DNA of 64,000 nucleotides from Owenia fusiformis. Taxonomy: Eukaryota; Annelida; Polychaeta; Sabellida; Oweniidae. Positions 1-64,000 of the stretch are shown one piece after another; within the stretch, counting starts at the first letter, position 1, and each line of letters begins with the position of its first letter. A program made the position numbers and the translations under genes. The notes beneath the pieces were generated by a model that was given only the letters and a program-made list of their open reading frames with translations, had not been told where the DNA came from and made no database searches. The stretch is from NCBI GenBank assembly GCA_903813345.2, contig CAIIXF020000004.1:6281525-6345524 (forward strand), in the 5' to 3' direction.

Positions 1-316
1 CATAAAAGACCGTGTTTTACAGTATATTTTCAATAATTGGTTTAAGAGAACAACATTGTTGAATTCAGTTCACCATATCGATACCTATCCTTTAAAAGTC
101 ATCTAAACCGTTGTTACCTTAAAAACACAATTTGGAATTCACATGTAAACTGCTCAAAAAAGTTATCACGAACAGTCTGAATAGTTACATGTCACATTCA
201 ATTCTTTAACATAGGAATCAAATGATACTATCTCTGTGTCAGACCTCCAGCATGAAGGTATAAACTAACTTATATTGAACGATTAGTCATTAGTCGATTG
301 TAAAATTATAAGCAAC

Positions 317-415
317 ATGGAACATTCGTTACACACGCTGGAGAATTACACTGGGCATGGAAGGGAACAGTATATGATGTTTAAGTCCCCCGTAGAGAGA
401 ATAATGTTCAGCCAG
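317..415 (+). CDS. DUF3419/BtaA-like gene, exon 1
   Basis: Exon 1 of a three-exon gene (317-415, 16966-17136, 24883-25755). It runs from ATG at 317 to a GTAAGG donor after CAG at 415 and encodes exactly 33 residues, ending at phase 0. The peptide ends ERIMFSQ, which corresponds to the YxQ position that precedes the WEDP-type segment in the BtaA family. The next exon also starts at phase 0, so the join keeps the frame. A TATAAA lies at 259-264, about 50 bp upstream of the ATG, but its role is not shown. The exon is short and was recognised only by its fit to the family and splice phase, so the start is the least certain part of the gene. Intron 1 is 16.5 kb and full of repeats. Confidence 0.6.
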
Positions 416-3400
416 GTAAGGTGTATATATGTCAATTTTAGTACATACGTTCATTGTCTTTTATAACACTAAGTCGCAGGAAGGGTGTCATCTGGACACT
501 TGTTGTGATATTACTTGTTTTTTACATTTCAAATAACACGAAAATTATGGTAAAACCTTTTCAAGAGCCGAAGTTTCACATTTTATGAAGATAGCAGGTA
601 TCGTGAAATTCCATTGAAGTGACGTGATATTGAATAGTCAGCAATTTCAAGTTCTACTCGTATTTTTGTATTTAGCATTAATATTTCAAGATGTACAACA
701 GATGCCAATTAGTAATTTAGTATGTAGATGTATGAATGTGTCACTCGACATTATTCCATCATAATTAGGACCCATGATGTTGCCCAGCAACCGACTAGTA
801 ACGGCACAAACATCGAAATAGTGAAATTGAAACACGGTCTATAGTGGCTTGATTTTCCTGAAATAATACATATTGGAAAGAACTTTCAAGATACTAAGTT
901 ATAGTCTATCAAAAATACCAATAATAATATTTTTTATATTTTCTAGAGCATTAAAAACAAATTAATAATCAATATTTTTTTCGAATTTCAATCTTATCGA
1001 AATCGAATTCCAACTATCATAACTTTGCCCGTCTATCCCCAATTACCTTGATTTTTACGCCAAAAACTGTATTTCATCTGTGGCTCACGCTAAAAAAATA
1101 ACGGAGACGCAAAAAATATTTTCTAAATAGTGCTCTACAAAAAATCGAGAAGGGGTCGGATTGACCCACCTGTAGACTGTAGGGTAAATCGGAAAAAAGG
1201 AAGATATCTTTTTCACAATAACGTTTTCGAGTGAATGCAGAACAAATTTTTCTTGTTTCAATTTTGTTATCAAAAGTCCAACATATTGGACAAAGACGCG
1301 GATGGTCGTGATAATTTTTGGGGACAGTGGGAGGGACACTCGGATGCTTTTTTTGGGACATAGGGAACAACTAGCAGGCTATCTGGGGCCATAAGCATGC
1401 TTTTGGGGCTACTTAGGGCGATTAGGATGGTTTTTGGGCCACGGAAGCATTGTCCAGAAGTGGCACTGTTTTCAGTTTTTAAAAATTGGAACATTTTGTC
1501 ATACAGATTCTTCAGTTTTTACGAAATCTTAAAATACTGATTATCAAAGGATCAGAAATCTCAGATCTACATATGTTACAGGAAATTAAAATTCTGTAAA
1601 GCCAGCAATCAAATTGGTCAGATTAAGAGACTCTAAAGTTTTTACAGAATATTCCACACATCGAAATATCCGACTCCTCTGAATTAAAAAAAAATTCAGG
1701 TTTTTGCACATCCCCAAATCAGGTTTGTCAGATTCAACAGGTTTTACAGTTTTTACAGAATCTGAATATTATGCACAATCATCCAAAGATCTGATTCCAC
1801 AGATTCAGCAGTTCTTCAGTTTTCTCGGAAAATTAATACATCCCATAATCGAATTTATCAGATTCAACATATTCTACAGTTCTTACAATAAAAAATCAAA
1901 ATTTTGTACATACCAAAATCTGATTCCTCAGACTCAACCGATTCTACGGTTTTTACCGCACATCCCGAAATATGATTCCTCAGAATCTTCAGTTTTTACA
2001 AAAATCCTCAACATTCCAAATCAGATTTCTCCATTTCAACAGAATAAACTGTTTTTACAGCATCTGAATATTCTGAACATCCGAAACTCTGATTCATCAG
2101 ATTCAACAGATTGTACACTTTTTACAGAAAATTAATATTCTGCACCATCCATGGGCGTAGCGCTATATTTCTAAGTAGTACGCCACCGCGGGAACAAGAG
2201 TTGAGCGAAGCCAAAAACGAGCATTTAGGGGGGGGTGGGGGGTTCTCCCCCAGGAAAATTTTGAAATTTGGTTGTAATTGGAGCGACTTTGCAACCATCT
2301 GGTACGCCTCTGCGTACCCAGTGTACCAGGCGCTACGCCTATGCCATCGAGAATCACTGGTCCTCACCTAGTTACCCAGACGATACGTCGATGTATCATG
2401 GCGGAACAACATCCGGGACTCGTTTTCGATGAGAATCTTTTTATTTCTCTATTTACACGTACTTATAAGTCACATTGCTTTAGCCCGAAGTTAAGGAAGA
2501 TAGTCTGAGAATGTGTTTATAATTTTAAGTTTGGTATATTAACGAAAACGCAATTCATATTTTGTCCCTGGCTTTTGTTACACTGACAAATGACCAATGT
2601 CACACCGACGAATGTCTGATTTTGAGCTGCTGTTACACTGACGAACTATTTCAATATTGTACATTATATTAGGTAACAGCCATGAATATATACTAGTTAA
2701 ACTTTTTCAGAGAGTCGTGGATGTCGCAAATTCAAATGCTATTATTGTAGTAGGGAAGAGGGAAGCGTCAAATATGTTATTATGGACACAATCAAAGCTT
2801 TTTGAAAGATTTAATCGTTAAGTTGTGCTGAATATAATTGACCAATCCTCAAGAAACCATGCTCATTTGCAAGATTAAAGCTATATTTTTGAACTAAAAG
2901 CGGTGGGTTTGCTCGCGCAGCACTTAATGAGCCTTATCGTGAAAAAGGGATGGTATCTTGGCAGTTTGTGCATAAATATTGCAAGCACGCACTGAATCTC
3001 TTGACTTAACAGCTTTTAAAATCATCAAACTTTTTGACGAATACATCTCAAATAGCCCCAACCTCAGTGCACCCAAGCATATATAGGGAGCGACCTTCCT
3101 AAAAGATCAGGTGGATGTCCTACTGGAAAGATAATCTGGTGGAACTCATTATTCCACTTTTTGTAGCTACAAGTATTTAATTTCAATAGATGATAAACTT
3201 CTCAATATAAGAAATTACCCTCATAAGACATTGTTGCAAGGTGTGTTGCAAGAATATAGCACCCGCATTCCCGGCCCGCATTATGTATTCTCGAAGAAAG
3301 CCATCATGATAAACCATGACATCTCATTTCTTCTCAGCCCTGTGTTTCAGGTGAAACAGAAAGATATGAGTATCAGAATGGAAGAAAGCATATATTTGCA

Positions 3401-6400
3401 TTGATGGTGTTATTTTATATAGTGTTTTTAGTTGTACGTGGAAACCTATTCTAACCAGAAATGATATTGCAAATGGACCGTAGAAATCAACAGGTCCTAA
3501 CCAGGTTTTCTTTTTAAAGGTTTTTCTTCCTGTTGTGAATTGACCGATAAGACCTGGCTGGTTTAAATGGTAGGTAATGACACCATAATTACAGTTCTTA
3601 TTAAAGGGATCCAACACCTTACAAAACTTCTTAACGGAGAGGAATAAGGGAAAATGCTTGTCGGATTCTGAATCTGTGTATTTTTAATGATTTTTCACCG
3701 TCTTAGAATTTCAATTTTTTTCCTTTGAAAAAATGAGATTTGCATTGTTTTCCAATTAGAAAAATGAGTAAACATGAATAGCTCGAAATCTAACGGTGAG
3801 ATTTTGTTTTAAAAAATCATGGATATCAAGGCTAAATATAGCTATACAGTAAACATAAAAAAGCAATGCTTCGACTCTTCATATTCACACAAAAAAATTA
3901 ATTAGTAAATGAGGTTTGATATTTGTGAGAATAAGTTGTACGAGGTGCAATGCTCTACAAACACCAGACTACAGGGTGGATTAGGATCAATGACACACAT
4001 GAAAATTAATTCAAAAATATTTCATGATAATTATCTCAAACAAAAGCAGTTAGCGAAGGATACGTTTCATTACACTCAATAAATAGTTATCACTTTTGAC
4101 TATCTCATTGGAATGTATTTCCATCTGCTCAAGATATCATATTTTAGCTTCGAAAATCACAATCGTTGGATAATACATTTGTCTCAGAATGATAGGCCAC
4201 CCTGTAGCAATGTAGCTTTCACTTGAAGTGTACCCTTGAAAATAATGAACTTACTTTCAAATTGGTCTTGCTTTTGTGGTGTATATGGCTTTTGAGCAAA
4301 TCTGCCACGCTCATTTCTTTCCAGAACCATCTTGTTCAAATGTATCACTATATTATACGCGCATGTATAGACAGATGACATAGATATACATATAAATTAT
4401 ATATTGCACCTGTATTTACTTACATGGGAATGTATTCCCTTATGGAAAAATGCAAATGCATGAACATATATTTTCATCTTATATATGACTTCAAGCTAAC
4501 ATATTATTTCATATTTATATTTTCATAGTTAGTTTAACATGAATAATAGATCCATGAGAACAATATTCTTTTTTTTGAATTGATGGGTTTACTGTGAATT
4601 CAATAAATTACAATTTGCAAGGGGTAAGTATACTGTATGAGCTAGCTAGTGGCTTTGTATTTATGTTAGGCCAGGGTAATTAAATTAGTTGTTTCTCTTT
4701 CTTCTATTTTTCAAAATTGATACGGGAATGACGGTTTTTATATTACCTTTCTTGTCTATCTAAAATGCTGATGAGGGACGGGATGATTTTTTTTCTTTAA
4801 AATAACTGTAAAAACAAATAACTAATTTTGAAGGAAATAAACTGAGTTTATGTTGAATTTATATGTTGAATTTAGCCTACTTTACTGGTATATTTGATAT
4901 TGTCAATTATCCTGATCCATAAAAAGTAAAAAAAAGTGTTTCACACGCCATGGATGCGTGCGAGGTACGGTGTTTTTTCTCAGAAATGGCAGAAAAAAGG
5001 TGGAGGGGGATTGGGCCACACGCGGGCAAGAATGAGAAACAACTAATTTAATTACCCTCACCTTAGTTCATCCAGTAGTTCGTTTTTACTGCAAGGTAGT
5101 GTTTTTATATGCAGCTTAATAGCATAAAATATGTTGAATGAAGCATATGGTATGGATTAGTCGTGTGACACACAAACTGACCAATACATGAGCGTATTAC
5201 CTTCTTTTCACATAAACCAAAGGAGGACAGTGCTTTTATTTCAACTGGGAGCTTACCTCCACACGACTGATCATGTGACCATGGTGGTGGTCCCCTTTAA
5301 ATTATGGCTAGGATGAATCCTAGATGATGGTAATACATCGTCGGTTCCCACACTCAAACACAGTCATAAGTTTGATGAAGCGAGATGAAACAGTAAGCCA
5401 TTTACAATACGAAATATTTGGCACATACAACAATAATGTCAATGTGTAGCCGGAGACATATAACATTTAAAAGTTAATGTAACACATGCAGTACCATGGT
5501 GTGCCGGGTATGTCCTAGTATTTTAACATTGGTTAAAAGCAACATTGATTTAATTGAAAAGGAGCCAATAAGTATATATACACTTTATACTCTTAAAGAA
5601 AGTAAATGAATTATATAAGATATTGAAAATCCCTCAAACATATTGCAACAACCTGATAACAAAATCAATAGTATGATAAAAACAGAGGCAAATGATCACT
5701 TCAATGGACACCTTGCGACGTTTGGCGACATAAATATCGAGTTTGGAGTTAGCAATTTAATTTGCACGAATCTAAATCACGTGTAATATCCGTCCCTTGA
5801 TACAAGCCCTACTTTGGCAATAAATGTAATCCATGAGTTTTAACGAACAATTTTCACGTAGTAGGTGTTTGTATGTTATTTTACCCATTAGTGTATTCCA
5901 TTTCAATCAAATAAACGGTGAATCTTTACGATTTTACACGATATTAAGTTCCTTAAAGACACTATCCAATGAACCAGCTGTGTTGTAATGTTACTTGGCT
6001 TAATTACCCTTACATTTAATATGTCAATTGGAATCTTTATACAAAATTGATACTCGAGAAAGGAGTGGTATTGATATGGAGAACTTTTCTAAAAAAGTCT
6101 TAATGGCTGCACGAAGACTCTCGATACTGACGATAAAAGTGACATATGGAAATTAGTATTGTATTAATGGAATGAAACATCCCAAAAATACCAAACTGAA
6201 TTAACAAAACATTCAATGTGCTCCGTAAGCTCTAAAATTAAACTTTTATTTAAATATCAATGCCTTGCAACAAAAAACACCTAGTGCTGAAAACACGTAT
6301 TTGTTCTTTTTTGAATTGAAAATAAAAAATAATATGTACTTAATAACTTTGAAAACATTCAATTCTCAATAACCGTTCCTCTGTTTTTTATTACCAATGA

Positions 6401-6614
6401 CGAGAATAATGAACGATTTGAGAAATGAAAACTTTTTAGATAAAGGAGCACGTGGGTTATCGCAAACAATTTCAGAAGGTTATATTTTGTATTTGTAAAA
6501 TTTATTAAAGTGTCCTGGGCATATATTAATACAACATGTAGCTAAAATACAAATGGTAATAAAATTCAAACGTATTAAAAGCATTCAATATTCTTACCCC
6601 AGGCCGTGTTCGGC
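416..6614 (+). other. Intron 1, first part: AT-rich, repeats only
   Basis: No coding exon was recognised here. It holds G-rich degenerate repeats around 1310-1460, a degenerate tandem repeat at about 1500-2140, a short C/G-rich patch near 2150-2400 and AT-rich DNA. The open frames at 1704-2135 and 3324-3617 have no recognisable domain. Confidence 0.5.
1500..2140. repeat. Degenerate tandem repeat, unit about 65 bp
   Basis: The phrase CAGATTCAACAGATTCTACAG followed by TTTTTACAGAATCTGAATAT recurs with substitutions at about 1731, 1799, 1859, 1929 and 2097, so the spacing is about 60-70 bp. The 143-codon open frame on the + strand arises from this repeat and is not a gene. Confidence 0.7.
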
Positions 6615-7355
6615 CTATAAGACACTATGTATAAAACGATATTCATCAAAATTAACTGTATAGTTTATGTTCTCTTTTTTTAACATTTGGCCACAGGCCT
6701 TTGCCACATAAACAGCAATCTCATGATTTGACATCAAGATATAGAACTTCTCATCGTCAGTAAGTCTTTGAAAGTTTGTAATTTTATTCTGAACCTTGGA
6801 AAATAAATCATTTCTGATACTAGAATAAAACGGACATTTTAACAAGAAATGGTGTTCATTTTCAATGGCATTAACATCACAAAAATAACACAGTCTCTCT
6901 GGAACTGAAAGTCGTTCGTAACGCCCCGTTTCCAAACGTAGCGGAGCAACGCCACATCTCAAGGAGGCTAATGCTTTCCGGTCGCGTATGGAAATATGAG
7001 ATGCTAGGTAGAATTCCGGTTGTAAATCCAGCTTGAAAGTTCTGTATGTTCTTAACTTATTTCCTTGGCCTGCTGGGCGGTTTCCGTCGTTCCAAATGGT
7101 TTGTTGCCAGCTTTGGAAGACAATTGCCTCTAGTTCGGCAGATACGTGGCCAAGTGGAGAATCAAACGGAAGTGAGAGATCACTGGTTATAATATGATGC
7201 AGGTTGTAATACCAGTTCTTGGTTCTGGGAGAGGCATAATCTTGGTTCCACTTGTAAATACGGCGAGGTATCCTATTGCGCTCAAGGGCTTCGCAGCGAT
7301 CTCTGTATCGAGTCGCTGACCGGATCTGCCGTTCGTAGGGGGAATGCCATCCCAA
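6615..7355 (-). pseudogene. Non-LTR retrotransposon C-terminal fragment
   Basis: This 246-codon frame resembles the region after the reverse transcriptase in animal non-LTR elements. It has YRTFKLDLQPEFYL, then SLRCGVAPLRLETGRY, then a CxxC...HxxxxC zinc-knuckle-like end (RLCYFCD, ENEHHFLLKCPFY). The reverse transcriptase itself is missing, so the copy is 5'-truncated, as is usual. The 3' UTR runs toward lower coordinates, about 6480-6614. It sits in intron 1 of the DUF3419 gene in antisense. The clade (CR1/L2-like or similar) cannot be fixed from this piece. Confidence 0.75.
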
Positions 7356-7706
7356 ATGAAGACAAGTTTATCTTTTAGATCAATTCATTATCTCAAAGGA
7401 AATTATGCACAGTAATGATAAATTCAAACAAACTCGGAGATATTTAACTAGCAATTAACCCATCAACACACTTTTTGACCCCATTTTGAAGATGTTGACC
7501 CCATTTTCACCAAAAATGCAATCATTTTTTACAATGTTTAAAGTGTTACTTTTCTTTATTTTGATGTATCAAATAGTTCTTGAAAGAAAAACTTAATTGC
7601 ATCAAGATAAGTGTTCCCCATGTTATTTCTCCATTGAAAAATCTCATGCTATCCATTGGTTTCAGTTCATTTTGGTCATCCAAATTGAATATCTTTAAAG
7701 TCCCTG

Positions 7707-10700
7707 CACTTGGTAAAAATGTAAAAATAATATAGAATAAAATGTTTAATATACTGCAAAATAAGTTGCATTAAGAGAGAATCATAGAGAATATTTTTTC
7801 CAGTATAATAGGCAGTTATTTTTTGTATTATAGCGGAAAAAAATATAATACGAATTTTGAAGAATTATTTTTGATTTAATAATATTATTTGTGTATTATT
7901 TAAAGGGAACAACATATAATACCATATAATATAGAATAATATTTTTGTCAGGAGCAAATAATATGTTGGCATCTGCAATCAAAAACCGATTATACGCGTT
8001 TATTTTCGAGCCGTTAATCCCTAATTACTCAATTCCTATGAAATGAGTTTCATTCATACTTATACTTAAGTAATTAATCCGTTTGTTATTGTTAATGGAT
8101 TAATCTCTACAGCTGATGGCTCTAAAAAATTCCACAAAAATAATTTGCAGAATAAGTTTTTACATATATATTTGATTGTATAATGTCCCTCATGTTATGA
8201 TTAACATTGTGTTAAATTTTTGATTCAATCTATTAATTCATTGTAAAGTTAATTTTTGAATTTTTAATTAATTGGTTTTCCTCACATTTTTATTCCATTG
8301 TTTCTCTGTCACATTAGGTTTTTGGCAAACAACTCTTAAATCCCCCTCTTACACAGATACAAACAACCACCTGTATTCACTTTGCCAACAAAAAACAGTC
8401 ATGACACAGAACTGCTCAATAATTAATAAACACATTATGCATTTTATACAGAACCATACTTAAGGACCCCCCTCCCCGTGGCCAACGATTCTTTCAAATT
8501 CATATAGTTTTTCAACATTCACATACATGTATTGACATTCCAGAGCAATATAATAAGTCAAACTTTAATCCCTAATTATTCAGTTTCTATGATTTGTGTT
8601 TTGTTCACACCAATAAATAATCTGTTTGTTAGTGTTAATGGATTAATTTCTACAGCCGATGGTTCTAATTTCAACCCAAAAATAATTTGCAAATTTAGTT
8701 TTTCATATTTATTTGATCGTATAATGTCCCTTATGTTATAATTAACATTGTGTTAAAATTTGGATTTAATTGATTGACTCAATGGAAAGTTAATTTTTAA
8801 TCAATGGCTTTCCTCACATTTTACTCCATTTGGTTTCCTCACAATTTAAATCAATAGTTTCTCTGTCAAATTAAGCTTATAACAAACAAGACTTAAAGCC
8901 CTCTTTCACACAGACACAAACACCTTTATTCACTTCACAAACAACACAAAACATTGATGACACGAAACTGCTATATATCAATACATTACAAATTTGATAC
9001 AGGTCCATGGCAAGGAAGGGGGGGGGGGTCGTTGGGTTCGAGTAAATCACCCTCCCCCTTGCCAAAATTCTTTCAAAATCCTATTATCAATTGTGAACCC
9101 TTGGTATGTTTTGAAAATTGATCCCCTTGGCTAAAACTTATTACAAGCCTGTAATATATTGTATGTTTTGCTCCGATTTTTCTGACAAATCACTGATAAT
9201 AAAGAAGGAAACGTCCATTAGGTTAACCGAGACAAGTGGTGTTAATCCATGCTAAAACAAAATAAGAACTTGTATTCTCTCACATTTCACAATTCGTGTG
9301 TTTTCTGTTATCCATATAATATCTGAGATATAAACCGGTCATATCACGGGAGGGGGGATATAAACATCAGATTAGTACATGATGTTATACATTTGTTTCT
9401 ACTACAATTGGATCATTTCTTTTTATTACAACTTTTTTTGTTTTCCATTTCCAAATATATATATTCAAAAGGTGCGAGATTCGGTATGTTTAGTTGTTTG
9501 ATAATGAAAATAAAGAAGTGGGCACAATTTAATGTTTCATCTGACAAAGCAATGATTACGCTTTGAGCAAATTGGTGCATGGTAGAACAAACTGATCTAA
9601 ATAACATATTGACATACAGCATGTCAGAGCAATATGATAAGTAAAATGTTAATCCCTTATTATTTAATTTCTTTAATATGAGCTTCATTAACACTGACAA
9701 CTAATCCGTTTGTTGGAGGCAATGGATTAATTTCCTACAGCCAACAGTTCTGAGTTCCACAAAAAAATTATTTGAAAATTAAGTTTTTCATATTTATTTG
9801 ATTGTATAATGCCCCTTATGTTATGATTAACATTGTGTTAAAATTTGGATTTAATTGATTGACTCAACGGAAAGTAAAGTTTTAATCAATGGGTTTCCAC
9901 TCCATTGTTTCTCTGCCACATTAAGTTTACAACAAACAACATTTACAGAGTGAGACACAAACAACCACCTGTATTCACTTTGCCAACCACAAAAATAGTC
10001 TTGACACAGAACTGCTCAATTTTTCAGTTAAATACAAGTACATTACGCATTTTATACAGGCCCGTACCTATCGAGTAACGATCCCCTCCCCTTGGCCAAC
10101 AATTCTTTCAAAATCATGCAGATTTTCACCATTCACATACATGTATTGATGTCAGAGCAATATAAGTAATACCTTAATCCCTAAGTTTTTTCAATTTCTA
10201 TGAAATGAGTTTTGTTATTATTATTAAAAATATTTTATTCGTCTATAAGTTTTACATACATTATATTAATACAATTGGACGAAATGGATCGGACAAGAGG
10301 CTTTCGCCTATTCTAAGTCCTCTCCTTTGGTTGTCCTAGAGAATTATTACAGTTTTATTTATTTGTGCAGGATGGGAGGCTTGGGAAGAAATGAGAGAGT
10401 GAAAGGAGGAAAACTACTTGTTAGAGAATCTTTTTGTAACTCTTATGTAATTGTGAACAGCAGTGAATGTGGCTTTGTTTTCTTCATCTGTTTTCCTTGC
10501 ATTTCCATGGATAAGTTCTGTCAATGTTGTCCTAGGTAGAATTGTTTTGTGTCTTTGGTATAAAGTACATTCTTTGAAATAGTGTTCGGCACTTTCTATT
10601 GGGTTTCCGCATTCACATTTGGGGCTGTCCTTTACATGGTTGAGATGTAGATCTTGGTTTAAGTCGCTGCATCTAAGTCTTATCTGTGTGTGTATTATTT

Positions 10701-11692
10701 GAGTGTCTCTTTTCCCATAGTAATAGTAATTTGGTACCTTCTTCTTGTTTGTTATCAATTTTTTGAAGTGCTCCTCAGCTTTTGTGCTTTTTATTGATGC
10801 ATCAACGTCATTCCACACTTTTATTGTGGCTGGTAGAAATGATTTTCTGTACGCTTCAGTTCTGCATACAGGCATTTGAGTTTTGTTCACTGATAACTAA
10901 TCCGTTTGTTAGAGTTAATGGATTAATATCTAGAACTGATTCTTCTAATTTCCACAAAAAATAATAATTTGCAAATTAAGTTTTTCATATTTATTTGATG
11001 GTATAGTGTCCCTCTTTCTATGATTAACATTGTGTTAAAATTTGGATTGAATTGATTAACTCATCGGAAAGTTAATTTTTTGATTTTTAATTGATGACTT
11101 TTCTTCACATGTTTACTCCATTGTTAACATTAATTTTAATCAAGTTAAATTTATTAATTTCTTCTAAATATTTATTTTGTAAATATGATTCAAATAGAAA
11201 TAGAACAATCAAAATAAAATGTATGTGTGACATTTGTAAGTAATGGAGATGAGAAGGCCAGTAGAACGGTTAATCCTATTAACTGCCATGCTGTGCATTC
11301 TTTGTTTTGTTTGGTTAAGTAATTAACCATATGGATTGTACATCAAGTTGGGCGAGAATAATCGCGTATAATATTTTTTAGAACCCAAATAATACAATAT
11401 AATTTGATATATTCTGTTCAGATTGGAAAATACAAGAAAATAATATTTTTTAGAATAGAAAAAAATTCTAAATAAACTGCAATCATCATATTTGGATCTC
11501 GCTTATTTCTAATTATATTATATTAATCTCTATATAATAGAGTATATTTTGCTGATTATAGTTTTTTCCTTCATAATATAATATAATAATTACAATACTG
11601 AATGGAAATACTGTATTATTACGCATCTTTTTACACAAATATCCGAAAATAAAACATCTTTTTATATATTATTTTATTGATTTCACCAAGTG
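7707..11692 (-). mobile_element. CACTA-like element, copy 1 (non-autonomous)
   Basis: The ends are CACTTGGTAAAAATG at 7707 and TTTCACCAAGTG ending at 11692. They are flanked by a 3-bp duplication CTG (7704-7706 and 11693-11695). CACT ends with a 3-bp TSD are the pattern of the CACTA/EnSpm superfamily. No transposase is present. The interior has very AT-rich subterminal DNA full of AATAATAT and four copies of a roughly 540-bp repeat, seen by the phrase TCCGTTTGTTAGTGTTAATGGATTAAT near 8083, 8622, 9704 and 10897. A 660-bp retroposon sits inside at 10217-10876. Copy 2 is in the opposite orientation at 17316-24662. Confidence 0.75.
10217..10876 (-). mobile_element. 5'-truncated non-LTR retrotransposon insertion
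   Basis: The insertion is bracketed by an 11-bp duplication TGAGTTTTGTT (10206-10216 and 10877-10887). On the minus strand it encodes about 150 residues of a retrotransposon C-terminus: CRTEAYRKSFLPATIKVWND, then a CxCGxPIESAEHYFxxCxxY zinc-ribbon-like motif, with stop at 10414. The 3' end on the minus strand is an AATAATA simple repeat, as in many CR1/RTE-like elements. It is absent from the matching place in CACTA copy 2, so it inserted after the two copies separated. Confidence 0.85.
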
Positions 11693-12347
11693 CTGGAGCA
11701 ATCAAATTTTCCTTTTAGGAAATCGAACATGTCTCAAAGCACATTCTAATTATGCATTCAACAATATAATAATAGGTTGCATTTTTGGTGAAAATTAGGT
11801 CATCATTTTTGAAAAAGTATGTTGATTGGTCTATTGCCCCTTCAATATCACTTAGGTCTGATTAACTAAATTATCATTATATATACTTTTCTTGAAGATA
11901 ATGAATGGATCTAAAAGATACACCCATGTTCATGATCAGAAAATATTCATAATTCAAGTTAGAATCGTTTGAAATTGTTTGCGATAACCTACATGCGTCT
12001 TTATGAATCATTATGAACTTTAATTTGTTTTTGAGAAATTAACATTTCATTATTTTTTTTAAAGAATGCTGTCAAATTCTTCTTTGGACATACGATTTGA
12101 AACTTGTGGAAGGCTAAACCATTAACAATTATTGTGACACGTTATATTATTTTTGAAAACAAATGTGAACGGTCCCCGAGTCGAGAACATGGACCAACAA
12201 TATATTTTAGATCGTAGGAGTGGTCAGGCCCATAGTAACTTGTAAACTATTAAAGAAAATGGAATTTTTCATCCTAGTTCACTCGAAACTAGGGGTTATA
12301 TACCTGTGAAAAACACGTTTCGTGATCCTGCAAAAATGCCAGATTAA

Positions 12348-13640
12348 TGCCTTGGTCACATAGGCTCCGATTTTCCCTATGGCGCCCGGCCGATGAGTAT
12401 TTTGTTCAAAATCGACCGGCAAGCCCGGGCATCGTACGGGCGCCGGTCGATAATCAGCAACATCGGCCGATTTTTAGACATCGCCCGTGCGCCGATAGAG
12501 TTTTATAGTGGAGATAAAAGTTGCCGATGTGTTGGCGATTTTTTCTCAACCAAACTCATCGGTACCTACCCGGCCGTGTCCCGTACGGTCGACACACGAA
12601 GGTCATCTAGGGATTTTATTTAACTTTACTCACTGATTTGTTCGATAATTCTCAATTATAATTAGTAATATTATATAAACATTTTAAATATGATAAGTTT
12701 AGGAAATATAATTGCCCAGCATTTTTTTTAAATACAAAAGAACGAATTGTATAACGGAATATAATTGTAAAACAATAACACATTTGGGTCGTTGTGTGGG
12801 TGGATGGGTCTTGTCGTCCTTATTAGCTGCTTGTCAATCTTGGCATTAAATCGCGATGAACAGATGAATGTGTATACCTGTATGTACAGCTCATACAAAG
12901 ACATGCATTTAGTCAAAGCAGAATGATTGATTTTGGAAACTAAATTGAAAGAAACTTTTTTTTATGAATATATGTATAGCTGTAGAGGCTCTCTGGTATC
13001 CTGTAGATCGACTGGTGTCCTGGCCGGTGTCGTACGGTCATCGGCAGATAGCTTTGCGATACCCATGCGATAGCCTATAGATTTAGTTGTTTGCGGGTGC
13101 CGTACGGTGCCTGTACTAATGTGACCGTACTCACGGCGAAATCAAGACATCGGGAAAAAGTCAAAAACAATAACACATTTGGGTCGTTGTGTGGGTGGAT
13201 GGGTCTTGTCGTCCTTATTAGCTGCTTGTCAGTCTTGGCATTAAATCGCGATGAACAGATGAATGTGTATACCCGTATGTACAGCTCATACAAAGACATG
13301 CATTTAGTCAAAGCAGAATGATTGATTTTGGAAACTAAATTGAAAGAAACTTTTTTTTATGAATATATGTATAGCTGTAGAGGCTCTCTGGTATCCTGTA
13401 GATCGACTGGTGTCCTGGCCGGTGTCGTACGGTCATCGGCAGATAGCTTTGCGATACCCATGCGATAGCCTATAGATTTAGTTGTTTGCGGGTGCCGTAC
13501 GGTGCCTGTACTAATGTGACCGTACTCACGGCGAAATCAAGACATCGGGAAAAAGTCACCGGTGCCCGGTCGATTTAGAAATCGGCCGATGACTACTCAT
13601 CGGCCGGCGCCCGGCGCCCGGCGCCTATCTGACCCAGGCA
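12348..13640. mobile_element. MITE of the TGCCTTGGTCACAT family, with expanded interior
   Basis: The ends are TGCCTTGGTCACAT at 12348 and TGACCCAGGCA ending at 13640, with GC-rich GGCGCCCGGCCGAT stretches just inside both ends. Short relatives of about 140 bp lie at 13699, 27719, 31048 and 47791. This copy is much longer because its interior carries a 395-bp sequence duplicated in tandem. No transposase is seen. Confidence 0.65.
12771..13560. repeat. 395-bp tandem duplication (2 copies)
   Basis: The sequence beginning AACAATAACACATTTGGGTC at 12771 repeats at 13166 with a few substitutions, and both copies end with GGGAAAAAGTCA. The small open frames on either strand in the two copies are mirror products of the repeat, not genes. 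Confidence 0.9.
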
Positions 13641-13698
13641 TTAGCAACATAATTAGACAGCAATCTCCGTCTGCATCAGTCTTCTCATTTCGACCAAT

Positions 13699-13837
13699 GC
13701 CTTGGTCACATTTGCTCCAATTTTCACTACGGCGCCCGGCCGATTGAGCATTTTGTTCAAAATTGAATACACTATTGAGCAAAACACTCAATCGGCTGGG
13801 CGCCGGCCGATGGATAGGAGCAAATGTGACCCAGGCA
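13699..13837. mobile_element. Short hairpin MITE, TGCCTTGGTCACAT family
   Basis: A 139-bp near-palindrome: TGCCTTGGTCACATTTGCTC at the left and GAGCAAATGTGACCCAGGCA at the right, with GCGCCCGGCCGAT in both arms. It is typical of a non-autonomous DNA element. Confidence 0.8.
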
Positions 13838-13988
13838 TTAGCTATCGCCTACACTAAAGCGCCTACACATACAACTTTACATTGATTTTATTCTGAGAAT
13901 GATTTAAAACATAAACACAAAGTATTATTAAACTTGAAGTTAAAATGATTGTAATATTACGATACTCTAGTATAATAAAACGTAACTA

Positions 13989-14965
13989 CAGTGTGTCTCA
14001 AAAATGGTACACTTACAAAAAGTTCATTATCTTTCACAATTTCGACTTTTCCCCTAAAATATATTTTGGATACCAAAATACTAATCTTTCTCGAATAATT
14101 TGACACCATAAGGTTCAACATCTGTCCTTGATTGTCTCTACAGGACAGTTTTTAGTGTCCCATGGTAAAATCTGACTTGCGCCAACTTCTATGTGATTGG
14201 ATGGACCAAATGACTAAAGAGAATAGTTTCTTTAACATTTCACTTTCTTCTGAGTAGAGGTTTGACCTTAAACTGAGTCATTCTGTGATTTTCCTATTTG
14301 TATTACATATAATCATTAGGTCTATCCACATAAACATGTGGTCCCCTCAACATGTTCTCCATAGCAAATTTGAGGTACCCTTGCCCATGCGACACATGCA
14401 TCGTAATATCACACTGATTCCATCAATTGTTTTGCAGAAGTCCATTTAGATCAGTTTGTGGTGCTGTTAAGCGCTCTCAGAGGCCCTTCAAAAAATCAAA
14501 GGTGTTAAGTGGGATGACCCTGGGGGGCAATCCATTGGGTAATTCAAAGCTATCTTCTGATTTCCAAGGACTTCTTCTTAACATTCTGCCATAGGCCTTT
14601 GCACAATCCTATTGCCATCATACGTAACAAAATTGAACACTCTGACAATGAAATCTCGTATTTCTATCCAGGAAAGAAACAACTGGATCAGTGATCATAT
14701 CAGAATATCACTGTCCACAGGATTCACACAAAAAAAGAATTGATCACCACATGTCCAACCACTGAGAAGTTGGCACAAATCAGATTTCACATGCGTCTAT
14801 AAAATCTGTCCCGTGCAGCCAATCATGGACAGATTTTGAATCTGATGGTGTGGATTTATTCGAGCAAGACATGTTTTTTGGTATCTAAGGATATTTTAGG
14901 GGAAAAGTCAAAATCATGAAATATATTGAACTTTTTGTGAGTGTAGCATTTTTTGAGACACACTG
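13989..14965. mobile_element. Tc1/mariner-like element with ~110-bp TIRs
   Basis: It starts CAGTGTGTCTCAAAAATG and ends CATTTTTTGAGACACACTG, flanked by TA at both sides (13987-13988 and 14966-14967). The arms share TTTTCCCCTAAAATAT at about 50-60 bp from each end. The interior has no intact transposase frame. Confidence 0.75.
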
Positions 14966-15544
14966 TATAGCGCATGTGACCGGTCTAATTATACTGTTTG
15001 TTTTGATGAGGCAGTGCAGAGATATCTAAACGCTTGGCACACTGTCCACGCTAACTCTTTGCACTTCTTGGCACACCTAGATATCTCTAGATACGCGGAG
15101 TTTCTAGACTAGCTTTGTACGTCTAGAAATTGCTTGGAACTTCAGATTTGACGCAGTATTTGTGACCACAAGCATGCTTTTGGGCAATACATGCGGCCAC
15201 TATTTTTTATTTTTTTATTTCCTTCATATGACAACAAAAATATAAATTATTCACAGTTTACTAATATAAATGTAGGTGTATACTGCTTGATTAAACATTA
15301 TAAATTGAACATAATAATAGCGCAAATAAATAAATAAGTATAAATAAGAGCACATTGATAGTTGCTTGGTAGGAGCAGGGGGGGGGGGGTGACAGTAAAA
15401 TGATGTATGATAGCATGGTGATATTCATAGGACAAATACTGCTTGAGATGATGAATTGTTATAAAATTCATTTAAGACCCAGAATGATATATTTGGTGAT
15501 ATAGAGTCTAATCTAATAAGGTTTATAAACTAGGATGACTTTGA

Positions 15545-15880
15545 TGCCCAGGCTGGCCACTGAAGACAGCGTCAATGCTTTTGGTGAATACAGGGGCCAT
15601 TAAGATAATTTAGGGGCCCCATGCAGCAACGATGCCTATTGAGGTCATCGGGGACCACTACAATGCTTTTGGGACTACATGTTGCCTCTAAGATGCTTTT
15701 GGGGGCCACGGTGGAAACGATGATGGGAACCACTTGGACTCTTTTGGGGACTGCAGGGGCCAACTTGGGTACTTTTGGGGGCCGCAAAGGGGCACTATGG
15801 TGCCTAGGCGCGACTGGGGATCATAGGGGGTAATTACGTTGCCCACGGAGGCCATTGCGGACCGCTAGAATACTTTTGGT
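15545..15880. repeat. Degenerate G-rich minisatellite
   Basis: The phrase ATGCTTTTGGGGxCCAC recurs about every 40 bp with heavy drift. A related patch lies near 1360-1460. Small frames on both strands come from the repeat. Confidence 0.6.
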
Positions 15881-16238
15881 ATTTTCATAAACCTTATTCA
15901 ATTAGTTAATATGTAAATGTATATAGCGATACCATAGACATTGAACTTGACAGCGAATTTCATAGATTCAACCTACATAAACTCCGAATGCAGTATACGG
16001 AATGACGTGCGGTAAGGGTAAGGTACAACACAAGGCATGTCTATTTGCATTATACCATTTCTCAGGTAAAATACTTTTATCGTATGATCTGTACAATGAA
16101 GCCCTCTGATTGGTCAGTTCTTGTGCTGTAGCAATCTGTATTGCTACTTAGATTGTCCCAATTGATCATCTCCGTCGCAATACAGAACATATTGGTACTG
16201 AGGGAACAATCTCAGTAGCAATACAGAGGATCACACGA

Positions 16239-16432
16239 TAAAAACGTTATTGAATGATTTGAAGTGCAATACAGGATATATTCTGTCTCGATATTCTGTA
16301 TTGGCACTCGACTTCGTCTCGTTCTCTGCTCGAGAATTCCGTATTGGAACGAGACGAAGTCGAGTGCCAATACAGAATATCGAGACAGAATATATCCTGT
16401 ATTGCACTTCAAGTCATTCAATAACTTATAGT
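16239..16432. repeat. Near-perfect 80-bp-arm palindrome
   Basis: The left arm AACGTTATTGAATGATTTGA through CTTCGTCTCGTT is repeated in reverse complement from AACGAGACGAAG to ATTCAATAACTT. The two arms are separated by about 24 bp. The two 60-70-codon frames on opposite strands begin with the same peptide because of this symmetry. Confidence 0.9.
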
Positions 16433-16965
16433 ATTATACCGTAAACTGGATTCGGATGTTCACTCTACTATACCTCACCCCTAGAAATGCCATCGTGGTA
16501 AGCCACGCCCTCTCCACCTCTATCCTTCTGGAGTGAGTATCAGAATGTAGAAAAATATACTCTGTTTGTCTAATTGCATTGTATTTTTGAAAGTACCTTA
16601 TTAACATCTAACTTTCAACAGATAAACCATTAATAAGGAACAGACAAATAAGAACAAATAACATAATTATTACTAATAAGCCAAATGGGTTGCTAATGAA
16701 CACTAAATGCAAGGTATAGTAGAGTGATGTTTATCGATGGAATTCACTGTCTAGTCCAATATATTGGATATTGTTAAAGTGAACGGGTGCACGTGGAACC
16801 GAAAGTAATAATAGTGTTGTCTTTCGGCTCGCGGAACGGAGGAACCGAGGTCTGTTGTCATGAATGGATAAATACATACCATTGAAAAGAGAAGATTGTT
16901 TCAGAGTAAAATAAATGAAATTGATATTTCATATTACCATACCACGTGTAATAAATTTATTGTAG

Positions 16966-17136
16966 ACATATATAGATGTCACAGCTATCAACAAGCTCAT
17001 GAACATAAAGTCGGGAGACTGAATCCTCACAGTTGCTGCAAGCGGTAGCCATGCCCTGGAGAAACTTCTTGCTGACCCTGAGGAAATCATCGCAGTAGAT
17101 TTACATGCTGAACAATTGCATCTCGCAAAACTACAG
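16966..17136 (+). pseudogene. DUF3419/BtaA-like gene, exon 2, with in-frame TGA
   Basis: Exon 2 has an acceptor TTGTAG before 16966 and a donor CAG/GTAGCT after 17136. It is 57 codons, phase 0 at both ends. It encodes the SAM-binding core of the family: NIKSGD, then ILTVAASGSHAL (the family's vLtIaSgGcNaL), then EEIIAVDLHAEQ (the family's vvavDlNpaQ). Between GD and ILT there is one in-frame TGA at 17020-17022, at a position that is usually a basic or polar residue; CGA to TGA is the simplest change. A downstream acceptor at 17031-17032 would skip the stop but loses the GD strand and shifts the incoming phase. The rest looks under constraint. The stop may be a real null allele, a recent pseudogenisation, RNA recoding or a sequencing error. 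Confidence 0.7.
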
Positions 17137-20100
17137 GTAGCTATAATATTTACGCTATATAATTACAATGAACTATCCACATTGGCCCTAAGTGGGTATA
17201 TTGTAATACATTTACTTTCTCGTCAACGATACGATCTCTTTCACATCAAATTGCTTACATGGAAATTACACTATGGTACCTTCGATACTGTTATCCATGA
17301 TGGGCCGTTGTAAATCACTTGGTGAAATCGTTAAAATAATATATAAAAAGATGTTTTATTTTCGGATATTTGTGTAAAAAGATGCGTAATAATACAGTAT
17401 TTCCATTCAGTATTGTAATTATTATATTATATTATGAAGGAAAAAATATAATCAGCATAATATACTACATTATTTAGAGATTAATATAATATAATTAGAA
17501 ATAAGTGAGATCAAAATATATTATTTGTACATATAAACATTTACCAAATCCGATTATCTCAATAAGAAAATGTAGCAGAATGTTTTATTCCCGGTATAAT
17601 ATTCTTTTTTAGAATTATTTGCGCCAATTTATATTTATTCTGTCTTTCTAAAATATTATTTGGTCATATTTATCGTTCCAAACTGATGATTGCAGTCTAT
17701 TTAGATTTTTTTCTATTCTAAAAAATATTATTTTCTAGTATTTTCCAATCTAAGCAGAATATATCAAATTATATTGTATTATTTGGGTTCTAAAAAATAT
17801 TATACTCGATTATTCTCGTCCAACTTGATGTACAATCCATCTGGTTAATTACTTAACCAAACAAAACAAAGAATGCACAGCATGGCAGTTAATAGGATTA
17901 ACCGTTCTACTGGCCTTCTCATCTCTATTACTTACACATGTCACACATATTTTATTTTGACTGTTCTATTTCTATTTGAAAAATATTTACAAATAAATGT
18001 TTAGAAGAAAGAAATTTAACTTGTTGTAAATTAATGTTAACAATGGAGTAAAAATGTGAAAAAGTCATCATTTAAAAATCAAATAATTAACTTTCCAATG
18101 AGTAAAATCGATTCAATCCAAATTTTAACACAATGTTAATCATAGAAAGAGGGATTTTATACAATTAAACAAATATGAAGAACTTAATTTGCAAATTATT
18201 ATTTTTGTGGAGAATAAAACAATCGGCTCTAGATATTAATCCATTCACTCTAACAAACGGATTAACTCTAACAATCGGATTAGTTATCAGTGAACAAAAC
18301 TCATTTCATAGAAATTGAAAAAACTTAGAAATTAAAGTATTACTTATATTGCCCTGTCATCAATACATGTACATGTATGTGAATGGTGAAAATCTTCATG
18401 ATTTTGAAAGCATTGTTGGCCAAGGGGAGGGGATCGTTACTCGTTAGGTACGGGCCTGTATAAAATGCGTAATGTTTTTAGCTAAAATTTGAGCAGTTCT
18501 GTGTCAAGACTATTTTTGTGGTTGGCAGAGTGAACACGGGTGGTTGTTTGTGCCTGTGTAAGAGTGGCGCTTAAATGTTGTTTGTTGTTAACTTGATATG
18601 GCAGAGAAACAATGGAGTAAAAAATGTGAGGAAACCCATTGATTAAAAATTAACTTTCGTTGAGTCAATCAATTTAATCCAAATTTTAACACAATGTTAA
18701 TCATAACATAATGGACATTATAGAATCAAATAAATATGAAAAACTTGGTTTTTAAATTATTTTTTTGTGGAACTTAGAACTGTTGGCTGTAGGAAATTAA
18801 TCCATCGCCTCTAACAAACGGATTACCTTTCAGTGTTAACAAATCTCATATTAAAGAAATTGAATAATTGGGGTTTAAAGTTTTACTTATCATATTGCTC
18901 TGACATACATGTACTGTATGTCAACATGTTATTTACATCAGTTTGTTCTACCAGGCACCAATTTGCTCAAAGCGTAATCATCGCTATGTCAGATGAAACA
19001 TTAGGAATAAATGTAAAATGTACACGCTTCTTTATTTTCATTATCAAACAACTAAACATACCGAATGTACATTTGGAAATGGAAAACAAAAAATTAATTA
19101 AAACCAGCTTTAATTAAAATGGTCCAATTGTAGTAGAAACAAATGTATTACATCATGGACTAATCTGGTGTTTTATATCCCCAGTTTATATCTCAGATAT
19201 ATGGATAACAGAAAACCCATAAATTGTGAAATGTGAGAGAATACACGTTTTAATTTTGTTTTAGCATGGCTTAACATCACTTGTATCAGTTAACCTAATG
19301 TACCTTTCTTATTTATTATCAGCGATTTGCCAGAAGAAATCGGAGCAATACATGTACATCCAATATAATACAGGCTCGGAATAAGTTTTAGCCCAGGGGA
19401 TCAATTTTCAAAACAAACCAAGGGGTCACACTTGATCATTTTGACCCGAAATCACTTAACAGTGCTCAGATTGGTAAAAAATGTAGGATTTTGAAAGAAT
19501 TTTGGCAAGGGGGGGATTTACTTCAACCCCCCCCCCTCCCTGGCCATGGACCTATACCAAATTCGTAATGTATTGATATATAGCAGTTTCGTGTCATAAA
19601 TGTTTTGTGTTGTTTGTGAAATGATTAAAGGGGTTTGTGTCTGTGTAAGAGGGGGCTTTAAGTGTTGTTTGTTGTAAACTTAATTTGACAGAAAAACAAT
19701 TGAGTTAAATTTTGAGGAAACCCAATAGAGTAAAAATGTGAGGAAACCCGTTGATTAAAAATTAACTTTCCGTTGAGTCAATCAATTAAATCCAAATTTT
19801 AACACAATGTTAATCATAACATAAGGGACATTATACAATCAAATAAATATGAAAAACTTAATTTGCAATTTACTTTTCAGTTGAAATTAGAACCATTGGC
19901 TGTGAAAATTAATCCATTAACTCAAACAAACAGATTATTTATCAGTGTGAACAAAACTCAAATCATGGAAATTGAATAATAAGGGATTAAAGTTTGACTT
20001 ATTATATTGCTCTGGAATGTCAATACATGTATGTGAATGGTGAAAAACTACATGATTTTGACAGAATTGTTGGCCACGGGGAGGGGGTCCTATGCTACAG

Positions 20101-20997
20101 GTCTGTATAAAATGCGTAATGTGTTTATTGAATATTGAACAGTTCCCTGTCATGACTGTTTTTCCGGTTGACAAAGTGAATACAGGTGGTTGTTTGTACC
20201 TGTGTAAGAGGGGATCGATTTAAATGTTGTTTGCTATAAACTTAATGTGACAGAGAAACAATGGATTAAAAATGTGAGGAAAACAAATTAATTCAAAATT
20301 CAAAATTAACTTTACAATGAATTAATTGATTGAATCAAAAATTTAACACAATGTTAATCATAACATGAGGGACATTATACAATCAAATATGTATGTAAAA
20401 ACTTATTTTGCAAATCATTTTTGTGGACACACCATCCCTGGCCAGGCCTTCATGATCACACTTAGTCAGTGTGTAGCAGGTAACCTGATACCTAGCTACT
20501 GATCTTGGCTAGCCTTCATTCTGCTGCTGTTGCTAAGCAACTAGTGGCATCAAAATGGCTGCCACTATTTCTCATCTTGTATACTAGTATTGCATTTTGA
20601 TTTCCCCCTATCCCAGATAATCTATTTGCCCCTCTAAGAAGTTGAACTGAGTCCCAGATAGTTCATAGAAATTATCTTTAATTTATATCTGACATCTGGC
20701 TTGTGGTTCAACTACTTATGTAAGATCAAATCCTAGATGGATCATTAAGGAACTTTCTCCAATTAGCTTGATGTGCCCCAACTTTAACCTTGTATAAGTG
20801 AACTAAAACCAACTAAAACACTATTAAAATTGTATTAACTTTAAATGTAACATCTTCTGATCATGAAAAGGTAAGTTTCATCAGGATTTACTTGGTTTTA
20901 CATCAATAATTTTACTTCTAAACTACACACCCTCACACAACCTTACACGCATTTTGGATAATATAACGGCTAGCTATTAGCACTAAAAGGATACATT

Positions 20998-21630
20998 ATG
21001 GAAGGCCATAACAAAGATGCACATAGAAAAGCATTGGATTATCTCTGTAGGCTTTGTGGAGACAAAAACCAAATACGGCGCAAAAAGTATAGTGCAAAAT
21101 CATGTGTACTGATTCAAAATGAACTTGTGATTGTATGCCCTGATGTAAATCTTGACAATGATGTTCCGGACAAGCATCCAAGTAAAGTATGTCAGAGATG
21201 CTATAATGCTATGAAACAGTTTAAATATAAAGGGAAAATAGATAATAGACTTAAAGAAGTTATTCAAAATACAAACAAAATGTGGAATTCTGTGGAAATC
21301 AATGAAACTACTTGTACTATTTGTGAGCTATACTCTCAGAATGTCAAATCATTTAAGCGTAAACAACAGGAAGACCAAATGGACATAACCTTCAATGAGA
21401 ATGAAATAACTATCCAGAGTACTCCTAAAAAACAATGTCTAGACAGTTCAGCAATAGGCACTTCCATGACACCTGGCAGGGGCCGGGATGCATGTATAAG
21501 CGAACTTCTCAGAAAGCCTATTGATATGCCATTCACAAAACTAGAAGAACACTTGCTCACTCATCTCGTACGCAGAAAACTAAATCAATCATCTATCAAA
21601 GACCATCTTGTTTGTAAAACCAAAGGCAAG
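20998..21630 (+). CDS. RAG1-like transposase, exon 1 (N-terminal zinc region)
   Basis: 211 codons from ATG at 20998 to the donor GGCAAG/GTAAGA after 21630, ending at phase 0. It shows C17-x2-C20 (LCRLCG), H60-P with C65-x2-C68 (HPSKVCQRCY) and C106-x2-C109 (CTICELY). The order and spacing match the N-terminal zinc-binding part of vertebrate RAG1 (CRxCG ... HPxxxCxxC ... CxxC). In RAG1 this region supports folding, nuclear transport and ubiquitin-related functions. Its job in the transposon is not known to me. The intron to exon 2 is only 189 bp. Confidence 0.88.
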
Positions 21631-21819
21631 GTAAGAACAATTAAACAATTATTTATTAATTTTGATTAAGTTCTAACAACTCTTATCTGGCCCTTGATCC
21701 TATTATGAAAAGCCCATTAACTCTTCAAGTGCATCTCTTGTTTAATCATTTTATGACTGTAGTAATTTAGGGGTTATAAAGTCATTAGATTTTAATCATA
21801 GATAATAAACTTATTTCAG

Positions 21820-23790
21820 CCCCTCATCTTCATGAAAATAGAGAAATCTCAAGTATCCAGTGAAAAAGCATCATCTCCTTTAAAACGTAAAAGAGCGCGT
21901 AAAATAAAAAAATGCAGAAAAGTGATTGGTGGTGATAATAATGAGTCAATGTTACATCAGATGTCTAAAGAAATTCTCAATGAATCCAGGAAAAAGAAAC
22001 AAAAGGACATGCTGACATTTCTAACAAAATTGAGATCGAATAAATTAAATACAAGACAAACTGTTTCAATGAAAAGTGCTGCAAGGTTATCATATGGTCA
22101 GATGAAAATCATAACAAGACATTTACGAGATGCAAACATAAATATTGAGAGTCAGAATAATCAAATTCACTACAAGAAATCCTTAATGAAAAAACTTAAA
22201 GTTAAAGGAAAGTTAATGGATTTTCTTCAAAGGGATAAAGATGCTCCTGGGGCCAAAAAAGGAATGGTTTACAAAAAACTACCAATGGCATATATTGGGA
22301 ACTTACAAAAGTATCTCAATGACCACCTTGACAAAATGGAACAGTATAACACATTGTGTTTAGACCACCCTGTCATACCTAATAGTGAATTATGGGTTAA
22401 AATCGGTGCTGATCATGGTGGGAAAAGTTTTAAAACATCCATCCAGGTGCTCAATACACCTAATCCAAACGCAACTAACAACTGCCTTGTTTTTGCGATG
22501 TTTTGCGCAAAAGACAACAGAGATAATCTGGAAACTGCTTTGAAAAGATTTGACACTCACATTAAAAAATTGAAATCAATGACATGGCATGGGAGAAGAA
22601 TTCGTCTATTTTTATGTGGAGATTATGAACTCCTCACCAAAGGCATGGGGTTGTCTGGGCCAGGTGGCACTTTCTCATGTTTGTATTGCCATATCAACCA
22701 CAACGATTACAGTATACCGAGACAGGTACGGAAAAAATCAACAGAACGAACTCTTGAAACATTGAAACATAACTTTGAATTATATTGTACAGAGGCAGAC
22801 TGTAACAAATCTAAAGCAAAACATTATATGAATGTGATTGCAGAACCTTTGTTTGACATTGAAATTAATCATGTCTGCCCCCCATATCTTCACATCATGC
22901 TAGGAATTGTTTTAAGACACCACAATATTTTAATCAGTCAATGCAATTCCATTGACAGAATTATTGGCCGAGGAATAGCCATGGATAACATGCTGGCACC
23001 AAACAAGTCTGACACTCCATTTGGGACATATGTTGGAAAATGGGGGAAAATCATAGATCAACAAAATACATTACAAAGTATGAAAAAAGGAAAAGCACGT
23101 AAACTTCTGAAAGATAAAATTCGAGAAGAAAAGAGTCTTTTGACTCTTAAATCAGAGTCTGGTCCTGTTGCAGCGGAACTTGACAATGTTTTAAAAAGAC
23201 ATAATATAAAAAGGGCTGCATATCATGGAAAGAGCTTAGAAGGAAATCATTGCAATAAGTACCTAAAAAAGGAAGTCTATGAAGACTTAGCAAACGAAGT
23301 TGTCAGGAAAACACAACATTTATGTCAAAATCTGAGTGTAGAGAAAAAGGCTCTTGACAAAGCATATTCGACCAGAGACAAGATTATCAAAATCAATGAA
23401 GCATTTTCCCTGATCCATACATCAGTAAGTCATTGTGAAACAATAGAATCTTCACTCATTCCAACTATTCAAAATCACATAGACAATTACATGCAACAAT
23501 ATAGGACATTGTTTCCAAATATCAAAATAATACCGAAGCAGCATATTTTGGAAGACCATATAACACCATGGATACAAAAATTCAAGTGCGGAATGGGACT
23601 CCATGGAGAGCAAGGGGTTGAATCAACCCATAAAATATTTAATGAACTTGACAGGAGAATGTGCAGCATCAGAAATCCGTTAAATCGCCTGATAACCACA
23701 ATGTCCGAACATCTCCTCAACTGTCAACCCGAAATTAGCACCGCAAACCCAATTATTAAGAGACGGAAAGCTGTGAAGAAAGCTCAATAG
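21820..23790 (+). CDS. RAG1-like transposase, exon 2 (DDE core)
   Basis: The acceptor TTATTTCAG precedes 21820 and the exon joins in phase 0, giving a total of 867 residues. A basic N-terminal stretch (KRKRARKIKKCRK) may bind DNA or act as a nuclear signal. Candidate catalytic residues in total numbering are D409 (KIGADHGGKSF), D479 (IRLFLCGDYELL) and E808 or E812 (LHGEQGVESTHK). C498-x2-C501 (FSCLYCH), followed by EPLFDIEINHVCPPYLHIML, matches the zinc-binding insertion and the helix after it in RAG1 and in Chapaev/CACTA transposases. No frameshift or stop is seen. The reaction would be cut-and-paste transposition with hairpin intermediates, by family analogy. Confidence 0.88.
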   Translation, partial: PLIFMKIEKSQVSSEKASSPLKRKRARKIKKCRKVIGGDNNESMLHQMSKEILNESRKKKQKDMLTFLTKLRSNKLNTRQTVSMKSAARLSYGQMKIITRHLRDANINIESQNNQIHYKKSLMKKLKVKGKLMDFLQRDKDAPGAKKGMVYKKLPMAYIGNLQKYLNDHLDKMEQYNTLCLDHPVIPNSELWVKIGADHGGKSFKTSIQVLNTPNPNATNNCLVFAMFCAKDNRDNLETALKRFDTHIKKLKSMTWHGRRIRLFLCGDYELLTKGMGLSGPGGTFSCLYCHINHNDYSIPRQVRKKSTERTLETLKHNFELYCTEADCNKSKAKHYMNVIAEPLFDIEINHVCPPYLHIMLGIVLRHHNILISQCNSIDRIIGRGIAMDNMLAPNKSDTPFGTYVGKWGKIIDQQNTLQSMKKGKARKLLKDKIREEKSLLTLKSESGPVAAELDNVLKRHNIKRAAYHGKSLEGNHCNKYLKKEVYEDLANEVVRKTQHLCQNLSVEKKALDKAYSTRDKIIKINEAFSLIHTSVSHCETIESSLIPTIQNHIDNYMQQYRTLFPNIKIIPKQHILEDHITPWIQKFKCGMGLHGEQGVESTHKIFNELDRRMCSIRNPLNRLITTMSEHLLNCQPEISTANPIIKRRKAVKKAQ

Positions 23791-24882
23791 AACATTGTGA
23801 GTATATATTTTAATTTAAAGTTACAAGCATTTGTATTAAGTACACAAACACGCATTCACACACATAAATATGCCCAAGTATTATAACCTATTACTAATAA
23901 CTTGATATTAATAATTTATATTTAGGCTCCAGTTTTTTAATCTGGAGGCTATTACATGTATTAGGCTATTTGTTTGAAAAAGATGCTCAGTTGTAGGTTA
24001 TTATTCAATCCATGAATTTGAAAGACAATATGCATGCATGTAGGTACTATATTCTCCCCACAAGAACTGCAGTGTGAACATGTTAATTAAACCCAAGACA
24101 GTGTCTTTAAGTGCTATCTAATTACCATGAAAGCTGGAGTGGTAATTACCCTATGAGTGATAAGCTGTTTAACTGGACACCAACAGCTCCACTGGTGGCT
24201 GTTAATTACACTACAACTAAGTGTGCTAGTGCAGGGATGGTGTGTGGAATTAAGAGCCATCAGCTGTAGAGATTAATCCATTAACCATAACAAACAGATT
24301 AATTATCAGTATGAATGAAACTCATTTCATAGGAATTGAATAATTAGGGATTAACGGCTCGAAAATAACCGCGTATAATAGGTTTTTGATTGCAAATGCC
24401 AACATATTATTTGCTCCTGACAGGAATATTATTCTGTATTATTTGGCATTATATGTTGTTCCCTTTAAATAATACACGAATAATATTATTAAATCAAAAA
24501 TAATTCTTAAAAATACGTATTATATTTTTTTCCGTTATAATAAAAGAAATAACTGCCTATTATACAGGAAAAAATATTCTCTACGATTCTCTCTTAATGC
24601 AACTTATTTAGCAGTATATTAAACATTTTATTCTATATTGTTTTTACTTTTTTTACCAAGTGAATAATCTAGGGTTTTGAAAATCCATGACAATTTATAC
24701 TACACATTTTTGCTACATTAAATATGCCTGTGCACATTGACGTTAATTTGTATATCATCCGGGAGTGTGCCTTTTATTTATACTAACACAATGAGCAACG
24801 CCAACAACGACTGTAAATTAAGCCAAACTTTATTGTTTATACGCCATTTGCAATCTACATACATGGATTTCTTGTTATATAG

Positions 24883-25755
24883 ACCTGCGGAATAAGGCAT
24901 CTGAACAGAGGAGATTTCTGTAAATTCATGGGGGTGAACAGAAAAGCGTGGCAGCCTTCAGAGCGAGTGTCCATCTACAACACGATACGTCCGAATTTAG
25001 ATACCGAAACAATGACATTCTGGGATGAAAATCGTATGTTGATAGAAAAGGGCATTCTCTATTGCAGTGACTTAGAATTATCATTAATGCAGTTGAGTGA
25101 TATATTAATTCCGAATATCCACGAACGTAGAACCGTATCCGAATTCCTTGCCTTGGGTGATGACATGGAGAAACAGATCGACTTCTTTGAAACAGTTTGG
25201 AATACGCCACAATGGAGACGTGTTTACACACATATACGCAGTCTTGCAGCATCATCAGCGGTTCTGCCGGAAGTCGATTACGCACAGGCGTGTTTAAACC
25301 ACTTTGAGAAGACAATACGAAACATCCCAAATAATAAGAATCATTTGCTCGAGTTTTTGCTGACTGGAGAAATAGAAGGAATGTGTTTACCCCCATATTT
25401 AAGAGACGGGAATTATGAGTTCATAAAGTCCCGGCTCGATAGAATACAATGGCTGGAGTCTGATCTGCTGACATACGTAGGTAACTACGCGAAGCAAGGC
25501 CAACCAAAGTTTGATGGAATCAACTTCTCTTCAATTTTGAATTACCAAAGTGCAGCCAAGTTACAAGATTTATTTCATAATGCAGCCAAGATTTGTCACC
25601 CTGGAGCAAAACTTGTATATTACAATCTACCTGCGGTTAAAGCGAGGATTCCCTTCGATGTATGGGATGGTATGAAGCTAATATGCGAAGACGAGAAGAA
25701 TTGGAAAGACACCAACAGTATTTACTTTCTTCCAGCTGTGACGACTGTCCATTGA
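24883..25755 (+). CDS. DUF3419/BtaA-like gene, exon 3 (C-terminal half)
   Basis: The last and largest exon (290 codons plus stop) starts at phase 0 after the acceptor TTCTTGTTATATAG. It is open from 24883, upstream of the first ATG at 24928. It carries the family's C-terminal hallmarks in order: IRHLNRGDFCKFMGV (the LkxxaixxLxxxDFxxfxG stretch), RVSIYNTIRPNL, FWDENRMLIEKGIL, WNTPQWRRVY, LPPYLRDGNYEFIKSRLDRI, then FSSILNYQS with AKICHPGAKLVYYNLP. BtaA moves a 3-amino-3-carboxypropyl group from S-adenosylmethionine to diacylglycerol in bacteria and algae. The substrate of animal DUF3419 proteins is not known to me. The three exons give about 380 residues, near family length. A truncated duplicate of this exon lies at 30531-30760. 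Confidence 0.85.
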   Translation, partial: TCGIRHLNRGDFCKFMGVNRKAWQPSERVSIYNTIRPNLDTETMTFWDENRMLIEKGILYCSDLELSLMQLSDILIPNIHERRTVSEFLALGDDMEKQIDFFETVWNTPQWRRVYTHIRSLAASSAVLPEVDYAQACLNHFEKTIRNIPNNKNHLLEFLLTGEIEGMCLPPYLRDGNYEFIKSRLDRIQWLESDLLTYVGNYAKQGQPKFDGINFSSILNYQSAAKLQDLFHNAAKICHPGAKLVYYNLPAVKARIPFDVWDGMKLICEDEKNWKDTNSIYFLPAVTTVH

Positions 25756-27143
25756 AGTTGATCGGTTGTTTCTTTTCGACCTGTGTTTTAACATTTTTGG
25801 TTAAACCCCATTTGACAGTGTTTGCACGCCATATTGACTGGAGGTTTGCATATTGAGTTTCACCACTTATATACCCATCTACTTACCAAAGGAAAAGTCC
25901 CGAATCCCCCTCTTTCAGTGTTAATTTTGCGATTGTGCTGGCCGATCTAATTATTGTCGAAGAAATTAATTCAATCTGAAGTTTGAATATACCGGGAAAG
26001 TCCTCCTGTTATCTGATTGGTTGTTGAATTTGTTTATCATAAACCTGATTAGCTGCCTGGTTCAAGGCGCTTGTGGGCGCTTGTGTGACTCAGTGGAGAT
26101 TCCCCTCACTAGCCGAGGAATCGATTGTGTTTAATTCTGGAGTTTGGTTGTTCTGTTGATATTTCGGCAATTATATACCCAAAAGTTATTCTCAGGATAT
26201 ATCCATGGTATGTGAGATATTATATGAGCAATAACAATAGGACCTCATTGATTGTCTGGGGGAGAAACCTATTGCATAATACATCTTTAAGGTATGTAAA
26301 CAAATCCATTTTAATTCCAAAATTATTTCTCCTAAAACTAAGACTTTATGTTTATAATAGCAATAATTGCCTATGCACAGCTTACAAACCAAACTAAAAA
26401 TGTATGTTGATGTAAATGTATATACTATAATATAATATAATTCCCAATGTACAGCTCACATATCAAGACTTTATGTGATAATAAGCTTTGATTCTCAACG
26501 TACACCTAACAAACCAAACTAAAAATGTATGTTGATGTAAATGTATATACTATAATATAATATAATTCCCAATGTACAGCTCACATATTAAGACTTTATG
26601 TGATAATAAGCTTTGATTCTCAACGTACACCTAACAAACCAAACTAAAAATGTATGTTGATGTAAATGTATATACTATAATATAATATAATTCCCAATGT
26701 ACAGCTCACATATCAAGACTTTATGTGATAATAAGCTTTGATTCTCAACGTACACCTAACAAACCAAACTAAAAATGTATGTTGATGTAAATGTATATAC
26801 TATAATATAATATAATTCCCAATGTACAGCTCACATATTAAGACTTTTTGTGATGGGAGCTTTGAAAAGGATCCGTACCTAATAGTGTACCTATAAGAAA
26901 ATTATTGAAAAGGGTAAAATGGAATTCCAGAATTATTTTTATGCAATTTGAATCTTTATTAATTTTCAACAAATCACAAAAATAGTGTGAAGAATATGGT
27001 AAAAAGGTGTTTTAACAGTGATTCTACATGCATATTTGGTTCGAGTATTGACTCATTTTGGCAAAAACAATCGGTAATCATGTGGGCATTTGTCATACAA
27101 AAATAACTTCTTTAAATGCCTCACTAAATCCAAATGTCACGCT
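25756..27143 (+). other. Region 3' of the DUF3419 gene
   Basis: No coding exon was recognised. It holds the 3' flank of the DUF3419 gene and the 125-bp tandem repeat. The 90-codon frame at 26125 runs into that repeat and has no recognisable domain. Confidence 0.4.
26385..26856. repeat. 125-bp tandem repeat, about 3.7 copies
   Basis: TGTATGTTGATGTAAATGTA occurs at 26401, 26526, 26651 and 26776, an exact 125-bp step. The copies are nearly identical (ATATCAAG/ATATTAAG variants), which suggests recent expansion. Confidence 0.95.
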
Positions 27144-27664
27144 CGGTGATCGTACAAAATTGATGGAGGGGGGATTAGGCGATTTCTGCAAGAAAACTCA
27201 AAAAATTGGAAGATTTATTTTTTCAAGAGAAAATTAACAACTGAATTGCCAAATAAATAGGCGCAGTGCATTGAAAAAGGTGTAAGGCCATCTAGTATTT
27301 GTTGAACTGATACCCTTCTACGATATGAGATCTATTAAAAAGGCGCATCATCACGAACGTGCAAAAGTCAATGTTTTTGCTATAAATCGGGCAACAATGG
27401 TCTACACGACCTGTAATAAATAGGTGTATGAGGAACGTTATTATCACAATACCAATGACATTGCTCACTTATAGATCTCATATCTTAGAAGGGTATCAGT
27501 TAAAAAAAATACTAGATTGCCTATAAAATATTTTGCCATGCACTGCGCATATTAATTTGGTAATATAGTTGTACATTTTCTGTGGAAAAAAAAATCTTAC
27601 AAATTTGTTGAGTTTTCTTGCAGAAATCGCCTAATCCCCCTCCATCCATTTTGTACGATCACCG
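27144..27664. mobile_element. Long-arm foldback MITE
   Basis: The left end CGGTGATCGTACAAAATTGA and the right end CCATTTTGTACGATCACCG are inverted, and the arms extend about 200 bp (both hold GCAGAAATCGCCTAATCCCC and a TAGATCTCATATC motif). Partial copies lie at 30748-30993 (in the duplication) and about 49745-50045. Confidence 0.75.
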
Positions 27665-27718
27665 GGGATGAATGTAAGGCTCGCTGACTAGTATTTTGTG
27701 TGAATCTATCCCAAGTAA

Positions 27719-27860
27719 TTCCTGGGTCACATTTGCTCCGATCCATCAGCCGGTGCCCGGCTGATTGAGTGTTTTGCTCAATATTGAATACAATTTTGAA
27801 CAAAATACTCAATCTGCCGGGCACCGTAGTGAAAATCGTAGCAAATCTGACCGTGGCATG
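27719..27860. mobile_element. Hairpin MITE, TGCCTTGGTCACAT family
   Basis: TTCCTGGGTCACATTTGCTC at the left pairs imperfectly with GCAAATCTGACCGTGGCAT at the right, around a core with ATTGAGTGTTTTGCTCAAT. It is duplicated at 31048-31189. Confidence 0.65.
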
Positions 27861-28592
27861 ATACCCAATGTGTAGCTCACAACCACATTATGAATAAATA
27901 TGGATGAATCCAAAAGTCGCAATTCCCAATCTATTTAACACACTAACAGTTTTTGTGGATGTATCCATGATAATTCCAAGTGTATAGCTCACAAACTAGG
28001 ATTTTGTATGAATATATCAATTATGATTCCCAATCTATAGCTCACGAACAAAAGAACTAAGAATTATGGAAACAAACAACTGTGTTATATGTAGACACTT
28101 TTGAAAATACACGGGGTGGTGAAACAAGGATTACGCCTGGTAATATACGAACTATTCAGAAAATATGATAATATGCATTTTTGTAACAAAATGTTCAATT
28201 ATAGATTATACAATAAATCAACCAGAAAACACTTTCAAACGTGTCGCCATAGTGACAACTTTTGTGAAAATAAGTGAAGCAACATATTACATTATAAAAG
28301 TACATCTCATATTTTCTTTTCTAAATGTCATAAGCATAATCTACGTTGCTCTGTCCAGTATGATTTAATACAAGGACTGTGGATTGCAGAAATAAAATAT
28401 ATTTTTGTTTATCAAAAAAAAAACGTATGGAATCGCAAAAACTAAAAACTCGTCATTTTTCTATACGTCTTTTTTTGTCAGTTGTAGCTCAAATATCAAT
28501 ATTGACGTTCGTACAGACAAATCGCACCCGAAGCAAACACTGCGATATGATTAATTTCAAAGAAATACTTCTTCGAATATAGATTTGAAAAT

Positions 28593-29043
28593 CTAGTATC
28601 GTTTGCGACAGACCGTAAGGAACATATCTTTACAATCAAATATGCCATCTTGACAAAAAAACGGTGGCAATTCAAAGTTTGCTGTTTGTAGAATGTTAAA
28701 CCCCGCCTCGTCTAAGGCAATGGCGTTATCTTCTGGTGTTTGTGGATCAACAACCTTAAAGAAAACTGAGCCACATTTCCAATTACAACATCCGGGGCCG
28801 TTTGAGAACTGAACGAAAAATCCACCAGATTTGACAAGAGCTGATGCATTTTTCAAACGCTGTTTGTAGGTCGAGCCTTCGGCACAGTCTAGCATGAGAC
28901 TACTGCCGACTACATCAAATGTAGCGTTAATTGGAGCAATAGGATTAAGAAGAAGCGCATCGCATGGAATAACACTCTTAACCTTGCTTCTAATAGATAA
29001 TTTCCTTTTCTCGATCGCAATCTTTATGTCTTCAGCGCTGTCC
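28593..29043 (-). CDS. NNMT/PNMT/TEMT-family terminal exon, orphan copy
   Basis: This exon encodes the C-terminal 149 residues of a class I SAM-dependent small-molecule methyltransferase. The acceptor TATTCCAG/GGAC at 29043 is the same as in the complete gene at 31922-34724. It has VKSVIPCDAL, then FDVVGSSLMLDCAEGSTY, then ASALVKSGGFFVQF and EAGFNILQT, which match NNMT-family motifs (KxVlxCDv, DxvlStlCLdAA, LLKpGGfLv, EAGf). It arose by the segmental duplication and differs from the sister exon by about five residues (N to S, M to I, A to E, P to S, S to F). Exons 1 and 2 were not found next to it. It may be a pseudo-exon or an alternative last exon of the upstream gene. Confidence 0.75.
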
Positions 29044-29259
29044 CTGGAATATCCAAAATGCATACTAATCATTATGGTGTGCTAAGGGTGCTAGTGGTGA
29101 CATGAATTAAACAATATGGAGGTTAATCTAGGCTACGGGTTTTCAAGAGAGGTTGTGTGTGAACGTATAGGCGTATTGTCTCGTGGTGATATGTAGTATA
29201 CAATTTTGTAATATATACTTGCCCGATCATGTATAAAATATAAGTTAAGAAGTTGTAAT

Positions 29260-30141
29260 TGGTGCCATATACAGGGTGGGCCAAAAAAATTTGCAACCTT
29301 TTTAGAAGGCAAAAAAAGTATCATAACATTATGGTATTGACATGAAATTTTTTTTACAGAAACTTAAGGATAGGCATATTTTACCATTCAAATACTTAAG
29401 CTAATACTGACTTCAATTTTTTTTGTCAGATGTTTGAATATTAATGGTAAATTGTTCATGTGTCCGAGATTTATCGATTTTCCTAGAAAATGTGATTTTC
29501 TATAATTTTATATGATCATCGATAGAACATTTATTATGTTCACTAAATCTGCTGCAATCTTTGTTAAGTGGTGTATTGGGCGGCTATTCATCAGGACTAA
29601 TGAATCAAGGGGTATTTTGCTCCAGATATTCCATAGTGACCTTTGGCCTATGGTCAGGAGCGCTATCCTGCTGGAATATGTAATCACTTTGGGCTGAAAG
29701 AGCCCCCATTCTTGAAAGATGTCCCTTTTGAAGAAGATTAGTCCTGAGTCGAATGGCCACCCAATACACCAGATCCCAACCCCTGGGACTATGACACATG
29801 GGGGCACCTGGAGCAATGTATTGTAGTTAATGGTTATACCCCACAAATTATTGATCAACTATAAGAAGTTCTGCAGGATAAGTGGAGATGACTACCACAA
29901 GAACTGCTGAATCTCGCCATTGACCAGTTCAGTTCTCGTCTCCATGTGATTGTGAAGGTGAAAGGTGGATGCATAGAACATTTGTTTAATAAATAATTAA
30001 TACAGTGTAACAATATTACCATAGTGACTAGATACTGATATAAACCTGTACTAGACATTGGTTAAACAGTTATCAAAGATTGTAGCAGATTTAGTAAACA
30101 TAATGAATGTGTTATTGTTGATCACATAAAATCATAGAAAG
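29260..30141. mobile_element. Rearranged Tc1/mariner remnant (foldback)
   Basis: A mariner-like end, ACAGGGTGGGCCAAAAAAATT, lies at 29271. Transposase fragments occur on both strands. On the minus strand near 29605-29700 there is YIFQQDSAPDHRPKVTMEYL, and on the plus strand from about 29758 to 29993 there is DPNPWDYDTWGHLEQ and later GGCIEHLF. Sequences at 29485-29570 and 30070-30140 are inverted repeats. The copy is dead, with several stops. It separates the two segmental duplicates. Confidence 0.7.
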
Positions 30142-30530
30142 TCAAAAATAATTCTTAAAAATACGTATTATATTTTTTTCCGTTATAATAAAAGAAATAA
30201 CTGCCTATTATACAGGAAAAAATATTCTCTACGATTCTCTCTTAATGCAACTTATTTAGCAGTATATTAAACATTTTATTCTATATTATTTTTACTTTTT
30301 TACCAAGTGAATAATCTAGGGTTTTGAAAATCCATGACAATTTATACTACACATTTTTGCTACATTAAATATGCCTGTGCACATTGACGTTAATTTGTAT
30401 ATCATCCGGGAGTGTGCCTTTTATTTATACTAACACAATGAGCAACGCCAACAACGACTGTAAATTAAGCCAAACTTTATTGTTTATACGCCATTTGCAA
30501 TCTACATACATGGATTTCTTGTTATATAGA

Positions 30531-30760
30531 CCTGCGGAATAAGGCATCTGAACAGAGGAGATTTCTGTAAATTCATGGGGGTGAACAGAAAAGCGTGGCA
30601 GCCTTCAGAGCGAGTGTCCATCTACAACACGAAACGTCCGAATTTAGATACCGAAACAATGACATTCTGGGATGAAAATCGTATGTTGATAGAAAAGGGC
30701 ATTCTCTATTGCGGTGACTTAGAATTATCATTAATGCAGTTGAGTGAAATAGGTGTATGA
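30531..30760 (+). pseudogene. Truncated duplicate of DUF3419 exon 3
   Basis: The splice acceptor and the first part of exon 3 are copied, then the frame runs into the deletion joint and stops after LSEIGV. It keeps only the RVSIYNTKRPNL and FWDENRMLIEKGIL motifs, so it cannot encode the fold. Confidence 0.85.
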
Positions 30761-31047
30761 GGAACGTTATTATCACAATACCAATGACATTGCTCACTTA
30801 TAGATCTCATATCTTAGAAGGGTATCAGTTAAAAAAAATACTAGATTGCCTATAAAATATTTTGCCATGCACTGCGCATATTAATTTGGTAATATAGTTG
30901 TACATTTTCTGTGGAAAAAAAAATCTTACAAATTTGTTGAGTTTTCTTGCAGAAATCGCCTAATCCCCCTCCATCCATTTTGTACGATCACCGGGGATGA
31001 ATGTAAGGCTCGCTGACTAGTATTTTGTGTGAATCTATCCCAAGTAA

Positions 31048-31189
31048 TTCCTGGGTCACATTTGCTCCGATCCATCGGCCGGTGCCCGGCTGATTGAGTG
31101 TTTTGCTCAATATTGAATACAATTTTGAACAAAATACTCAATCTGCCGGGCACCGTAGTGAAAATCGTAGCAAATCTGACCGTGGCATG
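31048..31189. mobile_element. Hairpin MITE, TGCCTTGGTCACAT family (duplicated copy)
   Basis: Copy of the element at 27719-27860, carried by the segmental duplication. Confidence 0.65.
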
Positions 31190-31921
31190 ATACCCAATGT
31201 GTAGCTCACAACCACATTATGAATAAATATGGATGAATCCAAAAGTCGCAATTCCCAATCTATTTAACACACTAACAGTTTTTGTGGATGTATCCATGAT
31301 AATTCCAAGTGTATAGCTCACAAACTAGGATTTTGTATGAATATATCAATTATGATTCCCAATCTATAGCTCACGAACAAAAGAACTAAGAATTATGGAA
31401 ACCAACAACTGTGTTATATGTAGACACTTTTGAAAATACACGGGGTGGTGAAACAAGGATTACGCCTGGTAATATACGAACTATTCAGAAAATATGATAA
31501 TATGCATTTTTGTAACAAAATGTTCAATTATAGATTATACAATAAATCAACCAGAAAACACTTTCAAACGTGTCGCCATAGTGACAACTTTTGTGAAAAT
31601 AAGTGAAGCAACATATTACATTATAAAAGTACATCTCATATTTTCTTTTCTAAATGTCATAAGCATAATCTACGTTGCTCTGTCCAGTATGATTTAATAC
31701 AAGGACTGTGGATTGCAGAAATAAAATATATTTTTGTTTATCAAAAAAAAAACGTATGGAATCGCAAAAACTAAAAACTCGTCATTTTTCTATACGTCTT
31801 TTTTTGTCAGTTGTAGCTCAAATATCAATATTGACGATCGTACAGACAAATCGCACCCGAAGCAAACACTGCGATATGATTAATTTCAAAGAAATACTTC
31901 TTCGAATATAAATTTGAAAAT

Positions 31922-32372
31922 CTAGTATCGTTTGCGACAGACCGTAAGGAACATATCTTTACAATCAAATATGCCATCTTGACAAAAAGACGGTGGCAAT
32001 TCAAAGTTTGCTGTTTGTAGAATGTTAAACCCCGCCTCGTCTAAGGCAATGGCGTTATCTTCTGGTGTTTGTGGATCCACAACCTTGAAGAAAACCGAGC
32101 CACATTTCCAGTTACAACATCCGGGGCCGTTTGAGAACTGAACGAAAAATCCACCAGGTTTGACAAGAGCCGATGCATTTTTCAAACGCTGTTTGTAGGT
32201 CGAGCCTGCGGCACAGTCTAGCATGAGACTACTGCCCACTACATCAAATGTAGCGTTCATTGGAGCAATAGGATTAAGAAGAAGCGCATCGCATGGAATA
32301 ACATTCTTAACCTTGCTTCTAATAGATAATTTCCTTTTCTCGATCGCAATCTTTATGTCTTCAGCGCTGTCC
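31922..32372 (-). CDS. NNMT/PNMT-family methyltransferase B, exon 3
   Basis: Terminal exon of a three-exon gene (34610-34724, 32988-33195, 31922-32372; minus strand; about 257 residues, near the family's 260-280). The acceptor is TATTCCAG. The first base completes the codon left as AG by exon 2, giving RLDNNR-DSAEDIK. It encodes the second half of the Rossmann methyltransferase fold: VKNVIPCD, FDVVGSSLMLDCAAGSTY, ASALVKPGGFFVQF, EAGFNILQT. Members methylate nicotinamide, phenylethanolamine, indoleamines or thioethers with SAM; the substrate here cannot be told. The open frame continues upstream of the acceptor, but that part is intron. Confidence 0.85.
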
Positions 32373-32987
32373 CTGGAATATCCAAAATGCATGCTAATAA
32401 TTAATGGTGTGCTAAGAGTGCACGTGGTGACATGAATTAAACAATGGAGGTACAACTAAGCTACACGTTTTCAACAGAAGTTGTGTGTGATCGTATAGCA
32501 GGCGTGTTGTCTCATGGAGATAAGTATACAATTTCGTAGTATATACTTGCCCGATCATGTATAAAATATAAGTAAAAAAGTTGTTTTAAGGGCCAATATA
32601 TACATATATCAAAATCAAATAAAATCAATTGAAAGAGACGACCAGGTGAATAAAATTTCAATACGGGAACGAGCAGGTAAATCCCATTTTTTGTCGAAGG
32701 ATTTAACAGTTCATTCCCTTGTGTTATTAGCTGAAAAGTAATAAATGATAATAAAATAGAATAAACGAATGTATTATTCATCTCTAATATAATATTGACC
32801 TCTAAATGACATATATCTTGTTTTATCTTAACTCTGAATATATTTGTCAAGTCAGAAGAGTTTAGCAAGAGTCTGATAATAGCGAAGACCAGAACAGCTT
32901 GGCTTTCACACAAGCATGCCATTTTTGTATCTGTTCACTTAATAATAATATCGACCCAGTTCTAATGTTACATTGATGCATATTTAC

Positions 32988-33195
32988 CTATTATTATCCA
33001 ATCTGATCAGATGTTCTATGTAGCTGTCCCAACTGATGGCATCTTCGTCGTCATTTAGCCATTTCGTCAACTCTCGCCTATTCTGAGGTAACATCTCGGC
33101 AATTGTGATCTCGTTGACAAACGGGCTAATTGCAGCTACGGAGTGAAGAGTTGGACCCGCCCCATATTCAAGATATGTATTGCCTTTTATCACAC
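32988..33195 (-). CDS. NNMT/PNMT-family methyltransferase B, exon 2
   Basis: 208 bp between acceptor TTATGATAG and donor AG/GTAAATA. It holds the SAM-binding motif I, TYLEYGAGPTLHS, which corresponds to the family's DIGSGPTIYQ, and then EMLPQNRRELTKWLNDDEDAI, matching the DYxxxNxxELxkWLxxEpxAf stretch. Phase: the first two bases complete a glycine codon begun in exon 1, and the last two start an arginine codon. Confidence 0.9.
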
Positions 33196-33317
33196 CTATC
33201 ATAAAGAAAAACTGTTGTAAACAGCAATCCGTTTCTTTTTCGAAGAATGTCTCACTCAATCAATAAAGCGTCATGGCCAAATATGTTTTAGGTTAAACGG
33301 AATGCTTGGTAACCCTA

Positions 33318-33885
33318 CTATCACACCAAACTAGTTCTCACTACGTTCTCGAAAACGGGCTTAAACTGTGCACGAACGGATTTGACGTACTAAGAACCCA
33401 CTAAGAACCGTTTGGGATCTGTTTACAAACTTCATGAAACTCATAGAACGAGTAGGTCCTCCAGAACTTAGAGAATGCTCAAAATTTTCTGGTGATCGTC
33501 AAAACGTTGCCGAATCGGTTTTAAACTGTGTGCGAACTGAATGAACGTAGCTGCAACATCTACGGTCTGTTTACGAACTTCATGGACTTTCCCGGAAGGG
33601 AATGTGATTTAGAATTTTGAATCGATTCAAAATTCGATGGCGACCATACCGTTCTGTAATCAGGTCATGATGACCTTCTAGACTAAGGGACGCGTTATAC
33701 GACGTTGCACACCGATGTGGTGCGACCTGAACGAACTGCGAATGAGATGGACGTATTGAAGACTGTTTATGAACGAAGCAGCTAATTATTTTAGACATAT
33801 TTCCCGACCACAGCCAGATTGAGCCCGTTTTACGACGTTTTCGTAAGACTGGCAAGAACGGGTAAGAACTAGTTTGGTGTGATAG
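33318..33885. mobile_element. TIR element, CTATCACACCAAACTAGTTC ends
   Basis: The left end CTATCACACCAAACTAGTTC and the right end GAACTAGTTTGGTGTGATAG are perfect inverted repeats. The interior has further imperfect symmetry (ACGTTCTCGAAAACGGGC and GCCCGTTTTACGACG). No clear duplication of the target and no transposase. It lies in intron 1 of methyltransferase B, between exons 1 and 2. Confidence 0.8.
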
Positions 33886-34609
33886 TTAAAATTTAGTTAA
33901 TTATTTAAATAGTAACTACAAGGTATAAGGTTGTGAAAAACAAAATGTATGTTATTGTTGAGAGAAATGAAAGATTGTACAAAAGGATTTTTGACAATTG
34001 TTGAAAGACCCGAATCACGTGTATACACTAAATGATTTTGACCAAGGAATCGATAAAGTCTAGATTATTTAAACCGCGTGGTATTATCAAATGAGGGCGG
34101 TACCTCGAATTTAAAGTCTAGGATACAAGACAAGGGTGCATATATATTCATTGCCATTGAGTCATATGTTCTAATTATTTAGATGGATTGTAATTTGTAA
34201 ACGATTTTGTACAGCATCTGACATTTGCAAGGCAACTTTTTTGCAAGGACTTTGGACGGTTTGACATTTTGACCTGCATAAGCACCAGACTTGCTGTTTT
34301 TATGTGAATTCATACGTTTTACTGCCAATCTAAAATTAAAGAAATAGATAATGGTAACAATTCCACCTGATATTTTTGAAAAAGGAATAACCTAGTTTTT
34401 TGATAGTCATATTCAAATATTTATTAGACCATGCATTTTACTGGATAACTGTATATTTATGTTTTGTAATTCATTTTGTGAGGAAACCAATTGTTTGTCT
34501 TGAAACACCAAAAAAGTCTTGAATCTTGAATCTAAGAATAGCCATAAACCATGTTGTAAAATTAAGAATGCATATTTTTAGAAATAAAGTTTAAACTGGG
34601 CTATCCTAC

Positions 34610-34724
34610 CTGTTGTGAATAATTCGTGTAGTTTATCGGGATAGAATGACATATCAGTTCCTGCCCAGTCTTTTACGTAATCCACCGGATTGAAATGCAT
34701 CGCATAATCCGTTTTTGAAAACAT
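34610..34724 (-). CDS. NNMT/PNMT-family methyltransferase B, exon 1
   Basis: 115 bp from ATG at 34724 to the donor ACAACAG/GTAGGAT, encoding 38 residues plus one base. FNPVDYVKDWAGTDMSFYPD matches the N-terminal FdPxxYLxxYY region of the NNMT family. The methyltransferase C exon 1 is also 115 bp. Confidence 0.85.
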
Positions 34725-35288
34725 AGTACAAGTTTAAAATGTTGCACTGTAGACGAAAGCGTTACATGACCTAGTCACATTAAGAGTTTACTCTCCAACG
34801 GATAACTAAATTCCTTCACGCATATTCCTTCCACAAAATGTGTACGAACGTTCCATTTGAGAACTTTTGGTTTGATTTAAACGTTGAATTCACGGATTCG
34901 TAAATCTAGTAATTGCCTTTATAGCTAGTTTCTTTAATGATGTTGTTTTCATTTACTTGACGTTTCGGTGATTTACTTGCTACTGTTTAATTATAAATAC
35001 GAGGATTGAGGTGCGTTAGAGGATAGATCAGATTTGTTGTGTAGGGAACCTTCCTAGTTCCCTTACAAAATACAGTAACAATTGAATCATATAAAATGCT
35101 CATTGTCTTATATTCTTGTGCATAAATCATTGCAAGTTAAGTACTACTTAACATAAACGGGGAACTCATTACAACTGTTTTTCTTACACCTTCATACTCA
35201 ATGGCCAATTAGAGGCCAGTGAGGTGAAATAGACCACATGAGACATACTTTTACACGTCTCACCTACTCGTTCTTCAAAACAGTTCCA

Positions 35289-35310
35289 CCCCCCCCCCCC
35301 CCCCCCCCCC
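35289..35310. repeat. Poly-C run (22 bp)
   Basis: An uninterrupted run of C just after CAGTTCCA. Its length is likely unstable or poorly assembled. Confidence 0.95.
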
Positions 35311-35497
35311 GTAATGTGCATTCCACTTAAACTGTTCGCCTTTTGTAGTTTCCTTGTTTAGAATGATAGTCCTATAATAAGTCGTTCATACAAATATAAA
35401 GTTAACCATCGGTTTTGCTAACATACTAAAAGTCACGCTTTAATCCCCTCAGCCGCTTTTTTAACACTTGGGAAAGAAACTACAATACAAAACAAAA

Positions 35498-35933
35498 TCA
35501 TATTTTGCGACAGACGATGAGAAGCATTTCTTTTCCATCATACTTGTAATCTTCGTAAGGTGGCAACTTCAAGCAATCTGTTTCAAGTACATTGAATCCT
35601 GCCTCATTCAATGCCACAAGGCAATCATCAAATGTCTGCACCTCTGGACATTTAAAGAAAGTGTTACCACACCGCCATTCGGTCGCCGGAGCTCCTGCTA
35701 CGAACTGAATAAAATATCCGCCAGATTTGACCAGATTGGATGCATTTTTGATACGTTCTCTGTACGTCGATCCCAAAGCGCATTCTATTGTGAGACTTGT
35801 CCCCACTACGTCGAATGTAGCTTCAATAGGAGTTAAAGGGTTGGGAAGAATAGCATCACAGGCAATGACGTTCTTCACTTTGCTTCTCATCAAAGTTTTC
35901 CTAATATCAATACTAGCTTCAGTTACTTCAGTG
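35498..35933 (-). CDS. NNMT/PNMT-family methyltransferase C, exon 3
   Basis: Terminal exon of a second complete gene (44166-44280, 40190-40397, 35498-35933). The acceptor is AATATTTTCAG; AG from exon 2 plus C gives Ser, then TEVTEASIDIRKTLMRSKVKN. Family motifs: VKNVIACDAI, FDVVGTSLTIECALGSTY, ASNLVKSGGYFIQF, EAGFNVLET. It is clearly diverged from genes A and B, so the paralogues are older than the segmental duplication. Confidence 0.85.
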
Positions 35934-36011
35934 CTGAAAATATTAAGATAAACTCATAACTGACTCTTAGTGGGCAATATATTATCCATGATCAATAACC
36001 AATATATATAG

Positions 36012-36072
36012 GTGATTTCATGCTTGATTTTCAAATAAAATTCATATTGAATATCAAGCATGAAATAACCTT
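36012..36072. repeat. Short hairpin
   Basis: GGTGATTTCATGCTTGATTT and its near-complement ATCAAGCATGAAATAACC form a 60-bp foldback. Confidence 0.6.
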
Positions 36073-36234
36073 TTTATTCCATAATTTGATTTTTGAGAAT
36101 TCAATGAAAAAGATATTTCAAGAAAATTGAAAAATTAAAAATCTTTGAAAAATTGCAATTTTTTGAAAAATGAAAATTTCTGAAAAAAGTGGAAAAATCA
36201 AATATTTGGGAAAAAATGCTTTTTTAAAAAAAAA

Positions 36235-36355
36235 TAGGGACAATATGATTTTTTTTCCAGGGACAATATGATTTTTCGAGTATATATGATTTTTTTACAG
36301 GGACAATGTGATTTTTCGAGTATATATGATTTTAAGAGGGATAATATGATTGTAT
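36235..36355. repeat. Short AT-rich tandem repeat
   Basis: AGGGACAATATGATTTTT and TCGAGTATATATGATTTT alternate two to three times after a purine-rich, A-rich stretch. Confidence 0.7.
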
Positions 36356-36399
36356 TTCCCAGGGAAAACAGTAGTATTATGGAATAAATAAGGGTTATG

Positions 36400-36533
36400 T
36401 ACTGGGAGGTTTTGGATACAGGGTTTATCCCAAGGGAAATATGTGTATCTCACGAGGGACCGCAGGGATCGAGGGAGATACAAATATTTCCCGCGGGATA
36501 AACACTGTATCCAAAACCGACCGTACATAACTG
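36400..36533. mobile_element. Hairpin MITE
   Basis: GTTTTGGATACAGGGTTTAT and ATAAACACTGTATCCAAAAC pair, as do GGAAATATGTGTATCTC and GAGATACAAATATTTCC. A foldback of about 134 bp. Confidence 0.7.
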
Positions 36534-36545
36534 GTGTATCTCATA

Positions 36546-36893
36546 CTTGAGTGGGTTTTGGGTAGATATAACCTTTGCCACCTTTTTCAAATGACAAGAT
36601 AGGCCTATACTGTAAAAGCACAATTTATATTTAACATTTTCATAATATTCCTTCAGCTCAATACAATAGAATTGTAACATTTAAACTTTTTGAAAAAATT
36701 TTAACTTCTGAAATTTAAATTTTAAATTTTTTTAAACTTTTTTAAACGTTTGAAAAAATTCCCGGGAGCGGGATGGATATATTATATCTGCCCGCATTTG
36801 GCCTAGAGCGGGACATATACAATATATCCTGCCCGCTCCTCAGATATGATATATATCCCCGGGTGATATCTACCCCAAACCCACTCAAGTATG
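36546..36893. mobile_element. TIR element with CATACTTGAGTGGGTTTTGG ends
   Basis: CATACTTGAGTGGGTTTTGG at the left and CCAAACCCACTCAAGTATG at the right are inverted (one base differs). The interior holds CCCGCATTTGGCCTAGAGCGGG symmetry. No coding. Confidence 0.75.
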
Positions 36894-37514
36894 AAATACA
36901 TATCTATATGCAATATTGTAGCATGTTTGAGCTACAGCCCCTTTTTACTATTTTTATTTATTTACTTAATTATATCAATATAATGTAGTACAACAGGTCT
37001 GGAAGCCAAGTCAGTACTTGTAAGGTTTAATTACTATTTGAGAGCCAAAGTAGTTTTAAAAAAAATTGCAACATTTATCATAATGCAGTGTTTTTCCTAA
37101 GGCAAAATACATCACAGGACCACCGGACTGACAGGTTCTACATTTTTGGCCAGTCCATACCAAAACTCATCGGACATTCGGACCTGTAATGAGTATAAGT
37201 AATGAGTGAATTCTGATCGAGAGATAAAAAAAAAAAAAAAAAAAAAATCATATAAACATATATACATATAAGTGATAATGACACCCTAGTGGGTGTATGT
37301 CTTATCACAAGCTAAAATATTTAAAAATGGCATATTGTTAGTTACATTTATTATTGATGTTACAAAGTGTCTCAAAGTATAAATTATGTAAGCCAAACTG
37401 GGAAACAAATAAAAATAAAAATGATGTACATTATAAAAGATGTAATAAAACATTTTAATGATGTAGAATAGCTAAATGGAAAAAGGTGCATCTGTTAAAA
37501 ATTTGTACAGGGTA

Positions 37515-37850
37515 CTAATCATAGAGACTAATTACATGTCTTTTGAAGGCTCGCTTAAAAATAAAAATGGTTTTTGAATTTTTGATAACATCTGGAGTTG
37601 AATTCCAGATTATTCCCCCTTGAGTTTTAATACTTCGTTTGCCATAGTTGGTTCTAAATTTGGAAATATGAAGATTGTCAGTCTGTCTTGTATTGTGGTC
37701 GTGTACCTGCTGATTTGCTTGAAAATAATTGCAAAATAAGTCATTCGGAAAATTGTATAGACGTTTGATGCATTTGTAAGTAAAGATAAGAACATTGAGT
37801 TTATAAATATCATTTATTTTCAGTATATTTAGTTGTTTGAGGAAGTCCAC
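37515..37850 (-). pseudogene. Non-LTR retrotransposon 3' coding end
   Basis: HDHNTRQTDNLHISKFRTNYG followed by WNSTPDVIKNS is the conserved tail of CR1/Jockey-like ORF2 (HxYNTR ... T..G ... G...WN.LP). It belongs with the reverse transcriptase fragment at 39040-39981; the two are split by the insertion at 38340-39030. Confidence 0.75.
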
Positions 37851-38339
37851 ATGTACAGTTAGGAGTATCTATAAAATTGAAGTTGCGAGCATATAACTGG
37901 GATCAGCTCCTCGACGATTAATGATAATTTCATGACTTCTTGTGATGCTAAGTTGGCTTGTAGTTATATTTTGAAGTTGATCTGAGAAAAGTAATTTTTG
38001 TTTCTGTTTGAAGGTTTGAAGAGCTTAACAAAGTTTAATTTTATTTGGTAGGCTAAGCCAGCTAGAAATAGCAGCGGGAACAGCAGACTAGCGATAGGCT
38101 TCTGAGCATCGAACAGGTAATATGAATTGATGGAGTTCGCAAAAATCACTACCCCTAGGGCAGAATTTCTCAAAACTTTCATCAATGTATACTGGAATGG
38201 GGCCATTAACTATTTTGTACATGAAATTGTTAATTCGCATTTATCTCCGGGTTTCTAATATTGGCCACTGAAGTAGTGAAAGTACTTTTTCAAAACTGCT
38301 TCCACGAATGCAGCCAAAACAAAGTAGCGCAGCTTGATA

Positions 38340-39030
38340 ATATACAATTATTGACCTCTCCAGAGGTTTACTGTCAAAATTATATCCCGAGACTGTAAAC
38401 CGAGACCGTAGGTCGAGGTTTACAGTCTCGGGATATAATTTTGACAGTAAACCGAATGGAGAGGTCTATAATTGTTTTGTTAGTCCGAAGAATATCTTAG
38501 ATTTTTCTGACCCTTGAAGTTGACTTGAAGTTGGATCCAGACCCTCGAGACAACCATCGCTTTGAAAACATCGTTTGATGCCTTGAATTCAGACTTGGTA
38601 ATGTCCATCTTAAGTGTCTCTCTGATGTATCGTGCCACTCCCATTTAAGAAGCTGAAATGATTTCAACTTATAAAGTCCACCGTCTTTTTTTCTAATACC
38701 AACGTAAAACTTTTTCAAAAAATTATCTACATCTGCTACGGCAGTAAGTTCACTCAATGGAGCTTTGTACAAAGTTTTAGATTTTTCTTCGTATTTTGAC
38801 TGTCTTTACTCTCTAAGAGACTAATAATATCCTCATCTTCAACATTTTTGAAACGGCTAGTGCTAGCGGCGGCCATTTTATCGTCTGATAATGACGTCAT
38901 TTTAGTGGAATGCTGGGAATATTATTCACCGGCAATGCATTGCGCGGTGTACAGTTAAAATTATTCACCGCTCGTTGACCAATCAAAATCGAGTATTTCA
39001 ACTGAGGTACTAACAATATCGTCTGTCTAA
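38340..39030 (-). mobile_element. Insertion with palindrome and Crypton/KIAA1958-like fragment
   Basis: It interrupts a retroposon. The left part, 38340-38480, is a palindrome: ACCTCTCCAGAGGTTTACTG ... CAGTAAACCGAATGGAGAGGT, arms about 55 bp. The right part is a promoter-like region and the frame at 38497-38900. Exact ends are uncertain. Confidence 0.55.
38497..38900 (-). pseudogene. KIAA1958/Crypton-like N-terminal fragment
   Basis: From ATG at 38900 the reading gives SRFKNVEDEDIISLLESKDS then a frameshift, and after it KKFYVGIRKKDGGLYKLKSF with RHLRWTLPSL. This order (RFxxVxxxEIxxLLExKxSxxTKK, then yxxvRkkDGxlYkxxSf) is that of KIAA1958/QRICH1-like, Crypton-derived proteins. The tyrosine-recombinase domain itself is missing, and the copy is broken. 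Confidence 0.6.
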
Positions 39031-39039
39031 TCGTTTAAG

Positions 39040-39981
39040 AAGGTGTTTAGGAGCGTGTTGTATGAAACATGTCCATAGTCAAAATATGGACGAATGAAGG
39101 AATCAAAAATTGTTTCAATGTGTTAAGAGAGGTCATCGTATTTTTAAGTATCTTTAATGGACCAAGCAAGCATCTTGCTAAATTTATCAAAAATATAATT
39201 TATATGCTGACTATGTGTCAGACAATAGTCAAAAATATATCCAATATGTTTATGGAGATCTTCTCTCTCAATTTCTATATTATTTAGATGAGATGAACTA
39301 ACATTGTCTAATTTCATTTTTGGTTCGTGAAAAATAATTATACAGCTTTTCCAGGTTTAAATTGTAAGCCCCATTTTCGTGACCAAAGCTCAATATTCTG
39401 GAGATTTGAGGTCACAATATTATCAATTCGATGGGGATTCTTAGTGTCAAAGGAAAACTGAAGTAATATATTATCTACATAGATGTAGCACAGTCCGTTT
39501 AATATAGCAGGGAGATCATTGATATCAAGGATAAAGAGAATAGGACCAGGCATGGAGCCTTGAGGTACTCCACAGTTTATAAATCCAGATTCAGATGAAA
39601 CTGATGAGACACCGACAATATTTACAAAAATCTTTCTATCACTAAGATAGGATTTAACAATTTGGAATAACTGAGTGTCTATGGAAACCATATTAAGCTT
39701 TTAACTGATGTAATAATATTTTATGTGGAACTTTATCCGACGCAGAAGCGATTTCTAAAACTATTGTTTTTTAGTTGCTTTGGCTTTATCAAAATAATAT
39801 GAAAGAAAATGCTCCATTGCCAGGAGCTGAGAATGGGTACTATGTCCGGGTAAAAAGTCGGATTGGTGCTTAAAAAGGAGTTCATTATGGTCAAAAGGTG
39901 CTTTTTTATTCTGTCAGGATAAAGAGGAAAATGTGCTAAATTCAAATCCGACTTTTTGGTCTGTATATGCAAGGGAGACAT
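39040..39981 (-). pseudogene. Non-LTR reverse transcriptase fragment
   Basis: CGVPQGSMPGPILFILDIND is the RT motif before the catalytic loop, and the catalytic YxDD box reads YVDN, so it is inactive. Upstream (39790-39930) another frame gives HQSDFLPGHST, the QxGFrpghST motif. Stops and frameshifts separate the parts. The 3' end continues at 37515-37850. It lies in intron 2 of methyltransferase C. Confidence 0.8.
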
Positions 39982-40189
39982 AAGCCATGGCTCATTTGAA
40001 GGATCTCTTTGTGCTTTTTAAGATAAACAAAAATCTGTGATAAGACCCTTTATCCTGTGGCCTTGCTCATTCGTTTTTAATGGCACCACCAGAAGTTGTA
40101 GCCTCCAATGTGTTTGTGGACGGTGTTTGAAGGTCGTGGTCTGATACAAATGGTAGGTGGCAACATTTTACATGTTACTGCCCTGTTAC

Positions 40190-40397
40190 CTTTTAGCATC
40201 CAATCGAACATAGCGGCAAATATAGTCGTCCCAGTTTATGACATCTTTTTCATCATCTAACCATCGTGTTAGCGCATGCCTATTTTGGGGTACCATTTCA
40301 GCCATAGTTATCTCTTTTACAAACGGACAGACAGCAGCCACGGAATGAAAAACAGGACCCGCCCCATATTCGAGATAAGTATCACCTTTTACTACAC
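40190..40397 (-). CDS. NNMT/PNMT-family methyltransferase C, exon 2
   Basis: 208 bp, the same length and phase as exon 2 of gene B. Acceptor GAATTTACAG, donor AAAAG/GTAACA. It encodes VVKGDTYLEYGAGPVFHS (SAM motif I), EMVPQNRHALTRWLDDEKDVI and ends RLDAK. A 4.2-kb intron to exon 3 contains a retroposon remnant, which itself contains a Crypton-like fragment. Confidence 0.88.
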
Positions 40398-40562
40398 CTG
40401 TAAATTCAACTATATTTTAAAATCATGGAAGGATGTAAATAATCCCGGGAACCATACTGAATAGAGATTATATGTAATGAATAAACCATTAGTACTATGA
40501 ATTAGGTGAGTTTGAACGGCGAAGGCCAAAAGCCCGATGCCATTTTTATCCTAAGACCCAGT

Positions 40563-42695
40563 CACGCCTAACCATCGACAAGGTACAGTCACGTGACATT
40601 GACAAAATATACCGTAGTACACTTTTGATGTACTATGTCATTTCCACCATTTTAGATCGCCATTTTCTAGAATGAGGAAGCGAGGAAAGAACTAGCATTG
40701 ATTTGATCAATATTGTGTCAGTTCATCATCAGGTAGTTGTTGCATTCGATTTGTAATTAAGTTGCAAATATGCATATCTACTTTAAATGATCCTCAGCAA
40801 CTTCAATATCTTGTTATAGATCTACCCAGCACGTCAGGGATCTCTAAATCTTGACTGAATTTCTCCGACTAACACAACTTGAGATAAGTATACAAATATG
40901 CATTCAGAGTTAATGCAAAACCGATTTTTACTTTGGATTCTACTACGAAAAATAGATAATGTATGTTGTCAACTCGAATGTATGTTGTCACATTGGCCTT
41001 ACAGATCTCAATTCACAGTTAATTTTACAGTGAATGAAATGCTATAATGTACGTGTAATAGAAGGAACTTATTTGATAATAAAGTAATAATATTTAATAG
41101 GCATATCAGATATATTTACCCTAATATTTTTTCCGTTAATCCATAAAATTGTCATTGATATGATTAAATGTCAATGTTACTAATTCTTTTTTTGTGTTCC
41201 ATACCTGGCTTTTGAACTTCTGCACTTTCCAGATATACAGTGTCCCAAAGTATGCCCCCCTCCCTAGGCAGACATATACCAATGTCTCCATAGTATGTGT
41301 CATATATCATTTTTAAGCTTATCTAAAGTTACATTGATTTGCCAAATATGATGGTTCAAATGGTAAAAAGTAACAGGCATTTCAAAAATTAGCGTTTTGC
41401 CAAAAAGATAGTTCATTTCAGTATCCTGGAAACAGCCCTGATCTGAATGTGACAGAAAATATGGATACCATTCTCGAAGATAGGATGGCTATTGAGGTCT
41501 AAAAAGATGACGTTTACGTTTAGGGTAGATACTCCAAGGAAACTCTTCTTATGCCTTAAAAAGGTTTCATGAGGATAACGAAACGCCATATCCCTATTTG
41601 AAGCCTGTTTAAGGTCATATATGGAAAGTATTGCTGCTGTTAACATGGCGGCTAAGGAGACACACCGACTATTGTTTTGGTGTAAAACTGACTTTAATTT
41701 TGGCCAAACACTAACTTTTGTATTCCTGTAACTTTTTTCCATTTGTGAGTTGAACCATGATACTCGGCAAATTAATATAACTTTGGATGAGCTTTAAAAT
41801 GATATATGACACATACTATGGAGACATTGGTATATGTCTGCCTAGGGGCCCATACTTTCGGGACACCCTATAGCATAAATTTTGAAATTCATCTTGGATT
41901 AGCTAGATAGATCTCTCCATGAACTCCTTGAGATTATTAAAATTCATAAAAGTGCAACTAAACATAACGTAACGTACCGACGCCGAGTGGCCAAAAAGGT
42001 CGGAAGATATCACGCCATGGTCACATTTTAATCACCATATTAACACTTTCATGAAATAAAATAGCATTAAACGAAAAAATCACGTTTACCTGTGTATCTG
42101 TACTAGGGATACAGGAGCATGTTTGTTGAACATCACTTGTTACGCATAAAACCCTTAATGCATTTTGAAATTAAATCATACAATGTTTAATATTATAACT
42201 CATGAATTTTAATTACAGGGACAACATACACTGTGAGTTGACAACGTACATTTCTGATTTTTTAAATTATACCAAATGCATGAATATTTATTAAATCTTA
42301 ACCCGTCTTAAATTGTGCAGTTTAGAGAAACACATTCTCATTAAAATATTTGACACTCCGAGACGTCAGGGGAGAAAATTATCAAAGGAAATGTGTAAAA
42401 AACAACATTTTTCCAACCGAACAATTGTATGGGTAGACGTACAACGAAAAAAATCGAGCACTGCTCGAAGATCTTTTAACGTAATTAGAAAAATAAATGT
42501 CTTTGAAATCGAATACACGCAAAGTCAAACAGGAAATCCTTTTTGTATTCCTCAAATTTATTTTTGAAAACCTGCATCAAACCTACATCATAGTCTTTGC
42601 TTAAAATCAGTTAAAAGTGACATAGTACATCAAAAGTGTACTACGGCATATTTTATCACGGTCACGTGACTGTACCTTGTCGATGGTTAGGCGTG
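40563..42695. mobile_element. 2.1-kb TIR element with 5-bp TSD and CAC termini
   Basis: The ends are CACGCCTAACCATCGACAAG and its complement, with inverted repeats of about 95 bp (both include GTACAGTCACGTGAC and CGTAGTACACTTTTGATGTA). A perfect 5-bp duplication CCAGT flanks it (40558-40562 and 42696-42700). The CAC start with a 5-bp TSD is what Transib and ProtoRAG show, but no transposase is recognised and the heptamer beyond CAC does not match. A smaller element sits inside at 41238-41868. The 84-codon frame at 42313-42567 has no known domain. Confidence 0.8.
41238..41868. mobile_element. Tc1/mariner-like TIR element nested in the previous one
   Basis: The ends are CAGTGTCCCAAAGTATG and CATACTTTCGGGACACCC, with arms of about 130 bp sharing GCAGACATATACCAATGTCT. 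TA flanks both sides. The minus-strand frame at 41413-41742 is not recognisable as transposase. Confidence 0.75.
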
Positions 42696-42743
42696 CCAGT
42701 AGAGCGCTCAATAGTAGAACTACATATATTGGTCACCCATGTA

Positions 42744-43735
42744 TAGGGTGACCGGAAAAAAAGGAGACCATTGAAGTAATCAATTTCTCCTAAACTAGAC
42801 AAGTGCCATCAATGAAATTTTGCATACACTGGAACAGTTATATGGAAATTTGTTACTGAAGGTTTCAATACAAGCATTCAACTGGTTCAGGAGCTATGAT
42901 CATTTACATAACATGCTCCAAATAGGCACAATTGAGACCAACGCAGAGTTGGATTCATATGGCAAACTACCCTTACATGTTCTGCCCTCTATGGCATTAT
43001 TATGGCATTACATATAGCAGTGATTGCCTTCTTTAGGTCAACAATAGTCTGAGGATTGTTTTGGTATAGATTGTCTTTCAAATATCCATACAAAAAGAAA
43101 TCAGCAGGATTCAAGTCTAGGCTGTAATGGCAATGAAGGGTTATCTGACATGTGGTTCATCATCCTGTTGCCAAAGTGCTGATTTACCAAATCTTAAGAG
43201 TCACTTTAGGTATTGGGCATAGTGCCATGTTACTAAAACCACTATATGGCACAATTAAATCCCATATGAAAACCAAGGGCTGCCCAAAACCTCCTTAGGA
43301 TGATACTGTAACTGAGTGGGACCACTGAGTCAGAAGCCATAGGTCAGATAAGCTTCGTCTCCATACACCTCAAATTTGAATCCACCTGATTTCTTTTTGT
43401 GGGGCAATTTGAAAGACAATGTGTACCAAAACAATCCTGAGACAATTGCTGACCTAAAGGTGGCAATAAATGCTAAATGTAATGCCATAACAAGGTCGGA
43501 ATATGTAAGGGTATTTGCCAAATGTATCCAGCTCTGCGTTGGTCTCAATTGCGCCTATTTGGAGCATGTTATGTAAATGATCATAGCTCCTGAACCAGTT
43601 GACTGCTTGTATTGACACTTTCAGGAACAAATTTCCATAGAACTGTCCTGATGTATGCAAAATTTCATTGATGTCACTAGTCTATTTTAGGAGATATTGC
43701 CTATTTCAATGGTCTCTTTTTTTCCGGTCACCCCG
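42744..43735. mobile_element. Foldback mariner-like element
   Basis: The ends GGGTGACCGGAAAAAAA and TTTTTTTCCGGTCACCC are flanked by TA (42742-42743 and 43736-43737). Arms of about 280 bp both contain the transposase 3' end. On the plus strand 43380-43576 reads NPPDFFLWGNLKDNVY to YLEHVM, the D(D/E)D mariner C-terminus, and 42820-43017 is its inverted copy. The front of the transposase is lost. Confidence 0.8.
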
Positions 43736-43786
43736 TAGTAGAACATAATTCGCCGAGAAACTAACAGTATGAGGCGTTAACGTCAT

Positions 43787-44042
43787 TTATAACATACCTA
43801 TTATGATGATGTATAGTGCAAAGTGTACACAAGACAGCAAGCCAATAAAAGTTTTGAAAAGCCCGCACCCGCTAACTTTCTGATTGGTCAAGGCGCTGAC
43901 GTCATAACCAATCAATCGAAGATAAAACTGCGCGAGCAATTTTTCTAAACTCATTTCAATCATTTTCAAACCATTTGTTTGTCAATTCTATAAGAAAACG
44001 GTACTCTCTGACCAGTCTACATCATCATAGGTATGTTATAAA
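43787..44042. mobile_element. 256-bp TIR element
   Basis: TTATAACATACCTATTATGA at the left and its inverse TCATAGGTATGTTATAA at the right. Directly beside it 44047-44148 is a separate hairpin (TATGTCACTATCGTGGCACA and TGCCACGATAGTGACATA), just before the exon 1 donor of methyltransferase C. Confidence 0.7.
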
Positions 44043-44165
44043 TCGTTTATGTCACTATCGTGGCACATATGCCCTCGGTTCTCAGAGATCCAAGGTCGGG
44101 TCATATGTCACTGAGACCTCGGGCATATATGCCACGATAGTGACATAACCTCTTAGTACACTTAC

Positions 44166-44280
44166 CTGTAGAAAATAACCTGTGTAATGCATCAGGATAG
44201 AACGACATATCAAGACCTGCCCATTCTTTGACATAGTCCTGGGGAACAAAATACCTCTCATAATCCTCCTTCGAACTCAT
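44166..44280 (-). CDS. NNMT/PNMT-family methyltransferase C, exon 1
   Basis: 115 bp from ATG at 44280 to donor TCTACAG/GTAAGTG. YFVPQDYVKEWAGLDMSFYP is the family's N-terminal segment. Three kb of nested TIR elements fill intron 1. Length, phase and sequence parallel gene B exon by exon. Confidence 0.87.
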
Positions 44281-45325
44281 GATTTTGTGCAATGAATGTT
44301 GTACCTTAATTCGATGCTATGGTAAGCTGTCTGTGCACAACAAATAAACTGATATTATGTTTTAATTTTTTAAATCAGACAGCTTATTGTGCGAAGTTTC
44401 GTTCAAGTATGTTTTAAGTAAATGAAAAGCAAGCATGCGAAATATTTATAGATAATACACTTGAGTATAACCTTTTCATGAACACCGAATGACCTTTTTA
44501 AAGTTTTTGTGTACAATTTTGTATACTTGCTTTTAATGCCTTGGTGCATTTTTTGTTTAGTTAGTGGATATTAAAGTTGAGGACTATACATAAAATAGAA
44601 ACATGTATGATCGGTTCACGAAAGATACTTGTAGATACATTCAAATTTAAAAGTTCTTCCAATGCATGGCTCAGAGCAGTTTTGTTTTTAGGCAAATGGA
44701 TATCACATATCTGCACACATATATGACCGGTTAACGAATGGTATATGATACATTCAAATATAAAGTACCTAATTTCCCCCCGTAAGTGTTTGAATTGTAT
44801 CTTCATTCATCTGTTTATAGGTACTATTGTAGCCTTGAATACTTGCTCCATGCACTTCGGCTAGGATAACCGTAGTTTCCGGAGATACAGTATACTTGGG
44901 CAATCTGTGATCGCCTCAAGGGAGTCCTACTGCGTATTCCTAACTTTTACAAACCGTATGGTCGTACTGGAATTATATTATGGAGTTATAGTTTTTTTCA
45001 TTTTGAAGATTCACCATAGTTACCATAGTTATGCGGTTCCACGGCGACCATACATACCAATTGTGATGGCATTGCCTTCGCAGTGAGGCCCAAAACCAGC
45101 CATAAGATAACCGTACGTACAGTTCGATGGCATATGGTACTATTACGATGGGATATTGGTGGGCAAAGCAATGTAGCGTATTGGTCCCGAATGTATGTTT
45201 TGCGTTATCCATGTGGTGCTTTTTGCAGTCTGTTGGCGGATGTAGCTGAGGCGGACGTGTATCTCCCTGGACAGCTTCGACAACCTCATGCAGAAGATAA
45301 AGCATGAATCTAGCGTTGACTGTAA
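44281..45325. other. Between methyltransferase C and the inverted repeat
   Basis: It holds the 5' flank of methyltransferase C. At 44760-45310 several frames on the minus strand give Gly/Tyr-rich pieces (for example NYGYPSRSAW and YGYLMAGFGPHCEGN). No domain or splice structure could be fixed, so no gene is called. Confidence 0.3.
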
Positions 45326-46309
45326 ACAGGATCTTAAGAGGTTCTGGACAAATCATTTGATTCTGGACTTGTCATATTTTTTTTTCAACGAAATCACATC
45401 CAAGGGTTGAATTTTTATTAGCTATTTAGAGAGTGAGTCCTGCCTAGTATTAATTTCAATAAAAAGTTAAAATAGAACCCTATTTGAGAGTCAATCTAAT
45501 ACTTACATTACATTGATAAATTAAGGCAAATCCTGAAATATTTTTAAAGTGCATTTTTTATGAAATATTATCCAGCAAGTATTTAAATGAAACGGACTAA
45601 TTTAAATACAAATCATAACATGATATTTTTCATGAAACATTTTTGAATGAAATTCAATTGAAGGGTCAAGATAAAACGAGCTAATTTAGGTGAAAACCCT
45701 TACATGATGATGTGTTTTCATAACTTCTTTCATAAAATTCCATCAAGGGGTGAAGATAAAATGATCGAATTTAAGTGATTTAAGGATCACGAGAATATGT
45801 TTTCTTTGGTATTTTCTATGAAATCCCATCCAATGGTCAAGGTAAAATTTTGATTTTGATTTGGTCACGTGTTCGAAAGATCCATATAAGGCCCATAGAA
45901 CCATATAGGAACGTCATTTTGAATGTCACGTGATAGATCCATATAAGGCTTTTAGAACCATTTATGGAAAGATGAGGGAAGCCCCTGACACCTGTTTCAC
46001 GATTTTTATGCACTTCATTATTGTACCGAAGTTTGCCGATTCGATTCGTCGTATTTCGGAATCCTGGTGACAATTTTATACTCCATTGGAGTATTTTTGA
46101 CCTACTTCTTATGACGGAAATTCCCGAACCTTGTTCGGATTAATCCGGATTTTCTGACCTACCTTATCTACCGAGATTTCACGAGTTAACATTCGTCTCA
46201 TTCCGGAATCCTGGTGACAATTTTATACTCCATTGGAGTATTTTTGATCTACTTTTTCTGGATTTTGCCCTACTTATTATATCTTGACAACAAGCAAATC
46301 AAAAAGTTC

Positions 46310-46383
46310 GACATGAACGGGTCTCGATCAACTAACCTAGACTATGGAAGCCAGGCACGCTAACCATTAGGCCAACGAGCTAC
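46310..46383 (-). ncRNA. tRNA-like SINE head (pol III promoter)
   Basis: On the minus strand GGTAGCTCGTTGGCCTAATG contains an A-box-like TTGGCCTAATGG, and about 40 bp later TTGATCGAGACC fits the B-box GWTCRANNC. The cloverleaf is not intact, so it is a tRNA-derived repeat rather than a tRNA gene. Confidence 0.5.
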
Positions 46384-46491
46384 CGATATGAAAGAACAAA
46401 AGTATTATATATTTATACCGAGCGTCAATTCAAAATGATCCTCACTTTTGTCTCCACTTAAATACGACTCGTCAGTTGTATCCAGAATAGT

Positions 46492-46552
46492 AGAACGCCT
46501 ATGGCGCTAGTGAATAACCAAGTCCCAGGTGAGTGGTTCGTATCCCTCCGTG
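46492..46552 (+). ncRNA. tRNA-like segment, divergent to the previous one
   Basis: A-box-like TGGCGCTAGTG at 46502 and B-box GGTTCGTATCC at 46534 have the spacing of a tRNA gene. It points away from the tRNA-like head at 46310-46383. Confidence 0.45.
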
Positions 46553-46710
46553 ATATACTATTTTTGTTTTATTAAGTACGACAGAAAGGAGCAAGGTGTA
46601 GGTTGAAAACAAGACGTTAGTTTGTTTCAAAACAGTTTGGAAACATTAATCTCTGATAATTTAAGGTTTTCCACTCCTGAAGGGCCTCTAGATCTATGAA
46701 ATTCAATAAT

Positions 46711-47360
46711 CCACTCAGTAAAAATACGATTTCTCTGCAACCTGATGTCCAATCAAGATCATTCAAATATATATGTGTTCCTGACACGTTTGGGCGTCCG
46801 GGAATAAAATTGCTTGTGAAAACTATTTACAAAAGTGTTCCAGAGACCCTTATCTACTTGGCTAAGGTTCTATTTGAAGATACATTGCCTTATTAGCAGG
46901 TAGAGGGGCATACAGAACACAGAAGCAAATGCTATGTTGAAAATTTTCTATATTTCAATTTGAACCTGTGTTTACATGTCACGTAGGCCAGTGTTTTATA
47001 TGGGGATTATATGTACTTTCCTTGTTTACATGAACGTAAATCATTACATGAAATCTGCATTCTTCTGGGTTTAATCTGGGTTTGTATTGTCTTATTGGGG
47101 CTTTTCGACTTTAAAACAAACCCTACCTAAATGGATTGTGTCTCGGGAACGTTTTTGTAAATAGTTATTATAAACAATTCTGAAAGAATATCACATATTT
47201 TTGTCTTCCCGATTTCAGTCATGAATTACGTCAATTTCTCGTGCAAACATTGGGTAGACGTTGTCATAACCGGATGCCCAAACGTGTCAGGAACATATAG
47301 ATACTCGAATGATGTTGATTGAACATCAGGGTTGAGAGAAATCGTAATTTTACTGAGTGG
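46711..47360. mobile_element. TIR element with CCACTCAGTAAAAATACG ends
   Basis: CCACTCAGTAAAAATACGAT at the left and ATCGTAATTTTACTGAGTGG at the right, arms about 95 bp including CCTGACACGTTTGGGC and its inverse. No transposase. Confidence 0.75.
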
Positions 47361-48947
47361 CTTCACGAAAAAATAAGCAGCACTTTAGGCAACCTAAATA
47401 CAACTCGTCAGTTGTATCCAGTTGGAATCCCAGCGTAATGTTTTTAATTATATGGTTGTGCTTTGATTTTACGCTGAAAACATTTATAACTACGTCAACT
47501 TTATATTAAAACATTCATTATCTTTTCAGTTGTATTAAAATGTAAAATATGATATATGTCAGCTTATTGCTTTCTGGAGAACAGTCAAGGTTTAAATTTG
47601 GTACAATGAATCGGACACTCATGTAAATCGACATGGTTATAACATTGAACTCAATGCAGTAAATTAGTTATTTCTATGAATCACAGCGGGATTGGTTTCA
47701 TTTTATATGATTGCCAACTCTGGCGGTTTTTTTGTAAATGCTTTTGACCGCTGTAAATGTGAAACTGATACAGTATTATTCAATTGTTTTATGTCTTGGT
47801 CACATTTGCTCCGATTTTCACTACGGCGCCCGGCCGATTGAGTATTGTGTTCAGAAATGTATTCAATTTTGAACAAAATACTCGCAGCAAATGTGATCCA
47901 GGCATTACACAGCGGTATTTCGAACATACTATTGTTGCTTAACCACGACCTAGCCAATTTTAAAATCATACTCTTTATTTAAATCCAAGTAAACGATCAA
48001 TGTCTAGGTATTTGGCGTTTGATGATACTATGGCCCTTGGCGAATTATGATTAGATGAACCGAGGTCAACATTAATGTTTCTTGTACAAGGTCATCCCAA
48101 GGTCTAAGATAAATATTTAGGTATTTTACGTTTCAAGACCTTTGGACAAATTCGATTCAACGATGTATTAAAGTTAAAATGTATACAGAGATAAAATAGG
48201 TTATCTCCTATCGTTTCCTTGTGTATACGTTTATGTCTCTGCGTAATAACGCAGATGCGAGCAGGTAGTTACCAATCTCACCACAAGGTGGCTCGTTCGG
48301 GTCAGATAGCATGGCGGGTATGGTAGAAAGTTCCCTTTAACTTAAAGTACATCTGTTTTCGTGGTTCAATTTTCATATCACCCTTAAAATGTATCTAATA
48401 GCAATGCAATTAAAATATGTCCAGTGAACGAAAATGCAATACAAGAATAGATATTTCACTTTTTGTGATTTTGTAACAATGGTGTTATTTTTTGTATATG
48501 TAACATGGTCATTTTCACATTTTATATTATTACTGTTCATATTAATCAATCCCTATTCATCTCAATATAACAGGTCCCTTAGTAGGTTGTTTGCAGTTTT
48601 ACTCTTTTAATACCATGTTCACTTTTCACCTTTTATTGAAACCAGTTATTCAACTATGCAAACTGTGTCAGTTTTATATATCTATTGTTCCCTTATATGG
48701 TCTTTCTCACTCACATGTAGCTGAGTTTGCATTGGGTGTTGGCTTGTCAGTAGTTGCTGTAAGAGTTCATGTTGTACATTACAGAGCATTGTATTTTAAA
48801 CATTGAAGTTTGAAATATACTATTTTATATATATTTTAATTTGAAGTTCGAGTTATTTTATTGCCACCCACGGGCCTTCAACACGCCCATTTACATATAA
48901 CGCGTTGAAACAACTTTAAAAAGTGAGCAATGTCAGTGTTGTGATAA
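47361..48947. other. No gene recognised; one MITE
   Basis: AT-rich DNA with a TGCCTTGGTCACAT-family MITE at 47791-47905 (ATGTCTTGGTCACATTTGCT ... GCAAATGTGATCCAGGCAT). The 71-codon frame at 48591 has no recognisable feature. Confidence 0.5.
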
Positions 48948-49728
48948 TAGAGAATTTTCGTTATAAGTTGTTTCAAAAACTTATACGTATACTTATAGTT
49001 TAAAGGGTCTTGTCGAACTAAAATCAATTCAAATTGATTTTCATAATCTGTACCAAGTGGGGCATAACTATTCCCGATATAGTCAAGCTTCATCATCAAC
49101 TAGGGACTGCGAATACAATGTCCTTTGCTAGTGTCTATTATGAACACGATAAACTAAATTCTAGTTGACGGGTCCTTGTAGTGTACGATAAACAAGACCC
49201 TTTAAAGTGAATCACTACACGAACGAGTCGATCATTTCAAAGTTCTCATGAAATTATAAGGTCAATTTTTAAGTTTTTACGTATAAAAGGGCCTTTATAC
49301 GCAGATTATAAACTTACAGAGTTGGATCTCCGCATAGTATATGTGTGGACCTACTGACCAGAATGGCTTATTAAAATTAATCGGCTGAATAGGCATAGTA
49401 TCCAATCAAATAGCTCGACTCATTCATTAGCTGAACTAATTCTCCCTTCGTTATTTCTACAAGGTGATTCAAAACGATCATCTACAAAAAATATATTTGA
49501 GAGTAGATAAATCTGTAAAACCCGTGTGCTATATCAGCCTATTTGATTCTAGAAAACACATATGACACAACTAAACATGCTTTACATCAAGGGGGTACGG
49601 ATGGTATGCCATTGGCCCTTTTTATTACCGTCCGACGAATTAGGAAATTATGAAACACCTTGTTTATTGGGTTTATAAGTATAAGTATACGTATAAGTTT
49701 TTAAAAAACTTATAACGAAAATTCTCTA
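48948..49728. mobile_element. 781-bp TIR element, possible ATAA TSD
   Basis: TAGAGAATTTTCGTTATAAG at the left and CTTATAACGAAAATTCTCTA at the right. ATAA occurs immediately outside both ends. The arms extend through ACTTATACGTATACTTATA. No coding. Confidence 0.7.
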
Positions 49729-49744
49729 ATAACGCCCCTCATAC

Positions 49745-50045
49745 CTATTTATTACAGGTCGTGTAGACCATTGTTGCCTGATTTATAGCAAAAACATTGA
49801 CTTTTGCATGTTGATGATGATGATGATGATGATGATGCGCCTTTTATAATAGATCTCATATCTTAGAAGCGTATCAGTTCAAAAAATACTAGAAGACGTT
49901 ACATATTTTGCCATGCACTGCGCCTATTCATTTGGCAATTCAGTTGTAAATTTTATCTTGAAAAAAATAAATCTTCCAAATTTGTTAAGTTTTCTTGCAG
50001 AAATCGCCTACCCCCCCCCCCCTCCATCCATTTTGTATGATCACA
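49745..50045. mobile_element. Half of the long-arm foldback MITE, with (GAT)n
   Basis: It matches 27350-27664 (shared TAGATCTCATATCTTAGAAG and GCAGAAATCGCCTA). A GAT microsatellite of about nine units lies at 49811-49838 and a C-run near 50010. Confidence 0.65.
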
Positions 50046-50574
50046 AGGCGTGATTTAAGCTGCTGATATTCTTCTTTAAACGAGTCGGATTTTCAAAATC
50101 TATAAGTTGGACTCCCTTTATAGAAGCTTTGAACTGAATTTGCACTGCTTAATGCTGATATTTTATTGTTTATCCATACATTTTAAGAAAAAATGTATAA
50201 AAAAAGATGTTAAAGCCAAATGTTGCCCTAAAAATTCAGAAAATGTGAAAAATTTCGAATTTTCTATGTACAGGCCTTGTTGCCCCTTTAAGAAGCTTAA
50301 TATGTAAATTATCTAATCAAACACTTCGTCCACCATTTTGAAACACTAATCAATCCAATCTGTGCTAGCGATTCATAGGGCGAGCCAGTGGGATATTTCC
50401 AGGGTTCATACACACCTGGAAATGTCAGGGAAATTGACTTGATTTTCCAAGTGCTGGAAATGTCAGGTAATTTTAAAATTAGGTCAAAAGGGCCAAAGAT
50501 GACCGGGAATTTTGAAACGGTAGACATGTCAGGGAAATGTCAGGGAAATTTGTATCAGTGTTGAAAAAATAATG

Positions 50575-51917
50575 TTCCAGAGATTAATGTTTCCAAACTG
50601 TTTTGAAACAAACTAACGTCTTGTTTTCAACCTACACCTTGCTCCTTTCTGTCGTATTTAATAAAACAAAAATAGTATATCACGGAGGGATACGAACCAC
50701 TCACCTGGGACTTGGTTATTCACTAGCGCCATAGGCGTTCTACTATTCTGGATACACCTGACGAGTCGTATTTAAGTGGAGACAAAAGTGAGGATCATTT
50801 TGAATTGACGCTCGGTATAAATATATAATACTTTTGTTCTTTCATATCGGTAGCTCGTTGGCCTAATGGTTAGCGTGCCTGGCTTCCATAGTCTAGGTTA
50901 GTTGATCGAGACCCGTTCATGTCGAACTTTTTGATTTGCTTGTTGTCAAGATATAATAAGTAGGGCAAAATCCAGAAAAAGTAGATAAAAAATACTCCAA
51001 TGGAGTATAAAATTGTCACCAGGATTCCGGAATGAGACGAATGTTAACTCGTGAAATCTCGGTAGATAAGGTAGGTCAGAAAATCCGGATTAATCCGAAC
51101 AAGGTTCGGGAATTTCCGTCATAAGAAGTAGGTCAAAAATACTCCAATGGAGTATAAAATTGTCACCAGGATTCCGAAATACGACGAATCGAATGGGCAA
51201 ACTTCGGTACAATAATGAAGTGCATAAAAATCGTGAAACAGGTGTCAGGGGCTTCCCTCATCTTTCCATAAATGGTTCTAAAAGCCTTATATGGATCTAT
51301 CACGTGACATTCAAAATGACGTTCCTATATGGTTCTATGGGCCTTATATGGATCTTTCGAACACGTGACCAAATCAAAATCAAAATCAAAAGTTTACCTT
51401 GACCATTGGATGGGATTTCATAGAAAATACCAAAGAAAACATATTCTCGTGATCCTTAAATCACTTAAATTCGATCATTTTATCTTCACCCCTTGATGGA
51501 ATTTTATGAAAGAAGTTATGAAAACACATCATCATGTAAGGGTTTTCACCTAAATTAGCTCGTTTTATCTTGACCCTTCAATTGAATTTCATTGAAAAAT
51601 GTTTCATGAAAAATATCATGTTATGATTTGTATTTAAATTAGACCGTTTCATTTAAATACTTGCTGGATAATATTTCATAAAAAATGCACTTTAAAAATA
51701 TTTCAGGATTTGCCTTAATTTATCAATGTAATGTAAGTATTAGATTGACTCTCAAATAGGGTTCTATTTTAACTTTTTATTGAAATTAATACTAGGCAGG
51801 ACTCACTCTCTAAATAGCTAATAAAAATTCAACCCTTGGATGTGATTTCGTTGAAAAAAAAATATGACAAGTCCAGAATCAAATGATTTGTCCAGAACCT
51901 CTTAAGATCCTGTTTGT
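50575..51917 (-). repeat. 1.33-kb inverted repeat, right arm
   Basis: Reverse complement of 45326-46655, with tRNA-like segments at 50849-50922 (+) and 50683-50743 (-). The arms are separated by about 3.9 kb. Confidence 0.9.
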
Positions 51918-52418
51918 AAGGATATTTCCAAACTACCGAAAATACGACCCCCCCCCCCTCTTTCACACAACCTGGGTAATCGTTAACATTTTATCCAGGG
52001 GCCATTAAAAGAAACTTCCTTAAGCTATGAATTATATGATCAGACCATTTGTTTCTTACTTTGACTTCATTATACCCATGGTCACGACAATAAAAGGAAT
52101 TTTCATCCTTAGTCCAAGTTTCCGTTGATAAACCCCGAGATGGATCAATGCCAGATGAATCATTTTACTCTTTACTCTATTGCCTTGGCAAAAAAATGAC
52201 AATGATAGAAGTTCTAGAACAACCAAACATAGACATGCGTTAATATGTTGATAACTAAAGGGAATTGGTGATTTAGCTTTTAGGGGAAACGCCCCTGCCT
52301 CTGTGCAAAATGACATGTTTGCTGTAAAAATAATAACACAATATAATGGAAAGGACAAAAGTAAAAAACAGGGTTCTCTAGTAAATTAAACTTTATTTCT
52401 TTGTTTTTGACAACATCA

Positions 52419-52568
52419 CTAAAAGTCAGCGGGAAGCTCACATGCGCACACATCTGGATCACTGTTAAACTCTAGCTGGTTGCCTTGCATATCAAGTGGG
52501 CAGCACTGGAGACGTTCCGATGCGGCAGGACCTTCAACAATCAGGTACTGGATTGGATCATCTGAGCC
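52419..52568 (-). CDS. Secreted chitin-binding-like protein, exon 7
   Basis: Last exon of a seven-exon gene (60341-60410, 59535-59633, 54696-54845, 54260-54433, 53796-53902, 52951-53121, 52419-52568; 306 residues). Acceptor GTGTTCCAG, phase 0; stop TAG at 52419-52421. It encodes ERLQCCPLD and DVCACELPADF, parallel to CCLGQ ... DSCACEEVPG in exon 4. AATAAA follows the stop at about 52391-52396 on the minus strand, a fitting polyadenylation signal. Confidence 0.8.
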   Translation of the reverse strand, partial: GSDDPIQYLIVEGPAASERLQCCPLDMQGNQLEFNSDPDVCACELPADF

Positions 52569-52950
52569 CTGGAACACACGATATCATGTTAAGAATTCCA
52601 TCGCCAGTAATGCATTGTTTGAGATCGTAGGATACGTGTCCCGCGAATACAAAACCATCCCAGCGCAATGATGGGACTACTCTTCAAGTGAGGGATTTTT
52701 TTATTTAAACAGTTATATATCATACGAAGATATCATATTCATTAAAACTTGCAGATTGAGTCAACACTAACATTTATTTGAGATCATGCATATTATTTGA
52801 AATATTATACATGTAGGACCAAAGAGTTGACAGTTCTCAACCACTGGTATCCTTGTTTTAATCTCCCTATGATTCACGTCCATACATCAATTTTGTTAAA
52901 ATGTGTGAAATCAAACACATGCGCAATGTCGTAATATTTCATATCCATAC

Positions 52951-53121
52951 CTCGAAGTAGTTTCCACTCTGGCAGCAATCCCCTATGCTTGGTGGGTCAT
53001 CGCATGGTGGATCAGTCATCTCAGGGCCACACATTGCGTTCATGCAGTCCATCACATTCTGTTTGATATCACAGGTCTTGTTGACAGAATTCCATACACT
53101 CGGTGGCATACAGGCAATCAC
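52951..53121 (-). CDS. Secreted chitin-binding-like protein, exon 6
   Basis: 57 codons, phase 0 at both ends; acceptor TGACTTTAG, donor TTCGAG/GTATGG. ACMPPSVWNSVNKTCD then a Cys-rich tail (DCMNAMCGPEM, GDCCQSGNYFE). With exon 5 it completes the second CBM14-type pattern, where the CxxxxxWNxxxxxCD half follows the CCSYxxC half. Confidence 0.82.
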
Positions 53122-53312
53122 CTAAAGTCAAATAAACACTCACAACTTATCGCCTGTCTAGTTTTTAATTTCTCAATGTATACAAGGCATATTTTTTCAT
53201 AGATATTTCCGGTAGTTCAGAGTGTGGATGTACGTAAAGGTTAGTCAGTGCAATTGTCAATTTCCTTTTTGCAGTTTTCAACCATAGTATATAGACCCTC
53301 CTTGTATTTAAA

Positions 53313-53482
53313 GCCTCAGTCACATACGTGTACGGCGGCGGTACTGCCAGCTAGCTTCACAAAATCGATGTAGAAAATCTACATCGTACTTTTAATCCCT
53401 ATATTTTATGCTTTATATTTCTCTCGATTTTGAGAAGCTACATGAAAGGCCGCCGTATGGTTGTATTACATGTGAATGAGGC
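53313..53482. mobile_element. 170-bp MITE
   Basis: GCCTCAGTCACATACGTGTA and its inverse TGTATTACATGTGAATGAGGC, with CGGCGGCGG and GCCGCCG inside. It lies in intron 5 of the secreted protein gene. Confidence 0.65.
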
Positions 53483-53616
53483 ATCATGTAGCGATTTTTA
53501 AGCTGCTCCAGGTAGTTCCTGGCTATTCCATCCTCCTTTCATACTCACTTGTCTCTTTGATGGTATCTACTTTTGGTTAGTAGATATATGGCCAATCGAT
53601 GCCGATACTAAAGATG

Positions 53617-53720
53617 AATAAACGCACGGAGCACACCGCGTCTCGAACTCGCAACCTCGTGGTTACGGCGCCCAATCGCCTAGCCTGAACGTGCTGGCGC
53701 CTAAGCCCTCTCGGCAGAAA
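53617..53720 (-). ncRNA. tRNA-Leu/Ser-like SINE head
   Basis: On the minus strand TGCCGAGAGGGCTTAGGCGC resembles the D-arm/A-box of a class II tRNA (GCCGAGYGGTTAAGGCG). About 50 bp later GGTTGCGAGTTCGAGACGC is a B-box. The gap allows a long variable arm. Mutations in the stems suggest a SINE or tRNA pseudogene. Confidence 0.55.
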
Positions 53721-53795
53721 CAGATAACTACATATCAATTGACGTAATCCTGCCTGTATGAGGTTGAATGACTTGAGCAGAGCACGTATACGTAC

Positions 53796-53902
53796 CTCAA
53801 ATGCTGTTCTGTTAGGATAGCACTGGAGGTAAGAACAGCAGGGATCTTCGGGGTTGTCAAAGAAATAACCGCCAAGGTTGTCACATGGTGGCAGAAGTTC
53901 AC
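53796..53902 (-). CDS. Secreted chitin-binding-like protein, exon 5
   Basis: Acceptor TGACATTTCAG, donor TTTGAG/GTACGT. PPCDNLGGYFFDNPEDPCCS then YLQCYPNRTAFE is the first half of a peritrophin-A/CBM14-like module. In that family six cysteines form three disulfides and aromatic residues bind chitin. Confidence 0.82.
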
Positions 53903-54259
53903 CTGAAATGTCAACGTCGACATTAGAACGTACACATATACACTCGTATACGTGTCATATAATTACAACCGATTGTTAATAACTCCGTCTAACATTGCCA
54001 TATTGATTTTACATATTGGGTATGCATTCGTTTTAAACATTTTGAGTCGGCATACGTCGTATATTTTGCGCCGTTTGATAACTCTGTTAACTCCTGAAAA
54101 AGAATTTCCAAAACGGCAATTTTTGGTTGTAAACGTTTGTAGGAGAAAAATCAAGGGATCATTCGCAGTTCATCTACATCATCTGTACTTTACCAAAATG
54201 TATAACTATGGTAACATTATGATGTGATATGCTTAAGTTCTGTACTGAGGGGTATTTAC

Positions 54260-54433
54260 CGGGAACTTCTTCGCAAGCACAGCTATCAAGGCTGAATATC
54301 ATGCCATTTGGACACACTCCCTCTCCCCTATCATTTCCTCGTATATAATGGAACTCATCGGACCCAATAGTGAACACTGGTTCGAAGCCGGGAAAATCTC
54401 GTCCAGGTCGTTGACCAAGGCAACAAGTCGTCC
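54260..54433 (-). CDS. Secreted chitin-binding-like protein, exon 4
   Basis: 58 residues; acceptor TTTTTGCAG, donor CCCG/GTAAAT. TTCCLGQ ... VCPNGMIFSLDSCACEEVPG is a spacer module between the two chitin-binding modules, and it recurs as the C-terminal module in exon 7. I do not recognise this module as a named domain. Confidence 0.8.
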
Positions 54434-54695
54434 CTGCAAAAATCAATAGAGTTGAAAGACATCATTTCAGAAATCGCAAAATATGTTTTCCTATTTTTGA
54501 CTCGTGTTAATATATCAATCGACATAAACATATTTTAAATGTGAGAAATTGTAAAGCGGTAATAAAATAATAAAAATAACATTACCTATATGTTTTTCTA
54601 GCCTCATTACAAGAAAATAACATGTAAAGTTTTATTTCCAATTCAAAATTTTACTTCAAAAAATATGTTTACCTATTTATTGTGATGATCATTAC

Positions 54696-54845
54696 CTGTT
54701 GGTTGTGGAGCAGAGCATAGCGCAGTTGTTCTACTAGGGACGTCACAGTCATTGACAGGATCACAATTGTCCAAATATTTCTTATCGTCACATACTTTTA
54801 GAGCATCATTCCAACCGGTTCCTCCCATGCATTTACCAACATATC
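54696..54845 (-). CDS. Secreted chitin-binding-like protein, exon 3
   Basis: Acceptor AATTAAAG is weak but gives the right phase (G plus GA = Gly). Donor CCAACAG/GTAATG. GKCMGGTGWNDALKVCDDKK matches ACMPPSVWNSVNKTCD of exon 6, so this is the second half of the first module. Confidence 0.78.
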
Positions 54846-55756
54846 CTTTAATTATACTTAATGTGTGTGATCATTATAAAATTTAAACATAATGTATGTG
54901 TACATGTAAAGGTAATACAGTGGAAGGTTTTTGATACATCGTTTAGACAGTGAGCATAACTACCCAATGTAAATCGTTCCGGTGTGAACGAAATTATGGT
55001 CCCAATGGGGTTTGTGGTCACCTTTCTTAACAGCTCTTTCTGGCCCTGATTGTGTATAAGATAAGAGAAAGAGGTCACCATATAAATCAACGAAGAGTAG
55101 GACCATTATTTGATAGGACCTTCTACCCTTTTACACCGGACTTGTTTTTCACAACCATCTGGACTCATTTTTTAACAAGTTATTATGATATTTAAATGTT
55201 ATAATTTAATTGACCTGCCTACCCTTAATACAGGTAACCATGGCAACCTTATCTCATTAATAATTTAAGATATAGCTATAATATTTTAGCATTGTGTGTG
55301 TAATTACATAATCTACATTTCCTGAAAAAATAAGAGCATTTTTATCAGAATATATGGATCGCCCCTTGTATTGTGGAACAATATTCACGACATTAAAGAT
55401 CGTATATTAAATATTTTAAGTATGTGCACCTTCAATTTGCCATAAATGACCGAAATGTACAAAGTGGAGTTAATGACGGCGAATGGTCATTATTCTGACA
55501 CGGGCTTGTCTTGTAATTACTAGGTGAACGCTTGCGAACTGTACACTCAACGCTTTCGACATGATTAAAATAACGATTTGGAATTGTTATGGTATTTATA
55601 CGTTTTGTTGCTTGATGAATTGTCTATGCTTCTGAAAAAATGCATTTAGTATATTTATGTTTTAGAAAAGTTTTTGGATTTACTTTTCACACATTTTGTA
55701 TTTTCAGTTTCCCGAAACAAGTGCCACGAATGTACTTTAAACAAGGCATTAACATG

Positions 55757-57309
55757 ACAAAATGTCACCACCTAGTTGCTCACAATATTATGAGTTCAAA
55801 CTTAAGTCAGATTTGAATTTCTGATAACTTGTAAAGTCAAATTTGAACTTCTGAAAAGATGAAGATGATTTTGAAAAAAAAATTTGGTCAATTTGAAGCA
55901 AGTTGAAAAAAGACCTTTTTGACCTTTTTTGACCTTGAGAAGGTCATTAAAGGTCAAATGTCAAATCTAAAGTCAGATTTGAATTTCTGAGAACATGTAG
56001 ATGATTTTGAAAAAAAAAATTAGTCAATTTGAAGCAAGTTGAAAAAAGACCTTTTTGACCTTTTTTTTGACCTTGAGAAGGTCATTGAAGGTCAAATGTC
56101 AAATCTAAAGTCATATTTGAATTTCTGAGAACATGTAGATGATTTTGAAAAAAAATTTAGTCAATTTGAAGCAAGATGAAAAAATACCTTTTTGACCTTT
56201 TTTGACATTGAGAAGGTCATTGAAGGTCAAATGTCAAATCTAAAGTCAGATTTGAATTTCTGAGAACATGTAGATGATTTTGAAAAAAAAATTTAGTCAA
56301 TTTGAAGCAAGTTGAAAAAAGACCTTTTTGACCTTTTTTGACTTTGAGAAGGTCATTGAAGGTCAAATGTCAAATCTTAAGTCAAATCTAAAGTCAGATT
56401 TGAATTTCTGAGAACACGTAGATGATTTTGAAAAATTTTTTAGTCAATTTGAAGCAAGTTGAAAACAGACCTTTTTGACCTTTTTTGACCTTGAGAAGGT
56501 CATTGAAGGTCAAATGTCAAATCTTAAGTCAAATCTTAAGTCAGATTTGAATTTCTGGGAACACGTAGATGATTTTGAAAAAAGAATTTAGTCAATTTGT
56601 CTGCAAGTTGAAAACAGACCTTTTTGACCTTTTTTGACCTTGAGAAGGTCATTGAAGGTCAAATGTCAAATCTAAAGTCAGATTTGAATTTCTGAGAACA
56701 CGTAGATGATTTTGAAAAAAAAATTTAGTCAATTTGAAGCAAGTTGAAAACAGACCTTTTTGACCTTTTTTGACCTTGAGAAGGTCATTGAAGGTCAAAT
56801 GTCAAATCTTAAGTCAGATTTGAATTTCTGAGAACACGTAGATGATTTTGAAAAAAAAATTTAGTCAATTTGAAGCAAGTTGAAAACAGACCTTTTTGAC
56901 CTTTTTTGACCTTGAGAAGGTCATTGAAGGTCAAATGTCAAATCTTAAGTCAGATTTGAAGGTCAAATGTCAAATCTAAAGTCAGATTTGAATTTCTGAG
57001 AACATGTAGATGATTTTGAAAAAAAATTTAGTCAATGTGAAGCAAGTTGAGAAAAGACCTTTTTGACCTTGAGAAGGTCATTGAAGGTCAAATGTCAAAT
57101 CTAAAGTCAGATTTGAACTTCTGAGAACATGTAGATGATTTAGAAAAAAATTGAAGTCAGTCTAAACAGTATTTGTTAAGTTATAGGAAGTTGTAAGAAA
57201 TTGTTACAGACGCCAACCGCCGGACGCCAACCACCAACCACCAACCGCCGGACGCCGTCGCAAAAAAACGGAGACCATAACAATATGTCACCACTTTTGG
57301 TGGTGACAT
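55757..57309. repeat. Array of ~137-bp repeats between GTCACCAC/GTGGTGAC ends
   Basis: About nine units contain GTAGATGATTTTGAAAAAAA, GAAGCAAGTTGAAAA, GACCTTTTTTGACCTTGAGA and AGGTCATTGAAGGTCAAATG. The unit length varies from about 120 to 170 bp because an AAATCTTAAGTC subunit is repeated. The array is followed by a GACGCCAACC short repeat (57208-57260) and a perfect palindrome TATGTCACCAC/GTGGTGACATA at 57283-57309; ATGTCACCAC also precedes the array at 55762. The layout recalls Helentron-type or pearl-like elements, but this is not proven. Confidence 0.8.
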
Positions 57310-59534
57310 AAAAATGCAGACAAAAATATGTTCTTTGAACTTTTCGAGAGAGACCATCCTTCAGATTTATGTAGGCTCGACGTTCCTTTTCTTGAACATC
57401 CGATGCTGTAATTAAACTCGCTATAGCTAATAACGCTAGTACAGTTCATGGCTATGGGTCAAGAAAAAGATGATAGAATCCATGTTTGCGCGGGCATATG
57501 TAGATCGTATTTCGGTTATCAATGATGTTTGTATATTCTTTTCAAAATATTTTTTCGGCTCAAATTATTATTGTAAGTTTACAGTAAATCCGGTCTTAGT
57601 GGACACCTCTCCCGTAAAGAGGCAAAATCTATAGATTTTAGGCCATTAAATAGCGGTGAAGCTGGGCTTTTTGTATGTATTTAGTGCATTGGAAGTTAAG
57701 GGGACAGTTTAAAGAAGAATCTGAGCCAAATATTTGCATGCTGTGTGGCAAATTATAAAATAATAACAAATAATAACGAATCAAATTGTCAACAATCCAA
57801 AGGCAAACCAGTAGATTTTAACAGTAAATGACGGTTCAAACTATTTCTATCTAACTATTTCTTCTCAACTTTTACTAAATTCATTTGCTTTAATATTAGC
57901 ATGGAAGTCAGTTTAAGTCCAATAAAGGCGTTTTAATTTCAATATTCCGAAATTAAAAAGCAAAGAGGCAAAACACAAGAAAAATTAAAAATCAATTTTT
58001 CTCTCTACAAGCCTTTTTGCCCCTTGAAAATATTAAGTAAAGTACATGGTCACGTCCAAATGGTTAAATCAAAAAAAGATTCTTTCGACAATTGCTACTT
58101 ATTTAAACTCTTTGTACAACAAACAAACTCGTTCACAATGTGGCTACTTTCATTCTGAATCGCTGTATTCATTGGATATAAGGCAGGTTAGTGACTTTCC
58201 ACTGTGGTCCCAGGATTCGTCTGACGGGGTAAGCAGCGTGGCGCCATCTTTGAAAGAACGTGAGAGTTATTCTACTCTTTTTCGAGAGAGGATTGAAAAT
58301 TAACCGACTTTATGCTCCGAATTTGTGAAAACAAATTACGGATTGCTCAAACTTTTTGGAATTATCGTAAAAAGGTGAGTTTCTTGTGCATTTTGCCGTG
58401 TATCTTGGCCAATTTGTGACAATATAATTGTATTATGGCTTTGTTGAATAAGCCCACTGTCGCTTTGTTATGCATTGGCACTAAACCTGCCACAACTTCA
58501 AGATAATGCGTCTATTTGAAAAAAATAAAATCTGAGAAATTCGGTTTTTATTTTTTTAACTTCTGCGAAAATTTCAGGACTTTTGCACGAAAACTGACAA
58601 TTTTAGATCTGATAGAAATGTATTGTGAACATTCTATGTATTCCCGGGAAACACTTATTATCGCCCACCAATCTCCCAATCAAACTACATTACTAGATTA
58701 CATTCATATAATTCTACATATAATTCTTGCATTTTATTGTTGTTTAGACATAAAAACGAAGATTAGTTCCCCATTTTCATAAATTCCCCATCATGGCAGT
58801 GGTTGTTATGACGATTACGCCGAACGAAAAGTGCATATATCCTCTAGCGCAGTGACATCCTTAAAACGCATCGGCTTTATTTCAATGTTACTTTTTTATG
58901 ACGTTTTGGACCACAGTGTTCAGGCAAAATAGGTGAACACACTGACAGAAACGCTCACTTCCCGAAATAACAAGACTATAGCAAACGGTTCGTACAAATA
59001 ATGCGTTTGCGGGTGCCTGAAGTTAGGATATTTAGTATGGTAGATATTTAAATCCAATTTATTTACATAAAATCAAGTGAAAGCAATGTCATAACCAAAT
59101 TTACAAGCCTACATGTACCTCTACACTTTTCCATTAATCGAGTCCATATGGTTGTGAAAAACAAGAACGGAACGATTTACGTTGGGTAGTATTGGTTAAC
59201 CGCGATGGAAATATATGTATAATGACTGACACTGTATCCAAAACTGACCATAACAAATGTATCCGATATCTTACCACAATTCAATCAAAAAGTCTTAATT
59301 GAAAACATTTACGTTTGATAAAGCCGTATGCCCCGGACTTCGGCGATAGCGGAATTAACGCAAAAATATACATTCCGCGGCATAAAGAATTATATGGAAA
59401 TTGATCCACTAAAACTATTCAAATTTAGGCCGCGGGAACAGTGTCTACTATATCTGCAATGTTGTCCGACCCTAATAAGCCACCTGGTGGTGAAACTTGT
59501 AACTATACCTACTATGGTATTTGGGTTGATTTAC
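57310..59534. other. Intron 2 of the secreted protein gene, remainder
   Basis: No exon recognised. Frames at 58046-58303 and 58516-58782 on the plus strand show no domain and no convincing splice structure. Confidence 0.4.
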
Positions 59535-59633
59535 CTGTTTTGTTGAGTCTTGTGTTATCACATACTACAAACGAACAGCAATCTTCTCCAAAATCAATAC
59601 CATTTAGATATCCAAGATTAGCAATACAGTCAT
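59535..59633 (-). CDS. Secreted chitin-binding-like protein, exon 2
   Basis: Acceptor TTCTTCTTTCAG, donor AAACAG/GTAAAT. DDCIANLGYLNGIDFGEDCC then SFVVCDN is the first half of chitin-binding module 1 and aligns with CDNLGGYFFDNPEDPCCSYL of exon 5. A 4.7-kb intron with a minisatellite follows. Confidence 0.8.
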
Positions 59634-60340
59634 CTGAAAGAAGAAATGTCAAGCCAAAATTATGAAAAATTCATCAATATTAATGTCGTTTATTAATGGT
59701 ATCACCTATAACTATTAGACTTATGATTCCAAAAGCAGTTTCGTTCAGTGCGTATTCTTCCAACCTCGCAGAAACATTCTCAAAATTAATTTCGTTCTTT
59801 GCATACCTTGACTGCCTCTCTGATGTTAAAATAGTTCTAAAATTCCCGGGGCACGATCGCAGAAATCTTGAGAAATGAGTCTGCTCTGTAATACCGAATC
59901 AACAACGTCAAATTTTTATTATGACCTGAATAATAACGTTTACAAATAATTTTATGATGAAACTTGGTGATAAATGTTGCATATGATGTGCTTTTAGGCA
60001 AAAGGGCTAAGAAATTCCCACGAAGCAACAAATTAACTGTCAAATGTCTCAAGGTCGATGATCACAGGATTTTACATTATTACGCGTTTTCAAGATGGCG
60101 GTTTCAAACTTTTCTAAAATCGCTCCAAATAATATCATGTTAATTTCTGGCGAGTTAACACCATAGCTTGTTACTTCACAAAAAGAAAAAAAAAAATGTG
60201 TACGAAATTTGCTTTTATCGATAAAGCAAAACATCGGCTACGAGATTGTCGAAGAAGGTGCGATTGCCCTGAATGAAACGAATTTAGAAGGTATTTCACG
60301 ATGAAATGAACACGTTTATTGAACACGTTCATTTTTATAC

Positions 60341-60410
60341 CTGGATTTGTCGCAACTGGTGGACCACTGGCGAATGCCGAGCATACGAATAGAAGAATTA
60401 AAGGTACCAT
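60341..60410 (-). CDS. Secreted chitin-binding-like protein, exon 1 (signal peptide)
   Basis: ATG at 60410; MVPLILLFVCSAFASGPPVA is a classic signal peptide with cleavage likely after FAS or ASG. Donor AATCCAG/GTATAA, phase 1, which fits exon 2. The protein should be secreted, for example into cuticle, shell, mucus or gut lining; which one cannot be told. Confidence 0.8.
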
Positions 60411-62749
60411 TGTCTAGAAAAACATAATTACGGTCGTCAAATATAAGCATTTTATTTAAGATATGACTCTACTTTTTTATAGGTAAGGTCTATATACAAT
60501 TTTCACAAATATCTTCACATTTATCTTTTGAATTAAACATTGATAAGGAAAAGACTTACCCCAACCGATACTCTATAAGTATACCAGGCTAGAAAAGCAC
60601 CATTAACACTTAATGTAATTAACCCTAGCAAATTGCCGAACACTCGACGACATGCTCACACATCATATCACGTGATTCGTCTTAACCAATTAAACACTGG
60701 TATTAAGATACACATTACAGGATGCCCAATACGGAATGTGTGTATTCCTGTAATTTCGTGTAATTAATCTAAAATGTTGCCTTTGGGGTGTTTGATTTGA
60801 CAGATTTATAGCATATCTGAAATCATCAATGTGTATTTTGTCAAGTTCAAGATTTAATACGGTTTGTAGTGTATATAAATCGTATCGTCTTCTTTTTTCA
60901 AAAGAAGGTGAATAAAGCATATAAAATAATGTTGCTTATTTTTACCTTAATACCTAATTATAACTTATGATTTGTACAGACAAAAAATGTATTGCCATCG
61001 ATTTGAAATACCATTTCAAAGTTTATTGGTAAAGAGGAAGCTAGCATAGTTTTCGAAAGTATATTACAAAATAAAGAATTGTTATATTTAAAAAAAAATT
61101 ACTTCGTGCCCTTTTATTAATAGTGTTGTACTTAATCTCGTCACCCAATCGAAATCATTGTAAATGATTAGCCAAATGGGCTGTTAATAAAATCAAATGC
61201 ATATTGTCATAGTATGCTAACATACCTTTCAGATTATAGACCATATCATATATTTTTACATATCAAAACCAAACATAGGTAGCAACACAATCATAGTTTA
61301 TTTCAAAGTGTGTGCAGTTGTTACAAAGCAGAGTGCATTATTTCTGTTGTTGTTAAAGAACTGAATCTTGCCATGTACAGTACTATCCAAAACCAGTGAG
61401 GCACAAACGAAGTTTGACTGTCACATGCAGAACACTAAAGCTGAACTAATTATGCCCTATTCAGGCATTCAATAGTTGAATAGTAAACACAAAGGAAATC
61501 AAATTTAATTTATTTTTTCATAGGCAATACAAAAATTGGACCATGGACCATTTACCTTTGATAAGAGTCAGTGTTCGCTTTAAGTTGGATAAACCCTTCG
61601 TACTGGCGATCTTAGATATTATGGCCCCCGGCCAAAGCCATCGGCTATTATTCCCCCTAAACCCCAAACTCATAGTTTACCCATGATATAAACCCACAAT
61701 GATATATTGGCTATAGAATAGGATTTTAATTTGTACTGATGCACTTTTAGGGCATCAGTACATCCAACATACAATTTTCAATAACAGTAAATTTGGCAAT
61801 AAAGTAAAGAAAATAGGATTATATTCTTCAAATGACAAATACAATGTTACTTTCATGATATAAGAATCCTGTCTCTACCAATGTTACAGATAACAGTATA
61901 TAGTTATAGCTATACAGAGTTATATTGTTCACAGTGTCATAGTTTGTACAGATAAGTTTACATTTAAGCAATTGAGATTGATATATTGCTAAGTTTAAGA
62001 ATTTTTTCAATACCAACAGCCCATGAAATCATTGATTTGGCTAATTATAAAGAAATAAGATCCACGTGGAACACATCGTCAGCGACATCTTTACATAATT
62101 ATTCTTACAGGTATATTGGATATACGATGATCTCGAACGGGCTAAAGAAAACTATATCTCCCAATCGTTTTACTTAGCTTCTTATACCTATCATAATTCT
62201 ATATTTAAGAATATAATAGTTTATTATGTCAGCACCAGGAATGGTGAGATATTTAGAGTCCATTAGAGTTCCGCGTCACTACAGAATTGCATGACACATA
62301 AAGAAATTTTCTTTTCGATGCACTTCATTTAATATATTATTATTCTGACAACAATTTACGATTTTTAATTTTATGTTTGTGTTGTATAATTGTGTTTTCT
62401 CAACCCTTCAAAATACATGACATGACTTACTAAAGAAAAGCGATGTAAGGTCAGTATGATATTTTACTAAACAAGTCATATCTTAACAATAGCTTCTTAT
62501 CTGTATTAATACATTATATGGACCAGCCATACTGGTTAGGTTGATATGCCAAACTGATATAGGCCAAACTGATAAATAAAATCATTATGCTATCAATATA
62601 AACACGTACACTATTTAAAATCATTTTATCCACAGCAGAGTGGACGTACTGATTTTACAATATTAATCATTGCCCACTATTGGATATCAACCATCACCAT
62701 ATTGCAGAAGATTTATGAAAAGTACGATTGGAAATTACTCTTTATAAAT
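60411..62749. other. Intergenic, nothing recognised
   Basis: AT-rich sequence between the secreted chitin-binding-like gene and the small peptide genes. It holds the likely promoter of the former. No repeat or exon stands out. Confidence 0.4.
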
Positions 62750-62933
62750 ATGGGGAAGGTCGGGCATGTATTCTTAATGACTTGGACATTACTGTTAATG
62801 TGCATGTCTCAAGCCGGGAGAGTTAAGAGACAGTACCCATGTATATTAAAACGAGTCGACATGCTTGGCTGTTCAACATTTATGGATCTGATACATAACA
62901 CTCAATTTGTCTTCAAAGCTCTTGGAGCTCCAG
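62750..62933 (+). CDS. Small secreted peptide, first exon (copy 1)
   Basis: ATG at 62750 (MGK) to the donor GCTCCAG/GTAAGC; 61 codons plus one base. MGKVGHVFLMTWTLLLMCMS is a signal peptide; then QAGRVKRQYPC has a basic VKR site and a Cys, and KRVDMLGCSTFMDLI another KR and Cys. No family is recognised. The following exon was not found. A second copy lies 0.6 kb downstream. Confidence 0.6.
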
Positions 62934-63311
62934 GTAAGCATGTGAAATATCACGTTATGATTGTAATGCACGCATTTGGGAAACTTGGTAATATTGTGAT
63001 ACGTATAAGCCCAAGATGATTTTAAAGCACCTGGGAACAAAAATATATATTCAGACATATCACGTGAAGTAAATTCGAAGCATTTGAAAAATAATGTTAC
63101 TGTATGATAGTGACACATATCACATCAACTGATAAAATTATGAAACAGTTATTACATAGTTAGCCATATCTTAACACTAGCGCATTGTCTGTATGAACAT
63201 TCCATGGAACGTCACTTTTAGGGTTAATATATACCAAAATACAACCGAATCAATCACTAGCATAATTCAGCTGGTCTTGAAAAGCAGGGACAGAAATCAC
63301 TCTTTATAAGA

Positions 63312-63490
63312 ATGGGAAAGGTTCGATATGTATTGTTGGCGATTCGGACATTAATATCAATATGTCTCAAGCCGGAAGAGTGAAGAGGCAGTACCCGTGT
63401 ATAATAAAACGAGTTGATATGCTTGGATGTTCAAAATTTATGGATCTAATACAAAAAGTCAATCTGTCTTGGAAGCTCTTTGAACAACAG
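63312..63490 (+). pseudogene. Small secreted peptide, copy 2, leader out of frame
   Basis: MSQAGRVKRQYPC, CIIKRVDMLGCSKFMDLIQK and the donor CAACAG/GTAAGA are conserved with copy 1. The leader ATG at 63312 (MGKVRYVLLA) is in another frame because of a 4-bp net deletion near 63345-63362. It is either a pseudogene or starts at 63362 without a signal peptide. Further on, ACTGATTTCAAAGCGCTTGG with a GTAATC donor (to 63597) may be a micro-exon. Confidence 0.55.
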
Positions 63491-64000
63491 GTAAGAATGT
63501 TCAATACCACACCAACCGATTTTGAAGGACTTGTGAAATCAATAAATATTGCGAGACATATCACAACAACTGATTTCAAAGCGCTTGGGAATTCAGGTAA
63601 TCAATTGTCGGAAATATAACGACACCAACTGACTTTAAAGCACTAAGGGAACCAAATAATATTTTATGTCTAACAACAAAACAATCAATTAGATAAAATA
63701 AAATATCAATATATTCCATTCCTAAGACAAATATAAACAATCAACTATTAATTGGCTTTATTTCCCTATGCCTCAAGAATGTTCATTAAAAAATGATAGC
63801 GAAGTCACTGATGTGACGCAATTGCGTTGCTTTAAGTCATTAAGTAGAATTAACTGAGGAGTTTGATAATCGGTGCTAGAGTTGAGACCATGCGCGGGGT
63901 CATCCAGCCAGCTCTGCGGAACTGTGGCCCTGCGGGCCATGATTGTCAGGGAAAGCCCAAGTAAACCTTATTCACTGTCAAACAACCAGGACGGTAGATT

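Follow-up and report, generated by a model that had tools for sequence, protein, structure and literature searches.

Introduction

Transposons of the Chapaev group (CMC/CMCT) have CA..TG ends, and C(2)C and H(3-4)H are part of their DDE core (PMC12730594). Their N-terminal domain (the Chapa domain) is described as related to the RAG1 N-terminus, and a published tree places Chapaev outside the group formed by Transib and RAG1 (PMC4411706). A protein resembling the RAG1 N-terminus is also reported from an invertebrate transposon, N-RAG-TP of Aplysia californica (PMC8355894). In the accessible parts of the open-licence literature, no description of a conserved long/short two-part end could be found for Chapaev.

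Asymmetric ends starting with CAC have been reported in the wider group for a few Transib families (12/23) and for ProtoRAG (27/31) (PMC8355894, PMC8289069), and oyster terminal inverted repeats (TIRs) are also listed as asymmetric (PMC8355894). Most Transib families are given as symmetric (PMC8289069), and for invertebrate RAGL elements a rather low sensitivity to asymmetry has been predicted (PMC7204232). It has been suggested that ancient RAG transposons may have had a preference for asymmetric TIRs in common (PMC8289069). These reports are the background against which the transposons described here bear on the origin of the 12/23 rule.

Anatomy of the element

The window analyzed here is a stretch of 64,000 nucleotides from the annelid Owenia fusiformis (contig CAIIXF020000004.1). 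It contains a complete element (Table 1), which is probably a recent, gene-bearing cut-and-paste DNA transposon. Read directly from position 20428, the left end consists of CACACCA, 22 bp and then CACACTTAGT; the right end, read inward on the minus strand from 24244, consists of CACACCA, 12 bp and the same inner motif, which thus lies 10 bp deeper at the left end. The coordinates in the original prediction, which had placed CACACCA and a second motif at both ends with these two spacers, proved exact. The outer repeat common to both ends extends beyond the predicted 7 bp to 13 bp, so that the unshared stretch is 16 bp on the left and 6 bp on the right. A second copy (L001) is 98.8% identical to the window element and has the same ends and the target-site duplication (TSD) TAAT.

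Table 1. Features of the window element (positions within the window)
Feature	Position	Strand	Details
Complete transposon, family F1	20428..24244	+	3817 bp
TSD, left copy	20424..20427		TGGA, 4 bp
TSD, right copy	24245..24248		TGGA, 4 bp
Left outer repeat	20428..20440	+	CACACCATCCCTG, 13 bp; opens with heptamer-like CACACCA
Left spacer	20435..20456	+	22 bp; boundaries of the original prediction
Left inner motif	20457..20466	+	CACACTTAGT; TTA at base 35 from tip
Right inner motif	24216..24225	-	CACACTTAGT; TTA at base 25 from tip
Right spacer	24226..24237	-	12 bp; boundaries of the original prediction
Right outer repeat	24232..24244	-	CACACCATCCCTG
Exon 1	20998..21630	+	211 codons; N-terminal Cys-rich domain, weak zf-AD and RAG1_imp_bd matches
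Exon 2	21820..23790	+	Transposase core with DUF1280 region
Invariant exon 2 residues			D198, D268, C287/C290, H575/H580, E597, E601 (exon 2 numbering)

The two exons (donor GTAAGA, acceptor ...TTTCAG) join into the predicted protein of 867 residues, which has no internal stop. C287xxC290 and H575x4H580, located between the second D and the last E, are invariant in all 11 aligned transposases. The proposed RAG1-type N-terminal zinc region found weak support, its match to the Pfam family RAG1_imp_bd (21.5 bits) staying under the cut-off of 23.3; this family also matched three of the ten other transposases, in every case below cut-off. Matches to zf-AD were obtained for the window protein (below cut-off) and for nine of the ten others, two of them above cut-off. 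Within the window element, to which the check was confined and in which a gene of short exons could escape it, no open reading frame of 80 aa or more exists besides the two transposase exons, and no second gene was found. An AlphaFold2 model of the core of the window element alone was set aside (mean pLDDT 36.6).

Classification of the transposase

On its sequence features the element is best placed among the Chapaev-like transposons (CMC/CMCT group) and not with RAG or Transib. It has CAC (CA..TG) termini, C(2)C and H(3-4)H before the last E, and a 4-bp TSD. The TSD of Chapaev elements is likewise 4 bp, a figure for which no textual support was found in the accessible portions of the open-licence literature.

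The original label of a RAG1-like transposon is not supported in that form, and it is very improbable that the element is a narrow-sense RAG/Transib relative whose ends share descent with V(D)J recombination signals. Several features do point in that direction: the ends start with CAC, weak RAG1_imp_bd matches are present, residues are spaced in D-x18-C-x2-C and H-x4-H as they are in mouse RAG1 (708/727/730 and 937/942), and ES is placed at +21 from the second His, compared with +20 in RAG1. The top local hhalign alignment sets H575, H580 and E601 against H937, H942 and E962 of mouse RAG1. Against these stand the 4-bp TSDs, compared with 5 bp in RAG, RAGL and Transib transposons, the single gene of the window element, in which convergent RAG1L and RAG2L genes were not found, and the missing nonamer. 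Moreover, the match to RAG1 is not significant, since the hhalign score against mouse RAG1 residues 703-980 was 15.7, below the best of 100 shuffles (25.25). A profile of 11 transposases had no match among PDB chains, and no relative was found in the viral contigs searched; a genome-wide search with PF12940 (the RAG1 Pfam family) carries no weight, because its controls matched nowhere. The transposons are probably distant relatives of the antibody-gene-cutting enzyme.

Long and short ends across the families of one genome

Both ends could be resolved in 33 elements belonging to 13 families, all from the same Owenia fusiformis genome. Each of these elements has one long and one short end, with a difference of 9-12 bp: 9 bp in 10, 10 bp in 16, 11 bp in five and 12 bp in one of the 32 tabulated elements, and 10 bp in family F13. 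The asymmetry is present in both deep protein clades, protein identity among the 11 aligned families being 30-60%, and the distance from the tip to the TTA of the inner motif is 34-36 bp at left ends and 24-26 bp at right ends. In all 22 elements that have transposase sequence the long end lies upstream of it, and the gene-less copies (11/33) keep both end lengths.

The original prediction had regarded equal or random spacers in other copies as the sign of an accidental asymmetry, and spacers fixed in length while varying in sequence as the contrary sign. Equal or random spacers were not seen, apart from two deviating lone ends; the asymmetry is not accidental, because it is found in 33/33 elements and 13 families with fixed polarity, and length is kept while spacer sequence varies. 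The 22- and 12-bp spacers are those of the window family, and the exact figures depend on the motif boundary of that one family; what is constant across families is a difference of about 10 bp, not 12/22 as such. The families share ancestry within one genome, and thus do not amount to 13 independent trials.

A 4-bp TSD flanks all 33 elements, partly through selection, and was also found in all ten (L002, L003, L048-L055) in which the TSD played no part in end finding. CAC (CA..TG) termini are likewise present in 33/33, CAC having been demanded in four end searches and written into the family-specific patterns of F3/F12, F7 and F9; in L002 and L003, the CAC tips are shown by a drop in similarity without a CAC requirement. 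When every CAC pair with a perfect 4-bp TSD was compared by the 13-bp outer repeat alone, the accepted pair ranked first in all 24 elements tested (L012 tied with one other), so that the accepted pairs are independent of the inner motif. F13 has a weak outer match (7/10) and was picked by a score that counted an inner word at any offset.

Genome scans and exceptional loci

The end pattern of the window element occurs more often than expected by chance. A scan of 498 Mb with 21 allowed lengths yielded eight exact places (three at 22 bp, four at 12 bp and one at 27 bp, the last without the remainder of the outer repeat), and its reversed control yielded none. With the full 13-bp outer repeat of F1 and 41 allowed lengths, nine exact places were obtained, five at 22 bp and four at 12 bp, and none outside these two classes. 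Altogether, four family-specific scans (31-41 lengths) found 50 exact ends, and 49 fell into one of the two expected classes: F7 gave 6/6, F9 gave 11/12, and F3/F12 gave 23 places, 13 at 29 bp and 10 at 39 bp, with none at the other 29 lengths and none in the control. The family scans also led to eight short non-autonomous elements, each of which has a long and a short end and a perfect 4-bp TSD.

The two deviating lone ends are an F1-like left end with a 32-bp spacer, 10 bp longer than expected (L030), and an F9-like right end that is 4 bp short (C23:41187). Fifteen fetched loci gave no resolved pair, three in the first set of 20 (L013, L014, L015) and 12 in the second set of 20 (L025-L034, L037, L038). 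Among them, L014, L029, L031, L032 and L034 have a single end with the expected spacing, and L028 has both ends with the expected spacing, a damaged left tip and a TSD that does not match. The loci L025-L027 are F6-like right ends of the expected length in three 2.9-kb repeats, inside a longer repeat and without a partner; in L013, L015, L033, L037 and L038, ends were not found. L041-L047, which represent two repeats matching loose patterns at other lengths, were rejected as counter-examples: similarity extends beyond CAC, which is therefore no tip there, and these loci neither support nor refute the asymmetry.

Inner motif and spacer sequence

The best shared inner word at any offset lies at +9 to +12 bp in 11 of 12 families, compared with 7% of 382 internal control pairs. 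In F7 no clear shared inner word was found, the best match being a chance-level 5-mer at -3, and the asymmetry of F2 rests on a 5-mer only. Within families, left and right ends agree at 140/156 outer positions, at 85/96 inner positions (the identity of the inner 8 bp being partly built in, because the alignment was anchored on the inner motif) and at 27/91 positions between them.

Thus, the spacers of the two ends match at about chance level and their length is nonetheless kept, with 18 distinct left and 16 distinct right spacers. This counts against chance or simple inheritance, with a 10-bp insertion that one end acquired in an ancestor and merely never lost, as does the persistence of the 9-12 bp difference over proteins as little as 30% identical. 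Indels do occur, because both arms vary by 1-2 bp between families. The shared ancestry of the families and the shortness of the stretches would fit such an origin, which we regard as very improbable.

As had been predicted, the inner motif is not the RSS nonamer. It is generally TTAGTT-like and changes to TTAATG in F9, TTTAATCC in F12 and CTTTAYTSTC in F10, alike at both ends. Such joint departure is expected of a site that follows its own transposase, and argues against binding of the motif by a host factor (an HMG-like or zinc-finger protein). In F7 and F11, the inner cores of the two ends differ by one base. The host-factor reading would agree with the protein side, where the analysis found weak zf-AD matches and no domain for binding the motif; it appears improbable.

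A possible mechanism

It is likely that these elements are Chapaev-like cut-and-paste transposons with two-part ends, in which the offset of one turn would cause long ends to pair with short ones. Each end would be a two-part transposase site, composed of an outer repeat starting with CAC, where cutting would occur, and an inner TTAGTT-like site. The latter lies one DNA turn deeper at the left end (about 35 bp from the tip) than at the right end (about 25 bp). In a transposase multimer, the catalytic core might read the outer repeat, and the inner site might be bound by a different DNA-binding region of the protein, perhaps its Cys-rich N-terminal domain. Enforced pairing of long with short ends would then favor the joining of the ends of one element over that of like ends of neighboring copies.

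Alternatively, the asymmetry may have been inherited and kept without any pairing rule, if the ends differ in the strength or order of transposase binding or if the left inner site is positioned to control the promoter of the transposon's own gene. The constant upstream position of the long end would suit this, and so would the further end-specific similarity found deeper inside the left and right ends. Gene-less copies need no promoter, yet keep both lengths, although they may have lacked the time to lose them. On balance, we consider this explanation unlikely and prefer the long/short pairing rule. In eight compared pairs, copies are 98.8-99.7% identical over the main alignments and several transposon open reading frames are intact, so the proposed pairing rule could be put to a direct test in a one-gene system.

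Comparison with known systems

As a more speculative and rather unlikely extension, a long/short pairing rule of about one turn might go far back among CAC-ended CMCT transposases (Chapaev, some Transib and the RAG line). If so, the 12/23 rule would predate both RAG2 and the RAG transposon itself, and a 12/23-type rule would be open to study in a single-protein invertebrate system. The V(D)J signals used by RAG1/RAG2 share with the present ends the CAC start (of the heptamer), the bipartite signal and a spacer difference of about one turn (12/23); they differ by the nonamer, the 5-bp TSD, the RAG2 partner and significant similarity to the RAG1 core, none of which was found here.

Asymmetry alone is no proof of a RAG-type rule, because it is also shown by P elements, which are unrelated transposons with an unrelated transposase. 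The Drosophila P element likewise combines a terminal repeat with an inner transposase site at spacings about one turn apart (9/21 bp), which have already been likened to 12/23, and differs in its 31-bp TIR and 8-bp TSD (PMC7776569). Compared with Transib and RAGL elements, the group described here, which has a C2/H2-bearing DDE core and weak N-terminal similarity to RAG1, shows 4-bp TSDs and a one-turn asymmetry of fixed polarity in each of its 13 families.

Relatives of the window element and resolution of their ends

When the sequence was reread, the limits of the window element (family F1) and its spacers of 22 and 12 bp were exactly those of the original prediction, and a TGGA duplication was present on either flank. 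Its single gene, which has two exons, was translated without a stop into the 867 residues expected. A second copy elsewhere in the genome (L001, 98.8% identical) ends in the same way and is flanked by a different duplication, TAAT. Overlapping open frames of 275 aa (+) and 156 aa (-) were also observed immediately downstream of the element.

By comparing the exon-2 protein with the 498-Mb genome, at least 70 matching places were detected; 68 of 176 candidates were scored, and copy numbers are therefore lower bounds. The fetched loci comprised two sets of 20, seven possible counter-examples, and eight short non-autonomous copies. Ends were recognized as inverted repeats starting with CAC (CA in one search) and adjoining a short direct repeat. 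Some searches ignored the inner motif; in others, candidates were ordered on a score to which the best inner word common to both ends contributed, whatever its offset. The ends of two copies (L002 and L003) were set by the fall in similarity between them, those of L012 were chosen among several candidate pairs, and family F13 was assembled from two loci 6.2 kb apart, with an outer match of 7/10. As a check for bias, every CAC pair flanked by a perfect 4-bp duplication was ranked by the 13-bp outer repeat alone, and the accepted pair came first in all 24 elements tested (tied with one other in L012); F13 lay outside this check. Both ends were resolved in the window element, 17 loci of the first set, eight of the second (seven elements), none of the seven counter-example candidates, and all eight short copies; 15 loci of the two sets of 20 gave no resolved end pair. 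The total was 33 elements in 13 families, all from one genome; transposase sequence, in some cases broken, was present in 22 of them and absent from 11.

Coordinates of the features described, and distance from tip to TTA at the ends of each family
Feature	Position	Strand	Sequence or TTA position (left/right)
Left end of window element (read directly)	20428	+	CACACCATCCCTGGCCAGGCCTTCATGATCACACTTAGT
Right end of window element (read directly)	from 24244 inward	-	CACACCATCCCTGCACTAGCACACTTAGT
Third motif, right end	~24185-24200	-	CCACNAGTGGCGCT-like
Window protein, exon 2	21820-23787
Downstream neighbour	24926-25755	+ and -
L030, F1-like left end	G000 C12:18783101-18783149	-
F9-like right end	C23:41187
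F9 tandem repeat (L017, L018)	~2616-3176		SITSMDTTPEIVLHTSK-like
F1			35/25
F2			35/24
F3			34/24
F4			34/24
F5			34/25
F6			34/25
F7			35/24
F8			36/24
F9			35/26
F10			35/25
F11			35/25
F12			34/24
F13			35/25

Asymmetry across families

In all 33 elements, TTA of the inner motif lay 34-36 from the tip on the left and 24-26 on the right, with a difference of 9 bp in 10 elements, 10 bp in 17 (including F13), 11 bp in five, and 12 bp in one. Two like ends were found in none of these resolved elements. The separate alignment of both ends in other copies, proposed with the original prediction, thus gave one long and one short end throughout the 13 families; the observation is confirmed and is general within this genome. 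In each of the 22 elements with transposase sequence, the long end lay on its upstream side. The end anatomy is two-part and constantly asymmetric, with fixed polarity and a spacer whose length is kept while its sequence is free, and it also occurs in copies without a gene. Unequal binding of the two ends, or promoter placement, could produce such an arrangement without a pairing rule, which is considered rather unlikely.

Two lone ends depart from the usual spacing. An old and degenerate F1-like left end (L030) has TTA at 45 instead of 35 and a spacer of 32 bp, placing the inner motif 10 bp, or one further turn, deeper, and no partner end was found for it; an F9-like right end is 4 bp short. 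In F6 (L009), 18 bp around the inner motif are common to both ends, and the left end therefore resembles a right end with 9 inserted bp. A third motif, CCACNAGTGGCGCT-like, is present about 45-60 bases from the tip in the right ends of F1, F3, F5, F6, and F7, more weakly in F2 and F12, and was not seen at the corresponding place of left ends.

Tests against chance

The best word shared by bases 14-55 of both ends, searched at any offset, lay at +9 to +12 in 11 of 12 families (the exception being F7; F2 was supported by a 5-mer only), whereas the proportion was 7.1% for 382 inner-segment pairs used as controls. F13 showed an exact 13-base word at +10. Left and right ends agreed at 140/156 positions in the outer 13 bp, 85/96 in the anchored inner 8 bp, and 27/91 in between.

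Four family-specific genome scans, allowing 31 lengths (41 for F1), detected 50 exact ends: five at 39 bp and four at 29 bp for F1; 10 at 39 bp and 13 at 29 bp for F3/F12 (reversed control, 0); three at 40 bp and three at 29 bp for F7; and nine at 41 bp, two at 32 bp, and one at 28 bp for F9. Mismatched matches for F1, F9, and F7 were not commoner than reversed controls (35, 332, and 11 in all) and were therefore used only after individual checking, which left three right ends of F9, the left end already known for F4, and the F1-like outlier L030. A broader end pattern gave 42 genomic matches versus 11 in the control, with TTA at 24-25 or 34-35 in 28 and elsewhere in 14.

Divergence and recent movement

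The 11 aligned transposases are 30% to 60% identical in pairwise comparison, and their tree, which excludes F12 and F13, separates F9-F11 from F1-F8 (both 100/100 support); asymmetric ends are present in both clades. The inner motif deviates from TTAGT alike at both ends, as TTAAT in F2, F9, and F12 and TTTAYT in F10, while in F7 and F11 its core differs by one base between ends. Such parallel change would suit a site tracking its own transposase; a host factor acting at the inner site in place of the transposase appears improbable. Eight copy pairs, drawn from six families, show 98.8-99.7% identity across their main alignments, and their flanking duplications differ wherever both ends were resolved, indicating that these families moved recently.

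Classification of the transposase

Pfam DUF1280, a domain of unknown function, is matched by each of the 11 aligned proteins (exon-2 residues 48-252 of the window protein). Because every protein matches and D198 falls inside, DUF1280 probably belongs to a Chapaev-like transposase. Among the residues conserved in all 11 are D198, D268, C287, C290, H575, H580, E597, and E601. In F9, a 66-bp (22-aa) tandem repeat, in which a SITSMDTTPEIVLHTSK-like unit recurs several times, was observed between the N-terminal domain and the core.

The D-x18-C-x2-C and H-x4-H spacings equal those of mouse RAG1 (D708, C727, C730; H937, H942), and ES comes after the second His at +21, compared with +20 (E962) in RAG1. 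A profile of the 11 transposases matched no PDB chain, and the hhalign score against mouse RAG1 (15.7) was not significant, being below the maximum of 100 shuffled RAG1 sequences (25.25). The register agreement is therefore suggestive only, and group-level kinship is taken from published work, in which C(2)C and H(3-4)H motifs are described as common to Chapaev, Transib, and RAG1 (PMC12730594) and a RAG1-like Chapa domain as carried by Chapaev (PMC4411706). For the RAG1-type N-terminal region of the original prediction, weak RAG1_imp_bd matches were obtained in the window protein (21.5 bits, cut-off 23.3) and three of 10 others, all below cut-off. Duplications of 4 bp are typical of Chapaev. 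Based on these duplications, the CAC ends, and the core, the element appears best filed as Chapaev-like, which replaces the RAG1 label given the non-significant RAG1 comparison.

Possible mechanism and comparison with known systems

A one-turn asymmetric end architecture common to many families of a probable RAG-line relative is of interest; the asymmetry is a testable candidate for a functional pairing rule. The inner site would be bound by the transposase, and a difference of one turn would put the two inner sites on one helix face, but displaced, so that a complex of one short and one long end might form best. Such long/short pairing is plausible by analogy with RAG, ProtoRAG, and the P element. 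RAG recombination signals have 12/23 spacers. Spacers of 27/31, with asymmetric pairs preferred, are described for ProtoRAG (PMC8289069), and a 9/21 spacing for the P element (PMC7776569).
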